Virus record (IMG/VR): IMGVR_UViG_3300032307_000180
Coordinates: 1-64,000 of that record
DNA from: a virus
Strand: one strand, 5' to 3'
DNA: 64,000 nt
Shown here piece by piece: positions 1 through 64,000 of the stretch (its first letter is position 1; each line of letters begins with the position of its first letter). Under the pieces are notes generated by a model that saw only the letters and a program-made list of their open reading frames with translations, did not search any database and was not told where the DNA came from. The translations under genes were made by a program, and so were the position numbers.

Positions 1-1
1 G

Positions 2-382
2 ATGTACCAGGACTACGAGCCGGATGCGTTCCTTGTTGAGAAAAAAGCTGCGGGAGCTCCTCTTATCCAAGAGCTCAGAAGGATGGGTATTTCGGCCACG
101 GAGTACAGCCCAGGCAAAGGCCAGGATAAGATTAGTCGATTAAATAGTGTTGCAGATTTATTTGCATCTGGTAAAGTATGGGCACCAGCTACACGTTGGG
201 CTGAAGAACTGGTTGATGAAGTTGCTGCGTTCCCTGCGGGCGAGCATGATGACTTAACAGACTCGATGACTTTAGCTTTGATGCGATTTAGGCAGGGTGG
301 GTTCTTGAGGCTCCCCACGGATGAGCCCGAAGATATTAGATATTTTAAGTCAAAGCGCAATCCCGGCTACTACAACGTATAG
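2..382 (+). CDS. Terminase large subunit, C-terminal part (5'-truncated by the window)
   Basis: This is the end of the packaging motor's large subunit, the nuclease domain that cuts concatemeric DNA. The methionine at base 2 is almost certainly internal. The visible 126 residues carry the RNase H-fold signature of TerL nucleases: a conserved VEKKAAGAPL-type helix near residue 12 and the acidic HDDLTD motif at residues 82-87, followed by the usual ALMRFRQGG helix. The ATPase half lies outside the window. The portal gene follows after 7 bases, the normal packaging order. The tail ending in YYNV has no recognised motif. The assignment is family knowledge plus motif reading. Confidence 0.88.
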   Translation: MYQDYEPDAFLVEKKAAGAPLIQELRRMGISATEYSPGKGQDKISRLNSVADLFASGKVWAPATRWAEELVDEVAAFPAGEHDDLTDSMTLALMRFRQGGFLRLPTDEPEDIRYFKSKRNPGYYNV

Positions 383-389
383 GTAAATT

Positions 390-2885
390 ATGGCAATTGA
401 TAAAGGTTTATACCAGGCCCCAATGGGTATCGAACAGATGGCAGAAGATATGCCTGAGTTGGAAATCGAGATTGAGGACCCAGAGTCAGTAACTGTCGGT
501 ATAGATGGCATGCCGATCCTTGAGATGGTTCAAGACGAAGAAGAACCTGAGTTTGGCAAGAACCTCGCCGAAGACATGGACGACAGCGAGCTACAAGAAA
601 TTGCTAGTGATTTAGTTGGTATGTTTGATGCGGACATCGCCGCACGTAAAGATTGGGCTGACACATACGTTGAAGGTATGAAGCTCTTAGGTCTTAAGAT
701 TGAAGAGAAGACCGAGCCATGGGAAGGCGCATGCGGTGTGTTCCACCCGATGCTGACAGAGTCAGTCGTACGCTTCCAATCAGAGTCGATCATGGAGACG
801 TTCCCAGCAGCGGGTCCAGTGCGTACACAGATTATTGGTAAAGAAACTCGTGACAAAGAACAGGCAGCGACACGCGTTCGTGATGACATGAACTATAAGT
901 TGACTGAGCAGATGACCGAGTACCGCCCAGAGCATGAGAAATTATTGTGGAACTTGCCATTGGCTGGTTCAGCGTTTAAGAAGGTTTACTACGACCCATC
1001 ACTAGGTCGTCAAGTAGCGATGTTCATCCCAGCTGAAGATTTGGTTGTTCCTTACGGCGCAGCTAACTTAGAGACAGCGGACCGTGTTACACATCAGATG
1101 CGTAAGACAAAGAACGAGATGAAAAAGCTCATGGCGGCTGGCTTCTACCGTGATGTAGATTTGCCAGAGCCAACGGGTGAACTAGACGACATCGAGAAAC
1201 GCAAAGCAGAAGGTACTGGTTACAGTGCGACAACTGACAACCGTTACCGCATCCTTGAGATGCACGTGAACTTTAACTTGCCTGGATACGAGGACAAGAA
1301 AGATGGCGAAGAAACCGACATCGGCTTGCCATACGTTATCACTATTGAGAAGCAGTCAGGCACTGTGTTAGCCATACGGAGAAACTGGTATGAAGAAGAC
1401 GTTCTTAAGCTTAAGCGCAACCATTTTGTTCATTACCAGTACATTCCTGGGTTTGGTTTCTATGGTTATGGTCTTATTCACCTTATTGGCGGCTATGCCC
1501 GTTCTGCCACTAGTATTATTCGCCAGCTCGTTGATGCTGGCACTCTTAGCAATTTACCTGGCGGACTTAAGTCGAGAGGTTTAAGAGTCAAAGGTGATGA
1601 CACACCGATCGCCCCAGGCGAGTTCAGAGATGTAGACGTACCTAGCGGTTCAATCAGGGACAACATTCTTCCTTTACCATACAAGGAACCTAGTCAGGTA
1701 CTCTACACCTTGTTCCAGAACATTGTGGCAGAAGGCCGTGCGTTCGCTACAGCTGGTGATGCGAAGATTAGCGACATGGGTGCGCAAGCTCCAGTCGGTA
1801 CCACATTAGCAATCTTGGAAAGAACCCTCAAGGTGATGTCAGCCGTTCAGGCTCGCGTGCACTACGCCATGAAGGTTGAGTTCAAGCTATTGAAGAACAT
1901 CATTGCCGACTACACACCGGAAGAATATGACTACCAGCCAGAAGAAGGTTCACGTGCTGCGAAGAAAGCGGACTACGATGACATCGAAGTTATTCCCGTC
2001 AGTGACCCGAATGCAGCTACGATGGCGCAAAAGATTGTTCAGTACCAAGCAGTACTCCAGCTGGCACAGTCAGCTCCTCAACTCTACAATCTCCCGCTCC
2101 TACACCGTCAGATGGTCGAGGTCCTTGGTATCAAGAACGCGGCTAAGCTTATTCCGATGGAAGATGACATGGTGCCGACAGACCCTGTGTCCGAGAACCA
2201 GAACATTCTGAAGATGAAGCCTGTGAAGGCGTTTATCGAGCAGGACCATCAGGCTCATATTGCAGTGCACATGGCTGCTATGCAGGACCCGAAGATTATG
2301 CAGTTGGTTCAGTCAAGCCCGTTGGCTCAGCAGATTGGCGCAGCGATGTCAGCCCATATTGCAGAGCACTTAGGCTTCGAGTACAGAAAGCAGATCGAAG
2401 CTCAGCTTGGTATGCCGTTGCCTCCGATGCCAGAACCAGGCGAAGACGCTCCGCGCATGGACCCAATGATGGCAGCTCAAGTAGCTCAGATGTCTGCTCA
2501 AGCAGCTCAACAGTTGTTGCAGAGAAACGTGCAGGAAGCTCAGGCTCAACAGGCAGCTCAACAAGCCGCAGACCCACTCATCCAGATGCAGCAGGAAGAG
2601 TTGGCGATTAAGAAGGCCGAGCTTGCACGCAAGCAACAGAAAGACATCATGGACGGAGCAGCTAAGGCCGACCAGATTGAGGTTGAGAAAGAGCGTATCG
2701 CCGCTCAGAAAGAAATCGCTGGCATGCAGGTTGGTGCCAAGGTTGCCAAGGACAAGGAAGAACTCCAGTCACGCAACCAGTTGGAAGGTTTACGTATCGG
2801 TAAAGATATTGCTAGAGACAGGGCCCAGATGGCTGCACAAAATCGCCAGAAGGTACAACAACCCAATAAAAAGGGGGATGATTGA
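390..2885 (+). CDS. Portal protein
   Basis: This forms the dodecameric ring at the capsid vertex through which DNA enters and leaves. The 831 residues begin with an acidic segment. A portal core follows, with a typical EPWEGA...FHPMLTESVVRFQ block near residues 110-135 and a long hydrophobic-helical middle. From about residue 690 the C-terminus is very rich in Gln, Ala and Lys and strongly helical, like the barrel extension of P22-type portals. The length fits large podoviral portals. It directly follows the terminase and overlaps the next small gene by four bases. Confidence 0.88.
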   Translation: MAIDKGLYQAPMGIEQMAEDMPELEIEIEDPESVTVGIDGMPILEMVQDEEEPEFGKNLAEDMDDSELQEIASDLVGMFDADIAARKDWADTYVEGMKLLGLKIEEKTEPWEGACGVFHPMLTESVVRFQSESIMETFPAAGPVRTQIIGKETRDKEQAATRVRDDMNYKLTEQMTEYRPEHEKLLWNLPLAGSAFKKVYYDPSLGRQVAMFIPAEDLVVPYGAANLETADRVTHQMRKTKNEMKKLMAAGFYRDVDLPEPTGELDDIEKRKAEGTGYSATTDNRYRILEMHVNFNLPGYEDKKDGEETDIGLPYVITIEKQSGTVLAIRRNWYEEDVLKLKRNHFVHYQYIPGFGFYGYGLIHLIGGYARSATSIIRQLVDAGTLSNLPGGLKSRGLRVKGDDTPIAPGEFRDVDVPSGSIRDNILPLPYKEPSQVLYTLFQNIVAEGRAFATAGDAKISDMGAQAPVGTTLAILERTLKVMSAVQARVHYAMKVEFKLLKNIIADYTPEEYDYQPEEGSRAAKKADYDDIEVIPVSDPNAATMAQKIVQYQAVLQLAQSAPQLYNLPLLHRQMVEVLGIKNAAKLIPMEDDMVPTDPVSENQNILKMKPVKAFIEQDHQAHIAVHMAAMQDPKIMQLVQSSPLAQQIGAAMSAHIAEHLGFEYRKQIEAQLGMPLPPMPEPGEDAPRMDPMMAAQVAQMSAQAAQQLLQRNVQEAQAQQAAQQAADPLIQMQQEELAIKKAELARKQQKDIMDGAAKADQIEVEKERIAAQKEIAGMQVGAKVAKDKEELQSRNQLEGLRIGKDIARDRAQMAAQNRQKVQQPNKKGDD

Positions 2886-3073
2886 ACAATTTCGATTATC
2901 TGATTAAAGAGTTTCAGGATGAACTAAACGTTCATTCTCAGTCGATCATAGCTGGTAGACCTCAGACCATCGAGGAATACCGGCAGGTAGTAGGCACAAT
3001 CCGAGGTCTGGAGTCTGCTATTCAAATAACCAAAGACCTCGTGCAAAGACTGGAGAACTCTGATGACGATTGA
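2882..3073 (+). CDS. Small hypothetical protein between portal and co-chaperonin
   Basis: A 63-residue helical protein starting with TTG inside the portal stop (TTGA overlap), which implies translational coupling. The purine-rich AAAAAGGGGGATGA just upstream serves as ribosome binding site. It is charged, has no cysteines or membrane segment, and ends with an acidic SDDD tail that overlaps the next gene by 11 bases. The composition resembles small head-assembly accessory proteins, but I do not recognise the family. The role is unknown. Confidence 0.65.
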   Translation: MNNFDYLIKEFQDELNVHSQSIIAGRPQTIEEYRQVVGTIRGLESAIQITKDLVQRLENSDDD

Positions 3074-3461
3074 TTTGTCACAAGCTGTCGACTTATCTGC
3101 TGTACTCGATAAGACCGATGAAGATAAAGCAACACAACTGCCAGAACCATCTGGCTACCGCATTCTCTGTGCAATTCCAGAGATTGAGGACAAGTATGAC
3201 AGCGGCATCATTAAAGCTGATTCAACCATGCACTATGAAGAAGTCCTATCAACGGTCTTTTTTGTAGTCAAAATGGGTCCTGATTGTTACAAAGATCCGG
3301 CTCGTTTCCCAAGTGGTGCTTGGTGTAAGGTAGGTGACTTCATCTTGGCTCGTCCAAATTCAGGCACACGTCTAAAGATTCATGGTCGTGAGTTCCGAAT
3401 TATTAATGACGATTCCGTAGAAGGAGTTGTTGAAGACCCACGTGGTATCAAACGTGTTTAA
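3063..3461 (+). CDS. GroES-like co-chaperonin (Cpn10 fold)
   Basis: Probably a phage co-chaperonin that caps host GroEL to help fold the capsid protein, the role of T4 gp31. After a 29-residue N-terminal extension it follows the Cpn10 pattern. A YRILCAIPEIEDKYDSG strand and mobile loop contains the hydrophobic S47-G48-I49-I50 in place of GroES GGIVL. A VVKMGPD strand comes next, then V90-G91-D92-F-I-L matching the GroES VGDIV motif, and a REFRIINDDSVEGVV end like GroES EEVLIMSESDILAIV. At 132 residues it is longer than GroES (97). It sits in the head cluster, between portal and scaffold. No GroEL gene is visible. Recognition is by motif order, not a search. Confidence 0.75.
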   Translation: MTIDLSQAVDLSAVLDKTDEDKATQLPEPSGYRILCAIPEIEDKYDSGIIKADSTMHYEEVLSTVFFVVKMGPDCYKDPARFPSGAWCKVGDFILARPNSGTRLKIHGREFRIINDDSVEGVVEDPRGIKRV

Positions 3462-3491
3462 CCCGCTATAAGCGTGCATAAGGAGTAACAA

Positions 3492-4487
3492 ATGGCAGAA
3501 TTTATGGAAGAATTTAAGTTCCCTGACGAAATAGAGCAGGAAAAGAAAGTTACTGAGGCGGCAGAAGATGCAGCCAACGTAGCAGAACCTGAGTCAGAGA
3601 TTGAAATCGTAGACGACACACCTCCAGAGGACCGTGGCCGTCAGCCTGGCGAAGTGCCAGAAGAAATCCCAGAAGCTAAGCTATCTAAATACGACGAGAG
3701 CATCCAAGCTCGTATGAAGAAGTTTACTAAGGGTTACCACGATGAGCGCCGTGCCAAAGAAGCGGCAGAGCGTGAACGTGATGAGGCTATCCGTGCGGCT
3801 AAGATTATGGCTGAAGAAGCCAAAAAGCTACAGCAGCAGCTTGAAGAAGGCAGCAAGATGTTTATCGACCAAGGTAAATCAGCTGCTCAGATGGAATTGG
3901 AAGCTGCAAAACGCCAATTTAAAGAAGCTTATGAGGCAGGTGACAGCGACTTATTAGCTGAAGCCCAGTTTAAAATCTCGCAAGCAACTTTAAAGATGGA
4001 TAAGGCTGATTCATTAAAGCCTTTACAAACTAAAGAATTTGATGTACAAATACCAACATACGACGTTCAAGAGCAGCAGCAACAGCAAGTTGACCCTCGT
4101 ACGGCTAAGTGGCTAGATGAAAACCCTTGGTACGGCGATGACGATGAGATGAGTGCTTCAGCCCTTGGATTGCACAAAAAGTTAGAGAAACAATTCGGAA
4201 AGCAATACATCGGTTCGGAAGAATATTTTAAGACCATTGACGACACAATGAAGCGTCGTTTCCCCGAATACTTCGGGAGCGCTGTACAAGAAGACAATTC
4301 CGAGGAAGAGGAAAAACCTCAAGCTCGTGCCAAGCCAGCAAGTAACGTAGTAGCTCCGGCCACTCGTAGTACTGCTCCAAGTAAGGTAAAACTTACTAAA
4401 TCTCAGGTAGCAATTGCCAAGAAATTGGGAGTGCCACTAGAGCTATACGCCAAAAAGGTTGCTGAACAAATGAAAGGAAACCAGTAA
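3492..4487 (+). CDS. Capsid scaffolding protein
   Basis: A 331-residue, highly charged, mostly alpha-helical protein. It has an acidic N-terminus (residues 1-75), a long Ala/Glu/Arg coiled coil at about 85-175, a glutamine run near 195, and a basic C-terminal helical segment (about 290-331) of the kind that docks onto capsid protein. Size, composition and position between portal and major capsid genes are typical of podoviral scaffolds. The AAGGAG ribosome site eight bases upstream fixes the start at 3492. It overlaps the next gene by one base (TAATG). Confidence 0.8.
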   Translation: MAEFMEEFKFPDEIEQEKKVTEAAEDAANVAEPESEIEIVDDTPPEDRGRQPGEVPEEIPEAKLSKYDESIQARMKKFTKGYHDERRAKEAAERERDEAIRAAKIMAEEAKKLQQQLEEGSKMFIDQGKSAAQMELEAAKRQFKEAYEAGDSDLLAEAQFKISQATLKMDKADSLKPLQTKEFDVQIPTYDVQEQQQQQVDPRTAKWLDENPWYGDDDEMSASALGLHKKLEKQFGKQYIGSEEYFKTIDDTMKRRFPEYFGSAVQEDNSEEEEKPQARAKPASNVVAPATRSTAPSKVKLTKSQVAIAKKLGVPLELYAKKVAEQMKGNQ

Positions 4488-4936
4488 TGGAACAGAATCG
4501 TAAACCACGTAGTACCGAAACTCGTGAAACAACCGCACGTCCAAAGCAGTGGGCGCCCGCGGAGCTCTTGCCAGAACCTGACAAGCAAGCCGGTTTTGCT
4601 TACCGCTGGATCCGTGTTTCGATGCTTAACAACGCTGACCCACGTAACCTCTCTGCCAAATTACGAGAAGGTTGGGAGCCTGTTAGAGCTGAAGAACAAC
4701 CCGCATTACAACTGCTAGTCGACCCAAATAGTCGTTTTAAAGACAACATTGAAGTCGGCGGGTTATTACTTTGCAAGACCCCGATTGAATTTGTGGAGCA
4801 ACGGAATCAACATTTCCAAAAGCTAACAGATGACCAAACGGCGGCTGTAGATAATAGCTTGATGAGAGCGAACGACCCACGCATGCCATTGTTTAACGAC
4901 AAGAAGTCAAGCGTATCGTTCGGTAAAGGCAAGTAA
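4487..4936 (+). CDS. Conserved head-cluster protein of unknown role
   Basis: A 149-residue soluble protein with a basic disordered N-terminus (residues 1-25) and a compact central part with RWIRVSMLNNADPRNLSAKL-type sequence. The region near residues 90-110 reads like a short beta hairpin (GGLLLCKTPIEF). It has no catalytic motif. It lies between scaffold and a candidate decoration protein and is probably a minor head or assembly component by position. The family is unnamed as far as I can tell. Confidence 0.7.
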   Translation: MEQNRKPRSTETRETTARPKQWAPAELLPEPDKQAGFAYRWIRVSMLNNADPRNLSAKLREGWEPVRAEEQPALQLLVDPNSRFKDNIEVGGLLLCKTPIEFVEQRNQHFQKLTDDQTAAVDNSLMRANDPRMPLFNDKKSSVSFGKGK

Positions 4937-4960
4937 TTTTATTAATTTAAGGAGTATTAA

Positions 4961-5587
4961 ATGGCTTATCCAACAGTAAGCGCTCCATACGGTTTTCAAC
5001 CTGTTAATCGTCAAGATGGCATGCCATATGCTGGTGCGACTACCCAATACGGTATCAAATCAGTATCAACAGCTATCTACAACGGTGACTTGGTTTTAAT
5101 CAATGATGGTGTCGTTAAATCAACAGTAACAGATACTTCAGTTTTGTCAGTTGCTAACCAAGCAAACTTGACAGCTGGTGTATTTGTAGGCTGCCAGTAC
5201 GTAAACACTTTAGGTCAGACAGTTCAGTCACAGTATTACCCAGGTAACGCTGCCGCTTCTTCTGCTATCGCTTATGTGGTAGTTGACGAAAACGCTGCTT
5301 ACAAAGTAGCTGTAACTAACGGTTCTGGTGTAATGTCTTCAACAACTACTAAAGCTATCGGTGTTAACTTGGCTGTAGATCAGGAAGCTGGTTCTGCAAC
5401 TACTGGTAACTCTGGTAACGGTGTAACAGCTCCAACAGCCGGTTCTGGTAACGCTGCTACATTGCCTGTTAAGGTAATCGCAGTTGTTCCTGAGACAGCT
5501 ATTAACGCAACAAACTTCCGCGAAGTTATTGTTGTATTGAACAACCCACAGTTGACATCCGCTACTGGCGGCGTTAACTTCGCTTAA
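4961..5587 (+). CDS. Probable capsid decoration or head structural protein
   Basis: A 208-residue protein rich in Ala, Val, Thr, Asn and Gly with no charged coiled coil. It begins MAYPTVSAPYGFQPVNRQDG, a start common in aquatic phage head proteins encoded just before the major capsid gene. The alternating hydrophobic pattern suggests a beta-rich fold. A strong AAGGAGTATTAA ribosome site precedes the ATG, as expected for an abundant product. Position immediately upstream of the capsid gene supports a decoration or cementing role. This is inference; no catalytic motif is present. Confidence 0.65.
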   Translation: MAYPTVSAPYGFQPVNRQDGMPYAGATTQYGIKSVSTAIYNGDLVLINDGVVKSTVTDTSVLSVANQANLTAGVFVGCQYVNTLGQTVQSQYYPGNAAASSAIAYVVVDENAAYKVAVTNGSGVMSSTTTKAIGVNLAVDQEAGSATTGNSGNGVTAPTAGSGNAATLPVKVIAVVPETAINATNFREVIVVLNNPQLTSATGGVNFA

Positions 5588-5599
5588 GGAGCTACTTAA

Positions 5600-6511
5600 A
5601 TGGCTATTTCTCGCGCCCAACTCTTAAAAGAGTTACTACCTGGCTTGAACGCATTGTTCGGACTTGAGTACGCACGTTATGGTGAAGAGCACAAAGAAAT
5701 CTACGAAACAGAGACTTCTGAGCGTTCTTTCGAAGAAGAAACAAAACTTTCAGGCTTCACAGCTGCCCCTGTTAAAAACGAAGGCTCAGCCATCGCTTAT
5801 GACAACGGTCAAGAAGCTTGGACAGCTCGCTATACACACGAGACTATCGCAATGGGCTTCAGCTTAACTGAAGAAGCTATTGAAGATAACTTGTATGACA
5901 GCTTGTCTGGTCGTTACACGAAAGCTTTGGCTCGTTCAATGGCTTACACTAAGCAAGTTAAAGCTGCTAACGTTATCAATAACGGCTTCACAGCCGGTTA
6001 CACTGGTGGCGACGGCAAGACTTTGTTTGCAACAGACCATCCATTGATCTCTGGTGGCACAAACAGCAACACACCATCTACACAATCAGACTTGAACGAA
6101 ACATCATTGGAAAATGCTGTTATTCAAATCGCTGCTTGGACAGATGAGCGTGGTCTTTTGATCGCTGCTAAGCCACGTAAGTTGATCGTTCCACCTGCAT
6201 TACAGTTCGTTGCAACTCGCTTGCTTGAGACTGAATTGCGTGTTGGTACAGCCGATAACGACATCAACGCAATCAAGAACAACGGTTCTATCCCTGAAGG
6301 TTACACAGTTAACCACTTCTTGACAGATAGCAACGGTTGGTATTTGACTACTGATGTACCTAACGGTATGAAGCACTTTGTTCGTACACCTATGTCTACA
6401 GGCATGGACGGTGACTTTGACACCGGTAACGTACGTTACAAGGCTCGTGAGCGTTACTCATTTGGATATTCAGATCCATTGGGTATGTTCGGTTCATCTG
6501 GTGCGGCGTAA
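5600..6511 (+). CDS. Major capsid protein (Mu gpT-like / HK97-fold type)
   Basis: The 303-residue shell protein. Features matching gpT-like capsid proteins are the N-terminal helix with FGLEYARYGEEHKEIYETETSERSFEEE (roughly residues 18-45), the central FATDHPLISGGTNSN loop (about 145-160), the LIVPPALQFVATRLLETE spine-helix region (about 195-212), and the C-terminal ARERYSFGYSDPLGMFGS strand. The length is normal for the family. It has a GGAG ribosome site and ends just before a strong terminator, consistent with very high expression of this block. Confidence 0.88.
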   Translation: MAISRAQLLKELLPGLNALFGLEYARYGEEHKEIYETETSERSFEEETKLSGFTAAPVKNEGSAIAYDNGQEAWTARYTHETIAMGFSLTEEAIEDNLYDSLSGRYTKALARSMAYTKQVKAANVINNGFTAGYTGGDGKTLFATDHPLISGGTNSNTPSTQSDLNETSLENAVIQIAAWTDERGLLIAAKPRKLIVPPALQFVATRLLETELRVGTADNDINAIKNNGSIPEGYTVNHFLTDSNGWYLTTDVPNGMKHFVRTPMSTGMDGDFDTGNVRYKARERYSFGYSDPLGMFGSSGAA

Positions 6512-6530
6512 TCTGCACTAACGAACGGAA

Positions 6531-6553
6531 AGGGGCTTCGGCCCCTTTTTTAT
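6531..6553 (+). terminator. Rho-independent terminator after major capsid gene
   Basis: A perfect six-base stem AGGGGC / GCCCCT closed by a very stable UUCG tetraloop and followed by TTTTTTATTT. It lies 19 bases after the capsid stop and is oriented for the rightward transcript. Confidence 0.9.
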
Positions 6554-6566
6554 TTGTAAAAAAAAG

Positions 6567-6594
6567 TTGCAACTTCCTGAAATTAGAGTAATAT
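6567..6594 (+). promoter_or_regulatory. Sigma-70-type promoter restarting transcription after the capsid terminator
   Basis: TTGCAA (6567-6572), a 16-base spacer, and TAATAT (6589-6594), placed 14 bases after the terminator's T-run. It would produce a transcript with a leader of about 80 bases before the gene at 6683. Read from sequence only. Confidence 0.6.
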
Positions 6595-6600
6595 TACTGA

Positions 6601-6680
6601 AACCGGGTAAACCGGCTTGTTAGACTGTCCCGGCAGACGCTTACACGACTAACGAGCTTAAACTTTGTAAGAAGGATTCA
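6601..6680 (+). promoter_or_regulatory. Structured 5' leader upstream of 6683 gene
   Basis: An 80-base leader with nested pairing. CCGG 6603-6606 pairs with CCGG 6612-6615. CTTGTTAG 6616-6623 pairs with CTAACGAG 6649-6656 (eight pairs, one G-U), enclosing a small CTG/CAG hairpin. An AGAAGGAT ribosome site follows. It could control stability or translation; no known RNA family was recognised. Confidence 0.4.
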
Positions 6681-6682
6681 AA

Positions 6683-6991
6683 ATGGCTAATACTACATTC
6701 AGCGGTCCAGTACGCTCAGAGAATGGTTTTCAAACTGTTTCTGTAAATTCAACAACTGGCGCAGTAACTACAACTTCTACGATTGGTCCAGCTTCATCTG
6801 TAACTAGCGTAACTGTATCTTCATTCTTGGCTTTAACGCCAATCCTAACTTCTGCATTACCAACTGCCGCAACAGCTAACCGTGGTCAAGTGCGTTTAAT
6901 CAGCGACAATGGTTCTGGTAACAACGAGTTCTGTTTGGTAATCAGCACAGGTTCTGCTTGGGTTACTGCTGTTGGCGCTGCTTTAAGTTAA
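6683..6991 (+). CDS. Small beta-rich virion protein candidate
   Basis: A 102-residue protein very rich in Ser, Thr, Val, Ala and Gly and almost free of Lys. Its pattern reads as beta strands, ending LVISTGSAWVTAVGAAL, which resembles the head or fibre-associated small proteins seen after capsid genes in aquatic phages. It has its own promoter and a structured leader, and a hairpin follows the stop, so it may be made in large amount. The function is unknown; a capsid-fibre or decoration role is inferred. Confidence 0.7.
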   Translation: MANTTFSGPVRSENGFQTVSVNSTTGAVTTTSTIGPASSVTSVTVSSFLALTPILTSALPTAATANRGQVRLISDNGSGNNEFCLVISTGSAWVTAVGAALS

Positions 6992-6996
6992 TCTTA

Positions 6997-7010
6997 GGGG
7001 CTTCGGCCCC
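6997..7010 (+). terminator. GC hairpin without T-tract (weak terminator or processing stem)
   Basis: A perfect GGGGC-TTCG-GCCCC hairpin six bases after the stop at 6991, similar to the one after the capsid gene but followed by ACTTAAAATT, not a run of T. More likely partial attenuation or 3' end protection than full termination. Confidence 0.4.
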
Positions 7011-7033
7011 ACTTAAAATTTAGGAGATTAATT

Positions 7034-7324
7034 ATGGGTATGCAATATGATGTAAAGTCAACGGCAATTGCTGCGGGACAGACCAATGCAGCTGTATTTG
7101 CTGGTCCAGCTCGTATTAAAGGTATGGTTGTTGGTATTCCTACAGCTGGTGGCACTCTAACTTTGCGTGATGGTTCAGGTGGCGCAGTTGCGTTTTCACT
7201 TGTAATTCCAGCAAACTCAGGCGGTGCAAGCACTGTTGTTATTCCTGGCGAAGGTATTCGTTGTGATAACGGCATCTATGCTACTACTCCAGCTAACCTA
7301 ACAGTAACCGTGTTTTATGGCTAA
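7034..7324 (+). CDS. Small beta-rich virion protein candidate
   Basis: A 96-residue protein with Gly/Ala/Val/Thr-rich alternating strands and few charges. It is similar in style to the protein at 6683 and probably a small structural component. It overlaps the start of the next gene by eight bases. An AGGAG ribosome site precedes the ATG. No motif identifies a function. Confidence 0.65.
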   Translation: MGMQYDVKSTAIAAGQTNAAVFAGPARIKGMVVGIPTAGGTLTLRDGSGGAVAFSLVIPANSGGASTVVIPGEGIRCDNGIYATTPANLTVTVFYG

Positions 7325-7574
7325 GAAAAAAGGTGTCTCTCTAGCCGTCGGTCGTGGTGAGAAGCTACCTGTCTCGAAAGGGGCAGGTCTTACAGCTAAA
7401 GGCCGCGCTAAGTACAACAAAGCTACTGGGTCTAACCTGAAGGCTCCCCAGCCAGAGGGCGGTCCACGTAAACGTTCGTTCTGCGCACGTATGTCAGGTA
7501 TGCCTGGTCCAATGAAAGACGAGAACGGGAAACCGACTCGTAAAGCAGCGAGTTTAAAACGATGGAAATGTTAA
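7317..7574 (+). CDS. Small basic conserved phage protein (DUF6321-like)
   Basis: An 85-residue protein rich in Lys, Arg and Gly. It carries the block SFCARMSGMPGPMKDENGKP near residues 54-73 followed by ASLKRWKC at the end. I associate this with the DUF6321 family of small phage proteins, from memory. Two cysteines at each end of this block might bind metal. It begins a run of six small basic genes before the adaptor protein; a role in binding DNA or in virion morphogenesis is plausible but unproven. Confidence 0.7.
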   Translation: MAKKKGVSLAVGRGEKLPVSKGAGLTAKGRAKYNKATGSNLKAPQPEGGPRKRSFCARMSGMPGPMKDENGKPTRKAASLKRWKC

Positions 7575-7810
7575 TCTGGAACGTTATTCTTACGGCATTT
7601 TTAGCCTTATTGGGGTTTGTTTTGAAAGACAAAGCTGACGAAATTAAGTCTTTACGTACTCTTCTTAGCAAGACTCGTGAGGAACATGCTCGTGATTATG
7701 TAACAAAAGCCGAAGTACACAACGACATTAACCGTGTTTTAGACCGTATTGACCGTCTAGAAAACAAGATTGACCTGTTTATTAGGGAGCAAAAAAGTGC
7801 CCTCAACTAG
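7562..7810 (+). CDS. Membrane-anchored coiled-coil protein
   Basis: An 82-residue protein with one N-terminal transmembrane helix (about residues 4-22, WNVILTAFLALLGFVL). A charged coiled coil follows to the end (ADEIKSLRTLL... NDINRVLDRIDRLENKIDLF). It overlaps the preceding gene by 13 bases in another frame. The topology resembles small phage membrane or spanin-like proteins, but the lysis genes lie 18 kb away, so the function is left open. Confidence 0.6.
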   Translation: MEMLIWNVILTAFLALLGFVLKDKADEIKSLRTLLSKTREEHARDYVTKAEVHNDINRVLDRIDRLENKIDLFIREQKSALN

Positions 7811-8129
7811 TAAAAAACAACACAACTTTATGGCTGCTGTAGCCAAGAACCCAGCTTTTGCTAAAAAGGTTGGGGTTAAATCCTCAATAGGTGAGGAATT
7901 TTTAAAGGCCGATAAAGGCAAAACTTTTAAAAAAGGTGGCGAAATGAAACATTCAGATATTGCAAAAGACAAGCCCATGATGAAAAAAGTAGCAGCTGAA
8001 GCTGTTAAAGGTCATGAAAAGAAAATGCACAAGATGGCTAAGGGTGGCGTAACCCGTGCTGACGGCTGCGTAACTAAAGGCCATACAAAAGGCAAAATGG
8101 TTAAGATGGCTTACGGCGGTAAGTGCTAA
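7797..8129 (+). CDS. Small lysine-rich protein with ADGC motif
   Basis: A 110-residue very basic protein. I place the start at the GTG at 7797 because AGGGAG lies seven bases upstream and the sequence then begins MPSTSKKQHNFMAAVAKNP, a start typical of this family. Longer extensions upstream have no ribosome site. Lys and His are abundant in the middle. Near the C-terminus is RADGCVTKGHTKGK, a motif repeated in the next gene. The stop overlaps the next ATG (TAATG). Function unknown; possibly DNA-binding or packaged with the genome. Confidence 0.65.
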   Translation: MPSTSKKQHNFMAAVAKNPAFAKKVGVKSSIGEEFLKADKGKTFKKGGEMKHSDIAKDKPMMKKVAAEAVKGHEKKMHKMAKGGVTRADGCVTKGHTKGKMVKMAYGGKC

Positions 8130-8371
8130 TGAAAGCCTTAAAAGACCTAAGCGATAAAGTAAGTGACTTCGCTGATAAACGTGGTTTAGCTAACCCTGTT
8201 GAGGTAATTAATGAAGCTCTTGGTGGCGAGACTCGTGAAGAGTCTAAAAAACGCCGTGAAGAAGCTAAAAAAGAAACCTTAGAGCCGGTTAAAAAAGCTA
8301 AGGGTGGTTCAGTTAAATCAGCTTCTGCACGTGCTGACGGATGTGCAATCCGTGGAAAGACTAGGGCTTAA
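8129..8371 (+). CDS. Small basic protein with C-terminal ADGCAIRGKTRA motif
   Basis: An 80-residue protein starting at the ATG that overlaps the upstream stop. A mostly helical charged N-terminal part (about 1-55) leads to the tail SARADGCAIRGKTRA. That tail matches the RADGCVTKGHTKGK tail of the preceding gene, so the two share a terminal module. No enzymatic motif. The role is unknown. Confidence 0.65.
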   Translation: MKALKDLSDKVSDFADKRGLANPVEVINEALGGETREESKKRREEAKKETLEPVKKAKGGSVKSASARADGCAIRGKTRA

Positions 8372-8372
8372 T

Positions 8373-8648
8373 ATGAGAGCTTCTCGTGGTATGGGTGACA
8401 TCAATCCAAGCAAAATGCCTGGTAAGAAAGTTATCAAACGTAAAGACAAACCTCAAGACGTAGATATGTACGCTGAAGGTGGTAAGGTCAACGCCGCGGG
8501 AAATTACACTAAGCCTGAACTACGTAAGCGTATTGTGTCTCAGGTCAAAGCTGCGGCAACGCATGGTACGGCTGCTGGCCAATGGTCAGCCCGTAAAGCC
8601 CAGCTTGTAGCTAAGAAGTATAAAGCAGCTGGTGGTGGGTATAAGTAA
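8373..8648 (+). CDS. Small basic conserved protein with QWSARKAQL block
   Basis: A 91-residue protein starting at the ATG one base after the previous stop. Its C-terminal half contains NYTKPELRKRIVSQVK and GQWSARKAQLVAKKYKAAGGGYK. I recall this combination from small proteins of phages and large DNA viruses (DUF5872-like, by memory). High Lys/Arg content suggests nucleic-acid contact. The function is uncharacterised. Confidence 0.65.
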   Translation: MRASRGMGDINPSKMPGKKVIKRKDKPQDVDMYAEGGKVNAAGNYTKPELRKRIVSQVKAAATHGTAAGQWSARKAQLVAKKYKAAGGGYK

Positions 8649-8896
8649 TGGCGCTAGCTAAAAGCCAACGTTCTTTAAAGGCTTGGGGCGACCAGAAATG
8701 GACAACCAAGTCTGGCAAGAAGTCATCTGAAACAGGTGAAAGATACTTGCCTGAAAAGGCAATTAAGGCTTTGAGCCCGCAGGAATACGCAGCAACTACT
8801 AAGGCTAAGCGTGCTGGTAAAGCGGCTGGTAAACAGTTTGTAGCTCAGCCAAAGAGCATCAAAGCTAAAGTAAAACCGTATAGGAAAGTCAAATGA
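8648..8896 (+). CDS. Small basic conserved protein with GERYLPEKAIKAL block
   Basis: An 82-residue, strongly basic protein. Its signature is KSSETGERYLPEKAIKALSP followed by EYAATTKAKRAGKAAGKQFV, a pattern also known from small proteins in giant viruses and phages. It overlaps the preceding stop by one base and the following adaptor gene by four. It is the last of the small basic proteins before the adaptor. A role in condensing or protecting DNA is speculation. Confidence 0.65.
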   Translation: MALAKSQRSLKAWGDQKWTTKSGKKSSETGERYLPEKAIKALSPQEYAATTKAKRAGKAAGKQFVAQPKSIKAKVKPYRKVK

Positions 8897-9816
8897 CAAC
8901 ATCTAGCACAACAGCTTTTAATTTAGACCTCAACGATTTAATCGAAGAGGCGTTTGAGCGTTGCGGCCTTGAGTTACGTACTGGTTACGACTTCCGTACG
9001 GCTAGACGTTCATTGAACCTACTCACTGTAGAGTGGGCGAACCGTGGTATCAACCTATGGACGGTTGAGCAGGGGCAAATCGTTATGAATACTGGGCAGG
9101 CTACATACGCACTGCCTAACGATACGATTGACCTTTTGGACCAAACTATTCGTCAGAACAACGGTACAACTAATCAGATCGACATCAACATCAGTCGTAT
9201 CTCAGAACCTACATACATGACCATTCCTAATAAGCTGACCCAAGGTCGCCCTATTCAGGTGTGGATTAACCGTCAATCTGGTCAAACAAACGCTATAGCA
9301 TCGACTACTTTGAACGGTGCTATTACTGCTACAGATACAACAATCACACTAACTTCAACAATTGGTTTGGCTACGTCAGGCTTTATCAAGGTTGATAACG
9401 AAACGATTGTTTACTCAAACATCAGCGGTAATCAGTTATTAAACTGCGCTCGTGGACAAGCTAATACAACGGCGGCTTCTCATTTGACTGGGGCGTCTGT
9501 GTATACGCAGAATCTACCTTCAATCAACGTATGGCCTACTCCTAATGCTGGTGGCGGCTATGTGTTTGTGTACTACCGTCTACGCCGTATGCAGGACGCT
9601 GGTAACGGGGTTACTGAGCAGGACATCCCATTTAGATTTGTGCCGTGTATGGTTGCTGGCTTGGCTTACTACATTGCTATGAAGAAGCCTGAAGTGGCTC
9701 CTGACCGTATTGCGATGTTAAAAGCCGATTATGAACAGCAGTTCCAGTTAGCGTCAGAAGAAGACCGTGAAAAAGCACCAATAAGATTCGTTCCAAGGAC
9801 AATCTTCTATGCCTAA
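8893..9816 (+). CDS. Head-to-tail adaptor (P22 gp4-like) with an inserted beta module
   Basis: A 307-residue protein. Residues 1-110 and 215-307 have the helical pattern of gp4-type adaptors that plug the portal after packaging (LIEEAFERCGLELRTGYDFRTARRSLN; FVPCMVAGLAYYIAMKKPEV). Between them, about residues 135-205, is a beta-rich module (TDTTITLTSTIGLATSGFIKVDNE ... LNCARGQANTTAASH) that also appears in the tail protein at 28656, suggesting a mobile surface domain. The ATG overlaps the upstream stop. Functional call by pattern and position. Confidence 0.72.
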   Translation: MTTSSTTAFNLDLNDLIEEAFERCGLELRTGYDFRTARRSLNLLTVEWANRGINLWTVEQGQIVMNTGQATYALPNDTIDLLDQTIRQNNGTTNQIDINISRISEPTYMTIPNKLTQGRPIQVWINRQSGQTNAIASTTLNGAITATDTTITLTSTIGLATSGFIKVDNETIVYSNISGNQLLNCARGQANTTAASHLTGASVYTQNLPSINVWPTPNAGGGYVFVYYRLRRMQDAGNGVTEQDIPFRFVPCMVAGLAYYIAMKKPEVAPDRIAMLKADYEQQFQLASEEDREKAPIRFVPRTIFYA

Positions 9817-10240
9817 TCGTTTTGCTTCTGGTAAGTACGCTATTGCCCAGTGCGATAGATGTAACTTCCGCTACAAGCTGAAAGAACTGAAACGGTTAAT
9901 TATTAAAACCAAGAACATTAACATCTTGGTTTGCCCAGAATGTTGGGAACCTGACCAGCCGCAGTTGCTATTGGGTATGTACCCAGTGGATGACCCGCAA
10001 GCGGTTAGAAACCCAAGACCAGATAGCCCCAGTTATGAGCAGTCTGGTACAAGCGGTTTGCAAGAACTTTTGACTGATAGCCCAAGCCAATTAGGTATTG
10101 GTTATCCAGAAGGTGGTAGTAGGATATTTCAGTGGGGTTGGGCGCCTGTAGGTGGGGCGAGTTATTTTGATACAGCTTTAACACCAAATGACTTGATTGC
10201 GGTGGGACAAGTTGGTACAGTTACAATTAATATTTCTTAG
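9809..10240 (+). CDS. Zinc-ribbon virion-cluster protein
   Basis: A 143-residue protein with an N-terminal zinc-ribbon pattern C15-x2-C18 and C42-x2-C45. A Pro/Ser/Gly-rich, low-charge stretch follows (about 65-110), and the protein ends with short hydrophobic strands. It overlaps the adaptor by eight bases. Proteins like this recur between adaptor genes in aquatic podoviruses. The role is unknown, perhaps structural with a metal-stabilised base. Confidence 0.65.
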   Translation: MPNRFASGKYAIAQCDRCNFRYKLKELKRLIIKTKNINILVCPECWEPDQPQLLLGMYPVDDPQAVRNPRPDSPSYEQSGTSGLQELLTDSPSQLGIGYPEGGSRIFQWGWAPVGGASYFDTALTPNDLIAVGQVGTVTINIS

Positions 10241-10249
10241 GAGTAAATC

Positions 10250-10444
10250 ATGGGTTATAAGTCAGGCGCAGACGGTATCACTAAAAAAGGTAAGACTAAA
10301 GGTCGCAATCTTGGCGATTCAGGTCCATCAGTAGGTATCGAAAAAGGTCCTAAACATTCAGGCAGCAAAGGTGGCAAAACCAACGCTGACATGAAGAAAA
10401 TGGGTCGTGGTCTAGCTAAGATCGCTGCTCAAAAGAAAGGCTAA
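10250..10444 (+). CDS. Small Lys/Gly-rich protein
   Basis: A 64-residue, extremely basic, low-complexity protein (KSGADGITKKGKTKGR start) with a good GGAG ribosome site nine bases upstream. It has no hydrophobic core and is probably disordered or nucleic-acid binding. It shares style with the basic genes at 7797-8896. Function not recognisable. Confidence 0.6.
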   Translation: MGYKSGADGITKKGKTKGRNLGDSGPSVGIEKGPKHSGSKGGKTNADMKKMGRGLAKIAAQKKG

Positions 10445-10446
10445 TC

Positions 10447-10707
10447 ATGGCTTACAGCATGAAAAAAGGCGGGAAAGAAGTAGGCCCAGCTTCTGTATAT
10501 GCTGAGCCACATACTATGGATGGTAAGAAGATGAAAAACCTAAAAGACGTGGTTACTAAACCAGGTAATGGTGTTGACCAAGTTAATATGTCTGTTGGTG
10601 GTTATACCAAGAAAACCAATGACGTTATTAATAAACATGGCGAAATGAAGATTCGCGGTACTGGTGCAGCTACTAAAGGCACTAAAGCACGTGGACCAAT
10701 GGCCTAA
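10447..10707 (+). CDS. Small Lys/Gly-rich protein
   Basis: An 86-residue basic protein, Met-, Lys- and Gly-rich, with VSVGGYTKKTNDVINKHGEM-like sequence (residues about 50-68). It lies two bases after the previous stop and overlaps the next start by one base, so it is expressed with the adaptor genes. Function unknown; probably a minor virion or assembly protein. Confidence 0.6.
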   Translation: MAYSMKKGGKEVGPASVYAEPHTMDGKKMKNLKDVVTKPGNGVDQVNMSVGGYTKKTNDVINKHGEMKIRGTGAATKGTKARGPMA

Positions 10708-11387
10708 TGAACTACACAGAGTTAGCCGCTAGAATACAAGCGTACGCTGAAAACGACTTCCCAGCTTCGGCTGGTAATTTGACGTCTGCCCAGCAGATAG
10801 CTACGTTTGTTGAGCAAGCTGAAGAGCGTATTTACAACACGGTTCAGTTCCCTGCATTACGTAAAAACGTGACAGGCACACTGACTGCAAGTAATAAGTA
10901 CCTATCTTGCCCAAATGACTTCTTGGCTGTTTACTCTATGGCGGTCATTCAGGCGGATGGTAGTTACGAATACCTTTTAAATAAAGACGTTAACTTCATC
11001 CGTGCAGCCTATCCAACCCCAACAGATACTGGTACACCTAAGTACTACGCTTTGTTTGGACCGCAATACACTTTAGGAACAGAACTTTCGTTCATCCTAG
11101 GGCCAACTCCAAACGCTAACTTAACGGTTGAGCTTCATTACTTCTTCTACCCAGAGTCAATTGTTACTGCTGGCACAAGCTGGTTGGGTGACAATTACGA
11201 CCCTGTGTTGTTGTATGGTGCGTTGCGTGAAGCCTACATCTACATGCGTGGTGAGGCTGACATGATTGCTAATATTGAAGCTAAGTACCAAGAAGCCTTG
11301 GGTCAAGCTAAACGTCTTGGTGATGGCATGGAGCGTGGTGATGCGTACCGTGAAGGCCAGACTAAACTTAAATACAACGCTCTATGA
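10707..11387 (+). CDS. Tail tubular / adaptor protein (T7 gp11-like)
   Basis: A 226-residue protein with the layout of gp11-type adaptors. It has an N-terminal helix pair (MNYTELAARIQAYAENDF ... TFVEQAEERIYNTVQFPALR), a beta-rich middle with PNDFLAVYSMAV and the GPTPNANLTVELHYFFYPE strand, and a C-terminal four-helix end. It would form the ring connecting portal and nozzle. With the 8893 gene it gives two adaptor-type proteins, consistent with a short non-contractile tail. Confidence 0.78.
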   Translation: MNYTELAARIQAYAENDFPASAGNLTSAQQIATFVEQAEERIYNTVQFPALRKNVTGTLTASNKYLSCPNDFLAVYSMAVIQADGSYEYLLNKDVNFIRAAYPTPTDTGTPKYYALFGPQYTLGTELSFILGPTPNANLTVELHYFFYPESIVTAGTSWLGDNYDPVLLYGALREAYIYMRGEADMIANIEAKYQEALGQAKRLGDGMERGDAYREGQTKLKYNAL

Positions 11388-11806
11388 TTACTCAAACACA
11401 ATGCACCGTATTTAAGGTCAATTTATTAAAGGGTTTGGAGAACTTCAACACTGGTTCTCCTTATACCTACAAGATTGCTTTGTACAATGCCAACGCTGAC
11501 CTTGACGCTAATACCACAGTGTATACAACTCAAAACGAAGCGACTGGCACTGGCTATACAGCGGGCGGTTCAACCTTGGTTCCAACCGTTCCGACCAGCG
11601 GCAACACTACTGCGTTTATCAACTTTGCTAATGTTACATGGCCATCTTCTAGCTTTACTGTTAGGGGTGCGTTAATCTACAATAGCACTACAAGTGCAGC
11701 AGTTGCGGTATTGAATTTTGGGTCTGATAAAACTGTTAATAATCAGACTTTTACTGTAACATTCCCAGCAGCAACGGCAGATACTGCTGTCATTCGAATT
11801 AGTTAA
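11384..11806 (+). CDS. Beta-rich structural protein
   Basis: A 140-residue protein, Thr/Asn/Ala/Val-rich, with a likely all-beta fold (TYKIALYNANADLDANTTVY; TVRGALIYNSTTSAAVAVLNF). This pattern is common in aquatic podoviral virion proteins next to tail adaptor genes. It overlaps the adaptor by four bases. A tail-surface or head-fibre role is inferred from fold style and place. Confidence 0.68.
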   Translation: MITQTQCTVFKVNLLKGLENFNTGSPYTYKIALYNANADLDANTTVYTTQNEATGTGYTAGGSTLVPTVPTSGNTTAFINFANVTWPSSSFTVRGALIYNSTTSAAVAVLNFGSDKTVNNQTFTVTFPAATADTAVIRIS

Positions 11807-11815
11807 GGAGCATTT

Positions 11816-12412
11816 ATGAGCAATATAGATAAAGCAAAATTTGGAGATAGTTGCGCAGCGACTGCTTCTTACGGTGGCGGTTCAGAAGAATCCGTTGGTT
11901 TGCAAGGCGTTTATGTAGCAACTTGCTATGACGCTGACGGCAATGAAAAATGGTCAGACGTTATTGAGAACCTAACAACTAACGTAGGCCGTGCTAACTT
12001 GATGGATTCATACTTTGCCAACACAGGTGGTGGCGCTATTGTTATGGGTCTAGGCGGTGCCAACGCATCTGCAACTTTTACTCCAGCTTATGCTGACACT
12101 CAAGCAAGCCATGCAGGCTGGTTTGAAGTAGGTGGTGCTAACGCTCCTACATACTCTGGTACACGTAAAACTCCATCGTTTTCTGCATCTACAGTAGCTA
12201 ACCCATCAGTATTGTCAACAAGTGCGTCTGTGACTTTTTCAATGACTGGTTCAGGAACTGTTTACGGTGCGTTCATTAACGTTGGTGGTTCTACAGCGAT
12301 TGATAACACCACAGGCACATTGTTCAGCATCGGTCAATTTACGGCTGGTTCAAAAACTGTAACCTCTGGCGATACAATTAACGTAACTTATACATTATCA
12401 GCTGCTGGTTAA
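11816..12412 (+). CDS. Beta-rich structural protein, probable appendage component
   Basis: A 198-residue protein with a short globular start (residues 1-60, including GVYVATCYDADGNEKWSDVIENL) and then low-charge Ser/Thr/Gly beta repeats. Such proteins are common among aquatic phage head or tail appendages. It is followed after one base by a homing endonuclease. An AAGGAG ribosome site is present. No enzymatic residues are visible. Confidence 0.68.
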   Translation: MSNIDKAKFGDSCAATASYGGGSEESVGLQGVYVATCYDADGNEKWSDVIENLTTNVGRANLMDSYFANTGGGAIVMGLGGANASATFTPAYADTQASHAGWFEVGGANAPTYSGTRKTPSFSASTVANPSVLSTSASVTFSMTGSGTVYGAFINVGGSTAIDNTTGTLFSIGQFTAGSKTVTSGDTINVTYTLSAAG

Positions 12413-12413
12413 T

Positions 12414-12995
12414 ATGTTTTATACATATGCGCACTATACCCCGCAAGGTAGGCTTTTCTACATCGGAAAAGGTCAGGGGAAGCGTGCGCAGTCTTTAAAA
12501 GGACGAAATAAGTATTGGCACAGAGTGGTACAAAAGCACGGCAAACCAAATGTTCAAGTGTTAGCAAGTTGGAAAACCGATGAAGAAGCTTGTAGCCACG
12601 AAATATTACTTATTGAATGTTTTAAAGACCTTGGGTATAACCTTTGTAATATGACCGCTGGTGGTGAAGGCACTTATGGCGTTGCCCCGTGGAATAAAGG
12701 AAAGCCTTGGAGCGAAGAAGTAAAGCTTAAACAAGGTGTAAAAAACGTAGGCAATAAAAATTGGGTTGGTAGAAAACATTCAGCCGAAGCAATCAATAAA
12801 CAAAAACAAGCTAAAGTAAAGTTTAAATTTATTGGTACATGTATAAGTACTGGAAAAACAGTTACTATTCTTGGTAAAGGCGCCATGAAAGATTTTGGTT
12901 TTACTTCAACGCACGTGTACAGATGTGCTGATGGTAAATCTCCATCACATAAAGGGTATACTTGGCGTAAAGAATTATTGGGGGCTACATGCTAG
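12414..12995 (+). CDS. GIY-YIG homing endonuclease with NUMOD3-like repeat
   Basis: A free-standing endonuclease of 193 residues that probably spreads itself by cutting related genomes. The catalytic fold is present: YTYAH near residue 3 (variant of GIY), Y16-I17-G18, K19, and R24. A helix with E63/E68 follows, then WNKGKPWSEEVKLKQG (about 93-108), a NUMOD3 DNA-binding repeat, and a basic C-terminal DNA-binding part (GAMKDFGFTSTHVYRCADG, NUMOD1-like). It lies between structural genes and its end overlaps the next start by seven bases. No intron boundaries are visible. Confidence 0.85.
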   Translation: MFYTYAHYTPQGRLFYIGKGQGKRAQSLKGRNKYWHRVVQKHGKPNVQVLASWKTDEEACSHEILLIECFKDLGYNLCNMTAGGEGTYGVAPWNKGKPWSEEVKLKQGVKNVGNKNWVGRKHSAEAINKQKQAKVKFKFIGTCISTGKTVTILGKGAMKDFGFTSTHVYRCADGKSPSHKGYTWRKELLGATC

Positions 12996-13846
12996 TTCTT
13001 GCCGATAGAGTCCAAGAAACTACAACCACTACAGGCACAGGCACGGTAACACTTGCAGGTGCTGTGCAAGGGTTTCAAACATTTTCTTCTGGTATTGGCG
13101 TTGGTAATACAACGTTTTACACGATTGCTGATCAAGGCGGTTCAAACTGGGAAGTTGGCGTAGGCAGTGTTGGCTCAGGAACTTTAAGCCGTGACACGGT
13201 TCTTGCATCTTCTAACGGCGGTTCACTAGTTAACTTCGGGTTTGGCACAAAGACTGCGTTTGTAACCTATCCGTCTGAAAAGTCAGTCAATCTTGACATA
13301 GCTGGTAACGTTAACATTCCTAATCAGCTTGTTATTGAGAACACGGCTCTTACTTCATCAAACACCAGTAACTTGGTTGTTGGTGGGCCGTTAAGTTTTA
13401 GCGATACAGGCATTGCATCTAACTTTGTTGGTACGGTAAATAACTATTACCAAGCGACCATCCAGAACTTATCTAATGGTTCAGCAGCGACAGCTGAGTT
13501 TATTGCTTATAACGACCAAGGTTCTTCTACAGATAACTACGCTGCCATGGGTATTAACTCATCTGGCTATGCTGGTACAGGTGCTATTAACGGTGCTGAC
13601 CATGCGTATTTCATTTCAGGAAGCACAGACATTGTTGTCGGCACGCTATCAAACAACAGTGTTCACATCGTAACAAACAGTTCTGCAACGGATGCAATCA
13701 CAGTTAACGGCGTTGGTGCGGTGGCATTTAACGGTCAATACGGTTCTTCTGGGGAAGTTTTAGTATCAAACGGTTCTGGTACTCCACCTTCATGGGGTTC
13801 ATCTCCAGTCGATCAAGCGTACTTCTTATCTTTTATGATGGGCTAA
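12989..13846 (+). CDS. Tail appendage / fibre protein
   Basis: A 285-residue beta-rich protein. The N-terminal 100 residues (LVLADRVQETTTTTGTGTVTL ... GSGTLSRDTVLASSNGG) form a module common in phage appendage proteins. The rest is Asn/Ser/Gly/Val-rich repeats ending EVLVSNGSGTPPSWGSS. It lacks Lys-rich or enzymatic regions. It starts inside the end of the endonuclease gene. A fibre shaft or baseplate-like role is inferred. Confidence 0.72.
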   Translation: MLVLADRVQETTTTTGTGTVTLAGAVQGFQTFSSGIGVGNTTFYTIADQGGSNWEVGVGSVGSGTLSRDTVLASSNGGSLVNFGFGTKTAFVTYPSEKSVNLDIAGNVNIPNQLVIENTALTSSNTSNLVVGGPLSFSDTGIASNFVGTVNNYYQATIQNLSNGSAATAEFIAYNDQGSSTDNYAAMGINSSGYAGTGAINGADHAYFISGSTDIVVGTLSNNSVHIVTNSSATDAITVNGVGAVAFNGQYGSSGEVLVSNGSGTPPSWGSSPVDQAYFLSFMMG

Positions 13847-13847
13847 T

Positions 13848-14174
13848 ATGGCAACTTATTCAAACACCTCATACGTAGCCAAGAACGTTGGCACATCAGC
13901 GGTAAACATCATTCCTAGCGTATCTTCTGGGACTGTGGCAATTGCCAGCTGTATCATTTCAAACACTTCAGTTTCGCCAATCACGACATCTGTTTACTTG
14001 ACACGTAGCTCAGTGAACCACTATTTGGTGTATCAGGCGACTATTCCTGTGGGTGGCTCTCTTGAAGTCATTCAGGGAAACCGAGTAGTGCTAAATACCA
14101 GTGATGCGTTGTATATTCAGAACAGCGCAGCTTCTTCAGGCGATGCGATTGTGAGTGCGTTAACAGCCCAATAA
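13848..14174 (+). CDS. Small beta-rich virion protein
   Basis: A 108-residue protein with regular beta pattern (SVSSGTVAIASCIISNTSVSP ... SLEVIQGNRVVLNTSDALYIQ) like the cupin-like or jelly-roll decoration domains of tail proteins. One base separates it from the previous stop and one from the second homing endonuclease. Role unknown; probably an appendage subunit. Confidence 0.66.
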   Translation: MATYSNTSYVAKNVGTSAVNIIPSVSSGTVAIASCIISNTSVSPITTSVYLTRSSVNHYLVYQATIPVGGSLEVIQGNRVVLNTSDALYIQNSAASSGDAIVSALTAQ

Positions 14175-14175
14175 G

Positions 14176-14739
14176 ATGAATTCTGGAATCTACCAACTAA
14201 CCCATAAAGATACAGGCCGTATCTACATTGGGCAATCCACAAACCTTAAAAATAGATTTAAAGGTTATAAAGGATCTGGCGGTTCTGGAAATGGTAATAG
14301 CGTTATTAAACGGGCTATCAAAAAGCACGGCTGGGGTTCTTTTGATGCAAAGGTGTTGGTTTACTGTGACGGCAAAGAATACTTAAATGAGCTAGAAATA
14401 AAGTGTATTGCACTCTACAATAGCTTGGCTCCTAATGGATTTAATGTTGAACTTGGTGGCGGTAACTCGCCTATAGCGGAAGCTACTAAACAAGCCATAT
14501 CAAAAGCAAATAAAGGTAGGGTTCTTACAGAAGAACAGCGTAAAAAATTAAGTGATATACATAAAGCAAGATGGGCAGCGATGCCAGAGGAAACTCTTAG
14601 TAAGTACCGTGAACTTGGCAAAACTAGAAATTTAGGTAAACCCATGTCAGATGAGCAGAAGAAAAAAATTTCTGAAACTAGAAAGAAACGGTTTGCTGAC
14701 GGAACATTAGTTCACTACACAAAGACTAAAAAGGTGTAA
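14176..14739 (+). CDS. GIY-YIG homing endonuclease with NUMOD3 repeats
   Basis: A second free-standing endonuclease of 187 residues, with canonical G4-I5-Y6, Y17-I18-G19, R27 and a catalytic-helix glutamate in NELEIKCI (E72/E74). The C-terminal half has two basic NUMOD3-like repeats (ATKQAISKANKGRVLTEEQ and NLGKPMSDEQKKKISETRKK) that bind the DNA target. It is more canonical than the one at 12414, so the two were likely acquired separately. It sits one base from each flanking structural gene. Confidence 0.9.
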   Translation: MNSGIYQLTHKDTGRIYIGQSTNLKNRFKGYKGSGGSGNGNSVIKRAIKKHGWGSFDAKVLVYCDGKEYLNELEIKCIALYNSLAPNGFNVELGGGNSPIAEATKQAISKANKGRVLTEEQRKKLSDIHKARWAAMPEETLSKYRELGKTRNLGKPMSDEQKKKISETRKKRFADGTLVHYTKTKKV

Positions 14740-14741
14740 TC

Positions 14742-16175
14742 GTGGCGTACATAGGCAACAACATACAAAATCAAGGATTCTCCCCAGCGGTTGATTATTT
14801 CAACGGTGATGGCACGACTGTTACCTTTACTTTAAGCCGTCCTGTAGCTTCAGTAGCTCAGTTAACTGCGGTTATTGAGAACGTTATTCAGAACCCAAGC
14901 ACAGCGTTTAACGTGTCTGGTAACGAAATCACATTTACTTCAGCTCCTCCAGCTGGGTCAAACAACATCTGGGTTGAGTACACAAGCTTAGTAACAACCT
15001 ACGCTGCCATCTCTCAAGACCCATCGGTGATTGGTGACATCACTGCGACTGGTGGTTACTTGGCTGAAGGTGATTTTGGTAACTCATTTATTGACGGCAC
15101 GATTGTTGACTATGTGTCAGGTAACGCCCGTATCACGACTGGCCCATCAGATGCCATGACATTTTATAACGGTGGCACAAGCTCTAGAACAGCCATGGGT
15201 ACATTTGATACTTCAGGCAACTTCACCAATAACGCTACTGGCTATACAAGGATTTCTACAGGCACTACTGCTCAAAGGCCTGGAACACCTACAGCTGGTA
15301 TGCACAGGATGAACACTACTACTGGGTTTGCTGAATACTGGAATGGTTCTCAGTGGGCTTCTTATGGAAGTATATCTACAACAGCAATTGATTATCTTGT
15401 TGTTGCTGGCGGTGGCGGCGGTGGTGGTTCCGCTGGTGATGGATGGAACGCTGGCGGTGGCGGTGCTGGTGGGATGGTTAGTGGATCTGGATTAACCGTA
15501 TTACCAGGCACTTCATACACAATTACTGTTGGAGCTGGTGGAGGTTCTGGTACTCCAACATCTTCTAATAATGGCGCTGCAACAACACAGGGCGGTGACG
15601 GCGGTGGGTCATCTATTGGGTCTTTGGTTACTACTGTAGGAGGCGGTGGCGGCGGTGCTGCTTCTGGCACTGGTGCATCAGGTTCAAAAACATCTGGTCG
15701 AAACGGTGGTTCAGGTGGTGGCGCAGGGATTAACTTTGGCGGCTCAACTCCGCCAGGAGGCTCAGGCACATCTGGGCAAGGTAATTCAGGTGGTAGTGGA
15801 GCTACAGGTGGTAGTGGTTGGGGTGGCGCAGGTGGCGGTAAAAACGCAGCTGGCACTTCTAATACATCTGGCGGTGGCGGCGGTGCTGGTGCTGCTTCAT
15901 CAATTACTGGCACCTCTGTAACTTATGCCACTGGTGGCGGTACAGCAACAAGCAGTTCTCCATCTAATGCAGCGGCAAACACTGGTAACGGTGGCGATAG
16001 CGCTATATTACCAGCAGGTACTTCGGCTCCATCAGGTAACGGAGGTTCAGGAATTGTTGTAATTTCTTACCCATTAACATTTAACGCAGCGTCTGCATCA
16101 GGTTCATTTAGTGTATCTATTGTTGGGTCAAACCGCGTATATATTTTTACAGGCTCTGGAACAATAACTTTCTAA
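14742..16175 (+). CDS. Tail fibre / adhesin with polyglycine-rich domain
   Basis: A 477-residue protein starting with GTG. Residues 1-85 (MAYIGNNIQNQGFSPAVDYFNGDG ...) match the N-terminus of the protein at 17490 and are probably the virion-anchoring domain. A short trimerisation-like part follows (about 85-215). A large glycine-rich domain starts at YLVVAGGGGGGG near residue 222 and runs to about 440, ending with a beta strand GGSGIVVISYPL. The style resembles the polyglycine-sandwich adhesins at the tips of T-even-like fibres, so receptor recognition is inferred. Its DNA is full of GGYGGY repeats. Confidence 0.78.
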   Translation: MAYIGNNIQNQGFSPAVDYFNGDGTTVTFTLSRPVASVAQLTAVIENVIQNPSTAFNVSGNEITFTSAPPAGSNNIWVEYTSLVTTYAAISQDPSVIGDITATGGYLAEGDFGNSFIDGTIVDYVSGNARITTGPSDAMTFYNGGTSSRTAMGTFDTSGNFTNNATGYTRISTGTTAQRPGTPTAGMHRMNTTTGFAEYWNGSQWASYGSISTTAIDYLVVAGGGGGGGSAGDGWNAGGGGAGGMVSGSGLTVLPGTSYTITVGAGGGSGTPTSSNNGAATTQGGDGGGSSIGSLVTTVGGGGGGAASGTGASGSKTSGRNGGSGGGAGINFGGSTPPGGSGTSGQGNSGGSGATGGSGWGGAGGGKNAAGTSNTSGGGGGAGAASSITGTSVTYATGGGTATSSSPSNAAANTGNGGDSAILPAGTSAPSGNGGSGIVVISYPLTFNAASASGSFSVSIVGSNRVYIFTGSGTITF

Positions 16176-16184
16176 GGATTAAAC

Positions 16185-16535
16185 ATGGCACATTTTGCAA
16201 AAGTAGTAGACGGCGTAGTAACACAAGTTATTGTTGCCGAACCAGAATTCTTCCAAACATTTGTGGACTCAAGCCCAGGTGAGTGGATTCAAACTTCATA
16301 TAACACTATTGGTGGTGAGCATAAGCTAGGGGGTACACCATTGCGTAAAAACTACGCTGGTATTGGATTCACTTATGACCGTGAAAAAGATGCTTTCATC
16401 CCACCAAAACCATTTGCTTCTTGGGTTCTAAACGAGGATACTTGTCTTTGGGACGCGCCCGTAGCTATGCCTGATGACGGCAAGATTTATGTATGGGACG
16501 AAGCAACAACTAACTGGGTTGAAAGAACTGAATAA
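16185..16535 (+). CDS. Conserved small virion protein of aquatic phages
   Basis: A 116-residue protein of a family often seen in cyanophages and other aquatic phages. It begins MAHFAKVVDGVVTQVIVAE, then WIQTSYNTIGGEH, LRKNYAGIGFTYDREKDAFI, FASWVLNEDTCLWDAPVAMP and a tryptophan-rich end. The repeated W-L-N/D pattern suggests a small beta fold. It is usually placed among tail genes. It overlaps the next gene by one base. Confidence 0.72.
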   Translation: MAHFAKVVDGVVTQVIVAEPEFFQTFVDSSPGEWIQTSYNTIGGEHKLGGTPLRKNYAGIGFTYDREKDAFIPPKPFASWVLNEDTCLWDAPVAMPDDGKIYVWDEATTNWVERTE

Positions 16536-17194
16536 TGCCAATCAGCCAAATAGTCACAAACAGTATTGCTAACGAAGCCGTTGTAACCGCTGACCTAGCT
16601 AATAGCGCCGTTACTACCGTAAAGATTGCAGACAGTGCTGTAACAAATGCGAAGGTGGATACTGTTGCTGCGACTAAATTAACTGGCACCATAGCGGCAG
16701 CTAGGTTACCAACGGGCAGTGTTTTGCAAGTTGCTAGTGCTACGACAAATAGTTCATTTAGCACGTCAGCCACTAGCTTTACAGACATAACTGGGATGTC
16801 GGTAACAATTACGCCATCATCAAGTACCAGTAAAATATTGGTAATGGGCCATATGCAAGTCGGTGGCAGTGATGATTCTCGATACAGTGCTTTTAGGTTA
16901 ACTCGTAATAACACAAGTCTTGTTGAAGGTGATAAAGGTGGTAATAACGGTACAAATGCGTTTGTAAGTTGTGGTGGTCAAAACGGTAATCAAAGACCCT
17001 ACACAAACGAAAGTATGGCGTTTAATTATCTTGATTCGCCTTCATCAACATCCGCATTAACTTATCGTATGCAGGTAAATCCAAACGCAGCGTTTACTGG
17101 CCGTATATTTTATTTAAACAGACCTCAAAACACAGACGATAACTTAAGAATATGGACTGTTTCAACAATTACAGTAATGGAAATTGCGGGATGA
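16535..17194 (+). CDS. Tail fibre protein with trimeric shaft repeats
   Basis: A 219-residue protein. The N-terminal 60 residues are a shaft of short repeats (VVTADLANSAVTTVKIADSAVTNAKVDTVAATKLTG), typical of trimeric phage fibres. A globular beta domain follows (about 70-219: SVTITPSSSTSKILVMGHMQVGG ... RMQVNPNAAFTGRIFYLNRP), resembling tip domains found in aquatic phage fibres. The stop overlaps the next ATG. Confidence 0.75.
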   Translation: MPISQIVTNSIANEAVVTADLANSAVTTVKIADSAVTNAKVDTVAATKLTGTIAAARLPTGSVLQVASATTNSSFSTSATSFTDITGMSVTITPSSSTSKILVMGHMQVGGSDDSRYSAFRLTRNNTSLVEGDKGGNNGTNAFVSCGGQNGNQRPYTNESMAFNYLDSPSSTSALTYRMQVNPNAAFTGRIFYLNRPQNTDDNLRIWTVSTITVMEIAG

Positions 17195-17487
17195 GAGATT
17201 TAACTAAAGCCATTATTTCACTGTACCCAACAGCTTTATGGGATTTAAACGGTAACGAATACAGTGGTCTTGTATGGCGTTCAGAAGATATTGCAAAACC
17301 AACCGAAGCTGAATTGATTGCTGAGTGTGACCGCCTTCAAGCAGAGTATGAGGCCAACGAATACCAGCGCAACCGCGCCTCAGAATACCCATCAATTGCT
17401 GACCAACTGGACACCCTTTACCATGGCGGTTATGATGCTTGGAAGGCACAAGTTAAAGCAGTAAAAGACAAATATCCGAAAGCGTAA
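17191..17487 (+). CDS. Tail-associated protein with XkdW-like C-terminal motif
   Basis: A 98-residue protein starting at the ATG that overlaps the upstream TGA. The C-terminal half is acidic-helical, with RASEYPSIADQLDTLYHGGYDAWKAQVKAVKDKYPK. I know this motif from many phage proteins that sit next to fibre genes (tail-fibre-assembly or XkdW-like). It may act as a fibre chaperone or a small structural partner. The call is by motif memory and neighbourhood. Confidence 0.68.
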   Translation: MRDLTKAIISLYPTALWDLNGNEYSGLVWRSEDIAKPTEAELIAECDRLQAEYEANEYQRNRASEYPSIADQLDTLYHGGYDAWKAQVKAVKDKYPKA

Positions 17488-17489
17488 AA

Positions 17490-19166
17490 ATGGCGTACAT
17501 AGGTAATCCAATCTACCAGTCAGCGTTTGTAACCGACCAATTTTCTGGTGATGGTACAACTACGGCTTTCACAATGTCAGTGTCCCCTGCTGGCGTATCT
17601 AACGTTCTTGTTGCCGTTTCTGGTGTTCTTCAAGATCCGTCTACTTATGGTGTCGTAGGTACAACAATCAACTTCTCAACTGCGCCGCCTTCAGGTACAG
17701 GTAACATTTCATGCCGTTATTTGGGCGTTCCAGTAACAGGCGTTACAACCACAGCTTATCGCACGGTCACAGAGTTCACAGCAACTGCCAGCCAGACGAC
17801 ATTCACTCCGCCTTCTTATGCGGTTGGCTTCATTAACGTTTATCGTAACGGCGTGTTATTGGGTTCAGCTGACTACACGGCATCTAACGGAACCACAGTA
17901 GTTCTAGCCACAGGTGCAACAGCTGGCGATCTAATCACGGTTGAGTCATTCCAAATCAGCTCCGTAGCTAACGCCATTCAAAATACAGCTGGTTCAGTGG
18001 GTACAAACAACATTGCTGGTGGTGCTGTTACAGCTGCAAAGATGGCATCGGCTTCTGTTGTTCTAACAAGCAGTACGGTTTCAGGCGTTCTCCCACAGGC
18101 CAACGGTGGTACAGGCACAACAGTTGGATATAACGGTTTTAAGAACCGCATCATTAATGGTGATATGACCATCGATCAGAGGAACAACGGCGCAAGCGTA
18201 ACGCCATCAATAACTTCTTTTCCTTGGCCTTATAGTGTTGATAGATGGAGTACAGTACAAACGCAAGCATCTAAATTTAGCATCCAACAAAACGCTGGGG
18301 CAGTTACCCCACCTCCTGGATTTAGAAATTATTTAGGAATTACAGTTGGAGCTTCTGCCAACGTAACAGTTGGCGTTAATGATATATTCCAATATTTGCA
18401 GCGTATTGAAGGTTTTAACACTGCTGATTTAGATTGGGGTACTGCAAACGCATCTCCAGTAACATTGTCGTTTTGGGTTCGTAGTTCAATTGCTGGCACA
18501 TTTGGCGGCGCTTTAGGCAACGTAAGTGATAACTATGTTTATCCGTATAGCTACACAATTAATGCTACAAACACTTGGGAATATAAAACAATCTCAATTA
18601 CTGGCGCTACAGCAGGAACTTGGGGAACCACAAACGGTATTGGCATAAACGTAACCATTGGTTTTGGCGCGGGAACAAACCAACAAAATACTCCAGGAGC
18701 ATGGTCTACGTTATCTAGATTTGCGCCAACAGGACAAACAAATCTAATTGCAACTAACGGAGCAACCTTCTACATCACAGGTGTTCAACTAGAAAAAGGC
18801 TCTACGGCCACAAGTTTCGATGTCTTGCCCTACAGTACTGAATTGCAACTTTGTATGAGGTATTGTCAATTTAATCAATCTGGAGCTGGTAAATGGGACA
18901 CAGGTGGAGTCCAATTTGCTGGTAGTGTTCCTGTTGTAGTTCCAATGAGAACAACACCAAGTGTAACTATTATTAGCTCTTCGTCAGCGTTAGACCAACT
19001 TTATGTTGCTCGTAGAAATTTTATAGACACTCCAACATTTTATGATGTAATTACTACTTCTGGTGGATTTACTGGTGGACAAGCGTATGTAAGCACATCA
19101 GCAGCGACAGGAAGTGCTGAAGGTATATTTATTGCTAATAAATGGCTATTGATTGCGGAGCTATGA
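17490..19166 (+). CDS. Tail fibre protein with anchoring N-terminus and carbohydrate-binding-like C-terminus
   Basis: A 558-residue fibre with at least three modules. Residues 1-85 (MAYIGNPIYQSAFVTDQFSGDG) are paralogous to the 14742 N-terminus. Then come a second beta module (about 90-155) and a shaft-like repeat (NAIQNTAGSVGTNNIAGGAV). From NGFKNRIINGDMTIDQRN near residue 213 there is a large beta domain with SFWVRSSIAGTFGG and FYITGVQLEKGSTATSFD, the pattern of galactose-binding-like phage fibre tips. That last module is duplicated in the protein at 20302. Confidence 0.78.
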   Translation: MAYIGNPIYQSAFVTDQFSGDGTTTAFTMSVSPAGVSNVLVAVSGVLQDPSTYGVVGTTINFSTAPPSGTGNISCRYLGVPVTGVTTTAYRTVTEFTATASQTTFTPPSYAVGFINVYRNGVLLGSADYTASNGTTVVLATGATAGDLITVESFQISSVANAIQNTAGSVGTNNIAGGAVTAAKMASASVVLTSSTVSGVLPQANGGTGTTVGYNGFKNRIINGDMTIDQRNNGASVTPSITSFPWPYSVDRWSTVQTQASKFSIQQNAGAVTPPPGFRNYLGITVGASANVTVGVNDIFQYLQRIEGFNTADLDWGTANASPVTLSFWVRSSIAGTFGGALGNVSDNYVYPYSYTINATNTWEYKTISITGATAGTWGTTNGIGINVTIGFGAGTNQQNTPGAWSTLSRFAPTGQTNLIATNGATFYITGVQLEKGSTATSFDVLPYSTELQLCMRYCQFNQSGAGKWDTGGVQFAGSVPVVVPMRTTPSVTIISSSSALDQLYVARRNFIDTPTFYDVITTSGGFTGGQAYVSTSAATGSAEGIFIANKWLLIAEL

Positions 19167-19330
19167 TGTATAAAGAAATGAAACACCCTTACGAAGCAAC
19201 AATAATTGCAGTATTGCGGTTGTCTGATAACACATCAATTCCATTTGACCCAGCCAACACCGATTACCAGGCTTACTTAGCATGGCTTGAAGAAGGCAAC
19301 GAACCATTACCAGCTGAGGCAACAGAATGA
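19163..19330 (+). CDS. Small tail-cluster protein with IPFDPANTDYQAYLAWL motif
   Basis: A 55-residue protein starting at the ATG overlapping the upstream TGA (or at the next codon, also ATG). The motif SIPFDPANTDYQAYLAWLEEGN is shared almost exactly with the 50-residue protein at 21399. Both follow a fibre with the same C-terminal module, so they behave as fibre partners or chaperones. Its stop overlaps the next start. Confidence 0.65.
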   Translation: MMYKEMKHPYEATIIAVLRLSDNTSIPFDPANTDYQAYLAWLEEGNEPLPAEATE

Positions 19331-20292
19331 CAAGAGCAGCAGACGTAGCATCTACAACCTTACCCTCATGGACGACTGCGAATAGACCTGCGAGTCCAGC
19401 TGTTGGTCAGCAGGGTTTGAACACGACATTAAACGTATTTGAAATTTATAACGGCGTTTCTTGGCAAACAGTAACCGCACTTCAATATTCTGTTGAATAT
19501 TTAGTAGTTGCTGGGGGCGGCGGTGGTGGTAGACGTCTAGGTGGCGGTGGCGGTGCGGGCGGTTATTTACAAGGAAGTTCAATAATAACGTCATCAACTG
19601 CATACTCAATAACCGTGGGCGGTGGCGGTGCAGGAGCAAATGCGGATAACGTGCCAGGATCTAATGGTTCTAATTCTGTTTTTGCTTCAATAGCAACATC
19701 AATAGGTGGCGGTGGCGGTGGTAGTAAAGATGCTAACCGAACAGATGGTGGTTCAGGTGGTGGGGGTTCTTCTGGTGAAGGCGGAGCAGCGACTACTTCT
19801 GGCGGCTCAGGAACTGCTGGTCAAGGTAATGCTGGTGGTACTGGTGGGCCTGGAAACAACCCATACGTAGGTGGCGGTGGCGGCGGCGCAGGGGCCGTTG
19901 GTGGTAATTCTAGTTCTGCGGCAGCTGGTAATGGCGGTAACGGACTTACATGGCTAAATGGTTCTACTTATGCAGGTGGTGGTGGTGGCGCTTGGTGGGG
20001 TACTGTAGGAACACTTCCACCAGCAGCAACTGGAGGTACTGGCGGTGGCGGAATAGGATTTAGTGCGTTTGGAGCTAACTCTGTAACCCCAGGTAGTGGT
20101 ACAACTAATACTGGCGGTGGTGGTGGTGGTGGCGGTTGGACTGGTTCAAGCGGTGTTACTGGTGGAGCAGGTGGTTCTGGTATTGTCATCATTAGGTACC
20201 CTGGCGCACAGCGTGGATCTGGCGGTACAGTCACATCTGCTGGTGGGTTCACATATCACACTTTCACAACATCTGGCACATACACAGCATAA
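19327..20292 (+). CDS. Polyglycine-rich tail adhesin
   Basis: A 321-residue protein. Residues 1-55 (RAADVASTTLPSWTTANRPASPAVG ... VFEIYNGVSWQTV) form a short attachment segment. From YLVVAGGGGGGRR near residue 59 almost the whole chain is Gly/Ser/Ala/Asn, closing with SGIVIIRYPG and a short tail. It is paralogous to the glycine-rich domain at 14742. Likely a fibre-tip receptor-binding protein, by analogy to polyglycine adhesins. Confidence 0.75.
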   Translation: MTRAADVASTTLPSWTTANRPASPAVGQQGLNTTLNVFEIYNGVSWQTVTALQYSVEYLVVAGGGGGGRRLGGGGGAGGYLQGSSIITSSTAYSITVGGGGAGANADNVPGSNGSNSVFASIATSIGGGGGGSKDANRTDGGSGGGGSSGEGGAATTSGGSGTAGQGNAGGTGGPGNNPYVGGGGGGAGAVGGNSSSAAAGNGGNGLTWLNGSTYAGGGGGAWWGTVGTLPPAATGGTGGGGIGFSAFGANSVTPGSGTTNTGGGGGGGGWTGSSGVTGGAGGSGIVIIRYPGAQRGSGGTVTSAGGFTYHTFTTSGTYTA

Positions 20293-20301
20293 GGATAAGA
20301 C

Positions 20302-21396
20302 ATGGCATTAACAACAGTTGACCAAGGCTTATTAAGCACCAACGCCCAATACACAGGGTTCAAGAACCGCATCATTAATGGGGCGATGCAGATCTCACAA
20401 AGGAACGTCACTTCTAGCGTTACACCTACTGCTGAAACTTATACTTTAGATAGGTGGTCTGCTGAAATGTCGGCAAGCTCTAAATATTCAGTTCAACAAG
20501 ATGCTGGTGGTGTTACTCCGCCAGTAGGATTTATAGATTATCTTGGCGTAACTTCTACTTCTGCTTACAGTGTTACATCAAGTGATTTTTTTGGTATCTT
20601 TCAAGTAATAGAGGGTTTTAATATTGCCGACTTAGCTTGGGGTACAGCAAGTGCATCACCAGTAACCGTATCGTTTTGGGTTCGTTCTAGTCTTACTGGG
20701 ACCTTTGGTGGGGCTATTGAAAATAGCGCTGGTAATCGTTCTTACCCGTTTAGCTACACCATTTCTGCGGCAAACACTTGGGAATACAAAACCATAACTA
20801 TTCCAGGCGACACAACTGGAACTTGGTTAACAAATAATGGTAGGGGAATAACCCTAAGATTTGGTTTGGGTGTTGGTTCTACATATAGCGGAACTGCTGG
20901 CTCATGGTCAGGCAGTCGTTTCTTCTCAACTACGGGGGCAAGATCAGTAGTTGGCACTAGCGGAGCAACCTTCTACATCACAGGTGTCCAACTAGAAAAA
21001 GGCTCCACGGCCACGAGTTTTGATACCCGCTCCTATACAACCGAATTGCAGCTTTGCCAACGCTATTACACAAAAACATATTTGGACGGTGTTGTTCCTG
21101 GAACATTTGCTTCACCTACTCAAGCAAACGCAATATGGAGTTCTGTACCAACTACAAATTCATACCCACAAATTGGACAATGGTTTTACCCAGTTACTAT
21201 GAGGGCAGTGCCAACACTTGTTATTTACAACCCAAACACTGGCGTCATAAACAGTTTTAGAGGGGATAGTGATAATTATTCGCCAGCTAGTCCAAATAGC
21301 GTAGGGAATAAATGCGTAACTTTTTATGGTAACAATGTTAGCGTTGGAACTAGTGTATTTATTTCTGTTCAAGCCACAGCCAATGCGGAGTTATGA
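20302..21396 (+). CDS. Tail fibre tip protein, paralogue of 17490 C-terminus
   Basis: A 364-residue protein with a very short N-terminus (about 20 residues). It then aligns module for module with residues 210-558 of the 17490 protein: FKNRIINGAMQISQRN, VSFWVRSSLTGTFGGA, NTWEYKTITI, GATFYITGVQLEKGSTATSFD. The last 90 residues diverge, which is expected where receptor specificity is selected. It contains no anchoring domain, so it may join another fibre subunit. Confidence 0.75.
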   Translation: MALTTVDQGLLSTNAQYTGFKNRIINGAMQISQRNVTSSVTPTAETYTLDRWSAEMSASSKYSVQQDAGGVTPPVGFIDYLGVTSTSAYSVTSSDFFGIFQVIEGFNIADLAWGTASASPVTVSFWVRSSLTGTFGGAIENSAGNRSYPFSYTISAANTWEYKTITIPGDTTGTWLTNNGRGITLRFGLGVGSTYSGTAGSWSGSRFFSTTGARSVVGTSGATFYITGVQLEKGSTATSFDTRSYTTELQLCQRYYTKTYLDGVVPGTFASPTQANAIWSSVPTTNSYPQIGQWFYPVTMRAVPTLVIYNPNTGVINSFRGDSDNYSPASPNSVGNKCVTFYGNNVSVGTSVFISVQATANAEL

Positions 21397-21398
21397 TT

Positions 21399-21551
21399 AT
21401 GTATAAACAAGTATCTTTAAAAGGCGTTATTCAAGATGTTGTGCTTCGTACTACAGACGGTGCTTACATCCCATTTGACCCAGACAACACAGACTACCAA
21501 GAGTACCTAAAGTGGCTTGAGGCTGGTAACACTCCACAGACTGCGGACTAA
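21399..21551 (+). CDS. Small tail-cluster protein, paralogue of the 19163 product
   Basis: A 50-residue protein found by reading the gap between two fibre genes. It begins MYKQVSLKGVIQDVVLR and has YIPFDPDNTDYQEYLKWLEAGN, nearly the same as the 19163 product. An alternative ATG two codons upstream (21393) overlaps the previous stop. The repeat of the fibre-tip plus small-protein pair points to a duplicated two-gene unit. It overlaps the next start by one base. Confidence 0.65.
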   Translation: MYKQVSLKGVIQDVVLRTTDGAYIPFDPDNTDYQEYLKWLEAGNTPQTAD

Positions 21552-22276
21552 TGTTCGGAATAACCACCTTTGCTCAGTCACCCTTTGCTGGATTGGGTGG
21601 TGCTGCGTACTCGCTTACTGTAGCTGAGTCTTTAACGACCACGGATGTTTACCTTGGCCCAGTGGCGTTTGAAGGTCTAGTAGATGACGACATTACACTA
21701 GCTGACAGCGATGGTGGTGGTACAAGTTTTGACTTCTTCGTAAACAATACCGAAAACTTCTCATGGGACGACAGCTCTTCTGGCGTGGTTGATCTATTGG
21801 TATCCCAGGCTGACTCGTTCACATTGACCACGGCAGAAGCGGCTCAGGTTGACTTTGCACCAATTACTGCTGATACAGCCACATTCACGGACGTATACAC
21901 AGGCACATTTGATTTCGTTGGTTTAGACGAAGAGACCGCTACATTCACAGATGTTTGGGCGGCGCTGGTCAACTTTAACCCAGTCATGGCGGAGTTACTT
22001 ACATTAACAGAAGCTCAAACAGGTAACGTAGATACCTCGCCAAGCGTAGCAGAATCGGTTACATTAACTGATGCGGAAATCGGAAATGTAGACTTTGTAG
22101 GTGCTTTGGCTGAAACATTAACGCTAACCACTTCTTTATTTGTACGTGGCTGGTATAAAATTGATGATGACCAAGTACCAAATTGGGCGCAGATTAACAA
22201 CACTCAGTCTAGTACATGGACTCAGATTAACGATACTCAAACCCCAGGGTGGGTAGAAATAGATAACAGGGATTAA
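21551..22276 (+). CDS. Repetitive beta-strand structural protein
   Basis: A 241-residue acidic protein (Asp/Glu/Thr/Val-rich, almost no Lys) built from about seven imperfect repeats of 24-26 residues with the core (A/D)(E/D)(T/S)xTxTDxxxGxVDFxxxxAE. The C-terminal 40 residues switch to tryptophan repeats (VPNWAQINNTQSSTWTQINDTQ). It probably folds as a regular beta solenoid-like rod or fibre segment. The family is not recognised. Confidence 0.65.
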   Translation: MFGITTFAQSPFAGLGGAAYSLTVAESLTTTDVYLGPVAFEGLVDDDITLADSDGGGTSFDFFVNNTENFSWDDSSSGVVDLLVSQADSFTLTTAEAAQVDFAPITADTATFTDVYTGTFDFVGLDEETATFTDVWAALVNFNPVMAELLTLTEAQTGNVDTSPSVAESVTLTDAEIGNVDFVGALAETLTLTTSLFVRGWYKIDDDQVPNWAQINNTQSSTWTQINDTQTPGWVEIDNRD

Positions 22277-22278
22277 AT

Positions 22279-23058
22279 ATGGCCTCAACTTATTCAACTA
22301 CTTTACGCCTTGAGCTAATCGGTAACGGTGACCAGTCAGGTACTTGGGGTGATACAACTAACTCAAACTTAGGTGATTTGATTGAAGCTGCGATTACTAA
22401 TTCGGTCAATATTACTTTTGCTAACGCCCAGTACACCCTGTCAGCTAACAACGGCTTGCCAGACGAAGCCCGTAATGCGGTGCTAAACCTCGTTGGCTCT
22501 AACTCAGGCCCACAGAACCTAATTGCTCCAGCGGTTGAAAAGACGTATATCGTCAAGAACGCCACAGGTGCAGTAGTAACAATCAAAACTTCAGGTGGCG
22601 CAGGTGTAGCCATAGCTAACGGCACAACCCGCATCGTATGGTGTGACGGCACAGACTTCTACACAGCAGCCGCTTCAACGGTCATTGCTACAACAGCCCC
22701 AATTAATAACTCCGTGAGTGGCGATACAGTCACAATCAGCATGGATAACAGCGGTGTAAACGCTGGTTCATACACATTATCTAACATTACAGTAGACGCT
22801 AAAGGTCGTGTAACTACTGCTTCATCTACAACTTTGGGAACAATGTCTACCCAAAACGCCAACGCTGTGGCTATTACAGGTGGTAACGCAGTTTTAACAA
22901 ACGTTACTGCGACTACTGTTGCTCTAGGTGGTGGTTGGACTGTAACTGAGTCAGGTGGAACTTTGGTGTTCAGAAGTAGCGGTACAAGCCGTATGCGCTT
23001 AGATTCATCAGGCAACTTGACTTTAACAGGTAACGTGACTGCTTACGGAACGATCTAA
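22279..23058 (+). CDS. Tail fibre protein
   Basis: A 259-residue protein of a family common in aquatic phages. It begins MASTYSTTLRLELIGNGDQSGTWGDTTNSNLG, a recurrent N-terminal domain, and continues with beta modules (YIVKNATGAVVTIKTSGGAGV). The end is a TSRMRLDSSGNLTLTGNV-type strand often preceding an intramolecular chaperone or tip. No chaperone domain follows here. It overlaps the next gene by one base. Confidence 0.75.
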   Translation: MASTYSTTLRLELIGNGDQSGTWGDTTNSNLGDLIEAAITNSVNITFANAQYTLSANNGLPDEARNAVLNLVGSNSGPQNLIAPAVEKTYIVKNATGAVVTIKTSGGAGVAIANGTTRIVWCDGTDFYTAAASTVIATTAPINNSVSGDTVTISMDNSGVNAGSYTLSNITVDAKGRVTTASSTTLGTMSTQNANAVAITGGNAVLTNVTATTVALGGGWTVTESGGTLVFRSSGTSRMRLDSSGNLTLTGNVTAYGTI

Positions 23059-23681
23059 TGACTACGCCTAGCGGAACAATATCAATGTCGGACGTAGCCA
23101 CTGAGCTAAGTGTTACGACAACCGATATTAACTTAAACCAGCAAAACGTCCGTAGATTAGCAGGTCAGGTCAGCGGTGCGGTTAGCATGCAGAACCTACA
23201 GAACAAGACTTGGGTTCTAAACCTGACAGGCACACAGTCTGCTGGTCGATGCTTCTCAGCTCAGTCTGGGTTCTCTATTGACCGTTACGGTTCAGCTGGC
23301 GATATTTTCTTGACTATGGGTGCATGGCCTACAGACCCACCAAACTGCCAGACCGTACCTTGGCAATATTTACAATATGGCGGTGCAACAAACGGCTCTA
23401 ACTACCCACGCTGGACTAACGTTTGGCAGGTTAACTTAAGCTCTTTAGGGGTTGGTAACAGCACGCAGACCCGTGCGCCAAACTGGCCTTACACATTGGT
23501 TGAGTACACCTACATCATTACTCGTAACTCTGTTAACAGCGTTCAAATCACAATCTACCCTAACGCATGGGGTACAGGTGATACAGGTACATCCATCTCA
23601 GTATCAAACTGGTGGAACGGCTTTATAAATGACTTTGGTGGCACGACATTAACTTTAACTTGGACAAGTTTGGGATATTAA
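23058..23681 (+). CDS. Appendage protein of unknown type
   Basis: A 207-residue protein. The first 45 residues (GTISMSDVATELSVTTTDINLNQ) form a helical attachment-like segment seen at the start of some tail proteins. The rest is a Trp/Tyr/Asn-rich beta domain (FLTMGAWPTDPPNCQTVPWQYLQYGG), suggesting sugar contact. It is the last of the fibre run. No catalytic motif noticed. Confidence 0.66.
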   Translation: MTTPSGTISMSDVATELSVTTTDINLNQQNVRRLAGQVSGAVSMQNLQNKTWVLNLTGTQSAGRCFSAQSGFSIDRYGSAGDIFLTMGAWPTDPPNCQTVPWQYLQYGGATNGSNYPRWTNVWQVNLSSLGVGNSTQTRAPNWPYTLVEYTYIITRNSVNSVQITIYPNAWGTGDTGTSISVSNWWNGFINDFGGTTLTLTWTSLGY

Positions 23682-23885
23682 ATGAGTAATACTTTTGCCG
23701 ATTGCCACTGCGATAACGAAGCCAAAGTCTTGTATGACATGTACAAGGTACAGAACAACCTAAAAGATGGCGAGTGGGACACCCCTGTGTGCTGCCGTAG
23801 TGAGCAGGCTCGCATGGTTATATCAGGTAAGACCCTAACTCTTTATTACACAGACGGAACAGTGTCTACTTATACAGAGGCGTAA
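23682..23885 (+). CDS. Small hypothetical protein
   Basis: A 67-residue protein directly after the previous stop. It has five cysteines, including C8-x-C10 and the pair C37-C38 (VCCRSEQ), and ends ISGKTLTLYYTDGTVSTYTEA, a beta hairpin-like tail. It could bind metal. It lies between fibre genes and exported proteins. Function unknown. Confidence 0.55.
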   Translation: MSNTFADCHCDNEAKVLYDMYKVQNNLKDGEWDTPVCCRSEQARMVISGKTLTLYYTDGTVSTYTEA

Positions 23886-24377
23886 ATGGTTCGTATAGCC
23901 CAATTAACTTGTTGGTTTGTAGGTGGCATCATTCTTGGCGGATTGATTGCTGCTTCAATGGCACAAGACACAACCATTAATTACCGTGGGCAGCCTCCAG
24001 CAGCAGCTATGGCGCCTAGCATTTCTTCATTTAGTCAAGATAACTGCTTAGTTGCGGTATCTGGCGCCGTTAGTTCTACAGTATTTGGCTTCTCTGGCGG
24101 TTCTTATAAGATGGATGAAGACTGCTCTAGTCGTAAGTGGGCTACATTCTTAGCCAATCAAGGTCTTAAAGTAGCAGCCGTGGCTGTTGCATGTCAGGCG
24201 AAAGAAGAAAATTGGCAAGCAATGATGTTGTCAGGAACCCCCTGCCCCATCGACGGTCTCATTGGTGACGCAGCTCGCAATGAGTGGATTAAACGCTATC
24301 CTGAAAAGTTTGTGAAATTATATGGTTCGGTTCCTCCTCTTGTTGACCTTGCTGCTAATAAGCCCGATAAGGAGTAG
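23886..24377 (+). CDS. Exported or membrane-anchored Cys-containing protein
   Basis: A 163-residue protein with a hydrophobic N-terminus (WFVGGIILGGLIAASMA, about 10-26) that is either a cleavable signal peptide (cut after SMA) or an anchor. The mature part has four cysteines (including DNC, EDC, VAC, PC), compatible with two disulphides in the periplasm, and ends acidic. It precedes another exported protein and the lysis genes. Possibly an envelope-acting protein. The family is unknown to me. Confidence 0.6.
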   Translation: MVRIAQLTCWFVGGIILGGLIAASMAQDTTINYRGQPPAAAMAPSISSFSQDNCLVAVSGAVSSTVFGFSGGSYKMDEDCSSRKWATFLANQGLKVAAVAVACQAKEENWQAMMLSGTPCPIDGLIGDAARNEWIKRYPEKFVKLYGSVPPLVDLAANKPDKE

Positions 24378-25314
24378 TTATGCGCAAAATAATGCGTGCT
24401 ATTGCACGACTCCTTGGATTCCAAACTCAATCTACGGAAACTCCTGTACAGCCAACGCCAACTGCTGGGCCTGCGCCCCAGGTGCGTACCCGCAAAGCTG
24501 GCAGCAAGCCTTCTGCCCCAACTACCAAGCCCCGCAAGTCCAAGTCTGTAACAGCGAAACCCAGTTCCAAACCCAAAGCTGCCCAGCAAACTACAGCGGC
24601 GTCATCACGCAAAGCAAAACCAAAATCTGCCCCAGCGGTACGTGGACAGAGTGGCAAACAGTCAGCAACACCTGCACGCCGAACCCGCCAACATGCCAAG
24701 TAAGCAGTCAACAGCAAACTCTTCAATGCCAGACCGGTTATACGGGGAGCATTACCCAGACTCGTTCCTCGACGTGTCCGAATCCGTACGGAAGCCCACA
24801 GTGGCAACCTTGGGTGACTACATCAGACACTTGCAAGAAGTCGATAAACAATCCGACAAACCCTGTGTCGCCTGTGAGCCCCTTGAGTCCGGCTTCGACC
24901 ACATCTGCCCCAACAATCCAATCCTCACCTGTAACTGCACCGACCCCAAATACTGTGCCGAACTCGGAAACGACCCCGACCGCCAGTACAGAGACATCTC
25001 AGACGCAGACGCAGACGCAGACGGAAACGAAGACAGATGCCCAGACCACGACGGGTTCTCAGACAACATCGACTACACAGGCATCCCCTACCCCAGCACC
25101 AAAGGGGAAAGTGCAGTCAGTGGTTGGCCTTGTGTTGTCGTTGGAGCTGTTTGTGAAACCTGGACTACAGCAACCGAACGTATTCTCCGAACCACAGCTA
25201 GTGGGTGGGATACCAAACAACATACTGATGCAGGACTCAATAATGATGGACCTGCTGCAACAACCAAGCTATAACCAACCTTTTGACGCACCAGACTTAG
25301 GATTTGAGCAATGA
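24322..25314 (+). CDS. Secreted Cys-rich repeat protein with Thr/Pro-rich linker
   Basis: A 330-residue protein. A clear signal peptide (residues 1-21, FLLLLTLLLISPIRSSYA, cut before QNNAC) is followed by a Cys/Trp-rich part to about residue 170. That part contains two tandem repeats of the type C-P/Q-x-x-Y-S/T-G-x-I-T-Q-x-(R/K)-x-x-x-C-P...W-x-x-W-x-T-x-S-x-T-C, resembling extracellular adhesion repeats. A long Ser/Thr/Pro/Gln linker (about 175-265) leads to a hydrophobic C-terminal end. It overlaps the upstream gene by 56 bases, and its stop overlaps the next ATG (ATGA), which supports this frame. The DNA is markedly C-rich versus neighbours, a sign of acquisition. Confidence 0.68.
   Translation: MVRFLLLLTLLLISPIRSSYAQNNACYCTTPWIPNSIYGNSCTANANCWACAPGAYPQSWQQAFCPNYQAPQVQVCNSETQFQTQSCPANYSGVITQSKTKICPSGTWTEWQTVSNTCTPNPPTCQVSSQQQTLQCQTGYTGSITQTRSSTCPNPYGSPQWQPWVTTSDTCKKSINNPTNPVSPVSPLSPASTTSAPTIQSSPVTAPTPNTVPNSETTPTASTETSQTQTQTQTETKTDAQTTTGSQTTSTTQASPTPAPKGKVQSVVGLVLSLELFVKPGLQQPNVFSEPQLVGGIPNNILMQDSIMMDLLQQPSYNQPFDAPDLGFEQ
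24380..24703 (+). CDS. Possible nested basic ORF inside the secreted-protein gene
   Basis: A second reading frame of 107 codons within the gene at 24322. It has a better placed ribosome site than its host gene (AAGGAG, five bases before the ATG) and starts two bases after the stop of the 23886 gene. The product has an amphipathic start MRKIMRAIARLLGF and then a Lys/Ala/Pro/Thr-rich disordered tail. Against it, the repeats and cysteines of the other frame are clearly selected, and low complexity arises easily opposite C-rich DNA. Confidence 0.3.
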   Translation: MRKIMRAIARLLGFQTQSTETPVQPTPTAGPAPQVRTRKAGSKPSAPTTKPRKSKSVTAKPSSKPKAAQQTTAASSRKAKPKSAPAVRGQSGKQSATPARRTRQHAK

Positions 25315-25763
25315 GCGATTTAGAAAAATTAGATAAGGTACAAGGCTTCGTAGAGAAGTGGGTAACTTGGGCCAAGCAGAACACCATGGTGGCTGGCTTT
25401 ATTATTGCTGGCGTACCTGCCATATTGGGTGCTGGTTATACAGGCATTACCAAGTTCAACGAAGTCAAAGAGATGTATGAAGGCTACAGTGACACGGCAT
25501 CATCTGCATCAAGCGCAGAACGCAAGGTTAAGATACTAGAAGAGAAGGTAGCTGACCAACGTGAAGTAATTGCCAAGATGCAAGAGCGTTTGGCTGAGGC
25601 TTTGATGGCTGCTCGTGAAGCTAAGATTGTTGCAGAAAGCACACAGAAAGAACTCCGTTCTGGCTTAGCCGCACAAAAAGTTGAGCTAGATGTGACAAGT
25701 TCTACTCTACGCTCTGAAATGAACACACTAAAACGTGCCACGACGAATAGACTCGGAAACTAA
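25311..25763 (+). CDS. Membrane-anchored coiled-coil protein near lysis genes
   Basis: A 150-residue protein with one transmembrane segment (about 26-45, MVAGFIIAGVPAILGAGYTG) and then a long coiled coil (about 60-135, ERKVKILEEKVADQREVIAKM...). An N-terminal anchor followed by a helical rod is the topology of inner-membrane spanins, and it sits two genes before the endolysin. It lacks the usual small size of Rz and has no nested lipoprotein, so the spanin role is only a suggestion. Confidence 0.55.
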   Translation: MSDLEKLDKVQGFVEKWVTWAKQNTMVAGFIIAGVPAILGAGYTGITKFNEVKEMYEGYSDTASSASSAERKVKILEEKVADQREVIAKMQERLAEALMAAREAKIVAESTQKELRSGLAAQKVELDVTSSTLRSEMNTLKRATTNRLGN

Positions 25764-25775
25764 AAAGGAATAAAT

Positions 25776-26279
25776 ATGTTATCGCTAATTTCAACACTAG
25801 GCGGCTTGCTAATCTCAGGCTTACCGAAGCTATTAGAGTATTTCCAAGATAAGGCAGACAAGAAACACGAGCTAGAACTAGCTAAGATGCAGACTGAGCG
25901 TGAGCTACAGATGATGGAGCGTGGCTTTGCTGCACAAGCCAAAGTGGAAGAGATTCGCACTGACCAAGTGATGATGCAGACAGACGCGGATATGACCAAG
26001 GCGGCTTATGAGCATGATGCTAAGGTGTTGGCTAAGGCGGCTCCATGGGCTTCTACATTTGTGGCTACTGTGCGCCCGATGGTAACTTATCTGTTTGTGG
26101 CTGAGTTATTCGTGATTAACGTAGGTATTGGTGTGTATGTGTTTATGCACCCTGGCATTATTAATAACATTGATGATTTGCTTAAAATTGCTAACGAAAT
26201 TTTTAGTGACGATGAAATGGCTATGCTCGGTGCCATTATTGGTTTCTGGTTTGGTTCACGTGGTTGGAATAAAAAGTGA
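25776..26279 (+). CDS. Holin-like protein (GTA holin 3TM type)
   Basis: A 167-residue protein. The hydrophobic start (LISTLGGLLISGLPKLLEYF) leads to a charged helix (about 28-75, KKHELELAKMQTERELQMMERG). Two further hydrophobic helices follow (about 95-130, VRPMVTYLFVAELFVINVGIGVYVF; and 149-162, MLGAIIGFWFGSRGW). The end FWFGSRGWNKK and the overall plan match the three-helix holins found in gene-transfer agents and many phages. The stop overlaps the endolysin start, a standard lysis-cassette arrangement. Confidence 0.75.
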   Translation: MLSLISTLGGLLISGLPKLLEYFQDKADKKHELELAKMQTERELQMMERGFAAQAKVEEIRTDQVMMQTDADMTKAAYEHDAKVLAKAAPWASTFVATVRPMVTYLFVAELFVINVGIGVYVFMHPGIINNIDDLLKIANEIFSDDEMAMLGAIIGFWFGSRGWNKK

Positions 26280-26752
26280 AAGTAAGCGACAAGCTTATTG
26301 AGATGGTGAAACACGATGAAGGTGTTAGAACGTCTCCTTACCAATGCCCCGCTTTGTTATGGACCGTGGGCGTCGGCCATGTTATTGACCCCGCTCATGC
26401 TAGAGTACCGCTGGCTAATCGAAAGGAACTACCTATTCCTGAAGGTTGGAATCGCGTTCTAAGTATGGATGAAGTTAACAGTATCCTTAAACAAGACCTA
26501 ACCCGCTTTGAGGCAGGTGTTCATCGCCTATGTCCAGGTGAGATGACTCAAGGGCAGTTTGATGCCTTGGTTAGTTTTTCATTTAATGTGGGTCTTGGTA
26601 ACTTGCAGAACAGTACCCTGCGTATGAAGCACAACCGCAAAGATTTTGAAGGTGCAGCCGAAGAGTTCTTGAAGTGGAACAAAGCTGGTGGTAAAGTGCT
26701 AAAAGGGTTAGATAAACGTCGCAGAGGCGAAAAAGCCTTATACGAATCTTAG
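26276..26752 (+). CDS. Endolysin, T4-type lysozyme (GH24) with E-C-T triad
   Basis: A 158-residue muramidase cleaving the peptidoglycan glycan chain for host lysis. The catalytic triad reads E15-8aa-C24-5aa-T30, a known variant of E-8-D/C-5-T, with WTVGVGH ending at H35. QFDALVSFSFNVGLGNLQNSTL (about 87-108) is the conserved helical core, and RRRGEKALY near the end matches GH24 C-termini. No signal peptide or SAR domain is present, so it should depend on the holin upstream. Confidence 0.88.
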   Translation: MKVSDKLIEMVKHDEGVRTSPYQCPALLWTVGVGHVIDPAHARVPLANRKELPIPEGWNRVLSMDEVNSILKQDLTRFEAGVHRLCPGEMTQGQFDALVSFSFNVGLGNLQNSTLRMKHNRKDFEGAAEEFLKWNKAGGKVLKGLDKRRRGEKALYES

Positions 26753-26760
26753 GGTAAACC

Positions 26761-28656
26761 ATGCCATTACAGAAATTAGTATTCCGACCAGGAGTCAATA
26801 AAGAGAACACTAACTACTCTGGTGAGGGTGGTTGGTATGAGTGCGACAAAGTTCGATTCCGTTCAGGCTTCCCAGAAAAAATTGGTGGCTGGACACGCTA
26901 CTCAAACAATCAATTTTTAGGTGTTTGTCGTTCATTGAACCAGTGGACTACACTGGCTGGCGAATCTCTTATTGGCTTAGGAACAAACTCAAAGTTCTAT
27001 ATTGAAAAGGGCGGTGCTTATTTTGACATCACCCCAATCTATGACACCACGGTCAATGCTTCTACAGCAACATCTGGGCCGTTCTTTGCCTCAAATGGTA
27101 GCGCAACTTTAACTGTTGTAGATGCTACTTATAACCCAGAGCTTGGTGACTACGTTATATTTTCAGGTTCCGCTAACTTAGGCGGTAACGTTACCAGCAC
27201 GGTCATCAATACTGAATACGAAGTAAGTTCGGTCATTAACTCTACAGCGTACACTGTAACAATCCCAGTTACTGCAAATGCAAGTGATACGGGTCATGGT
27301 GGCAATGCCGTAACAATTACTTACCTATACCCATCAGGTCTAAATACTTACACATTCGGCTTAGGCTGGGGTGCGGGTCCATGGTCTCGTGGTGGTTGGG
27401 GTTCAGCAGCAAGTATTGGTATTGGCCAGCAGTTGCGTATTTGGACTCAAGATAACTTTGGTGAAGACCTTATATACGCCCCTCGTGGCGGTGAGATTTT
27501 CTATTGGGATGCTTCAACTGGTGTCAATGCCCGTGGTATCTCTCTTGAGGCAGCTGCGAATGCCGCAGCTTTTTCAGGTCAATTTGTTCCTAACCAGACT
27601 TATCAGATTATTTCATCAACCGTACAGCGTTTTTGTATTGCTTTTGGTGCTAACTCATACGACCCTACAAACGCCAACACGCCTTTTGACCCGTTATTGG
27701 TTCGCTGGTCTGACCAAGAAAACCCATTTGACTGGGTGCCGGCAGCTACTAACCAGTCTGGTGAGCAACGCTTATCTATTGGGTCTCAAATTATTCAAGC
27801 TGTTAATACCCGTCAAGAGATTCTTGTAATTACTGATGCAGCGATTTACTCAATGCAGTATCTAGGGCCACCTTATGTTTATGGCTTCCAGTTATTGCAA
27901 GACAACATATCCATCATGGGTCCAAAAGCGGCAATTACAGTTAATAACGTGACTTACTGGATGGGTTCGGATAAGTTCTTCATGTACTCTGGTCGTGTGG
28001 AAACTTTACCTTGCTCAGTACGTCAGTTTATTTTCCAAAACTTAAACAAAGACCAGGCTTATCAAGTATTTGCTGCTTCTAACGAGCAGTATTCTGAGAT
28101 TTGGTGGTTCTATTGTTCAACCAATTCAACGGTTGTTGACAGCTATGTTGTGTATAACTACCTAGACCGTGTGTGGTATTACGGCACTATGGGTCGCACA
28201 GCATGGCTTGATTCAGGTGTTTTGCAGTATCCAATTGCAGCTGACTATAACCGCCGTCTGTTGAACCATGAAGATGGCAACGATGATGTATCTGGACCTA
28301 GTGCTACAGCAATTAATGCTTACATCCAGTCATCTGACTTTGACATCGGTGACGGGCATAACTTTGGTTTTGTATGGCGCATCTTGCCTGACGTAACCTT
28401 TGCTGGATCTACAGTGCAGAATCCAAGATGCACAATGGTCGTTAAGCCAAGAACTAACGCTGGTACAGCCTATGGCACACCAAACGACAAGACGGTAGAA
28501 CGTACGGTAGCCGTTCCTGTGGAGCAGTTTACAGGTCAGGTCTATACCCGCATTCGTGGTCGTCAGATGGCGTTCCGTATTGAGTCTGCTGATATAGGTG
28601 CATCATGGCAGTTGGGTAGCCCACGTATTGATATTAGGCCAGATGGAAGAAGATAA
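26761..28656 (+). CDS. Tail nozzle protein (P22 gp10-like)
   Basis: A 631-residue protein that likely forms the tail tube's distal nozzle. It starts MPLQKLVFRPGVNKENTNYSGEGGW with CDKVRFRSGFPEKIGGW (about residues 29-45), a very common start for this family. It continues as a beta-propeller-like chain of Trp/Tyr/Gly repeats. The end, RIRGRQMAFRIESADIGASWQLGSPRIDIRPDGRR, is the conserved C-terminus shared with P22 gp10-type proteins. The alternative would be a T7 gp12-like tube protein, which is structurally related. Confidence 0.78.
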   Translation: MPLQKLVFRPGVNKENTNYSGEGGWYECDKVRFRSGFPEKIGGWTRYSNNQFLGVCRSLNQWTTLAGESLIGLGTNSKFYIEKGGAYFDITPIYDTTVNASTATSGPFFASNGSATLTVVDATYNPELGDYVIFSGSANLGGNVTSTVINTEYEVSSVINSTAYTVTIPVTANASDTGHGGNAVTITYLYPSGLNTYTFGLGWGAGPWSRGGWGSAASIGIGQQLRIWTQDNFGEDLIYAPRGGEIFYWDASTGVNARGISLEAAANAAAFSGQFVPNQTYQIISSTVQRFCIAFGANSYDPTNANTPFDPLLVRWSDQENPFDWVPAATNQSGEQRLSIGSQIIQAVNTRQEILVITDAAIYSMQYLGPPYVYGFQLLQDNISIMGPKAAITVNNVTYWMGSDKFFMYSGRVETLPCSVRQFIFQNLNKDQAYQVFAASNEQYSEIWWFYCSTNSTVVDSYVVYNYLDRVWYYGTMGRTAWLDSGVLQYPIAADYNRRLLNHEDGNDDVSGPSATAINAYIQSSDFDIGDGHNFGFVWRILPDVTFAGSTVQNPRCTMVVKPRTNAGTAYGTPNDKTVERTVAVPVEQFTGQVYTRIRGRQMAFRIESADIGASWQLGSPRIDIRPDGRR

Positions 28657-29531
28657 TGGCTACTGAGTACAAAACTGGCGCACTGATACCGCCAAAGGCC
28701 CCCAACCTCCTCATTGCTCCACCAACTGAGTATGAAGCACGGTATCAGGAACAGTTAAATGCCGCCTTACGTTTGTACTTTAATACGATTGATAACTTCT
28801 CCCAGCAGTTCAGTAGTAACTCTGGCGGTTCTTATTTAAAGTTTCCTAACGGTGCGTTTCATCAAGACGGCTACACAACTTTAACCAATGCCATACCAAA
28901 CGGCAGTTCAACTGCGACTATTGTTGTTGCATCTACCGCTATGTTTGCATCAGCTGGTACGATTCTGATTGGTAAAGAATTAATTTCTTATACAGGTAAA
29001 ACAGCAACCACGTTTACGGGTATTACCCGTTCTGAATATGGTTCAACAGGCGCTTCCCATGCTGCTGGTGTTTATGTGACTGAGGCACAAGCAGTGCCAT
29101 CTGCAACAACAGCATTAGCTGTTCCATTTGATTCAACAGATACTAGCAATCAAGTAAGTATAGATGCAACAGATAACAGTAAGATTGTTTTTGACATTCC
29201 AGGCTACTACAACATCCAGTTTAGCGCTCAACTTTTAAACCCCAGAAGCTCAATAGATAACGTGGTTTTTTGGTTTAGGAAAAACGAGGAAGATATTGCC
29301 TATAGTGCTGGCGTTTCTACAGTTCCAACAGGACCTAGCGCTACTTTAGGCGCAACAATAACTGCTTGGAACATAGTAGTACCTGTAAATGCTGGAGATA
29401 ATATTCAGCTAATGATGCACTCAACTTCTGGGGATACAGTAATTGGCACATATCCGCCAGGAACAGCCCCTGTACACCCAGTTTCACCTTCAGTTATTTT
29501 AACTGCAACGTTTGTATCGGCGCTTTACTAA
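28656..29531 (+). CDS. Tail protein with surface module and C1q-like jelly-roll end
   Basis: A 291-residue protein. The N-terminus (APPTEYEARYQEQLNAALRLYFNTIDNF) is a helical attachment segment. Residues about 85-150 form the small beta module (STATIVVASTAMFASAGTILIGKE ... GITRSEYGSTGASHAAG) that is also inserted in the adaptor at 8893. The last 130 residues read as a C1q/TNF-like jelly roll (FDIPGYYNIQFSAQLLNP, VVPVNAGDNIQLMM). This suggests a trimeric surface spike. Confidence 0.72.
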   Translation: MATEYKTGALIPPKAPNLLIAPPTEYEARYQEQLNAALRLYFNTIDNFSQQFSSNSGGSYLKFPNGAFHQDGYTTLTNAIPNGSSTATIVVASTAMFASAGTILIGKELISYTGKTATTFTGITRSEYGSTGASHAAGVYVTEAQAVPSATTALAVPFDSTDTSNQVSIDATDNSKIVFDIPGYYNIQFSAQLLNPRSSIDNVVFWFRKNEEDIAYSAGVSTVPTGPSATLGATITAWNIVVPVNAGDNIQLMMHSTSGDTVIGTYPPGTAPVHPVSPSVILTATFVSALY

Positions 29532-29568
29532 TGATAAACTTCAACATAATTAACCCAGCGAGGCAGCA

Positions 29569-30990
29569 ATGAGCCAACAACTAGCTAACCACCTTAAATC
29601 CTATGGTAGAAACGGGGATACTGAACTCGTTCACATGACCAAAGGTGAGATTAAAGGTCTTCAAGATTTGGCTATGGCGCATGGTGGCTCGCTAACTATT
29701 AACCCTGATACGGGTCTAGCCGAAGCTGGCTTCCTTAAAAACATCCTCCCTGCTATTGCTGGCGCTGGTCTTATGATGATTCCAGGTATGCAGACTGTCG
29801 GTGCTGGCTGGATTGGTGCTGGTATTGGTGCTTTAGAAGCTGCCCGTACAGGTGATATTGGTAGAGGTTTGATGGCTGGTCTTGGTGCTTATGGTGGTGC
29901 AGGCTTGGCTGGTGGTCTAATGGGTACGGCGGCTGGTGCAGCGGCTCCTACAGGTACAGGCATATCTACGGCAGGTGGCGCAGGTGCTGGCACTTCAGTT
30001 ACTCCTACAGCTACAGGCGGTTTGAACGCGGCTCCAAGCAGTATTGGTAGTTTAAGCCCTACAGCTACAGGTGGTGCAGCTGGAATAACAGCCCCGACTA
30101 GCGCTCTTAGCTATACACCTTCAGCAGCTACACCTGGTATGGCTGGTTCTCAGATTGCTAAATACGGCATGTCCGCTTTAGCCCCAGCTATTGCAGATGC
30201 AACGGCACCAAAACCAATTGAGGCTATTACCCCAGAAAAGTCATCAGGTAAATATCTATCTGGTGATTTCCAAGCATACGTACCACAACGCCCAGACCCA
30301 TATTACAGACCACTTGGTTTGGGGTATGCAGCTGAAGGTGGTGTAATGCCTGACGATTTAAGTTATGCCAACGGCGGTATGATTGACCCAATGCAGAGAA
30401 TGCCTAACGGTGGTTTAGCAGCTCTTCAAGGTATGCGTGATGGTTATGGCGCACCTCAAACAACAGATGGCAACATGCCCCAATTTAGTGGTGGCGGTAG
30501 AACTTTAAGCCCAAAAGAAGTAGAAATAAAAAGTGGTATTTTTAAAGACACAAACCCAAATACCGCCAACCTTGGCGCAGCTGAAGCCGCAGAATATTAT
30601 GTAAAAAACGCTGCTAAAAAGAACAAGGTTCCCTACACAAAGATGCCAAAGACCAGTGTTGAAAGTTTAGGCGAAATTGAAGTTGGTCCAGTAAAACGAG
30701 CTGCTATGGGTGGCTCAATCGGAGGCTATTCAGATGGTGGAAGAATGCTTAAAGGTCCTGGCGATGGGATGTCTGATAGCATCCCCGGTGTTATTGGTAA
30801 CAAGCAACCCGCAAGGTTGGCTGACGGTGAGTTCGTTGTACCTGCTGATGTTGTGTCGCATCTTGGGAATGGTAGTACTGATGCTGGCGCTAAACGGTTA
30901 TATGCAATGATGGACAAAGTCCGTAAAGCCCGCACTGGTACTAAGAAACAAGGTAAGCAAATCAAACCTGAAAAATATATGCCAGCATGA
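29569..30990 (+). CDS. Internal virion / ejection protein candidate
   Basis: A 473-residue protein, Gly/Ala-rich with a hydrophobic stretch (about 55-115, ILPAIAGAGLMMIPGMQTVGAGWIGAG ... GLMAGLGAYGGAGLAGGLMG) suited to insert in membranes. The recurrent C-terminal motif DGMSDSIPGVIGNKQPARLADGEFVVPADVVSHLG is followed by GAKRLYAMMDKVRKARTG. Proteins with this ending are typical of podoviral ejectosome regions. It is placed just before the gp13-like protein and two very large internal proteins. A stretch of 38 bases before it holds only a 13-codon ORF. Confidence 0.66.
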   Translation: MSQQLANHLKSYGRNGDTELVHMTKGEIKGLQDLAMAHGGSLTINPDTGLAEAGFLKNILPAIAGAGLMMIPGMQTVGAGWIGAGIGALEAARTGDIGRGLMAGLGAYGGAGLAGGLMGTAAGAAAPTGTGISTAGGAGAGTSVTPTATGGLNAAPSSIGSLSPTATGGAAGITAPTSALSYTPSAATPGMAGSQIAKYGMSALAPAIADATAPKPIEAITPEKSSGKYLSGDFQAYVPQRPDPYYRPLGLGYAAEGGVMPDDLSYANGGMIDPMQRMPNGGLAALQGMRDGYGAPQTTDGNMPQFSGGGRTLSPKEVEIKSGIFKDTNPNTANLGAAEAAEYYVKNAAKKNKVPYTKMPKTSVESLGEIEVGPVKRAAMGGSIGGYSDGGRMLKGPGDGMSDSIPGVIGNKQPARLADGEFVVPADVVSHLGNGSTDAGAKRLYAMMDKVRKARTGTKKQGKQIKPEKYMPA

Positions 30991-31409
30991 TTGAAGTCTC
31001 TTTAGTACCTCCAGAGTACGTCGATACTTGTTGGGGCAAGATAGAGAATTTTATTGGTAAAGCAGCTAAGTACACATACGGCAGGTATACGGTTGGTAAC
31101 ATTTATGATATGGTCATGGATGGCGATTATCAGCTTTGGGTTGCTTATGATGGGAAAGACTTTAAAGGCGCGGTAGTTACGAATATAATGAATTACCCAC
31201 AAAAAAGAATTTTGTGCATGCAGTTTTGTGGGGGTGAAGAACTAAAGCTTTGGAAGCAACCAATGCTTGATTTGCTAAAAAGATTTGCCCGTGACTCAGG
31301 GTGCGAAGGAATTGAGTCGACAGGTCGCCCAGGATGGGCTAAAGTATTTCAAAATGACGGCTATAAAGCCACTTGGGTGACTTACGAGTTGCCTATTGAA
31401 CAGGAGTAA
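30987..31409 (+). CDS. GNAT-like / T7 gp13-like assembly protein
   Basis: A 140-residue protein resembling GNAT acetyltransferases in its beta-strand order (YQLWVAYDGKDFKGAVVTNIMNYPQKRILCMQFCGG ... LLKRFARDSGCEGIESTGRPGWAKVFQNDGYK). T7 gp13-type internal virion proteins share this fold. An acetyl-CoA loop of Q/RxxGxG/A type is not obvious, so catalytic activity is doubtful. It overlaps the previous gene by four bases and lies in the ejection block. Confidence 0.68.
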   Translation: MIEVSLVPPEYVDTCWGKIENFIGKAAKYTYGRYTVGNIYDMVMDGDYQLWVAYDGKDFKGAVVTNIMNYPQKRILCMQFCGGEELKLWKQPMLDLLKRFARDSGCEGIESTGRPGWAKVFQNDGYKATWVTYELPIEQE

Positions 31410-31412
31410 GAG

Positions 31413-33371
31413 ATGGGTAAAGGCGGCGGTGGTTCACCAGCACCACAAACAACAACGGCATATCAAACCAATCTACCTGAATACGCAAAGCCGTATGTTG
31501 AGAATATGCTCAACGCTGCTCAAAAGCAGATATACAACGATGACATGACGTCATTTAGGGCATATAGACCTTATAGCACTGACCCAACTCAATACTTTGC
31601 TGGCCCTTCTGGGCTACAACAGTCTACTTACAGAGAAGCTGCTGGCATGCAGACCCCTGGGCAATATGGTATGGCTACTGGCTTGGGTGGTTTAGCTGCT
31701 ATGGGCCAGATGGGCGCAGGTCGTCAATTTGCTCAACAGGCTACAGACCCGTTCTCAATTCAAGCATACATGTCCCCATTCATGCAAAACGTGGTGGACA
31801 CACAAAAATTATCCGCACTTCGTGATTACCAAATCGCCCAGCCAGCACGTCAAGCCCAAGCTGTAAGAGCAGGTGCGTTTGGCGGTTCACGCTCAGCTAT
31901 TGAGAATGCTGAAGCTCAACGTAACTTAATGAGCCAGTTACAAAACATTCAAGCTACTGGTACGCAAAAAGCTTTTGAAGATGCACAAAGACAGCAGCAG
32001 TTTGGTGCTAACTTAGGCCTTCAAGGTTTGGCAGGTGCTTCACAAACAGCGGGTATGTTAGGTCAATTAGGTGGTGCTCAACAGCAAGCTGACATCGCTC
32101 GTCTAGGTTTACAGAACCAATTAGGTGGCCAACAGCAGCAGTTCCAACAAGGTATCATCAATCAGGCTATTCAGGATTACGCTACACAACAGCAGTATCC
32201 GTTTATGCAGTTGTCAACAATGAGCAACTTGCTACGTGGTTTACCTATGCAGGCTATGACAACACAAGGGTATCAAGCTGCTCCTAGCGCCATTTCACAA
32301 TTAGGTGGTCTTGGTGCTACAGCTCTAGGTGCTTATGGTGCGGCTGGCGGTTTCCGTGCGGCTCAAGGCGGTGAAGTGAAATCATACGCAGGTGGTGGCT
32401 CTATTAAAGGTTACGCCGGCCCTGAAGGTAGCTTAGTTGCTAGCGCAGGTGCTACTGGTGTTGCTGGAAGTATTGAGCGTCAGCTTATGAGTAAAGGTGT
32501 ACCAGAGCTTGTTCAGATTGCCAAGACAAACCCAAGCGAGCAGATTCGTGAGATGGCTGGGCGTATTGCTGCTGCTAAACAGTTACAAGAAAGACAAGCT
32601 CAGTCTATGGGCTTAGAAGGCGCACCTGCTGGCAATCTTGATGATATTGGTATGGCTAGTGGGGGTATTGTTGCGTTTGCTGGTGATACTGAAGACGGTA
32701 GCTATGTTGATGAAGCGGAACTACGCAAAAAGTACAACATCCAACCTGGTAGTGCTTTAGACACAACAGGTAATTATTTAGGCTACTTACAGGCTAAAGG
32801 TTTTGGTGAGCAAACTCCTGAAGCTAAAGCTATTGCTGCAAGCATCGCCGACGCCAGAAAAAATTTAGGCGAGGATTATGATAGTAAGAATCTTTGGCAA
32901 GCAGTTATGGCAGGTGGTATTGGTGCCATGAAAGGCAAATCTCAGTACGCTCTATCTAATATTGGTGAAGGTCTTGAATCTGGTTTAGGCCAGTACATGA
33001 AAGGCGAAGCTCGTAAAGAAGATATGCTCAATAAGTTGCGCAGTGGTGAAATTGACCTTGCTAAACTTACAGGTGCAGAGCGTGCCAACTTATTACGATA
33101 CGCAACATCTGCGGTTAGCGCTGACGAAGCTACTAAAGGTCGTCTTGAAGCTGCTAAACATAATGCGGCAATACGTGGAATTGAACTTGGTAGACGTGAA
33201 GATGCTAAGGCTGATGCTGCTAGAAACCGAGAAGAAACTCAAATTCGTGAATGGACTAAGATATTCTTGGGTACAGGCAACACAAACCCAAGTGTAGACC
33301 AAATTGCTGCGGCACGGAAACAAGCTGAAGACTACGTTAAAAATACAAAAGTAATTAAAATCCCAGATTAA
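31413..33371 (+). CDS. Internal virion protein (ejection), Gln/Ala/Gly-rich
   Basis: A 652-residue protein. The N-terminal part to about residue 310 is helical and Gln/Ala-rich with SALRDYQIAQPARQAQAVRAGAFGGSRSAIE and repeated QQ tracts. A glycine-rich turn (AAQGGEVKSYAGGGSIKGYAGPEGS, about 320-345) is followed by a charged helical C-terminal half. Composition and position match gp14/gp15-like ejectosome proteins. No enzyme motif seen. Confidence 0.7.
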   Translation: MGKGGGGSPAPQTTTAYQTNLPEYAKPYVENMLNAAQKQIYNDDMTSFRAYRPYSTDPTQYFAGPSGLQQSTYREAAGMQTPGQYGMATGLGGLAAMGQMGAGRQFAQQATDPFSIQAYMSPFMQNVVDTQKLSALRDYQIAQPARQAQAVRAGAFGGSRSAIENAEAQRNLMSQLQNIQATGTQKAFEDAQRQQQFGANLGLQGLAGASQTAGMLGQLGGAQQQADIARLGLQNQLGGQQQQFQQGIINQAIQDYATQQQYPFMQLSTMSNLLRGLPMQAMTTQGYQAAPSAISQLGGLGATALGAYGAAGGFRAAQGGEVKSYAGGGSIKGYAGPEGSLVASAGATGVAGSIERQLMSKGVPELVQIAKTNPSEQIREMAGRIAAAKQLQERQAQSMGLEGAPAGNLDDIGMASGGIVAFAGDTEDGSYVDEAELRKKYNIQPGSALDTTGNYLGYLQAKGFGEQTPEAKAIAASIADARKNLGEDYDSKNLWQAVMAGGIGAMKGKSQYALSNIGEGLESGLGQYMKGEARKEDMLNKLRSGEIDLAKLTGAERANLLRYATSAVSADEATKGRLEAAKHNAAIRGIELGRREDAKADAARNREETQIREWTKIFLGTGNTNPSVDQIAAARKQAEDYVKNTKVIKIPD

Positions 33372-33379
33372 GGTTAGCG

Positions 33380-36300
33380 ATGCCTATCTACGAATACAAA
33401 GGTCAGCGATATGAAGTCGCTACAGATGACGTCAACGCAGCCAAAGAAAAGATTTTAGGTTACTTAGGCGCATCTGCCCCACCTGCTGTACCACCTGTGG
33501 AAGAGGTACCTGTTGAACGTCAACAGACAGAGACTAAAACTACTAACCCATTAATGGGTTTGTTAGCACGGGGTTCTACCGTTCTTGGGCAAGGTCTTGA
33601 AGGTTTTACTAGAGGCGCAGAAGCTCTTGGTAAAAAAATGGAAGGTAGCCTTACGGAAGAAGAGCGTGCGGGTATGCAGGCTTTAAGAGAAAAGTCTTCC
33701 GTACCGACTATTAATTTTGACCCTGATACCTATAAAAACCTACAAAGCACTGCAACTAATTTAAAAAATTGGGGTGCTGATATTGGGTATTCACCATCTA
33801 CAAAACTGGGTGAACTACCTGGAAACCCACTTAAACTGATACCGTTTATTGCTGAGCGTGTAATTACATCTACACCAGATATGGCAGCTGCTGTAACTCT
33901 TGCCCCAGCATATGTAACGGCTCGCACAAACGAAATTCTTAATGAGCGAATTAAGAACGATGAAAAGAAATTAAAAGACGCAACTATAAGTGATGTTGCT
34001 ACAGCAGCAGGGGCGGCGCTTTTAGAAACGTATTTAGAAAAAACTGCTACTGGTCGTCTATTTAAACCAACTGCCGCAAAAACAGGTGCTGGACGTATTG
34101 GTAAAGAGACTGCGATTCAGTCGGGTACAGAAGCTGTTGAAGAAGGTATTGGGTATTTAGGCGGAACAGCTGGCACTAAAAGAGGTGTTGATTACGGCGA
34201 CTTAGCCGAGCAAATGATTGAAGGTGCTATTGTAGGTGGCGGTTTAGGTGCAGGTGCTCAAGGAACTAGAGAAGCTTTTCGTCCAAAAACACCACCCACT
34301 ACCCCTACAACAGAAGAGCCAAAGTTTGAGATTGACCCACGGACAGGTGTGCTACGCCCTGTACAGACTGAAACTACTGAAACTACACAAGCCGCTCCGC
34401 TAACTAAGCAGGGTGAATTGTTTACTAAAGAAGAAGCGCCGTATCAGGTTACACCTGGTGAGGTAAGTGTTGAAGCACAAGCACGTCAAGAAGCAAGTGA
34501 CCGTGCAGAAGAACAGATTGTTGTATTAAAACAACAGTTAGCTCAAACAACAGACCCACAGCAAGCAGCTGCGATTCGTGACGACATCTCTAAACTTGAG
34601 CCACTTGTCCAAGAAACTGGACAACAAAAAGCTATCCGTTTAGGCGACGAATTTGTTACGCTATACCGCAAGGGCACTGCACTTGGCCAACAAAAGGCTG
34701 AGTTAGAACAGGCTCGTGACGCTGAAAAAACTTTAGACGGCAAAGCTGCTATCACTGAGCAGATTAAAGCTATTGATTCACAGATTGAGCAGGTTGTTGC
34801 CCGCCAAGAAGAACTTAGTGCTGAAGGCAAGCAACTTGAAAAAGAAGGCGTTTCATTTGACAAGACCAAGGATGACCTCGACCTAAAGGGTCCGTCACCT
34901 ATTGTTAATAAGAAAGTGCTAGCCAAGTTTGGTTTGGCACCTAAAGCACCGATTCGCCAAGAGCTGTTAAATCTTGATATGACTGACCCTGAAGACAGGC
35001 AAAAGTTCATTGATGCCGTAGATAAGCATACAATCAAGAAAGCTAAAATTGACATGACTGCGGTTGAGAATTACCTCAACGCATTTGAGCAAAGACAGGA
35101 GGCCCCAGTTGAGCAAACAGGAACAGTACCTATCGCTGGAACCAGAACAGGTGAGCCAAGCGTTTCTATGCCTAGTGGACAACTTGGAACCGCCGAAGGA
35201 ACTACAGCACCTACAACTACAGGACTGGCTGGCGCTGAGCCAACTGCTAGAGGACCTGTTGCAGGAACAGGAGTTGTTGACCAAACTGGGCAGGGTGCAC
35301 TAACCGAAACACCTAAAATCCAAGGCGAGCTAAAAGGTAAAGCTACAATTAATTTAGCAGACCGTATTACGCAAGGTGACCTTAAAGGTGCGCTTGAAGA
35401 AATTGCTACAAGTGACCAGTACACCCCATTAGATAAGTTAGTAGCTAAACGCTTATTACAAGCCAAGACCCTACCTAAAGTAGAAATAGTAACGCCAGAC
35501 GTTACTGGTGGAGACCCAGCTCAGTACAACCCAAACACCGATACGGTGCAGATTACTGCTGGAAATATTGATTCTCATACAGTGCTACATGAAACAACAC
35601 ATGGTTTCTTGCACGCTATGATTAGGCAGTCTGAGGCACGTGAAGCTAGAGGCTTGGGTGGTAACACTCGTTTAAATAGCCTTAAAGATGTGTACAACCA
35701 TGTTAAGAAAACACGTCCTGATTTAATTGACAAGTACGGCATGAAAGACCTATCTGAGTTTGCCTCAGAAGCCATGTCTAACCCTGACTTCCAAAACGAT
35801 TTACGCAACACACCATACCGTCGTTCAAACGTATTTACTGAGTTTGCTAGGGCTGTTTTACGTGCTATGGGTATTAACCCTGACCAGTCTGGTATTGCTG
35901 ACATTGATGCTTTAGCAGGTGCATTGATGGCTGTCGAGGGTGCCCTTTCCACAGGCCGTAAGACGCAAGAAGATGTGCAGGCTGGTGTACGCCAACAAGC
36001 TGATTTAGATGTTGCCAAGGTACAACGCACCCCTGAAGCTGAGAAAGCTGAAAAAGATTCAGCGGCATTTAGGGCAAGTGCTGGTCCAGTACCTAAAGCT
36101 GGTTTCTTTAAGCGTACGCTTAATAAATTACAGGCCGTAAGAAATGGCAACTTAAACGTTGGTAGTGCAGTATTTGGCAACTTACAAAACTTTGCAGCTA
36201 ATAACCAGGCGTTTTTAAACTTGATGCGTAAAGAAACTTTAGAGCTAGAAAAGAAAGGCTCTATTACCCACGCACAAGCTGAAGCCACCATGCTTGGTTT

Positions 36301-38872
36301 GATTGGTGCACAGATTACACAACGTGCGCAGTTAGCCGTGCAGATGATGGATAGAGGTAATTGGAAGTACGACCCCATCACAAACACGTATGACCCAATA
36401 AACGATAAAGATAACATGGCGGTATTTGGTGACTTGGCTAATGCACTAGCTAAACGCTTAGGTATTAGCCCTGAAGTTGCTCTAGGTTATATAGATGACG
36501 CCCTTGAAGCTAACCGCTTACAAAGCGTAGATGACAAGCTGATAAAAGCTAAGTCAGAATTAACCCGTGCAGAAAGCCGTGTTGCTTTTCTTGAGAACAA
36601 TGTAAAACGTCAAAGAACCCCTGCGGGTACTCGCACAGCGGCTGAGCAAAGAGCTTTTGATAGAGCTGAAAACGCTCGTATTGAAACCGCGCGTAAGGAA
36701 CTTAACCTTAAAAAAGAATTGGTCAAAGAACTCAAAGAGCGTATCAAGTTGTACACCGACCAAATGATGCACAAAGACCGTACCAATATCAAGGCAGGTA
36801 TGGACCTTTATAACGCCCACCCCGAAATCCAAGAAGCAACTAGGGTGTGGAACGTAATGCGTCAGCGTGTAGTTGATTTAATGGTAGAAACAGGGCTTCT
36901 TACAGAAGAAAAAGCCCAAACATGGCTTGATGAAGCTGCCTACGTACCGTTCTTCCGTGATGTTGAGAGCGCAACTGAAGAAGCTCAGCAAGTAATTACT
37001 AAAGGCTTACGTGAAACCATGGCGCCGTTACGTGCCAAATACAAAGGTTCAATGGAAGACGTAGCCAGTGTAAGTTCTAATATGCGTCAGTGGATGCAGT
37101 GGGCTATTGCTGGGTCTATAAGTAACCGCCAAATTAAGCGTATGCTTGACCAGTACAAGGCGTATTTACCAGACGAAGTTCGTGAAGGCAGAGACCCAAA
37201 TAAGGGTAACTTCACTGTAATGGAAAACGGTGTTGAACGTACATACAACGTGGATAGCCCTGAAATTGCGCAAGCATTTGTACAGCAGGGTGCGTACATC
37301 TACCCATTGATGAGCATCGCCAAGGGCGCTAGCGACATTGCTAGAAAAAACATCACCCGTATTCCGTTGTTCTCTGTGGGTCAGATTCCTGCCGACTTGT
37401 ATGCGGCTATGTTTACATCAGGTATTAGAAACCCAGGTGCTCTTGTTGTACGCTTACTTAGCGAAGCAGTCAAAACAACTGTTGGTATGAGCCAAACACG
37501 TAAAGACTTAGTTAGACGTGGTCTTTTGAGCACGCACGAGTACAATGCTCAGCTTGATGAAGACTCAATTAAGTATGCTCAAGACGTTGTCCCACCTAGT
37601 GCGTACCGCAGAGTAATGCACTTATTAGATAGATTCGGTGCAACATCTGAAAACATAATCCGTCAAGCCGTTTATAACCAGCTACGCAGTGAAGGTGCAA
37701 CACCACAAAAAGCTGAAACTGCTGTGGTTGAGATTATGAACTTCCGCAACAAGAGCGGTATCAAAGGTGTTAACTCACTAAGCAGTTCAGTTATCTTCTT
37801 TAACTCATACCTACAATCTGCGGCTCTCATACTTAAGACCTTATCAGGTAAAGGTATCACTTACCAAACACGTGCGCAGGGATTGGCAACTTTAGGTATT
37901 GTGTCCGCTAAGATTGCCACATTTAGTTTCTTGCTAGCCGCTCTTAGTGATATGGCTGATGAGGAAGATGAGTACGCAAAACGTAGCCGTGCAGCTAAGA
38001 ACCGCATCTTTAACATCCCTGGCACAGACGGTATGGGTCTTGCAGTTCGTGAAGACGTGTATGTGTTACCACACATTTTGGCGCAGTACGCCTACAGAAA
38101 TATGTTCCGCGAGTTAGAAGACCGTGGCGTAGATACAAAATCTTTGAAGGGGTCTCTAAAGAACGTTGCATTGAACTCACTTGTACCTCCTAGCGAGGGT
38201 GTGCCTCAGCTATTTAAACCGACTATTGAAGGTGCGTTGGGTGTCAACATCCATACTGGGCAAGACATTGTGCCTGAGCACATGAAAGCTTTAGAGCCTA
38301 GACTACAGTTCAACGCTACTACTGCTGAATACGCAAAGGCTATAGGCGCCGCAACAAATACATCTCCGTTGATGATTGAGCACTTTGTTAAAGGTTACTT
38401 TGGTACGACAGCGCAACTGTTCGATATGTTGTTTGGTGGGTTGATTTCAGAAGCCCGTGACATACCTAGACCCGCCCGCTCAACAAAAGAAGTATTGGCA
38501 AAGCTACCTAGCGTTGGTGCTTCATTTAGCAGAGATGAAAATATGGCTGTCGCAGAAGACTTGTACGAAGCCAAAAAAGAGTTTGACCGTGCGTTAAAGA
38601 CGTACAAAAAGCTAAACGAAACCGACAACAAAGCGGCTGAAGCGTACCGTGACAAGTACAAAGACCTTATGCACAATCCTGCTGGCACAGTTAAAGAGTT
38701 GGAGAACATAAAGCGTAGGGAAAATTACGTGCGTAACCTACCAAGCCGAGAAAAGAACCCTGAAAAAGGTATGTCGGCAGAAGAGAAAGCAGCTGAGTTA
38801 GCCATTCTTAAAGAACGTAAAGACCGTTTGGCGCCACTCGTGCAAGGGCTTAGAAGAAAAGCTGACTTCTAA
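33380..38872 (+). CDS. 1830-residue polyvalent internal virion protein with HExxH protease motif and LPD38-like end
   Basis: The largest gene in the window. A short N-terminal domain (MPIYEYKGQRYEVATDDVNAAKEKIL) leads into coiled-coil and Pro/Thr linkers to about residue 640. A zinc-protease motif H737-E-T-T-H741 follows, within VLHETTHGFLHAMIR. Long helical repeats come next. From about 1470 (FFNSYLQSAALILKTLSGKG ... LSDMADEEDEYAKRSRAAKNRIFNIPG) the chain reads like the LPD38 domain of phage polyvalent proteins. It probably enters the host with DNA and combines tunnel-forming and protease functions (T7 gp16 equivalent by position). Last gene of the rightward arm. Confidence 0.75.
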   Translation: MPIYEYKGQRYEVATDDVNAAKEKILGYLGASAPPAVPPVEEVPVERQQTETKTTNPLMGLLARGSTVLGQGLEGFTRGAEALGKKMEGSLTEEERAGMQALREKSSVPTINFDPDTYKNLQSTATNLKNWGADIGYSPSTKLGELPGNPLKLIPFIAERVITSTPDMAAAVTLAPAYVTARTNEILNERIKNDEKKLKDATISDVATAAGAALLETYLEKTATGRLFKPTAAKTGAGRIGKETAIQSGTEAVEEGIGYLGGTAGTKRGVDYGDLAEQMIEGAIVGGGLGAGAQGTREAFRPKTPPTTPTTEEPKFEIDPRTGVLRPVQTETTETTQAAPLTKQGELFTKEEAPYQVTPGEVSVEAQARQEASDRAEEQIVVLKQQLAQTTDPQQAAAIRDDISKLEPLVQETGQQKAIRLGDEFVTLYRKGTALGQQKAELEQARDAEKTLDGKAAITEQIKAIDSQIEQVVARQEELSAEGKQLEKEGVSFDKTKDDLDLKGPSPIVNKKVLAKFGLAPKAPIRQELLNLDMTDPEDRQKFIDAVDKHTIKKAKIDMTAVENYLNAFEQRQEAPVEQTGTVPIAGTRTGEPSVSMPSGQLGTAEGTTAPTTTGLAGAEPTARGPVAGTGVVDQTGQGALTETPKIQGELKGKATINLADRITQGDLKGALEEIATSDQYTPLDKLVAKRLLQAKTLPKVEIVTPDVTGGDPAQYNPNTDTVQITAGNIDSHTVLHETTHGFLHAMIRQSEAREARGLGGNTRLNSLKDVYNHVKKTRPDLIDKYGMKDLSEFASEAMSNPDFQNDLRNTPYRRSNVFTEFARAVLRAMGINPDQSGIADIDALAGALMAVEGALSTGRKTQEDVQAGVRQQADLDVAKVQRTPEAEKAEKDSAAFRASAGPVPKAGFFKRTLNKLQAVRNGNLNVGSAVFGNLQNFAANNQAFLNLMRKETLELEKKGSITHAQAEATMLGLIGAQITQRAQLAVQMMDRGNWKYDPITNTYDPINDKDNMAVFGDLANALAKRLGISPEVALGYIDDALEANRLQSVDDKLIKAKSELTRAESRVAFLENNVKRQRTPAGTRTAAEQRAFDRAENARIETARKELNLKKELVKELKERIKLYTDQMMHKDRTNIKAGMDLYNAHPEIQEATRVWNVMRQRVVDLMVETGLLTEEKAQTWLDEAAYVPFFRDVESATEEAQQVITKGLRETMAPLRAKYKGSMEDVASVSSNMRQWMQWAIAGSISNRQIKRMLDQYKAYLPDEVREGRDPNKGNFTVMENGVERTYNVDSPEIAQAFVQQGAYIYPLMSIAKGASDIARKNITRIPLFSVGQIPADLYAAMFTSGIRNPGALVVRLLSEAVKTTVGMSQTRKDLVRRGLLSTHEYNAQLDEDSIKYAQDVVPPSAYRRVMHLLDRFGATSENIIRQAVYNQLRSEGATPQKAETAVVEIMNFRNKSGIKGVNSLSSSVIFFNSYLQSAALILKTLSGKGITYQTRAQGLATLGIVSAKIATFSFLLAALSDMADEEDEYAKRSRAAKNRIFNIPGTDGMGLAVREDVYVLPHILAQYAYRNMFRELEDRGVDTKSLKGSLKNVALNSLVPPSEGVPQLFKPTIEGALGVNIHTGQDIVPEHMKALEPRLQFNATTAEYAKAIGAATNTSPLMIEHFVKGYFGTTAQLFDMLFGGLISEARDIPRPARSTKEVLAKLPSVGASFSRDENMAVAEDLYEAKKEFDRALKTYKKLNETDNKAAEAYRDKYKDLMHNPAGTVKELENIKRRENYVRNLPSREKNPEKGMSAEEKAAELAILKERKDRLAPLVQGLRRKADF

Positions 38873-38873
38873 A

Positions 38874-38898
38874 CAAAAAAACCCCGCACTAGGCGGGG
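38874..38898 (-). terminator. Rho-independent terminator for the leftward arm
   Basis: ACCCCGC / GCGGGGT stem with a five-base loop. Read on the minus strand it is followed by TTTTTTTG, an ideal T-run; on the plus strand the following bases are ATCAACT. It therefore ends the leftward early transcript. It also overlaps the end of the 1830-residue gene's transcript, where it may act weakly. Confidence 0.8.
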
Positions 38899-38963
38899 TA
38901 TCAACTCACGTGTTACAAAGGAGGTTGTAAACAAGGGGTTTACAGGCGAAGGATAACCTAAAA

Positions 38964-39164
38964 TTATTCTTTGCGCCAGAATCGGATACCGATTTTTCCA
39001 TTTTCTACAACTTCCTTGTACACTAGCTTTATCCCACGTTGCTTACCTGCACTAACTACTTGCGTAATTAATGGCTCAGTGTCCAACGCAGGGATGAAAA
39101 AAGAAGTTCCCAGCCTCATCTTGTGCCATTCGATTACTACTGGGATACCTTCGTTACTTATCAT
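38964..39164 (-). CDS. Small conserved basic protein after primase-helicase
   Basis: A 66-residue protein; I choose the ATG at 39164, which gives MISNEGIPVVIEWHKMRLGTSFFIPALD and overlaps the primase stop by 11 bases. A start at 39194 would add ten basic residues. The ending GKIGIRFWRKE and the strand pattern recall small phage proteins that follow replication genes. Last gene before the terminator. Function unknown. Confidence 0.6.
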   Translation of the reverse strand: MISNEGIPVVIEWHKMRLGTSFFIPALDTEPLITQVVSAGKQRGIKLVYKEVVENGKIGIRFWRKE

Positions 39165-41994
39165 CAGCTGGTGTTTCTTTAAACGCCTCCGCATCCATTA
39201 GGTTTAGGAGGTTGTCGTCAATCTTAATTGCAGGGATAGCAGGTGAACTCAAGGCAGTACCCTTAGCCATGGCCTTCTTAGTGACTTCTGCATTTGCCTT
39301 TTCCTTCAGAGCCCGTACAGTGCCCTTAAACGAAATCTGCCTTTCCACACACCATGATTGCAAGTGGTCGTGGTCGATATACAGATGCCTTGTGTCAGGC
39401 TCGAAACGAACCCGCAAGTCGCCAAACGGTTCACGTAACGGTGCCTTGGTCAAGCCAGTACGCTTATCGTTAGTAGAATCAACAACTAACAAGTTACGGT
39501 TATGGGTGTTCAAGTATTGACCTAGTGTAGCCAACGCATCACGGCTAGCAGGTTTCACGCTTTCCTTCAAGTCGCTGAAGTGGTTAACTGCCCATTTCCA
39601 AACACGGTCTACATCAATGTCATGCAAGCCTAACTTCTTGGCGATAACTGCACCTGTGAAAGCCATAGCCGCACCACCTGAATAGAAGCGTTGCTTCTGA
39701 GATAAGTTAGCGTCTTTGTCAAAACGTTTTTGAGTTTCAAACAAAAGTTCTTTAACTTCAGGTAAATAAGCCACATAGTGTTGCAACAATATGTCTGCGG
39801 CATGCCCATAGTTTTCTTCCAATACACGGTCAAACAACTCATCAGATTCTTCCTTGGTCAAGGATGGGTCTTTCTGAATCTCAACTTCAACAATACGCAG
39901 TTGCTCAGCTTCAGGTGTCGCCTTCAAAGCGGCAATAACCTCGTGCATAGAATCGTTACCTGACATGAAGCAAGGCAAAGACCATGTGGTGTTATTGACA
40001 CGCATCTCGTTAGAGGTGTTCTTCATACGGTTATTTGAGCGCCCTTGAGAAATCGCATACGCAATCTCAGAAGTTTCTTCGGGCTTCATAGCCGTGACCT
40101 CGTCAATACAGATAGGCAAGTTTTTAAACACCCCCATTTGATGGTACTTGGACTTCATGGTGTCACGCTTAATCAGCATGGTGTCCGTTGGGTGTCCGTA
40201 AATACTGTTAATTACACGCTGAATAGACGTCTTACCAGTACCTGATTCGTTTTCCGTAATAGAGAAAATCAAGCCCTTAAGTTTGGTAAACGTAAATATA
40301 GGTGCACCTAACCCTGCAAAGAACAAGAACGCACGTGCTTCATTACCTGGGGTGTTATACACCTTGATAACTCGTTGCCAGTTGTCCATAGTGCCATGTG
40401 GTTTGAGTGATCCGACTGTAGCTAACGTTTGGTTAGAAGGTGGTGAGTAGTTGATACCATCAATAGAAATCTCACGGTCAGCAATAATGAACTTAGTGTC
40501 GTCATCGCACCAACCAAACTGATTACGCATCTTCTCCGCTTCTTCACGGTCTTGTAGCTCTTGTGCAAACTTTGTTATGTATTCCATTACATCCGCCATC
40601 TGTTTTGCGTTGCCGATTACACCTTGCTTGGCAACAATCTTTTTAAACTCATCAGATGCCATGATGCTAGTTGCAGGTAGGGCGAACTCCCTAACACCAT
40701 CTTTTGGAAGGTGCAAACGCAACCACACCATAGAACCCAACTCAGTATCTTCCATACGTTTCACCACATAGAAGTCGTACTTGTAGATGAGCCTGTCCTT
40801 TTCTTTGACTTCACCTGTTTCTTCGTCAATGAAGCCTAGCTTGTACACGCCACCGTTTTTGCCACGGAAGTATGGGTGTGGAAACTCAGGAATCTTATAA
40901 GTAATTTCCTTACCAATAGCCACGCTTGGCATGATGATGACGTTGTCTTCTTCGGTAGCCTTAGCAATCTTTTTACACAACTGCACTGGTGAAGTAATGA
41001 CGCCTTTGTTTGGACAACCATCACAACCGCCTGGGTTCAGCGTTTCAATCGTACTGCACTTATAAGGACCACCTGTTGAGTTAGCCTTCTCCTCAGTTTC
41101 TCTCGCTGAGTAATTTGGGTGCTTGTCTGACATCCTGTGGATAGCTGAGTCACGGTCTTCACAAACCTGAGCAATAGCTAAACCCGCACGCCACAACGGC
41201 TCTTCAATCGTAGCTTGGTTCTTATACATGTGCATCAACTGAGCACAGCCACCCGACTTCATGATGTCACCAAAGTTAGATACATAGTTACCCAACAACG
41301 CACGAGTTGTGTCATCCATTGGGCGACGTGGTGCCTTGGTTAAATCAAGCCCAAGATTGTCCAAGCCTTCTGATACTAGCTTCTTAAACTCAGCAGGGTC
41401 TACTGCTTCAGCCCTCTTCAACCACGTAACTTCTTTTGGTGGGTCAGTCTTAAAGTTTAATGTGTCAGGCACACGTAGCACCATCGCAAGGTCAGTAACC
41501 TTAGATGGGTCAGTCAATAACTTACGTTGCACCGCTTGACGCTTTAATAGCTCAGCAGTAGCTTTCCAATCAGTATTTAGCAACGTACTGGTCAAAGCCC
41601 AAGATACGTGTATGCCGTTACCTGAACTAACAATGTTCGGTCTCGGTAATTTTAATTCGTCACAAAATCTTTTTAGTTCGGCTAATGCCTCAGTCTGTGT
41701 TAAGTAACCCTTTCCTTCATCTACGTACTTCTGCCCACAATCTAAATCTAGGAAAAACGCTTTTACCCACCCAGCATTTATTGCTTTTCTATTTTCGTTG
41801 GTGATAAATTTTGATACGCCAAAGTAAACATCACGCTCTTCATCGAGCACACTTTGGATTAACTTTTCAGCACCTTCAATCGTATCTGCAAAATCTTGGC
41901 GAGGCGTCGTTCCTTTTTTGAAACTCCCTATACAGTAGTACCCAGTACCTTCTTCGGGTAGCACCGTGGAGAGAAAAGAACTCCATGAGGTCAT
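39154..41994 (-). CDS. Bifunctional primase-helicase (AEP primase plus DUF927-like helicase)
   Basis: A 946-residue replication enzyme. The N-terminal primase of the archaeo-eukaryotic type shows D83-L-D85 (FFLDLDCG) and the S123-S-G-N-G-x-H129 motif. A zinc-binding Cys cluster follows (about 310-345, with GGCDGCPNKG). The C-terminal half is a superfamily 3-like / DUF927-type helicase with Walker A ESGTGKTS (K588) and Walker B-like LPICIDEVTAM downstream. It would prime and unwind at the fork together with the polymerase at 47521. A GAGGAA ribosome site precedes the ATG. Confidence 0.82.
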   Translation of the reverse strand: MTSWSSFLSTVLPEEGTGYYCIGSFKKGTTPRQDFADTIEGAEKLIQSVLDEERDVYFGVSKFITNENRKAINAGWVKAFFLDLDCGQKYVDEGKGYLTQTEALAELKRFCDELKLPRPNIVSSGNGIHVSWALTSTLLNTDWKATAELLKRQAVQRKLLTDPSKVTDLAMVLRVPDTLNFKTDPPKEVTWLKRAEAVDPAEFKKLVSEGLDNLGLDLTKAPRRPMDDTTRALLGNYVSNFGDIMKSGGCAQLMHMYKNQATIEEPLWRAGLAIAQVCEDRDSAIHRMSDKHPNYSARETEEKANSTGGPYKCSTIETLNPGGCDGCPNKGVITSPVQLCKKIAKATEEDNVIIMPSVAIGKEITYKIPEFPHPYFRGKNGGVYKLGFIDEETGEVKEKDRLIYKYDFYVVKRMEDTELGSMVWLRLHLPKDGVREFALPATSIMASDEFKKIVAKQGVIGNAKQMADVMEYITKFAQELQDREEAEKMRNQFGWCDDDTKFIIADREISIDGINYSPPSNQTLATVGSLKPHGTMDNWQRVIKVYNTPGNEARAFLFFAGLGAPIFTFTKLKGLIFSITENESGTGKTSIQRVINSIYGHPTDTMLIKRDTMKSKYHQMGVFKNLPICIDEVTAMKPEETSEIAYAISQGRSNNRMKNTSNEMRVNNTTWSLPCFMSGNDSMHEVIAALKATPEAEQLRIVEVEIQKDPSLTKEESDELFDRVLEENYGHAADILLQHYVAYLPEVKELLFETQKRFDKDANLSQKQRFYSGGAAMAFTGAVIAKKLGLHDIDVDRVWKWAVNHFSDLKESVKPASRDALATLGQYLNTHNRNLLVVDSTNDKRTGLTKAPLREPFGDLRVRFEPDTRHLYIDHDHLQSWCVERQISFKGTVRALKEKANAEVTKKAMAKGTALSSPAIPAIKIDDNLLNLMDAEAFKETPADDK

Positions 41995-41996
41995 GC

Positions 41997-42060
41997 TTAT
42001 TCCTCTAATTCCGCCGACAATAATCCCTTCAAGCCAGTGGCACCTGGCTCAACGGTTGGC
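41997..42060 (-). pseudogene. Frameshifted continuation of the HTH gene at 42062
   Basis: In the gap between the HTH stop and the primase ATG, the -1 frame reads on as KDGVKPTVEPGATGLKGLL and SAELEE and stops two bases before the primase start. It has no start codon of its own. Its protein-like sequence and exact fit suggest the HTH protein once ran to 41997, or does so by frameshifting. Confidence 0.45.
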
Positions 42061-42061
42061 T

Positions 42062-42289
42062 TTACGCCGTCTTTATATAAAACTTACGTGCAATCGCAAA
42101 GTGAGCGTCTGACATCTCGCTCTCGCCTTTGAACCATGCGTATACAGCTGTCCTCGATACACCGAATGATTTGGCTACGTGAGCAACAGGTATGTCTTTC
42201 TTAATGCAGTGTCTCCCAAGTTGCACCCCAAGTAACTTTTGGTTTGCTGACTTGTTAGCTTTTACTAGTTGTTGTGAATAACCAATCAT
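42062..42289 (-). CDS. Helix-turn-helix DNA-binding protein (possibly truncated)
   Basis: A 75-residue protein with a typical HTH at about residues 33-58 (IPVAHVAKSFGVSRTAVYAWFKGE), like Cro/C1-type regulators or transposase-style HTHs. The start at the ATG 42289 is chosen; an upstream TTG at 42331 would add 14 residues. The C-terminus seems shortened by a frameshift (see 41997-42060). It lies between the SSB-like and primase genes and could regulate early genes or aid origin recognition. Confidence 0.62.
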   Translation of the reverse strand: MIGYSQQLVKANKSANQKLLGVQLGRHCIKKDIPVAHVAKSFGVSRTAVYAWFKGESEMSDAHFAIARKFYIKTA

Positions 42290-42338
42290 ATGTAGAAGGG
42301 GTACTAACGTCGGTAGTCCGCTTTCCCCCAAACCTTTC

Positions 42339-43235
42339 TTAAGTCCAGTCGTCTAAAACAGTGTTGATGTCTTTTGGTGGCTCAGCATCCGCTTTCTTTG
42401 CAGGGCGCTTTACTGGCTCATCAACAGGCTCAGCTTCTGCCTTTGGTGCGGGTGCAGGCTTTGCTTCTGCTTTAGGAGCAGGTGTCGGTGCAGGTAATGA
42501 CTTATCTAATTCACCAACAGTAGCGCCAATCGCTGTCTTAGCTTCAGCTGTCTTGCCTTTGGCTTGTGCATTAGCAAACTCATCAGCTTCCAAGTAACGT
42601 ACTGCTTTAAAAGTAAGTTTTGGTGTGGCGCTTGACGTGTCAAAACGCATCTCTGTAACTACAGAGGTTACTGATACATTGTTTGTGCCAAGTAAACGGA
42701 CGTATGCTTCCAAAGGCATCTTGCCATTTTCAGCTTTACCAAAGATTGATTGAGCAGGTAGTGTTAACTGGAACACATCACCTTGTTGGTCGTTCTCAAG
42801 AATCACTGCTAAGCGACGTGAGAATTTACATGCACGTGCTGTTGCACTGCCTTGAGCTGAACCAGCGATGTTCTGTGGGCAGTCTTTACAAGTTTCGCAC
42901 TGCTTGCTTGTGCTACGTGGGCTAGGCTTGATGCCGTCATCTGAGAAGCAGTCGGGTAACTTACCTGCTTGACCTTCTGTAAATGTGCCTTCGTAGTAGT
43001 GACGTGAGTTGTACTGAGCCGCACCAACGATGATTACGTTCATCGCACGGTCTTCGTTCGTAGCAACTTCTTTACCTGCAACCATCATACGGAATACAGA
43101 ACCTTTGATTGAGATACGTTTAACAGGTGAGCTGTCGCCACCAACGTTACCCATAAGGGCTTTAGTTGTTTCATCTAATTGACCACGCAAGTGTGCGGGT
43201 AGGTTACCGCTTAGTAGGCTTAAATCGTTTGCCAT
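42339..43235 (-). CDS. Probable phage single-stranded DNA-binding protein analogue
   Basis: A 298-residue protein. Its N-terminal two thirds hold a conserved aquatic-phage domain (VFRMMVAGKEVATNEDRAMNVIIV, YYEGTFTEGQ, PDCFSDDGIKPSPRS) with a cysteine cluster C-x2-C-x2-C (KQCETCKDC) and a fourth cysteine in ARACKFSRR, likely binding zinc. The last 90 residues are Pro/Ala/Lys/Glu-rich linker ending with acidic-aromatic DDWT, recalling SSB tails that recruit partners. Location upstream of primase fits. Functional assignment is inference. Confidence 0.6.
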   Translation of the reverse strand: MANDLSLLSGNLPAHLRGQLDETTKALMGNVGGDSSPVKRISIKGSVFRMMVAGKEVATNEDRAMNVIIVGAAQYNSRHYYEGTFTEGQAGKLPDCFSDDGIKPSPRSTSKQCETCKDCPQNIAGSAQGSATARACKFSRRLAVILENDQQGDVFQLTLPAQSIFGKAENGKMPLEAYVRLLGTNNVSVTSVVTEMRFDTSSATPKLTFKAVRYLEADEFANAQAKGKTAEAKTAIGATVGELDKSLPAPTPAPKAEAKPAPAPKAEAEPVDEPVKRPAKKADAEPPKDINTVLDDWT

Positions 43236-43247
43236 GTTTACTTCTCC

Positions 43248-43427
43248 TTAGTTTGTTGTGACTGATGCTGTGTTACAAATCGCTTCTATATCTGATTTTT
43301 TGAAGCGTAATTTAGTGCCTACTTTGAAATGCGGTAATTTGCCTTCTCTGCACAACACATAAATCGTTTGACGTGAGACACGAAGTATCTTCGCAACCTC
43401 ATCGACTGTCAATGGGCTTGTTTCCAT
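43248..43427 (-). CDS. Excisionase/MerR-type helix-turn-helix protein
   Basis: A 59-residue protein read from the gap between two genes. METSPLTVDEVAKILRVSRQ is followed by TIYVLCREGKLPHFKVGTKLRF, the winged HTH of the HTH_17 (excisionase-like) family, with the recognition helix at about 18-28. The ATG overlaps the upstream stop (TAATG), and AGGAGAAG precedes it. With no integrase present it is more likely a transcription regulator than an excisionase. Confidence 0.75.
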   Translation of the reverse strand: METSPLTVDEVAKILRVSRQTIYVLCREGKLPHFKVGTKLRFKKSDIEAICNTASVTTN

Positions 43428-43822
43428 TATTTACTTCTCCTTACAGTAACTGTGTACTTGTTATCAATGTTCATGCCAATCGGCATTAGGTTTGGATTTT
43501 CATCCAAAAACTGTTTCATATTAGTCGTACTAATACGTCGTTGTAGAATCTGTGGCACGTTGTGTTCCATGATGAACTTATACATGCTGTCCCAATCGTT
43601 AGGTTGGTAGCTAGTACGTACACTACGGTACACCGTACCATGCGGGGTCTTGATGCTATCCGCACCGAGTTCTTGACACATCTTAGTTAGCTCAGCTTCA
43701 ACCATGTCCATTTGAACTTGGATTTCTGCGTCTGCCTTCTCATACTCGGCAAGAAGTTCTTTCCGCTTGTCACGCATCTTTATGTATGCTAGAGCAAGCT
43801 TGTCAGCTTTAGCGTCACTCAT
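43427..43822 (-). CDS. Conserved phage protein with N-terminal coiled coil
   Basis: A 131-residue protein. The first 55 residues are a charged coiled coil (KRKELLAEYEKADAEIQVQMDMVEAEL). The C-terminal part has the conserved block TPHGTVYRSVRTSYQPNDWDSMYKF and ends PIGMNIDNKYTVTVRRSK. I have seen such proteins next to recombination genes of phages and suspect a Gam-like or recombination-accessory role, but this is not secure. It is the first gene after a strong promoter with an operator-like palindrome. Confidence 0.62.
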   Translation of the reverse strand: MSDAKADKLALAYIKMRDKRKELLAEYEKADAEIQVQMDMVEAELTKMCQELGADSIKTPHGTVYRSVRTSYQPNDWDSMYKFIMEHNVPQILQRRISTTNMKQFLDENPNLMPIGMNIDNKYTVTVRRSK

Positions 43823-43852
43823 TTACAACTCCTTTTTGTATCGTTTCTTTTC

Positions 43853-43880
43853 ATTATATACGTACAGTTGACAATGTCAA
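43853..43880 (-). promoter_or_regulatory. Strong sigma-70 promoter inside the replication operon
   Basis: On the minus strand TTGACA (43880-43875), a 16-base spacer and TATAAT (43858-43853): both hexamers are consensus. It lies at the 3' end of the SNF2 gene and would drive 43822 down to the terminator at 38.88 kb. Confidence 0.75.
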
Positions 43881-43881
43881 C
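43867..43881. promoter_or_regulatory. Operator-like palindrome over the -35 box
   Basis: GTTGACA-T-TGTCAAC (minus-strand reading), a perfect 15-base palindrome that contains the -35 hexamer of the promoter at 43853. Binding here would block RNA polymerase directly. The two HTH proteins downstream are candidate ligands. Confidence 0.55.
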
Positions 43882-45427
43882 TAAGTAGTTCCCCGTATAG
43901 GTCAACTATTTTTGTATGCACGTCTACTTTTTCCTGCAACATCTTGTACATACGTTTCTCTACAGGTGAGCCTTGTAAGTGAATCACCGTGCTTGGGTTC
44001 TTTTGCCCTGCTCTATGTACACGAGCATTCGCCTGTAAATATGTTTCTACAGACATTACTGGACTCCAGTAAATAATTGTGTTAGCCGCATGAAGTGTTA
44101 CACCATGTGAAGCGGCTTGTGGTTGGATGACTAGCACTCGTGGGTTCGGTGTTTCCTGAAAGCGTTTAAAGATTTCAGTACGTCTATTCACTGGCACCTC
44201 ACCACTGATGATTTCCGTTGTGTAGCCCGCCTTGATTAGTTCATCTGAAACAATCTGTATAGCGTGACGATATGGCACGAACACGAGTACTTTGTGACTG
44301 GCTTCATCAATAACTTCTTTCAGCACCGAGATACGATTGCTGGCGTCAAACTCGATGATTTCACCTGTGTCCGAATACACCGCACCTGCTGATAACTGTA
44401 AGAGCTTGTTCATAGCGGCGGCCGCATTAACAGTTGTAATCTCCTCGCCAGCGGCTCTAACTAACATATCCTGTCTAAGCTTTTCGTAATACTTGTTTTG
44501 CTGTGGGGTTAGAGGTACGTCACGCGTTGAGTACGTAATCTCAGGTAGGTCTAAACATTCTTCTTTGGTGTAGCGAATCGCAGGTTGCAACGCCTTGTGC
44601 ACGATGGTATCCGAATCATGCTTTGGCACCCACTTAAACATCGTAATCTTCTGCATGACTTGGTCACGGAAGTGTGAGTAGAACTTAGGCACTCCGTTGG
44701 GGTTCACTAGCTTGGCAATACCATACGCATCAACAGGTGACTGTGAAGCAGGTGTACCTGTCAGCATCCATAGCCATGTGTGTGGCTTGATTAGCTTGTT
44801 CAGAATCTTCCAACGCTTGGTCGTAGGGTTTTTGTAGGCATTGGCTTCGTCAATAACAATCAGGTCAAAGTCAGCCGCTTCAATGTCGTCCGCAACAATC
44901 TCAAGCCCGTCAAAGTTAATGATGGTGAACTCAGCACCTTGGTTGATAATCTTCTTACGCTTTTCTCTAGTGCCATACGCAACGTCAACTGTGCGGTGGA
45001 TAGCGAACGTAAACAAGTCAGCACGCCATGCGGAGTCCATGATTGATAGCGGGCAAATAACCAACACACGTTTGATTAGACCTAGCTTCATGAGGTAGTC
45101 AGCCGCCCATATAACTGATGCGGTCTTACCTGTACCTTGCTCATTGAAACAGAACGCACGTCTGTGTAGCGTTAGGAATGATGCTGTATCTTTCTGGTGG
45201 TCAAATGGTTTGTGCAAGCCCGTCCACTGATACTTAGCTAGGATTGGGCTAGGCACGTCTTTAAGTTTTAAGTTCTTAAGAACCTGTGCTTCTTCTAGCC
45301 CCCAGTGCACTAGCACCTCTGAGTAATCGCCCTTGTCGGCAATAACTTTGCTTTTAGGTATTACGCTTGTGATGCGGTCAGGGTCTCTCAGCTTTAGTAG
45401 CAAACCCCTGTTGTCAACGATTTCCAT
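43877..45427 (-). CDS. SNF2-family (superfamily 2) helicase
   Basis: A 516-residue DNA-dependent ATPase. Motif I is NEQGTGKTAS (K101) and motif II is VIDEAN (D193-E194). LTGTPASQSP is motif III. The C-terminal RecA domain ends with ARVHRAGQKNP, the motif VI arginine pair. Motif II reads DEAN in place of the common DEAH/DEAQ. Phage SNF2 proteins act in recombination, replication restart or annealing. It overlaps the upstream gene by 14 bases. Confidence 0.85.
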   Translation of the reverse strand: MEIVDNRGLLLKLRDPDRITSVIPKSKVIADKGDYSEVLVHWGLEEAQVLKNLKLKDVPSPILAKYQWTGLHKPFDHQKDTASFLTLHRRAFCFNEQGTGKTASVIWAADYLMKLGLIKRVLVICPLSIMDSAWRADLFTFAIHRTVDVAYGTREKRKKIINQGAEFTIINFDGLEIVADDIEAADFDLIVIDEANAYKNPTTKRWKILNKLIKPHTWLWMLTGTPASQSPVDAYGIAKLVNPNGVPKFYSHFRDQVMQKITMFKWVPKHDSDTIVHKALQPAIRYTKEECLDLPEITYSTRDVPLTPQQNKYYEKLRQDMLVRAAGEEITTVNAAAAMNKLLQLSAGAVYSDTGEIIEFDASNRISVLKEVIDEASHKVLVFVPYRHAIQIVSDELIKAGYTTEIISGEVPVNRRTEIFKRFQETPNPRVLVIQPQAASHGVTLHAANTIIYWSPVMSVETYLQANARVHRAGQKNPSTVIHLQGSPVEKRMYKMLQEKVDVHTKIVDLYGELLS

Positions 45428-45677
45428 TTTTACGCCCCTTGTAATACCACATATCTTTTAGTTTTTTAAGTGCGGCTTTTTCTGTATGACCCGTGGCTTC
45501 TAGTTCTAAATAGCCGACTGGGTTAGTCTCAAAAGCATTTTCAAAGTCTGCCATCCGCCATAAATAAGCGGAGTATTTTCTTTGAGTGCTGTGAACGAGC
45601 ACGGGGTTATATCTGTTATTTACCCCAAGAGTCATATTAGTTAAATCAATTACAGCTTTAAATTCATCAATTGTCAT
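45414..45677 (-). CDS. Small conserved hypothetical protein
   Basis: An 87-residue protein with an N-terminal helix, a tryptophan-rich middle (SAYLWRMADFENAF) and a TEKAALKKLKDMWYYKG end. It is the first gene after the 240-base non-coding island and overlaps the SNF2 gene by 14 bases. GGAGAAG precedes the ATG. No known family recognised. Confidence 0.6.
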   Translation of the reverse strand: MTIDEFKAVIDLTNMTLGVNNRYNPVLVHSTQRKYSAYLWRMADFENAFETNPVGYLELEATGHTEKAALKKLKDMWYYKGRKNGNR

Positions 45678-45917
45678 TTCTTCTCCGATGCAAATTAGCC
45701 TGAATGCGGTGTCCGCTTCAAGCTTTAATAATTAGGGTCGGTCTTTCCCGACTGTCGGCTAGTACCTAGGCGGAAAGGAGACCTAAGGAGTCACCCGTTA
45801 AGGCGTCAATCAGGCTTCAAGTTCCTATTACTAACTGATGTGGTTTACTCATGAAGGGATAAACTAACCCCGACTAGCTAGGCACTCACACCTTATCCTG
45901 TAGTCGATACTATGTTC
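45678..45917 (-). ncRNA. Candidate structured non-coding RNA or regulatory leader
   Basis: No reading frame survives here, yet all neighbouring genes overlap or touch. The segment can fold. AGCCTGA 45697-45703 pairs with TCAGGCT 45810-45816, closing a multi-branch domain. Inside are GCGG-tgt-CCGC 45706-45716, GTCGG 45737-45741 with CCGAC 45748-45752, and CCTAGG 45765-45770 with CCTAAGG 45782-45788 (one bulge). CCGAC can instead pair with GTCGG 45754-45758, so two exclusive states exist. GTTTA/TAAAC 45843-45864 forms another hairpin. No tRNA or known family recognised. Strand assumed from the operon. Confidence 0.4.
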
Positions 45918-46202
45918 TTACTTCTTTTTACGCTCTCGTTTACTTACTTCTGAAACAAGATTGCGTTTTGAATCTCTTTTGAACGAACGATTTGAATTGG
46001 CGTCTTCAACTTTTAAACCAGTCTTGTTAGAGCCACCCTTGTCGAACGCTTTAACGTGGGCTACGTCTTTGCCGTCACCCTTACGTACCTTACCTTCTTT
46101 CATCATCTTGGCACGAGCCGCATTACGCTGAGCACGATTCTTTTTCTGCTCATCTGTGCCTTGATACAATTCATACTCACGTTTGTAATTTCTAGTTGCC
46201 AT
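45918..46202 (-). CDS. Small HNH-like nuclease domain protein
   Basis: A 94-residue basic protein starting at the ATG with GGAAGGAC upstream. The C-terminal half (KGDGKDVAHVKAFDKGGSNKTGL ... ANSNRSFKR) follows the small phage HNH pattern 'DVDHKxPLxxGGSNxxxNLxVxxxxxNRSF', with A-H in place of D-H. The N-terminus (YKREYELYQGTDEQKKNRAQRNAARAKM) is a conserved basic helix. The aspartate-to-alanine change next to the catalytic His may weaken activity. It lies beside the structured non-coding island. Confidence 0.7.
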   Translation of the reverse strand: MATRNYKREYELYQGTDEQKKNRAQRNAARAKMMKEGKVRKGDGKDVAHVKAFDKGGSNKTGLKVEDANSNRSFKRDSKRNLVSEVSKRERKKK

Positions 46203-46203
46203 A

Positions 46204-46881
46204 TTACGTCCTTCCGTTATGGGCACAATCTAACACTGGACACCACGCTTTGCAACTAAAGTTACGTTTCGGGTTCCACACACCGCTATTATGGCAGTCT
46301 TCTAACTGGGTCACAAGTGGTCTAAATTGCTCAAAATAGGCTAGGCGGAAGTGGGTGTCGTACTCTTCTTTAATGAACTCTTTGGATACCACAAACAGTA
46401 ATCCTGCCTTGATAACCTTGATTTCAGGGTAGTGGGTAAACACCGCACCTGCTAACAACTTAAGCTGTTTAGTGTCAGCATATTTAGCTGATTTGCCAGT
46501 CTTGTAGTCAATCACCCTAGCTTCTTGGTTCTCACGGTCTAGGATAATCAAGTCAGCAATACCACGCCAGTAGGTATCTTTGTCAAAGAAATCGCATGGT
46601 ACTAGCCTGCCGTCGGTCGTAAGCTTAACTGCAAGTTTGTTTTCACAAAGCTTTTCACCTGGTATTGCCTTGAGCTTGTCTAACATTGGTTGTATGAACG
46701 CATACTTTTCAGGCAACGGCTTACCATCCCTGATGTGTTCTTCAGCCGCTAAATGCAAATCTTTGCCGTAGTTCATGGCGTCTGATTCAGGCTCAACGAT
46801 GTCTTTGACTACCCGAAGATGATAGTATTTTTTAGGGCACTGCTCAAACAAACTGATACTGCTATAAGACCATGCGGGCAT
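46204..46881 (-). CDS. PD-(D/E)XK nuclease, Cas4/RecB-like with probable Fe-S cluster
   Basis: A 225-residue exonuclease-type protein. Start: SSISLFEQCPKKYYHLRVVK with C15. The catalytic core shows GIAD (D110) and VIDYKTGK (D125, K127). The C-terminal cysteines C210, C214 and C219 together with C15 form the four-cysteine set that holds an iron-sulphur cluster in Cas4 and AddB-like nucleases. It is probably a recombination or host-DNA degradation nuclease working with the SNF2 helicase and polymerase. No CRISPR genes are nearby, so a Cas4 adaptation role is not implied. Confidence 0.8.
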   Translation of the reverse strand: MPAWSYSSISLFEQCPKKYYHLRVVKDIVEPESDAMNYGKDLHLAAEEHIRDGKPLPEKYAFIQPMLDKLKAIPGEKLCENKLAVKLTTDGRLVPCDFFDKDTYWRGIADLIILDRENQEARVIDYKTGKSAKYADTKQLKLLAGAVFTHYPEIKVIKAGLLFVVSKEFIKEEYDTHFRLAYFEQFRPLVTQLEDCHNSGVWNPKRNFSCKAWCPVLDCAHNGRT

Positions 46882-46882
46882 A

Positions 46883-47521
46883 TTATTCCTTGATGTGTGA
46901 ATCCATGTCGTTGTAGCCTATAGATGAACCCCATAGGTGGTCAGCAAAATGATGACCTTCAGCCTTAGTAACAAAACCTGAATGATGGTGCTGAATAAAG
47001 AAGTGTGACGGGTACACAGTAAACGGTGCTACGTTAGCGAAGTAAACCTCGGTTACGAGCTTGGGTCCTGTAATCAACCATGCTAACTTCTGCTCACTGC
47101 AATCTGTTGTGTGTAGCCTGTCAATACATTCTTTCCAAAACGGATGACGCTTTTCACCACCCATAAACGTAGTTGCAATTAGATTGTTCCTAGCGTGCTC
47201 TTGTTCCCATGCTGAGAAGGCGGGCGCCTCAAGCAACCAATCTTCCAAAGGGCGTTGGCAGTAGCTGTCAGCATCCAAGGCAATACCGCCAAACCGATAC
47301 AGAATCTCATAACGCATTAGGTCAGCAACCCCTGCGTAATCTTTCTTATCCATCATTTGGTCAATCTGCTTTTGGTTATGCCATGGGTAGTTAGTCAAAT
47401 GACCATTACCCCATACATGCAAATCGTAATCAGGATTCTTTGTGCGCCAGCTGTCAATACATTTGACTGGCATTTTTGAATCGTCGCCAATCCATACAAC
47501 GTGCAACATCTTAGGTGTCAT
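46883..47521 (-). CDS. Glycosyltransferase with DXD motif (GT32-like)
   Basis: A 212-residue sugar transferase; the start is the ATG overlapping the polymerase stop (TAATG). It shows IPK-like start MTPKMLHVVWIGDD, PVKCIDSWRTKNPDYDLHVWG, then RYEILYRFGGIALDADSYC with the metal/sugar-nucleotide binding D83-A-D85. This is the pattern of the DXD sugar-binding family that includes OCH1 and capsule enzymes. Located inside a replication operon it may modify phage DNA bases, a protein, or host surface; the target is unknown. Confidence 0.78.
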   Translation of the reverse strand: MTPKMLHVVWIGDDSKMPVKCIDSWRTKNPDYDLHVWGNGHLTNYPWHNQKQIDQMMDKKDYAGVADLMRYEILYRFGGIALDADSYCQRPLEDWLLEAPAFSAWEQEHARNNLIATTFMGGEKRHPFWKECIDRLHTTDCSEQKLAWLITGPKLVTEVYFANVAPFTVYPSHFFIQHHHSGFVTKAEGHHFADHLWGSSIGYNDMDSHIKE

Positions 47522-49341
47522 TAACAATCTCCATAACTTCTTCCGTAGCCTGCCTCACAAGCCACAGGTAATCCCCTTGCCCAATCGGGAGCCCAACTCA
47601 TGCACTCCATGACATATGCCATGGCTTCGTCAGCTTCCTCTTTAGGTGCTATGCACGCAATCGCATCATGTACCGTTAACACGGGTCTATATTTTTTAGC
47701 GATGCGTAGCATCTGCTCTACGATAATACATCTTGCTAGTGCTTGGCAAACATTTTCTACTAACTTGCCACCATAAAGTTTGGTTTGCCCCTTACGATTG
47801 TCATACACATACTGCCAACCTTCTTCAGTCTGCACCTTGCGTAGGTTTGGATAGCGTTGGTACAAGCCGTTAGGCAACAAGATACCCTGCTCACCCATCA
47901 CCTGTACCACGCCGTTACCAAAGTCAGCGGTCTGATTCTTGACCATGGCTTCAATCGTTTTCTTACCTGCGTTCCATAGCTCAGGAATCTTAGCGTACGT
48001 ATTTCGGTACGCACCAATCGCTAGTGAACATTCTTCGAGTTCAAGGTATGTGTTAAAGGTTTTAAGTTGGGCTTGGAATTTTGGTGCTCCCATGCCGTAA
48101 CCTGCGCCGAGAATAGTTGTCTTACCCACAAATCTTTCATGTGCTTCAATGTCGGCGACAGGCTTGTTGTATATAGCCGACGCCATCTTTTTATAGACAT
48201 CTTCTTTCCTTGTAAATGCTTCGGTTAAGTCGTCTTGACCCGCCCACCATGCCAACATACGAGCCTCAATCTGCGAGGAGTCAGCATCAATCATGACGTA
48301 GCCTTCAGGAGCCACAATCGCTTTTTTAAGCTTGCCACCATTCGCACCACGGCTAGGTAGGTTCTGTAAGTTAATCTTGTCAGCGCCACCCCATCTGCCT
48401 GTATGAGCCGCATAGTAGCTTAGCGGGATAGGCAAATCACCACGTTTGGAAATCTCAATAAACCGTTGTGTTCGGGTTTCTTCTAAGGTAGACTTACTCC
48501 CAAGTCGTGCCGCGACCAAGGCCTGAACTCGCTCATCGGGGTGCTCAGCAAGGGCTTTAAACGCCTCGTCTGATTTAGCCAAAGCAAGGGCTTCCTTACC
48601 TGTAACTGCACTTATCTTCATCGGCGGTTCAACACCAAAGCCACGTAATAGCTCAGCAAACTTCTGATTACTCATCAACTCATCACGAGATTCAACTCCA
48701 CAATCCTCAAGCAACTTCGCCTTACGGTACTGCACCTCAAGTAAGTGAGCTTCAAGCTGTTTCTGATCCAGTTGTAGGAGTGGTTCTGAAAACATCTTTA
48801 CAGTTAAAGATATGATTTGTAGCTCAGTCAATTTGAAACTTGGTACTAACTTTTGGAATAACTTGTAGGTCAGTTCCACGTCGTTAATACAATATCCGCC
48901 ATACTTAGCAAGAGAGTCAGCGTCAAAATCACAGCGTCTCTTACCGAGGGCGTCGATGACTTCCGTACCCTTTTCCCCAATTTCATAATGTACAGATAGC
49001 TTTGCAAGAGAGTTACCAACTTCACTACCATGCAACGCCCTGGCCATACTAAGCGTGTCAAGAATGGCACGTGGCTTAATACCAAACCGCCAATTGAGAA
49101 TAGCAGCATCAAACATAGCATTATGGGCAAGCAAAGCACTGCTATCCCAATCATACCCACCCAAAAACTCAGCAATCTCATCATGGCTACCGCTAAACCA
49201 TCTTGTGTCATCCCCATCCTCCTTTATAGCTACGCCTATAGTTTCAAACTCAGGACTGCGTATATATTCCTCAGTTGTCATTTTGGACAGGCTGAACTGC
49301 CTGTCGTAATACGTCTCAAAGTCGAGCGTGATTATTTTCAT
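47521..49341 (-). CDS. DNA polymerase, family A, with 3'-5' exonuclease domain
   Basis: A 606-residue replicative polymerase. The N-terminal exonuclease motif I is TLDFETYY, with LLAHNAMFDAAIL and a YCINDVELTYKLF exo III. Polymerase motif A is D354-S-S-Q-I-E-A-R, motif B is VGKTTILGAGYGMGAPKF, and motif C is V557-H-D559-A where most family members have VHDE. Both domains seem intact. It works with the primase-helicase and the SSB-like protein. It overlaps the next downstream gene by one base and its ATG overlaps the upstream stop. Confidence 0.9.
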   Translation of the reverse strand: MKIITLDFETYYDRQFSLSKMTTEEYIRSPEFETIGVAIKEDGDDTRWFSGSHDEIAEFLGGYDWDSSALLAHNAMFDAAILNWRFGIKPRAILDTLSMARALHGSEVGNSLAKLSVHYEIGEKGTEVIDALGKRRCDFDADSLAKYGGYCINDVELTYKLFQKLVPSFKLTELQIISLTVKMFSEPLLQLDQKQLEAHLLEVQYRKAKLLEDCGVESRDELMSNQKFAELLRGFGVEPPMKISAVTGKEALALAKSDEAFKALAEHPDERVQALVAARLGSKSTLEETRTQRFIEISKRGDLPIPLSYYAAHTGRWGGADKINLQNLPSRGANGGKLKKAIVAPEGYVMIDADSSQIEARMLAWWAGQDDLTEAFTRKEDVYKKMASAIYNKPVADIEAHERFVGKTTILGAGYGMGAPKFQAQLKTFNTYLELEECSLAIGAYRNTYAKIPELWNAGKKTIEAMVKNQTADFGNGVVQVMGEQGILLPNGLYQRYPNLRKVQTEEGWQYVYDNRKGQTKLYGGKLVENVCQALARCIIVEQMLRIAKKYRPVLTVHDAIACIAPKEEADEAMAYVMECMSWAPDWARGLPVACEAGYGRSYGDC

Positions 49342-49514
49342 TTGTCTGTTGCTTCCGTAAAAATTGCGTCAATTGCAGTGTTTTTAATGATGAAGTATTT
49401 ACTCCCTGCTTGACCTATACCGTAATTTTCTTTGCCCTTTAGTTTGTTCCAATGAGCTTCAGCATCCTCGTAGCTATCAAAGGTAGTTACAAAAGCTATG
49501 TTTTTTGGTTTCAT
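49338..49514 (-). CDS. Small hypothetical protein upstream of polymerase
   Basis: A 58-residue protein recovered from the gap upstream of the polymerase. It starts MKPKNIAFVTTFDSYEDAEAH and ends FIIKNTAIDAIFTEATDK. Both ends overlap neighbours by four bases (ATGA), which strongly supports translation. The beta-alpha pattern resembles small single-domain phage proteins; no function recognised. Confidence 0.65.
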   Translation of the reverse strand: MKPKNIAFVTTFDSYEDAEAHWNKLKGKENYGIGQAGSKYFIIKNTAIDAIFTEATDK

Positions 49515-49951
49515 TTATACCCCGCTAATTGTTTAGCACATTCCCAAAGAGTCTTTGGTTTAGGTTCTGCCGTGCTTAAGGATTGCGTAGCCGTAGTTGC
49601 ATATGGTGATTGGCTATACGGATAAGCTTGTTGTGCTCGCTGAGCCTGCACTCGTTGCCTTAACTGCATTTCGGCTTCCAACTGTTCCCTGTATCTACGA
49701 TTGGCTTCTTCCTGCTCAATCTTACGTTCAATCGCACGCACTGCCTGATACTGTTCAATGACTTCAGGGTGATTCGCCTCAATAAACCATTGAAGGAATT
49801 TACGAAACTCGTGGTTATCCCAGTTGTTCATATCCAAAGACTCGTTATTAGTTGGGGAAATTGATGAAATCGCCCCAAAAGCCGCACCCTGATTTAATAC
49901 CGTGAAGGCATCCGTAGCATGGGCAACACCCATTATTTGTCCTGGTTTCAT
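49511..49951 (-). CDS. Hypothetical protein with coiled coil and Gln-rich tail
   Basis: A 146-residue protein starting at the ATG that overlaps the upstream TGA. The N-terminal third is compact (MGVAHATDAFTVLNQGAAFG). The middle is a coiled coil (VIEQYQAVRAIERKIEQEEANRRYREQLEAEM). A Gln/Pro/Ser-rich tail ends KTLWECAKQLAGYK. Longer starts run into the upstream gene. Role unknown. Confidence 0.6.
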   Translation of the reverse strand: MKPGQIMGVAHATDAFTVLNQGAAFGAISSISPTNNESLDMNNWDNHEFRKFLQWFIEANHPEVIEQYQAVRAIERKIEQEEANRRYREQLEAEMQLRQRVQAQRAQQAYPYSQSPYATTATQSLSTAEPKPKTLWECAKQLAGYK

Positions 49952-50706
49952 GATACCCTCTGCAACGCACCACTGAAGATGTATGTGCCTGTATGAGTTA
50001 GTTGCACCCATGGAGCCGCATGAACCTTGAAGCCGTGCTTGCGTGCTAACTTACAAAAGTGGTAATCCTCAGATAGCAAGCGGTTGTTTGATTCAGGGTC
50101 AATGCTTGTAGCGAAGAACTCTTTGATGATGCGTGGCTTGCGGTCTACATCCACGGCTAGGTACATATCGTTGTTGTATTCAGGCACTTTGTCAGCCAAG
50201 GCTTCAAACACTTCACGCTTAATCAACATAAAGCCTGTGCCACCATTGTCAATCTCCAGTAGCTCGGTAATTTTTACTTCTGTACGTTCATTACCAACGA
50301 GGTTAACCACGAATGTGCCTGTATGGTCTTTTAGTTCATGAGCAGGTACGCCCTTGGCTACTGCATCAGCCACACGTTGCCAGTGGATTTCCTTCTTGGG
50401 GTACAAGCCACAACAAATATCCACGTCACGTTTCACCATCTCAACGACATCGTTTGGGTTAAAGCCAATGTCCGCATCAATGAACATCAGGTGTGTCGCA
50501 TCCGATTTCAGAAAGTCATAAGCCAAACTGTTACGAGCACGGGTGATTAGGCTCTCGTTCATCATGTAGGTGTAATACATCTTGATGCCAGCCCTGCTTA
50601 CAACCAATGGCATTTGCATTAAAGCGGAAGCGTAGTTACCAATACACATACCGCCGTACATGGGTGTCGCTACGAATAACGTGGGTGTTTTATTCTTTTG
50701 TTCCAT
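49948..50706 (-). CDS. GT-A fold glycosyltransferase (family 2-like)
   Basis: A 252-residue sugar transferase. AAGGAG lies seven bases before the ATG at 50706 and only about one base before the one at 50712, so I choose the second. FVATPMYGGMC begins the nucleotide-sugar fold. MFIDADIGF carries D77-A-D79. A C-terminal helix with EDYHFCKLARKHGF (acid-base ED motif) follows, as in GT-A enzymes. It is the second transferase in this operon, which hints at hypermodified DNA or glycosylated virion proteins. Confidence 0.75.
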   Translation of the reverse strand: MEQKNKTPTLFVATPMYGGMCIGNYASALMQMPLVVSRAGIKMYYTYMMNESLITRARNSLAYDFLKSDATHLMFIDADIGFNPNDVVEMVKRDVDICCGLYPKKEIHWQRVADAVAKGVPAHELKDHTGTFVVNLVGNERTEVKITELLEIDNGGTGFMLIKREVFEALADKVPEYNNDMYLAVDVDRKPRIIKEFFATSIDPESNNRLLSEDYHFCKLARKHGFKVHAAPWVQLTHTGTYIFSGALQRVS

Positions 50707-50851
50707 CTTCATTCTCCTTGTAAATGTCGCTGTTTACGTGTCGTTCTACGAGCCTTGCAAAGGCTTCAAATCTTGTAACTTCAATACGAGCATAGTTGGT
50801 AGGGAAACCCGCTTCATACGCCCATAAAACTATTTGTTCACGACTTAACAT
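50690..50851 (-). CDS. Small conserved phage protein (REQI..WAYEAGF type)
   Basis: A 53-residue protein found between two genes: MLSREQIVLWAYEAGFPTNY, then RFEAFARLVERHVNSD. This is the short family often seen in phages as MxREQIIxWAREAGF...FAxLV. GAGG precedes the ATG. It overlaps both neighbours slightly. Function unknown. Confidence 0.7.
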   Translation of the reverse strand: MLSREQIVLWAYEAGFPTNYARIEVTRFEAFARLVERHVNSDIYKENEDGTKE

Positions 50852-51116
50852 ATATGTCCTCAACTTGTTGTAAATATTCTTTGGCTAAGTCAGTCAAGCT
50901 GTGCATACGCAATTTGCCGTTGGGTCTACGCACCTTAATTAAACCTCGCTCTTCAAGGATGTTGAGTGTAGCAATAATGTCGTAGCCCGAACCAATTTCC
51001 CGCAGGTATTGTGTTTTGCACTCGCCCTCAGCTTGCAGTATCGCTAGGACGTATTCCGCTCGCCACGTCAGCTTCATCATCATTCGCAGTCGGTGGTGTC
51101 GTAGTAGATTGCTCAT
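50838..51116 (-). CDS. Winged-helix DNA-binding protein
   Basis: A 92-residue protein with a winged-helix pattern: AEYVLAILQAEGECKTQYLREIGSGYDIIATLNILEERGLIKVRRPNGKLR (about 20-70). The true start may be one of three consecutive ATGs at residues 12-14, which would reduce overlap with the gene at 51028. Likely an early-gene regulator. Ends overlapping the gene at 50690 by 14 bases. Confidence 0.65.
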   Translation of the reverse strand: MSNLLRHHRLRMMMKLTWRAEYVLAILQAEGECKTQYLREIGSGYDIIATLNILEERGLIKVRRPNGKLRMHSLTDLAKEYLQQVEDIYVKS

Positions 51117-51189
51117 GTTTTTTCTTTCCGAAGATGTTGTCGTAGTTGCTACGGTACTGCTCAGTTGTTTTCTTTTGGCTTTCGTTCAT
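51028..51189 (-). CDS. Small hypothetical protein (YRSNYDNIFGKKK type)
   Basis: A 53-residue hydrophilic protein. EQYRSNYDNIFGKKK is a motif I know from short T7-like phage genes. AAAGGAAAAG precedes the ATG. It overlaps the winged-helix gene in another frame, less so if that gene starts at a later ATG. Role unknown. Confidence 0.6.
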   Translation of the reverse strand: MNESQKKTTEQYRSNYDNIFGKKKHEQSTTTPPTANDDEADVASGIRPSDTAS

Positions 51190-51340
51190 TCTTTTCCTTT
51201 CTTAGCTCTTTAATTTCTTCAAGCATCCTTTCCATTTGGTCAGCACAGTAGCCAAGAAAAGGAAACTTAGTTGTTCCATTAGCAACACTACGTGCCAACC
51301 GAATATCGCCTTCAACTGTTCGTATGCTCACCTTTCTCAT
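51161..51340 (-). CDS. Small hypothetical protein
   Basis: A 59-residue protein: MRKVSIRTVEGDIRLARSVAN, then FLGYCADQMERMLEEIKELRK and a lysine-rich tail. The ATG overlaps the upstream TGA. The helical second half may form a dimer. It overlaps the gene at 51028 by 29 bases. No known family. Confidence 0.55.
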   Translation of the reverse strand: MRKVSIRTVEGDIRLARSVANGTTKFPFLGYCADQMERMLEEIKELRKEKNERKPKENN

Positions 51341-51549
51341 TTCTCACTCGCTTTCTTTAGTATTGCTTTAGCAAATTCAATCCATCCTTCATTGGAATCA
51401 ATAAGGTTTACAACTGCATTACCTATTTCAATTATTTCCTCATCACTTAACTCTCTTGGTGCGGTGTAGAGTGGTACACCTCTGCCACTTACATTTAGGT
51501 CATAGAGATTGCTGTCTTCTAAGTAATCAATCCATGCAACAGGTTTCAT
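51337..51549 (-). CDS. Small conserved phage protein (MKPVAW...PLYTAPRELSDEE type)
   Basis: A 70-residue protein starting MKPVAWIDYLEDSNLYDLNV with AAGGAG eight bases upstream. It contains VPLYTAPRELSDEEIIEIG, the hallmark of a widespread family of short phage proteins of unknown role. The rest is acidic-helical. It is linked to neighbours by four-base overlaps. Confidence 0.7.
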   Translation of the reverse strand: MKPVAWIDYLEDSNLYDLNVSGRGVPLYTAPRELSDEEIIEIGNAVVNLIDSNEGWIEFAKAILKKASEK

Positions 51550-51623
51550 TTCTTCAGCTCCTTCAAGATGCACTCAAGGCGATACACAATCACGATGAGG
51601 CAGATTAAGATAGCCCAACTCAT
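51546..51623 (-). CDS. Possible 25-residue membrane peptide
   Basis: MSWAILICLIVIVYRLECIL followed by KELKK: one hydrophobic helix and a basic end. Four-base overlaps with both flanking genes (ATGA) argue for translation by coupling. No other evidence. Confidence 0.4.
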   Translation of the reverse strand: MSWAILICLIVIVYRLECILKELKK

Positions 51624-51853
51624 GGTGTAGGTGCCATCATCTTGCAATGAAACGGCGTGTTGGCAATACGGAATGTACCAAGCACCTTACAGTCACTAAT
51701 GATTGAGTCCCATGTATAAATCTTACCCATGGTAAAACCAACTATGACGGCAACAATCCACACAGCCGCATACTTCTTCATGTCTGCCCACACTTCCTTA
51801 ACACCACTAATAAACTTGCGGTCATCAGGCTCTAATTCAACTTGTAAACTCAT
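51620..51853 (-). CDS. Single-pass membrane protein
   Basis: A 77-residue protein with an acidic N-terminus (ELEPDDRKF), one transmembrane helix (about 28-45, YAAVWIVAVIVGFTMGKIY) and a Cys-containing C-terminus (SDCKVLGTF, FHCKMM). It could sit in the inner membrane with the cysteines outside. It is one of several membrane mini-proteins in this arm. Function unknown. Confidence 0.6.
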   Translation of the reverse strand: MSLQVELEPDDRKFISGVKEVWADMKKYAAVWIVAVIVGFTMGKIYTWDSIISDCKVLGTFRIANTPFHCKMMAPTP

Positions 51854-52041
51854 TTCGCTTTCCTTGTTCGTTTAACTGAGGCAATACCCGATTCGTCTTT
51901 CGCTTTACGGGCTTCTAACATGGCATCCGCCATTTCATAACACCACTTTGCCTGCTCTTCAAAGTTTGAGGTGGTCTTGACACCTATCAAAGCAAACATG
52001 GCAAAGCAATCTCTCAAGTCATCTTCATTCAAAATCTGCAC
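51850..52041 (-). CDS. Small hypothetical protein
   Basis: A 63-residue helical protein (NEDDLRDCFAMFALIGVKTTS ... WCYEMADAMLEARKAKDE) with a basic tail. The motif DDLRDxFAxxAL...YxxADAML is common in short phage early genes. It overlaps both neighbours. Role unknown. Confidence 0.62.
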   Translation of the reverse strand: MQILNEDDLRDCFAMFALIGVKTTSNFEEQAKWCYEMADAMLEARKAKDESGIASVKRTRKAK

Positions 52042-52208
52042 TCCCCTACTAAAGTTAATGGGTCAACAGGCATGCACCTGCGAGAAGGTGGCAACACAGT
52101 TAGCTTCATACCATCTTGCCCCCTCATGAACTCGCAAGCATCTACCTTGGTGGCGAACCTTCTCAGCTCGCCATCCTCGTCACTTACTACGAACCTGTAA
52201 TCAATCAC
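52029..52208 (-). CDS. Small hypothetical protein, GTG start
   Basis: A 59-residue protein: MIDYRFVVSDEDGELRRFAT, VDACEFMRGQDGMKLTVLPP and RRCMPVDPLTLVGECRF. The GTG overlaps the upstream TGA (GTGA). The pattern of a beta hairpin plus helix resembles short phage proteins of the 'YxYRVxDxDGxxxRxFxTKxEA' type. Function unknown. Confidence 0.55.
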   Translation of the reverse strand: MIDYRFVVSDEDGELRRFATKVDACEFMRGQDGMKLTVLPPSRRCMPVDPLTLVGECRF

Positions 52209-52768
52209 TGAAAGTAACCCTTCAACACCTCATACACAGCCTTCGCATCTTTGAGGCTTAGGTCTTGCACAAACATCTCAGGGTTAAATCCTTTTTCAAT
52301 CTTAATTTCACCTGAAGCTACCTTCTCAAGGGCTTTGTGCTTTAGTAAATCCAAGGGACTTAGCTCAGGTGTTTCCAAGTTCTTCAACGCTTTGGGCACG
52401 TGCGGTTTCTTCTGTTTCTTAGGCTTCATGAGGCGTGGCACACCTTTTTCTTTGTGGCTATCAACTGTAGTCCAATACACAAACACATGGTCACGCTTAC
52501 CATCAGGGTTCGGGTTAGGATACTTTCTACGGTCTACCTTACCTTTTTGATACAAAGATAACAGCGTGGCTGAGGCTCTACCCAAATCAACGTTGGTGTT
52601 ATCCACCACGTCCGTAGATGTGCAACTTGGGTGGGCTTGAATAAAATTAAATATCTTTTCAGATATAGTTTCACTCGCTGCCGTTTGGCTAGGGATAGCA
52701 GATGTAGTAGCTACGTTGTCCCACTGGTTCAACACCTTGCTTACGATTTCAGTTCTTAAGTCGCTCAT
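52205..52768 (-). CDS. Winged-helix-like DNA-binding protein
   Basis: A 187-residue protein. The segment at about 34-85 (SEKIFNFIQAHPSCTSTDVVDNTNVDLGRASATLLSLYQKGKVDRRKY) follows a winged-helix pattern, including a KVDRR wing. A basic Lys/Pro linker (GVPRLMKPKKQKKPHVPK) leads to an acidic-helical C-terminus. It is likely a regulator or a replication accessory. It sits directly after the DUF3310 gene. Confidence 0.62.
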   Translation of the reverse strand: MSDLRTEIVSKVLNQWDNVATTSAIPSQTAASETISEKIFNFIQAHPSCTSTDVVDNTNVDLGRASATLLSLYQKGKVDRRKYPNPNPDGKRDHVFVYWTTVDSHKEKGVPRLMKPKKQKKPHVPKALKNLETPELSPLDLLKHKALEKVASGEIKIEKGFNPEMFVQDLSLKDAKAVYEVLKGYFQ

Positions 52769-52770
52769 GT

Positions 52771-53133
52771 TTATTCTCCTTTAAGTGCCTTGATTTGGCG
52801 GTTCATATACCACTGTGCTTTCTCTAGGTCTTGCACGATGTCGTCTTTCTTACCTGCACGAGATGTGTATTTAATGACGTTACCTTTTAGGTAGCCAATA
52901 AATTCTTCAGGTGTCAGCTTAGCCTTGATGTAGTCAATCGTTTCAATCCCACCTACTGTGTAGTGTGGCGGGGCGTTAACCATGTCTGCTTTTGGCTTGA
53001 CCTTACGTTCTTTGGCTTTGCCTTGGCTTGCTTGATATGCACGCTCTACCATTGATTCTGCATTTGGTTTCTCACTAGCCTCAAGCCTTTCAGCAGGCGT
53101 TAGTTCTTCTTGTGCTACTTGTGTCCAACTCAT
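52771..53133 (-). CDS. DUF3310 protein (T7 gp1.7 nucleotide kinase-like)
   Basis: A 120-residue protein. The C-terminal domain (about 50-117) has NAPPHYTVGGIETIDYI, FIGYLKGNVIKYTSRAGKKD and DLEKAQWYMNRQI, the DUF3310 signature. T7 gp1.7 contains this domain and has thymidylate kinase activity without a P-loop, so a nucleotide-metabolism role is plausible. The N-terminal 48 residues are a disordered charged extension. Confidence 0.8.
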   Translation of the reverse strand: MSWTQVAQEELTPAERLEASEKPNAESMVERAYQASQGKAKERKVKPKADMVNAPPHYTVGGIETIDYIKAKLTPEEFIGYLKGNVIKYTSRAGKKDDIVQDLEKAQWYMNRQIKALKGE

Positions 53134-53466
53134 TTACTTCTCCTTTGTTAAGTCTAAAAACATACCCTGTTCGGGCAACTCAGCATCTAAAAACATCTTT
53201 AGGGTTTCTATGCCCCCTTCGTTCACTAGCACAGCGATGCCACCTGTGTTCATGATATTTATTAGGTTCTTCTCTTGAAGTGCGGTCGGCTTTCCCTTTC
53301 CAGCTTTCGTCTCAATGCCGATAAACTTACCCTTAATGCAGGCGACAATATCAGGGACTCCTGACGTGCCAAACCCACCCGTGACGGGGCTAAAGTAATA
53401 TGCTTCGTGTGAGTTAAGTATCTTTTTAACTGCATCTTTCACCTTCTTTTCGGGTGTGCTCGCCAT
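53134..53466 (-). CDS. VRR-NUC nuclease
   Basis: A 110-residue nuclease of the VRR-NUC type. GVPDIVACIKGKFIGIETKAGKGKPTALQ contains the PD-D/ExK residues D39, E52 and K54, and Q64. These small phage enzymes act as Holliday-junction or flap resolvases. It overlaps the upstream gene by 41 bases in another frame. Confidence 0.83.
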   Translation of the reverse strand: MASTPEKKVKDAVKKILNSHEAYYFSPVTGGFGTSGVPDIVACIKGKFIGIETKAGKGKPTALQEKNLINIMNTGGIAVLVNEGGIETLKMFLDAELPEQGMFLDLTKEK

Positions 53467-53881
53467 CGTTACGTTCCACTATGTAGTAGATGTCCCCGTC
53501 TATCTTCTTGCCAACACCTTCAATGGAAGTGCCATCAGGTGCAATCTGCAACACAGAAACTGCGTCACGGATAAACTTGGGTGCATCGGTTAAGTTAATT
53601 ACTTTCTTTATCTTACTCGATGCACTTGGCATTGTAAAGTCATTTAATATAACTCTGCCTGAGCCTTTGATTTCAACACGCCATATCTGCTCAAGTGGTA
53701 TTTCCTGCTGAATCATACGCATAATAGCGTTGACTAGACTAGGTATTTCCCCTACGTTCTCAGAGTGATTCCCCTCAATAATACGCATCAGCCTGCTGTC
53801 GTATATAACATCAGGTGTTGCTATCGTGTTGTAAGCCTTTTCAAATACCTTACTCAAAGCCTCTTTCGCTATCTTGTTCAT
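53426..53881 (-). CDS. Hypothetical protein
   Basis: A 151-residue protein starting at the ATG overlapping the upstream TGA. Helical first half (NKIAKEALSKVFEKAYNTIAT ... LVNAIMRMIQQEIPLEQIWRVEIKG) and beta-rich second half (DGTSIEGVGKKIDGDIYYIVER). The basic end overlaps the VRR-NUC start. No known domain recognised. Confidence 0.6.
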   Translation of the reverse strand: MNKIAKEALSKVFEKAYNTIATPDVIYDSRLMRIIEGNHSENVGEIPSLVNAIMRMIQQEIPLEQIWRVEIKGSGRVILNDFTMPSASSKIKKVINLTDAPKFIRDAVSVLQIAPDGTSIEGVGKKIDGDIYYIVERNDGEHTRKEGERCS

Positions 53882-54720
53882 AGAATCACCCAAAACTTGT
53901 TGTCATCTGCCTTCATACCCACCTCGTCAATAAATCTTTCTTTATCGGATACCATAAGCACAAACAACTTGCCACGCACATCTTCAGGCAACGCATCTGT
54001 ATTGGGTAAGCTAATAGCCTCATCTTTATCACGTTTGTATACCACACCATCGGGTTTAATCCATATAAAACCACGCTCAGGGCTGTAACTCTGATTACGT
54101 TCGTAGCTCTCTTTGGTCTCAACCACATACGCCATGGCACTAGCGATTGAAGCGTTCTTCGGTTTATAACCTTGCTCAACCATGTGAAACAACTCATCAC
54201 GCAAGTCATCAATAACCCCATGTAGGGAACGTCGCATACCTTGCCTTGCATCATCACGAATCTGCCCAATGTGAGTGTTAAATGTGCTTATACTTTCCTC
54301 AACCACTTCTTTAAGCTGAGTCGGCAATAAGTATTTGAGGGCTTCCTTCACGATGTTGTTCATGTGCTTAGACTTTTTGGTATGGTGGTCATAGCTACTC
54401 CAAGCTGAATACTTAGCGTTCTCAATCAGTCGGCTATTGACTGTATACACCTCACCATCAAACCCAACAGCACCAACCACTTGCTCAGGTAAGTTAGCGT
54501 AGGCAAGCTGAAGCTCACGATAGGTAGTCACCTGCACATTGTTTTCAGCGTAGTGTGTTCGTTGTCTTGAACCACCCACCACGATTAGCTCAGGCTTTTT
54601 CTTCCTGACCGCATTGAGTATGTCAAGGATTTGTGGCTTGTATACAGGTATGTTTTGGTAAAAGTGTTGATGCCCTACCTGCATGGCTACATCATATTCA
54701 TGTTGTTGTTGTGGGTTCAT
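53878..54720 (-). CDS. Hypothetical protein of the early operon
   Basis: A 280-residue, soluble, mixed alpha/beta protein. A Rossmann-like strand PELIVVGGSRQRTHYAENN (about 43-61) is followed by a long helical part (110-190) and a small beta C-terminus (YSPERGFIWIKPDGVVYKRD). It has no P-loop and no nuclease motif. Its neighbours form a set of unknown early proteins conserved in order (53426, 53878, 54731). Function unknown. Confidence 0.6.
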   Translation of the reverse strand: MNPQQQHEYDVAMQVGHQHFYQNIPVYKPQILDILNAVRKKKPELIVVGGSRQRTHYAENNVQVTTYRELQLAYANLPEQVVGAVGFDGEVYTVNSRLIENAKYSAWSSYDHHTKKSKHMNNIVKEALKYLLPTQLKEVVEESISTFNTHIGQIRDDARQGMRRSLHGVIDDLRDELFHMVEQGYKPKNASIASAMAYVVETKESYERNQSYSPERGFIWIKPDGVVYKRDKDEAISLPNTDALPEDVRGKLFVLMVSDKERFIDEVGMKADDNKFWVIL

Positions 54721-54730
54721 ACTTTTCTCC

Positions 54731-55750
54731 TTACCATGTCCTATATTTGTCGTTAGTTAATTTACCTAGTTCAACAGGTTCTTCATTAAACGGCTTCTCA
54801 TACCTGTAAACTTCGTTAGCTATGTGGGTAGCTATTGTTTTTGGTGTCACCTCTAGCTTTTCATACGCACGAGCTTCAGCGTTCCATCTTTCACGTTGGC
54901 ATCTGTGCTTGTAATACTGAACTAGCTTGAATGACAACTCATTCGGCTCACCTGTGAACAAGGCACGCCAACCTTTGCCCAAGCACTCCTGAGCTATCTC
55001 ACCTGAGATATACAAACCTTCTGTTGATTTTTGGTGTGCCCAAAATACAGGCGTGCTATACATACGCATCCTATCTGCTTCAACCAACGGCATCATGACA
55101 CGCATATACTCTACGAAAGATGATAGTTCTTGGCGAATCGCCTTGGTCTTACTGCGGTCAAGCGAGCGATGAAACTCACGATGCACAACCAATGGTTTAA
55201 AGAACTTCTCAAACGCACCACGAGTAAACACCACATCACCCTTATCAAGTGTGTAGAACCTCCAACAGCTTTCGCTATGCCCTTCCTCAGCCTTCACCAT
55301 CAAATAGTTTTTGCTGTGATACTTATACATACCCATACCATCGGGTAAGTTGCACCCATAAAAGAAGAATGTAGACGGCACACCTAACTGCTTAGGCATA
55401 AGTCGCTTTCTAGATTCCTCGTCACCCCAATACGCTCTCGGTGTATGCACAATAACTGTTTCGTTGCCATCGTCATCACGCTTGAATGTAATCGCACGAT
55501 TGAATGAATGACCATGTTGTTCACGCCATCTGTAAGCGGTGTTAGTTAAGTAATACTCTTGGTCGCTGACCTTGATGATGCGTTCCCAATCACGGCTACG
55601 CTCACCATGCGGTCTAATGTTTTCCGCCTTACGCTTACCACGCAAAGGCACAGTAGTTTCATACCGCTCTGCTATCTTTTTAAAGTCATAACGCTCTCCG
55701 TTATCACGCTGAACTTGCTCAGGACTTCTTCCATATCCACCGAAACTCAT
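54731..55750 (-). CDS. Hypothetical protein of the early operon
   Basis: A 339-residue, charged, aromatic-rich protein. It has the block KVSDQEYYLTNTAYRWREQHGHSFNRAITF (about 60-90), an FYGCNLPDGMGMYKYHSKNYLMVKAEEGH segment, and many Arg/His residues. There is no transmembrane segment and no recognised catalytic motif. One copy of the 17-bp palindrome lies 32 bases upstream of its ATG. The role is unknown. Confidence 0.6.
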   Translation of the reverse strand: MSFGGYGRSPEQVQRDNGERYDFKKIAERYETTVPLRGKRKAENIRPHGERSRDWERIIKVSDQEYYLTNTAYRWREQHGHSFNRAITFKRDDDGNETVIVHTPRAYWGDEESRKRLMPKQLGVPSTFFFYGCNLPDGMGMYKYHSKNYLMVKAEEGHSESCWRFYTLDKGDVVFTRGAFEKFFKPLVVHREFHRSLDRSKTKAIRQELSSFVEYMRVMMPLVEADRMRMYSTPVFWAHQKSTEGLYISGEIAQECLGKGWRALFTGEPNELSFKLVQYYKHRCQRERWNAEARAYEKLEVTPKTIATHIANEVYRYEKPFNEEPVELGKLTNDKYRTW

Positions 55751-55781
55751 GATAATTCCTTTCCATTAAATTAAAAAACGA

Positions 55782-55798
55782 TTCCCTATCATAGGGAT
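55782..55798. repeat. 17-bp palindrome, copy 1
   Basis: TTCCCTAT-C-ATAGGGAT, seven of eight arm positions paired. It lies in the only gap in this stretch, between the 55798 stop and the 55750 start. Confidence 0.75.
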
Positions 55799-56211
55799 TA
55801 CCAACTAACTTCTAAACTCCGATGCAATCCAATCCAATCCCAATCGGGGTCGCCACCTGTTTGGTGTCCAATGTCATCTTCTTCCTCACCAATACGTCTG
55901 AACAAGTAGCTGACCACAGGTTCTTTTATATTGGTTACCCCACCATCTACAAAGTTCTTTTCCTGTCTTTCGTTGTATTCATCACACAACTCCATCAGCA
56001 TATGGTGGCATTTAACATCAGGGTAGTCGGGATACCACTTGACCGCACAAGCAACAAACCTAATCTCTCGTTCTTCATGCACCACAGTTAGGTCTTCATC
56101 TTCAAAGCACGCTCGTGTTTCAGGCTTGGACTTAGCTTCAATTAGAAACACATTCCATTGACCCTCATCATCAAACTTAATCTTGTATGCGACATCACTT
56201 CGGTAGCCCAT
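55798..56211 (-). CDS. Hypothetical acidic protein
   Basis: A 137-residue protein starting MGYRSDVAYKIKFDDEGQW, a start I know from several phage genes of unknown role. It is acidic and aromatic, ending DPDWDWIGLHRSLEVSW. The negative charge could mimic DNA or bind a host protein, but this is speculation. It is the first gene upstream of palindrome copy 1. Confidence 0.62.
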   Translation of the reverse strand: MGYRSDVAYKIKFDDEGQWNVFLIEAKSKPETRACFEDEDLTVVHEEREIRFVACAVKWYPDYPDVKCHHMLMELCDEYNERQEKNFVDGGVTNIKEPVVSYLFRRIGEEEDDIGHQTGGDPDWDWIGLHRSLEVSW

Positions 56212-56213
56212 GA

Positions 56214-56438
56214 TTATTTCCTTTGAAAAGTTAAACGCACTTGTTCATTCTCAACAGAGAATCGCTTACCCCCTAGCTCGGTAACTTTTGCTTCGGGGTC
56301 TTTAGTAGCCAACTCACATACCAAGTTCGCTAAGGTTTTTGTATAGAGAACCGCCTTCCTAATAATCCCCCACAAAATACCGCAACCAACTGTTGCACCT
56401 ACCGCCCACACCAATAAAAATATCTCAGCTATGCTCAT
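56214..56438 (-). CDS. Single-pass membrane protein
   Basis: A 74-residue protein starting at the ATG with AGGAG upstream. A transmembrane helix (about 3-28, IAEIFLLVWAVGATVGCGILWGII) is followed by a charged soluble tail with a GGKRFSVENEQVRLTFQRK end. It overlaps the upstream gene by 14 bases. Function unknown. Confidence 0.6.
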   Translation of the reverse strand: MSIAEIFLLVWAVGATVGCGILWGIIRKAVLYTKTLANLVCELATKDPEAKVTELGGKRFSVENEQVRLTFQRK

Positions 56439-56679
56439 TTGCAATCTCCTCAATTAACTTTACGGATTCATAATCTTTAACAACAACAGGGTAAGCAAGC
56501 TCAACCCATGCCCTAAACTCTTTCAGCTTATTAACTTCGTCATTCGCAAGTTCAAGCTGACCTTCAAGCTCATCAAGCTGTTCTTCCATATCAGAACATC
56601 GTTCTTCAGCATTACGCAGTTCTTCACGCACGGCTTCATACGATTCTTCCAACTCTGCTACATCATCAGCTAAACTCAT
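56425..56679 (-). CDS. Acidic coiled-coil protein
   Basis: An 84-residue protein with a continuous coiled coil over residues 5-55 (VAELEESYEAVREELRNAEE ... LEGQLELANDEVNKLKEF), strongly acidic. It lies directly downstream of the VWA metallopeptidase gene, nine bases from its stop, and may be part of the same functional set. Role unknown. Confidence 0.6.
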   Translation of the reverse strand: MSLADDVAELEESYEAVREELRNAEERCSDMEEQLDELEGQLELANDEVNKLKEFRAWVELAYPVVVKDYESVKLIEEIANEHS

Positions 56680-56688
56680 ACCATCTCC

Positions 56689-57864
56689 TTAATCAACATA
56701 AATAACTGAGCCTTTAGTCGGCACATCTTTACAGCCGCCGACGATTGCCCACAACACAGGGCTTGACCAGTCGCCACCCCAGTCACCACCTACATAGCCA
56801 TCTGTAAGGACAACGCTACACTCAGGCTTGAGATTATGTTTAGCCATGTAGTCCGTGATACAGCTAGGACTTGTGCCACCACCGCCCTTGGGTTTGGTAG
56901 AACTCATTAGCTTGTCGCCGTCACCCAAGCCATACACCTCATGACCCGCTACATTGCTGTCCCAATACAAGAGATGCACTTGCTCAGGGTTCACATTGTT
57001 CATGATGCCCACCACTTCGCTGAGAAACTTGTTGATGTCCTCGTCACGAATAGAACCTGACGTATCTACTGCAATCAAGATACTGCCCATGCTTTCGCTG
57101 ATTGTGCTTGGCATATACACATCATGTTGCAACCATCTACGGCTAGGCTTACGCCATGTGGAATCATCTTTACCTGAGCTGACAGAACTCACGAACTCAC
57201 GCAAGGCTTCACGCCAATCAACCTTGGCACTCATCAAGTCGGTAAAGCTACGATTAACTGTGCCATTACACTTACCCGCAAGAATCGCACCTTGTCTGAT
57301 AGCGTTGTCAATTTCCTGTTGTAGTTCCTTGACTTCCTCGGCTGACATCTCCTGACCATCTTCCCAACCATGCTCGTCCATAGAACCTTGACCACCGCCA
57401 CCACCTTGCCCATCATCATCAGGCAACAAGTGAAAGACTGTCTGACTGTCCATGCCACGATACTTCTCATCAATCAAGCCACAACTAGGTAGAGCAACGA
57501 ACCCGCCTGTCGCCTTACCCTCGTCTGCAATCTCAATGTTGATTACATAGTCGCAAGCCATGTTAGCTTTACGAGCGTTCTGTTTCCACAAGTGATGCCA
57601 TGTAGATATGTGGCGATACATCTTATGTTTGTTCTCGTGCAAGATAACACCACGCAACTCAGGCTCGGTGAGCGTTGAGATGAACTCTCTGCCATACACC
57701 ACATCACGCCCATTGGTATACGCAGTTGGACACTTGTCATCAACCTTGACTGAACCAATCATCAAGATGCCACTATACGCGACAAAGTTCGGGTGATTCA
57801 TCAGGTCAATGTGACAGCGTTCAATGCGTTGTTCCGCTGTAAGTTTACTTATCGTTGTTTGCAT
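56689..57864 (-). CDS. VWA-domain metallopeptidase-like protein (CobT/ViaA-like partner)
   Basis: A 391-residue protein. The N-terminal part has the zinc-protease motif H76-E-N-K-H80 in GVILHENKHKMYRH. A Gly-rich acidic linker follows (about 150-172). The C-terminal von Willebrand A domain shows the metal-binding MIDAS D267-T-S269-G-S271 and further parts (VVLTDGYVGG). This two-domain plan (putative metallopeptidase plus VWA) pairs with MoxR-type ATPases, here the gene at 58059. It probably acts as the substrate-binding or effector partner. It overlaps a mini membrane gene at its start. Confidence 0.82.
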   Translation of the reverse strand: MQTTISKLTAEQRIERCHIDLMNHPNFVAYSGILMIGSVKVDDKCPTAYTNGRDVVYGREFISTLTEPELRGVILHENKHKMYRHISTWHHLWKQNARKANMACDYVINIEIADEGKATGGFVALPSCGLIDEKYRGMDSQTVFHLLPDDDGQGGGGGQGSMDEHGWEDGQEMSAEEVKELQQEIDNAIRQGAILAGKCNGTVNRSFTDLMSAKVDWREALREFVSSVSSGKDDSTWRKPSRRWLQHDVYMPSTISESMGSILIAVDTSGSIRDEDINKFLSEVVGIMNNVNPEQVHLLYWDSNVAGHEVYGLGDGDKLMSSTKPKGGGGTSPSCITDYMAKHNLKPECSVVLTDGYVGGDWGGDWSSPVLWAIVGGCKDVPTKGSVIYVD

Positions 57865-57991
57865 CTAACTTCCCCTCACCAATAACAATCATAAAAAACC
57901 AAAACATAATCCAAACTGTTTTGACCCTCGTGTTGTATGCGATACCTAACGCATACCCTTTCCTATCGTCACCCATTCGTTCAAACTTCAT
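57845..57991 (-). CDS. 48-residue mini membrane protein between ATPase and VWA genes
   Basis: MKFERMGDDRKGYALGIAYN, then a hydrophobic helix TVWIMFWFFMIVIG and a charged tail overlapping the VWA start by 20 bases. The ATG overlaps the previous mini-gene's stop (ATGA). Its helix resembles that of the 57988 peptide (FW-x-x-FW/x-F-M-I). Translation is supported by overlap, not by a strong ribosome site. Confidence 0.55.
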   Translation of the reverse strand: MKFERMGDDRKGYALGIAYNTRVKTVWIMFWFFMIVIGEGKLDANNDK

Positions 57992-58062
57992 TTGCTACTC
58001 CCCACAATAGCTAAGAAAATCATAAACAACCAAAAGCTAATCCAAAATGTATCAATCATCAT
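57988..58062 (-). CDS. 24-residue mini membrane protein next to the ATPase gene
   Basis: MMIDTFWISFWLFMIFLAIV and GSSK: a single transmembrane helix. The ATG overlaps the ATPase stop and its own stop overlaps the next ATG, so it is locked into the cassette. Too small for homology; paralogous in style to the 57845 product. Confidence 0.5.
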   Translation of the reverse strand: MMIDTFWISFWLFMIFLAIVGSSK

Positions 58063-59135
58063 GCCCTCGCAAATAAATAGTTGTTGTCGGTAGCCCACTT
58101 GATGAACTCCTTGCTTGTGCCTACTGTGCTTGCCTTCTTGGTTCGCATCACGCTTGTGGCGAATAAGCCCTGTGCTTCCTTGCTGATACGGCTCATGTAT
58201 TTAACCCAAGCGTTCACGCTGTCCTTCTCAATGCGTTGCACGGCTGAGTAGACCAACATACACACGGCACTCGGTGAATCAGGCACTTTAGTTGTATCAG
58301 GTGCTTTGATGATTGATTCCCAATCAGGCAAGTCGTTCGCGAGTTTGACCATCGCCATCATGTCGTATGTCGCACGCTGACCGATTGTGCCGATAAGAGC
58401 GTGGCTGATGATAGTATCGCCCATGCCCTTGGTCTTACTAAGAATGTCACTAGCCTTATCCATAGAGCGTGGCGTCACAAAGCTAGGGCGTGGCATACGA
58501 GGGTCATAGATATACTCGTTGTCCTTCGGGTCTTGTATATCTTCAAATGACTGGAACATCTGAGGGAACTGCTTAACCGCCAAGATAACTTCGGGCAACA
58601 CACCCGCATCAAGAGCATAGTTTTCAATCCACTCCTCAGCGTTCGGCTTACGCACCTTGACTACTGAGATACGATTGCGAGCATGGGGTGGTAGATTGTC
58701 ACCGATACCCTCGGTGGATAGGTTAGTCGTTGCGAACACAATGCTACCTTTAGGCAGGCTGTATGTGCCAAGCTGTCTTTCCAACATCAAGCGTAAGCAA
58801 GCGTTCATAACTGCCTTACTTGCCTTGCCAATCTCGTCAAGCATCAACACAATCGGCTTGTCAAAGTGAAAGCCAAACTCCTCGTTCGGAATAAAGCTAC
58901 ATACCTCAACACCATCAATGGTGCGAATCTTCGGCACGAGGAAGTCACCCACATCTTTAGTGGTCATGTCGCCATAGCAGTAGTGATACTTGTCGCCTAG
59001 CTTTTCCTTGATTGATTTGAGGATTGATGACTTGCCAATACCCATCTCGCCTTGTGCAAGCACAGTCACCTTGTCACCGATAGCCAAGATTAGGTTAGCC
59101 GTTTCCTGTAATGAAATTGATTTGTATAAGTCCAT
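58059..59135 (-). CDS. MoxR/CobS-like AAA+ ATPase
   Basis: A 358-residue ATPase. Walker A GEMGIGKSS (K35), Walker B IVLMLDEIGKA (D100, E101), sensor 1 FATTN (about 135-138) and a candidate arginine finger in HARNR (R153) are intact. MoxR-family proteins work as chaperones with VWA proteins. Here the VWA gene lies downstream and a DUF3150-like gene upstream, the arrangement of CobS/CobT-like sets reported in phages. Substrate unknown; virion maturation or host takeover is possible. Confidence 0.85.
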   Translation of the reverse strand: MDLYKSISLQETANLILAIGDKVTVLAQGEMGIGKSSILKSIKEKLGDKYHYCYGDMTTKDVGDFLVPKIRTIDGVEVCSFIPNEEFGFHFDKPIVLMLDEIGKASKAVMNACLRLMLERQLGTYSLPKGSIVFATTNLSTEGIGDNLPPHARNRISVVKVRKPNAEEWIENYALDAGVLPEVILAVKQFPQMFQSFEDIQDPKDNEYIYDPRMPRPSFVTPRSMDKASDILSKTKGMGDTIISHALIGTIGQRATYDMMAMVKLANDLPDWESIIKAPDTTKVPDSPSAVCMLVYSAVQRIEKDSVNAWVKYMSRISKEAQGLFATSVMRTKKASTVGTSKEFIKWATDNNYLFARA

Positions 59136-59160
59136 GTTTACTACTCCTTGTCGTGGTTAA

Positions 59161-60039
59161 TTAAAATGCAAACTTGTTTAAAAGACTGTCCACCTTATTC
59201 TTGGTGGCTTTACGCAACTCGTCACTCTCACGCAAACTTTGTGCGTCAATGTGCTTGATGCTTTGTTCTAAGTCATACCTCATCTGTTCAAGCTGAGGGT
59301 CTTTCGTGATGTTCAGGTGCTTCAATACTTGGCATAGCTCAACGGCGTTATCAATCAAGCTATCCCTAAATATTTTTTTGGTGTCACCATCTGCACTACT
59401 CAAGCGTTCGCTCATGTGGGTGAGCTGTTCGTGTAAGCGTGTTTTGGCATCTTGCATGGCTACCTCAACCTTGGACTTGTATGCGTTCTCATAATTCGCA
59501 CGCAACTCCGCCATGCCTGCCTCACCAATGTCCACACGGAAGTCGCCACTCTCAGGCACAGGGCTGAATGAATACAGAAAGCCAAACTTATGGGCAATCT
59601 TATCCACAGGTGGGTAGTCGTCACGATTGAACAGGTCACCTAACTGAAACGCTGACTTCGTGATGAGGGTGTCATACTCCGCCAGAAATGACGTAACCGC
59701 TTGTGTAAACATCTTTTCGTATTCTGTGAGGCGTAGCTTGTAGTCCATGAACAAAGAACTCGGCAACAAGCGAGAGCCTGCATCATTCCAAGGTGAGGTT
59801 TGGGTGTAGTGCCAATTACGCACGGCACTTGCAATCTTGCCAATCTCAGCGAGCTTCTCACTACCTGCCAAAAGATTCTTGTGGTAGTTGCCTGCCTTGG
59901 TCTTGGTCTGCTTGGCTGAATCAATCTCAGCACTCACGGACTTATCTAACTTGCGACCTGTCCACACAGAAATGGAAACATCAACCAACATGGCTGATGA
60001 ACTAATCTTGGAATAGGCATAGTCTTTATCGTTAATCAT
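59161..60039 (-). CDS. DUF3150-like protein associated with MoxR-VWA set
   Basis: A 292-residue helical protein. LVDVSISVWTGRKLDKSVSAEI (about 18-39), then GNYHKNLLAGSEKLAEIGKIASAVRNWHYTQTSPWNDAGSRLLPSSLF (about 51-97) is the pattern I associate with DUF3150, a family found beside MoxR-like ATPases in phages and bacteria. The rest is long coiled helices. It likely links the ATPase and VWA protein. It follows a promoter and palindrome copy 2. Confidence 0.7.
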   Translation of the reverse strand: MINDKDYAYSKISSSAMLVDVSISVWTGRKLDKSVSAEIDSAKQTKTKAGNYHKNLLAGSEKLAEIGKIASAVRNWHYTQTSPWNDAGSRLLPSSLFMDYKLRLTEYEKMFTQAVTSFLAEYDTLITKSAFQLGDLFNRDDYPPVDKIAHKFGFLYSFSPVPESGDFRVDIGEAGMAELRANYENAYKSKVEVAMQDAKTRLHEQLTHMSERLSSADGDTKKIFRDSLIDNAVELCQVLKHLNITKDPQLEQMRYDLEQSIKHIDAQSLRESDELRKATKNKVDSLLNKFAF

Positions 60040-60057
60040 GATTACTTTCCTTAGTTA

Positions 60058-60074
60058 ATCCCTATCATAGGGAA
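60058..60074. repeat. 17-bp palindrome, copy 2
   Basis: ATCCCTAT-C-ATAGGGAA, 19 bases upstream of the DUF3150-like start and centred about +41 from the promoter at 60113. Confidence 0.78.
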
Positions 60075-60112
60075 TTGGTTAAACAAAACATACATAACTC
60101 TACTTATACTAC

Positions 60113-60141
60113 ATTATAACAGGTTTACTTAACAGTATCAA
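60113..60141 (-). promoter_or_regulatory. Sigma-70 promoter for the MoxR-VWA cassette
   Basis: Minus-strand TTGATA (60141-60136), a 17-base spacer, TATAAT (60118-60113), followed by GTAGT. The leader includes palindrome copy 2 and leads to the 60039 start. The same TATAATGTAGT core is found at 61746. Confidence 0.78.
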
Positions 60142-60349
60142 GCCACACCATGAAGCTATACACCAACACCAATGGCAAGCCAACCGCCAACATACCAACC
60201 ACCATCTCAACAAAGAACTTGATGCCCTTCTGAGTATCGGTTTCACAACGCCATATCGGTGTGGCATAGTCGGCAGTCTTGAACGCTTCATCTAGTGAGC
60301 GTGGTGTTGCGTGTAAGTTTTTATACACTTGTCTGTAATCGTTGTTCAT
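60125..60349 (-). CDS. Single-pass membrane protein
   Basis: A 74-residue protein starting at the ATG with GGAAC upstream. A soluble N-terminus (DYRQVYKNLHATPRSLDEAFKTADYATPIW) is followed by a transmembrane helix near the end (about 47-70, FFVEMVVGMLAVGLPLVLVYSFMVW). Its 3' end overlaps the promoter for the next unit. Role unknown. Confidence 0.58.
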   Translation of the reverse strand: MNNDYRQVYKNLHATPRSLDEAFKTADYATPIWRCETDTQKGIKFFVEMVVGMLAVGLPLVLVYSFMVWLDTVK

Positions 60350-60360
60350 GTTCGTTCCTT

Positions 60361-60651
60361 TCATTTAGGTATTTCTAAGTTGTTTGCTTGTATGTAAATG
60401 TCTGCCATCTCAGGCTCAAGCACAGTCACATTGTGTAGGTATAGCTCAGGCAAAGGTAGCTTAGTCCATCTACATTCTTCACCAATCCTAACTGGGGTTA
60501 TCACTCTGATTGGGTAGCTTGGTTTCCATGCATCGAGGTAATGAAGTTTAGAACCCGCAAAGTTTATCTCTGAGATTCTGCACAGTCTGTCATCACCCCT
60601 AAACTTAACCAAGCACCACTTACCCACTAGGTCTTGCATCTCAAAGTTCAT
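60361..60651 (-). CDS. Hypothetical beta-rich protein
   Basis: A 96-residue protein with beta strands (KWCLVKFRGDDRLCRISEIN, IRVITPVRIGEECRW) and three cysteines. It overlaps the upstream gene by four bases. It resembles small SH3-like early proteins. Function unknown. Confidence 0.58.
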   Translation of the reverse strand: MNFEMQDLVGKWCLVKFRGDDRLCRISEINFAGSKLHYLDAWKPSYPIRVITPVRIGEECRWTKLPLPELYLHNVTVLEPEMADIYIQANNLEIPK

Positions 60652-60902
60652 GACATACTTCCTCCTTCATTGGCTTTTAACCATAGGTCAATTACTGCTT
60701 CGTCCACAAAAATTAAATCTTCTACTAACTCGTAGCGAATATACCCGCCCCAATCCCATACGGGCTCATCATAATCAGTAAGTGCGGGCATCTTGATATA
60801 TGTGTTCACCGCCAACCATCTGTAATGGTCGGTTTCGTAATCATAGACAGTTCTCACCAACGATTTACCCACCATAGCTAGGCTATGCTTCTTCACTTTC
60901 AC
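60648..60902 (-). CDS. Hypothetical protein
   Basis: An 84-residue protein rich in Tyr, Trp, Asp and Val (TVYDYETDHYRWLAVNTYIKM ... WDWGGYIRYELVEDLIFVDEAVIDLW). It overlaps neighbours at both ends. No recognised family. Confidence 0.57.
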   Translation of the reverse strand: MKVKKHSLAMVGKSLVRTVYDYETDHYRWLAVNTYIKMPALTDYDEPVWDWGGYIRYELVEDLIFVDEAVIDLWLKANEGGSMS

Positions 60903-61086
60903 GCTTACCCCCTAACTCATACCCAAATACAAAATACAAGGGATTGAATGACTTGATGACTTCACGCTTTTGGTGTGGGGTGTGGGCGTTCAAGAACTCA
61001 GTCAGCATACGCATGGACTGTTGTTGTCTGATTTTGTTGGTCTTACGCTGAGCCCACTCGCCATGTCGGCTTTTGTTTTCACTCAT
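60883..61086 (-). CDS. Small basic hypothetical protein
   Basis: A 67-residue protein with a basic N-terminal half (HGEWAQRKTNKIRQQQSMRM) and a helix-rich centre. It overlaps the upstream gene by four bases and the downstream one by 20. A nucleic-acid contact is possible from charge only. Confidence 0.57.
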   Translation of the reverse strand: MSENKSRHGEWAQRKTNKIRQQQSMRMLTEFLNAHTPHQKREVIKSFNPLYFVFGYELGGKRESEEA

Positions 61087-61298
61087 TTGATTAGCCCTCC
61101 TTTGTTGTTGATGCCCTTGAGGTCATCACGATTGAAACACGCAACATAGTTGCTCTTGTGCATAGGCACTACTGTGAACTTGCGTTCGTGTGCTAGCTCG
61201 TCACCACAGTTTAGGCATACCGCTATACCTAGCTTGGTGAATCTTTCAGGCGGGAAAATTCCATCGCCACATATCTTACAGGTCGGTTTGAACTTCAT
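61083..61298 (-). CDS. Small zinc-ribbon protein
   Basis: A 71-residue protein with C7-x2-C10 and C28-x2-C31, a complete zinc-ribbon set, followed by a basic part (HERKFTVVPMHKSNYVACF). It is the first gene after a leader of about 440 bases, with GGAAAGGAAG as ribosome site. It could be an early regulator that binds RNA polymerase or DNA. Confidence 0.68.
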   Translation of the reverse strand: MKFKPTCKICGDGIFPPERFTKLGIAVCLNCGDELAHERKFTVVPMHKSNYVACFNRDDLKGINNKGGLIK

Positions 61299-61738
61299 GC
61301 TTACTTCCTTTCCTTTGTCGTTAAAAAATTTAAGTGAACGCTCGGCTGTCCAAGCGTTCTATAAATCTTCTATTGTTTGCCCTCTGCTGTTTTCTCGCAG
61401 TTCTTGTCAGAGGTTCGGGCGTGGGTCGGTAATGTGCATGGTCACATAGCTTGTCGGTATCTTAGGGTCGGTGCGTCACGCACTACAAACCTGCCAATAC
61501 AAACATCTATCTGCACACTAGAAACCGCAAGGATACTGCTCGGTCATGGTTTGATGAGCGTGGATAAAAACACACTGCCTCATCATGTTCCGCTTAGTTA
61601 GAACCCAAGCCTACGCCTACCTTGCACCACATTGTTTAGTGGCATTTGAGCGTGTTGTTAAAGAGGGTTGGCTACTACATCTTGGGCTATTCCCTATCAT
61701 AGGGATTCGGCTACACCTAAACGGACTTCTACCAACTA
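61299..61738 (-). promoter_or_regulatory. Long structured leader (5' UTR) of the zinc-ribbon operon
   Basis: No gene on either strand is credible. On the minus-strand transcript, TGATGAG/CTCATCA arms (61552-61585), GTGCG-tca-CGCAC (61471-61483) and GAACGCT/AGCGTTC (61336-61359) form hairpins. The last is followed by ACTTAAATTTTTT, an attenuator-like T-run just before the first gene. Confidence 0.5.
61690..61706. repeat. 17-bp palindrome, copy 3
   Basis: TTCCCTAT-C-ATAGGGAT in the leader, centred about +41 from the promoter at 61746, the same spacing as copy 2. Confidence 0.78.
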
Positions 61739-61745
61739 TAACTAC

Positions 61746-61774
61746 ATTATACGCTCTTACACTAGGTTTGTCAA
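61746..61774 (-). promoter_or_regulatory. Perfect consensus sigma-70 promoter
   Basis: Minus-strand TTGACA (61774-61769), exactly 17 bases, TATAAT (61751-61746), then GTAGT. It is among the strongest promoters in the window by sequence and probably the main early leftward start for 61298 to about 60125. Confidence 0.85.
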
Positions 61775-61817
61775 GCTATGTTTTGGTATGTGGTTAGGCT
61801 TGTTTTGGTCTAAAGCA

Positions 61818-62057
61818 CTAATACTTGCGGGTGTAGTCGTTGCGTTTGTTTTGTTCGGGTGCAACTAAATCTCTGCCTGTCACGCCGTTCTTGAATCGTT
61901 TTAGGACTGTGTAGTATTTCAGGTCAAAGTCTTCAGCCCATTGTTTGATTGACCGAACCTCACCATCAATCTCGGCGAAGAATGATAGTTTTGCACCACG
62001 CTTCTTCTGCTTGGACTTTTTGATGAGGTCGGCTAATTGTTTTGTGGTGCGGTGCAT
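61818..62057 (-). CDS. Small basic HTH-like protein
   Basis: A 79-residue protein starting at the ATG in the TGATG overlap. A lysine-rich N-terminus is followed by DGEVRSIKQWAEDFDLKYYTVLKRFKNG (about 33-60), the HTH-like repeat often found near homing endonucleases and in phage regulators. It is co-transcribed with the ribbon-helix-helix gene. DNA binding is likely; the target is unknown. Confidence 0.6.
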   Translation of the reverse strand: MHRTTKQLADLIKKSKQKKRGAKLSFFAEIDGEVRSIKQWAEDFDLKYYTVLKRFKNGVTGRDLVAPEQNKRNDYTRKY

Positions 62058-62395
62058 CAGTAATCCCACTCACTTGCAATTTGGTTTAGTTCATCTTGGT
62101 TCATTTGGTTGCTTGGTGATTGTGGTCGGTTCATTGGCATGCCACGCATCTCTTGTTCACGCATGAACTTGTATTCTTGTGCGGTCATTGGTTTGCGTTG
62201 AACCATTGGTGCGTTGGTTTGGGTCGTCAAAAAGATTTGGTTTTGCTGAATGTATTGAACGATTAAATCTCGCACAACTGTGCTTACTGATTTGTATTGG
62301 GCGTCTGAAATTGTGGTGAGTTGGGCTAGGACTGGCTCAGGGATTCTGAGGTTCAATACTGCGTTGTTATGTGATTTGCGGGTGCGTTTGGTCAT
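62057..62395 (-). CDS. Ribbon-helix-helix (Arc/CopG-type) DNA-binding protein
   Basis: A 112-residue protein. Residues 11-50 (NAVLNLRIPEPVLAQLTTIS ... SVSTVVRDLIVQYI) are a ribbon-helix-helix: a beta strand that enters the major groove, then two helices. A Gln/Met/Pro-rich tail follows. Such dimers bind short palindromes. It is the only RHH protein seen here and lies near palindrome copies 3 and 4, so it is a candidate ligand. An inverted repeat GCATAC/GTATGC lies 30-48 bases upstream of its ATG. Confidence 0.72.
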   Translation of the reverse strand: MTKRTRKSHNNAVLNLRIPEPVLAQLTTISDAQYKSVSTVVRDLIVQYIQQNQIFLTTQTNAPMVQRKPMTAQEYKFMREQEMRGMPMNRPQSPSNQMNQDELNQIASEWDY

Positions 62396-62424
62396 TTATT
62401 TGTCCTTACAATGTGTTGATGGAA

Positions 62425-62443
62425 GCATACGAGCGTAGTATGC
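62425..62443. promoter_or_regulatory. Inverted repeat upstream of the RHH gene
   Basis: GCATAC-gagcgta-GTATGC, 30-48 bases before the RHH start. It is a plausible autoregulatory operator for this class of repressor. Confidence 0.4.
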
Positions 62444-62494
62444 CACAACCCACAAGCGTGTGTAAATAACTATTCAATGTATATACATGATTTA

Positions 62495-62511
62495 ATCCCT
62501 ATGATAGGGAA
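62495..62511. repeat. 17-bp palindrome, copy 4
   Basis: ATCCCTAT-G-ATAGGGAA, 100 bases upstream of the RHH gene and at the edge of the origin-like region. Confidence 0.78.
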
Positions 62512-62592
62512 TAGGGTGAAATGGGCTGTTTTTGCCTGCTTAATTTTTAAGCAAAGTTGGAAATTAGGAAAATACCCCCTTGTAGAATAAGC

Positions 62593-62770
62593 TTTGTCAG
62601 AATTTCTGAAAAAAGACCCCTTTTAAAGGTCACTTTGGAAATAAAAATTTCCGTGTATGTTATTTGTCTTACCTTATTTATTTTATTAGGATAGTTATAT
62701 ATAAGAAAACTCAGAAATTACACACCTTGCCCCTCTGAAACCCTTATGCTTATTGATTTGTCAGAATTTC
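62593..62770. repeat. 14-bp direct repeat pair TTTGTCAGAATTTC
   Basis: Two exact copies at 62593-62606 and 62757-62770 in non-coding DNA. A possible binding site for a replication initiator or regulator. Confidence 0.5.
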
Positions 62771-62889
62771 CAAGTTTTTTAAAACGCTGTTAAGAAAAAA
62801 CGCTATCTTATTGGAAAATATAACAGGCTTAATAGTTTTTTGACTTTATACCAAGTTTACAAAACGCTTGGAACTCGGCATGACTGCTC

Positions 62890-62924
62890 TGAGCTTGGCA
62901 CTTATTAGTTTGAGCTTAGCACTT
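62890..62924. repeat. Direct repeat pair TGAGCTTrGCACTT
   Basis: Two copies, 21 bases apart (two helical turns), differing at one base. Iteron-like spacing. Confidence 0.45.
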
Positions 62925-62973
62925 GGCGGGCGAAATGATAGTAATGATAGTATTTAAGAAAATTTTTTAGAAT

Positions 62974-62997
62974 AAAAAACCTGCATGAAAATGCAGG
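62974..62997 (-). terminator. Rho-independent terminator (second of tandem pair)
   Basis: CCTGCAT-ttcc-type stem (CCTGCAT/ATGCAGG, four-base loop) followed on the minus strand by TTTTTT. It backs up the terminator at 63002. Confidence 0.8.
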
Positions 62998-63001
62998 CAA
63001 T

Positions 63002-63025
63002 AAAAAACCCCGCCTGAGCGGGGTT
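63002..63025 (-). terminator. Rho-independent terminator after the 63044 gene
   Basis: AACCCCGC/GCGGGGTT with a four-base loop, and TTTTTTA on the minus strand. It closes the single-gene unit of 63044-63595. Confidence 0.85.
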
Positions 63026-63027
63026 GA

Positions 63028-63044
63028 ATACCTATGATAGGGAT
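63028..63044. repeat. 17-bp palindrome, copy 5
   Basis: ATACCTAT-G-ATAGGGAT, one arm mismatch, lying between the 63044 gene's stop and its terminator. Confidence 0.7.
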
Positions 63045-63595
63045 TACAAGTAATTAGCTGATACTAGCAATTCAGTCACCCATTCTTGAACCTCATCAGG
63101 TGCAGATTCAAATTCAGAATGATTGTAGAATTTTGCCAAAACATCAGCGATAGCAGGTTCAGTCTTATCCCCGCCATTTTTCTTGGCATTGGTTTTGAAA
63201 TCAAAAGATTTAACAGGCTTGCCAGTATTAACCACTTTAAAAAATAGCTCGTAATAGTTTTGAGCTGTCTTAGGTGCAAGCCCGCTCTTTTCGCATTGGT
63301 CTAAAAATGCTTTGCGGTTCGCCATTGAGCTTGGGTCTTTTTTACGCCCGTCCAATAAACGCACGCCCGCTTGGTTGAGGTTGATAGCTGACTTGTTGAA
63401 CAAGTCTAATTGCTTAGCTTGCTCTGCCTTCGCCTTATCGCCACTGGCACAAGCAATCGCACTAGCTGAGATGAGGTTGAGGGTTTCAACTGCCGTGATG
63501 CTTGGCTTGCTTGATGTGGTCTTAACTGTTGCACCTTGTGATGTGGTCTTAACAGTTTCAACAAGAGATACGATAGCGTTATTTGATTTAGTCAT
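63044..63595 (-). CDS. Hypothetical early protein, own transcription unit
   Basis: A 183-residue protein. I choose the ATG at 63595 (MTKSNNAIVSLVETV), with GGAAAGG about ten bases upstream; an in-frame ATG at 63613 would add six residues. The Ser/Thr-rich N-terminus is followed by helical parts (VRLLDGRKKDPSSMANRKAFLDQCEKSGLAPKTAQNYYELFFKVV). The latter resembles a phage replication or integrase-SAM-like N-terminal helix bundle with KTAQNYYELF. It has its own promoter and two terminators, so it may be the first protein made after infection. Function unknown. Confidence 0.62.
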   Translation of the reverse strand: MTKSNNAIVSLVETVKTTSQGATVKTTSSKPSITAVETLNLISASAIACASGDKAKAEQAKQLDLFNKSAINLNQAGVRLLDGRKKDPSSMANRKAFLDQCEKSGLAPKTAQNYYELFFKVVNTGKPVKSFDFKTNAKKNGGDKTEPAIADVLAKFYNHSEFESAPDEVQEWVTELLVSANYL

Positions 63596-63654
63596 TTTGT
63601 AATACCTTTCCATTTAGTTAATAAAATGTATTAGCTTATTACCAATACAACTAC

Positions 63655-63683
63655 ATTATTACATATTATATTAACCTTGTCAA
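63655..63683 (-). promoter_or_regulatory. Sigma-70 promoter for the 63595 gene
   Basis: Minus-strand TTGACA (63683-63678), 17-base spacer, AATAAT (63660-63655), then GTAGT, the same downstream core as the promoters at 60113 and 61746. The leader is about 50 bases. Confidence 0.72.
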
Positions 63684-63932
63684 GCGTGGGGGTATTACGC
63701 CCAATCCCTATGATAGGGATTACAAAACGCAAAGCCCTACCCTCATACGAAATTTACAAAGCCCATGATAGTAACCCCACCCCCCAAATTTTTAATTGGG
63801 TCCCCCAGGCTCACGCATATACTGAGTTTTACACGTTAGACTTGCAAATTTTTGACCAGCCCCCTCCCCCCTCTTGATTTGTTAGCGTTCACTAACTTAT
63901 CTGGCTAGCGAAACCCACCCCCTTCATTTTGC
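63684..63932. other. Divergent control region without genes
   Basis: It holds palindrome copy 6, several cytosine runs (63778-63788, 63805-63810, 63860-63871) and an inverted repeat GTTAG-cgttca-CTAAC (63881-63896). A plus-strand frame of 66 codons at 63677 is low-complexity and not credible. The region may contain regulatory or packaging sites. Confidence 0.5.
63704..63720. repeat. 17-bp palindrome, copy 6 (perfect)
   Basis: ATCCCTAT-G-ATAGGGAT, both arms of eight bases exact. It is 20 bases upstream of the -35 box of the leftward promoter at 63655. Confidence 0.82.
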
Positions 63933-63961
63933 TTGACTCCCACACCCCCAGGGGGTATATT
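63933..63961 (+). promoter_or_regulatory. Rightward sigma-70 promoter at window end
   Basis: TTGACT (63933-63938), a 17-base spacer, TATATT (63956-63961). The spacer holds the palindrome ACCCCC-A-GGGGGT (63944-63956). If the genome is circular it reads into the terminase and structural genes. Confidence 0.7.
63944..63956. promoter_or_regulatory. Operator-like palindrome in promoter spacer
   Basis: ACCCCC-A-GGGGGT, a perfect 13-base palindrome between -35 and -10. Protein binding here would repress or remodel the promoter. Confidence 0.5.
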
Positions 63962-63979
63962 ATTTTTTGAATAAGCTCC

Positions 63980-64000
63980 ATGCTACCGCGCGCATCGTCG
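63980..64000 (+). CDS. Possible start of a rightward gene, cut by the window
   Basis: ATG CTA CCG CGC GCA TCG TCG begins about 12 bases after the predicted transcription start. No strong ribosome site is visible. If real it could be a terminase or other first late gene. Only seven codons are available. Confidence 0.3.

Follow-up and report, generated by a model that had tools for sequence, protein, structure and literature searches.

The short palindromes repeated through the early region of this phage genome appear, from the sequences compared here, to be sites at which a hitherto undescribed DNA-binding protein of the phage docks; the version of the palindrome found in each group of relatives (its dialect) appears to be matched to changes in that protein. 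The window analysed comprises 64,000 of the 66,044 bases of one uncultured virus record, with structural genes running rightward and replication and early genes running leftward. The reading that we consider probable is that the palindromes are dispersed operators of a regulator encoded by the first early gene, which would bind them as a dimer and act mainly by blocking transcription elongation. The features of the window are as follows.

55782–55798, no strand: predicted palindromic operator at the gene junction 56211/55750, overlapping the stop codon of the upstream gene
59161–60039, minus strand: 292-aa DUF3150-like gene downstream of P3, an anchor for finding relatives
60058–60074, no strand: predicted palindromic operator with the type A core TCCCTATSATAGGGA, centre at P3 +40, within the leader of the 292-aa gene; relatives carry another palindrome at the same place
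60113–60141, minus strand: sigma-70 promoter P3, TTGATA-N17-TATAATGTAGT (−10 at 60113–60118, −35 at 60136–60141), kept in relatives
61690–61706, no strand: predicted palindromic operator within a leader, centre at P2 +41
61746–61774, minus strand: sigma-70 promoter P2, TTGACA-N17-TATAATGTAGT (−10 at 61746–61751, −35 at 61769–61774)
62057–62395, minus strand: ribbon-helix-helix-like protein (weak match), rejected as reader of the palindromes
62495–62511, no strand: predicted palindromic operator upstream of the ribbon-helix-helix gene
63002–63026, minus strand: candidate intrinsic-terminator-like hairpin after the regulator gene, read from the sequence
63028–63044, no strand: predicted palindromic operator with one mismatch, abutting the regulator stop codon just before the terminator
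63044–63595, minus strand (alternative ORF start 63613): proposed cognate DNA-binding regulator, 183 aa, first early gene, with an HTH-like segment followed by a basic arm
63655–63683, minus strand: sigma-70 promoter P1 of the regulator gene, TTGACA-N17-AATAATGTAGT (−10 at 63655–63660)
63704–63720, no strand: predicted palindromic operator with its centre at −64 relative to P1 (upstream of it), in the gap that separates the leftward early transcription unit from the rightward late one

The type A core TCCCTATSATAGGGA occurs at six places in the window, starting at 55782, 60058, 61690, 62495, 63028, and 63704. When the whole window was searched with the pattern ATCCCTATSATAGGGAW at up to three mismatches, 12 strand-matches were obtained, corresponding to these six places (0.19 expected from shuffles), and no seventh copy was found elsewhere in the window at this threshold. 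The copies are perfect or near-perfect palindromes and hence symmetric, they are confined to the early region, and each of the six is centred between genes, in a region of which 20% is non-coding (naive P ~7e-5). The copies listed in the original prediction were thus correct, but its list was incomplete, having missed those at 55782–55798, 62495–62511, and 63028–63044 (the last with one mismatch). Its three promoters with a shared core are genuine sigma-70 sites, and exact matches to ACTACATTATW occur in the window solely at P1, P2, and P3. We note separately that GTAGT after the −10 element is conserved at many early promoters of types A–F (60113, 61746, and 63655 in the window, and in relatives), which exceeds what sigma-70 needs.

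For all spacing figures, the start was placed 7 nt after the −10 element. The palindrome that follows P3 has its centre at +40 and the one after P2 at +41, close to the 41–42 bases given previously, and the palindrome at 63704–63720 does lie upstream of the P1 −35 element (centre −64). A search for this geometry in relatives, however, found variable spacing, the very outcome that the original prediction had set against its proposal of a fixed geometry with a constant +41 position. Specifically, in relatives with recognisable promoters, the centre of the promoter-proximal palindrome ranges from +30.5 to +51 (often +37 to +41), a variation of about 20 bp; the closest relative has +35 at P3, where the window has +40; and many copies in the relatives sit at gene junctions, away from any strong promoter. 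Since the arrangement recurs while its spacing is loose, these data speak for an obstacle lying downstream and not for a mechanism that depends on strict phasing. None of the promoter-proximal palindromes, in the window or in relatives, lies over a −35 or −10 element, which bears out the earlier view that simple promoter occlusion is not involved, and a lambda-like promoter-occluding operator was rejected for the same reason.

The first early gene is arranged differently, with the palindrome mostly upstream of its promoter (−52 to −116 in the window and relatives), except that two dialect-D loci (L083 and L104) have a site at about +39 of the regulator promoter. In addition, a copy 8–10 nt past the regulator stop codon recurs in types A, B, C, D, and F and in several of type H. 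The upstream site brings in the possibility that the regulator does read the palindromes, but as a timing switch or activator, either for an early-to-middle change or at its own promoter from about −64. A position of −64 in the window, and of −52 to −70 in several relatives, is near that of a class I activator. Nevertheless, the distance varies (types B, C, and F have −85 to −116), and the majority of sites follow a promoter or occupy a gene junction, positions from which activation is unlikely; we regard an activator as improbable. An obstacle to early elongation remains the best fit to the placement of the sites.

To place the window among its relatives, we collected 132 loci through two anchors, the 292-aa gene and a MoxR-like ATPase. 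A palindrome family repeated at least three times and found de novo was present in 117 of the 132 loci, compared with 7 of 132 Markov-simulated controls; because a locus is one fetched stretch and some contigs give two overlapping loci, neither 117 nor 132 should be taken as a number of independent phages. Each subgroup of relatives has its own palindrome sequence, giving at least 11 operator sequences:

Dialect A (window): TCCCTAT.ATAGGGA
Dialect B: TCTAGAC..GTCTAGA
Dialect C: TCCCTAC..GTAGGGA
Dialect D: TCGGGAC.GTCCCGA
Dialect E: TCCGTAA..TTACGGA
Dialect F: TCGTTAC..GTAACGA
Dialect G: TTCGTAC.GTACGAA
Dialect H: TTCATAC.GTATGAA
Dialect I: TTCATAT.ATATGAA
Dialect J: TTCCCAC.GTGGGAA
Dialect K: TACTGTC.GACAGTA

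Different dialects fill matching positions, such as the leader of the 292-aa gene, the flanks of the regulator gene, and the ATPase/VWA junction. Even phages that are 93–95% identical over kilobases carry different dialects, and when their orthologous sites are aligned, the flanks are near-identical whereas the palindrome core is changed on both arms. Unrelated contigs with an exact type A palindrome (L006–L015 and others) were set aside as chance occurrences, being single copies in different contexts.

Other palindromes were seen among the collected loci. In L153–L182 (e.g., L167:4018–4033), one gene after another has its Shine-Dalgarno sequence and start codon overlapped by ATTAACA..TGTTAAT (TTAACAGGAGTTAATAAATG), and a different gene is the first early one; this dialect “L” was excluded from the regulator analysis. 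In L057–L090 (e.g., L062:7343–7528 and L082:293–669), TGCACCA...TGGTGCA and ATGTTGC...GCAACAT are clustered at intervals of tens of bases, an arrangement more reminiscent of an origin or enhancer than of dispersed operators. The regulator was absent from loci with TGCACCA, ATGTTGC, TTTCACA, or TTTAAAC palindromes.

The symmetric change of both arms bears on what kind of element the palindromes are, a choice between RNA and DNA that the original prediction had left undecided. As RNA hairpins in leaders and junctions, they could control processing, stability, or translation; 6-bp hairpins can form, and the dialect-B leader folds well (z −3.7). The type A hairpins, however, are ordinary (z −0.7 and −1.6), and palindrome copies also occur upstream of promoters. 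Moreover, both members of the innermost pair, separated by a single nucleotide, switch in concert between dialects: A and I have T-N-A, and G, H, and J have C-N-G. With a centre of 1 nt (or 2 nt), this pair cannot form in a hairpin. Because the innermost pair is nonetheless kept symmetric, copies lie upstream of promoters, and the palindrome co-varies with an HTH-like protein segment (see below), the evidence favours a DNA element, and we give the hairpin explanation a very small chance. Altogether, the earlier suggestion of a roadblock or an RNA/DNA element survives in a broader form, as a DNA element that would block early elongation, without the exact +41 position. We also rejected N4-type hairpin promoters: folding of the palindrome with a loop of 3 nt is feasible, but the early genes have clear sigma-70 promoters, and the centre base of the palindrome points in both directions. 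The 1830-aa virion gene, considered in the same context, has no PHROGs family match.

The protein whose changes follow the dialect is the product of the first early gene, a family of about 160–250 aa found in 64 loci across dialects A–K. Nearest-neighbour agreement with the dialect reached 39.7/41 for its HTH-like segment, compared with 31.5/41 for each of the N- and C-terminal parts of the same protein outside that segment. Four other proteins gave 29/41 (DUF3150), 28/37 (MoxR), 18/32 (terminase), and 25/39 (a fourth protein). In sliding windows, agreement peaked at 0.96 at the HTH segment, while windows of control proteins averaged 0.50–0.63 and at best reached 0.80. The HTH segment and arm are split by dialect, with ‘KKTAQNYLS..WGGTK’ in J, ‘KTYLPTF’ in G, ‘VYL.TF’ in H of the same subclade, and ‘WNPAQS’ in I. 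The strongest column corresponds to window residue T141 (189-aa numbering), which is R in G (TTCGTAC) and H (TTCATAC), Q in I (TTCATAT), and K in J (TTCCCAC), the residue–dialect z-scores being taken from label shuffles that ignore relatedness. Within the KxYLP subclade, the recognition helix has T with TTCGTAC and V with TTCATAC.

Further contigs behaved in the same way. The dialect predicted from the segment agreed with the palindromes present in 13 of 13 contigs unused in pattern discovery, which were retrieved with regulator queries, several being near-identical to training proteins and six showing only one or two sites in the stretch fetched. Three regulators (L260, L261, and L266) have 45–51% overall identity, yet carry J-like segments together with J palindromes. 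Finally, record G009 (of L150) contains the regulator in two variants, with I sites on the flanks of the first and J sites on those of the second; its ends (59095–60129 and 1–1200) carry two versions of the regulator region with a shared identical stretch, and it probably represents two co-existing strains merged in assembly. It therefore serves solely as evidence that variant and dialect go together. Taken together, these sequence comparisons make the pairing of regulator and operator well supported.

The ribbon-helix-helix (RHH) protein at 62057–62395 was the other candidate reader, given that RHH repressors bind palindromes and that its gene, with a weak RHH match, has a palindrome about 100 bp upstream. 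No RHH relative was detected in dialects G–K, though, which have both palindromes and regulator. Furthermore, L104 belongs to dialect D while its RHH protein is nearer to that of dialect E (61% compared with 47–49%), and two dialect-B phages share 91% in the regulator and 37% in RHH. As it does not track the dialect and was not detected in G–K, the RHH protein was rejected, and we consider this assignment highly improbable. As a separate observation, the RHH-like gene is followed by a small gene (61818–62069, with an HNH-associated PHROGs match), and the two are found with dialects A and C–F; RHH relatives are also found in B.

The favoured reader, the first-early-gene product, belongs to no Pfam or PHROGs family, and a profile search of solved structures with it found no match. 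Likewise, tblastn with two members of its family found no relative in 50,697 phage records. AlphaFold2 models of moderate confidence (pLDDT 77.5 and 81.4, pTM 0.50) predict a long N-terminal helix, then, at the covarying segment, two helices connected by a short turn, and beyond these a basic stretch modelled with low confidence; Foldseek with these models gave no match at E 0.001 in PDB or viral models.

The placement of the sites, their set-wise replacement in relatives, and their co-variation with the HTH segment are what lead us to an operator reading, from which we infer binding, dimerisation, repression, and the elongation block. In the mechanism that we propose, a symmetric and probably dimeric regulator would bind each palindrome through its HTH-like segment and basic arm, and would be expected to bind the type A core TCCCTATSATAGGGA better than TTCCCACNGTGGGAA. 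Bound about 30–50 bp past early promoters and at gene junctions of the early operons, it would stall host RNA polymerase during elongation, so that early transcription is limited or shut off while −35 and −10 stay uncovered. The regulator's own promoter in the window would stay free, the nearby palindromes being upstream of P1 and directly after the gene; such a free promoter is not universal, as the dialect-D relatives with a site near +39 illustrate. The placement would also suit a protein that attenuates modestly, activates something else, or organises the DNA.

The dispersed sites could alternatively serve DNA partition, replication control, or packaging, in a parS-like or iteron-like manner. 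Plasmid-like phages such as N15 do have dispersed identical sites bound by a phage protein. Against this, no ParA-like ATPase was found in 18 records, and the sites are at promoters and gene junctions, in the window only within the early region, so that such a role seems very unlikely; the partition or plasmid-prophage reading was rejected, neither ParA nor integrase having been detected in the 18 records. More broadly, no tyrosine integrase or serine recombinase was detected in these records, and scans of GTDB genomes gave no integrated copy, with no hit for the 292-aa protein and only three phage-like contigs in metagenome bins for the ATPase. Lysogeny is thus not indicated, though it may proceed by another route. 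ATPase-encoding contigs L244, L245, and L246 come from metagenome bins with the labels beta proteobacterium and Methylophilaceae, which hints at freshwater betaproteobacteria as hosts.

For the dispersed operators, we propose a role in shutting off or damping early genes, with superinfection immunity as a possible second use that may drive dialect change. An undescribed phage protein family is here linked to at least 11 operator sequences in otherwise near-identical natural variants, which makes the DNA-recognition rules of the regulator readable and testable. The result is an immunity-like, dialect-switching operator network in phages with no integrase detected, and it raises the question of why apparently non-lysogenising phages keep and diversify such a network.

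Our search of a library of papers for similar systems in lytic phages found none. In comparison with the Arc/Mnt/CopG RHH repressors, a weakly matching RHH protein is encoded beside one palindrome here, but dialect tracking is lacking. Planktothrix phage Pag-Yong1 (OL906435.1; L050/L051) is a distant relative, with 30% in the 292-aa protein. It carries some 33 near-copies of CGGTTCAGNCTGAACCG. Of these, 18 are intergenic, non-coding DNA amounting to 8.7%; among the early intergenic gaps that exceed 15 bp, 17 of 31 contain a near-copy. In contrast to the window, this phage also has copies within genes and in its late region, and profile comparison of its first early gene with the regulator detected no relation.

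The Streptomyces phage phiC31 has conserved, symmetric inverted repeats over its early region that are bound by one repressor; it is temperate, with a serine integrase, and its repressor is larger than the regulator described here. The dispersal of symmetric inverted repeats in the early region is shared, whereas the many dialects with a tracked recognition segment are particular to the present system.

Mycobacteriophage L5 and its cluster A relatives carry many copies of a short site at promoter and short intergenic positions, and cluster A groups have their own site sequence, matched by their own repressor (PMC6550527, PMC9283540). These stoperators are 13-bp, asymmetric, and one-way, and are bound by a two-domain monomeric repressor in temperate phages (PMC6550527, PMC9283540). 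Our system differs in that its sites are symmetric palindromes of 15–22 bp with no single orientation, in that its regulator has no match to the L5 gp71/TipsytheTRex repressor in solved-structure profile, Pfam, PHROGs, or fold searches, and in that no tyrosine integrase, serine recombinase, or ParA was detected (18 records). It resembles the stoperators in having many copies of one short site at promoter and short intergenic positions, with a group-specific sequence matched to a protein, and its positions, between +30 and +51 or at gene junctions, may point to an L5-type elongation block. A more tentative extension, which we think possible though doubtful, is that a new protein family sets stoperator-like blocks across the early genes of a large, apparently non-integrating phage group and that dialects diversify because the regulator also shuts down sibling phages competing within one cell, giving superinfection immunity without lysogeny.
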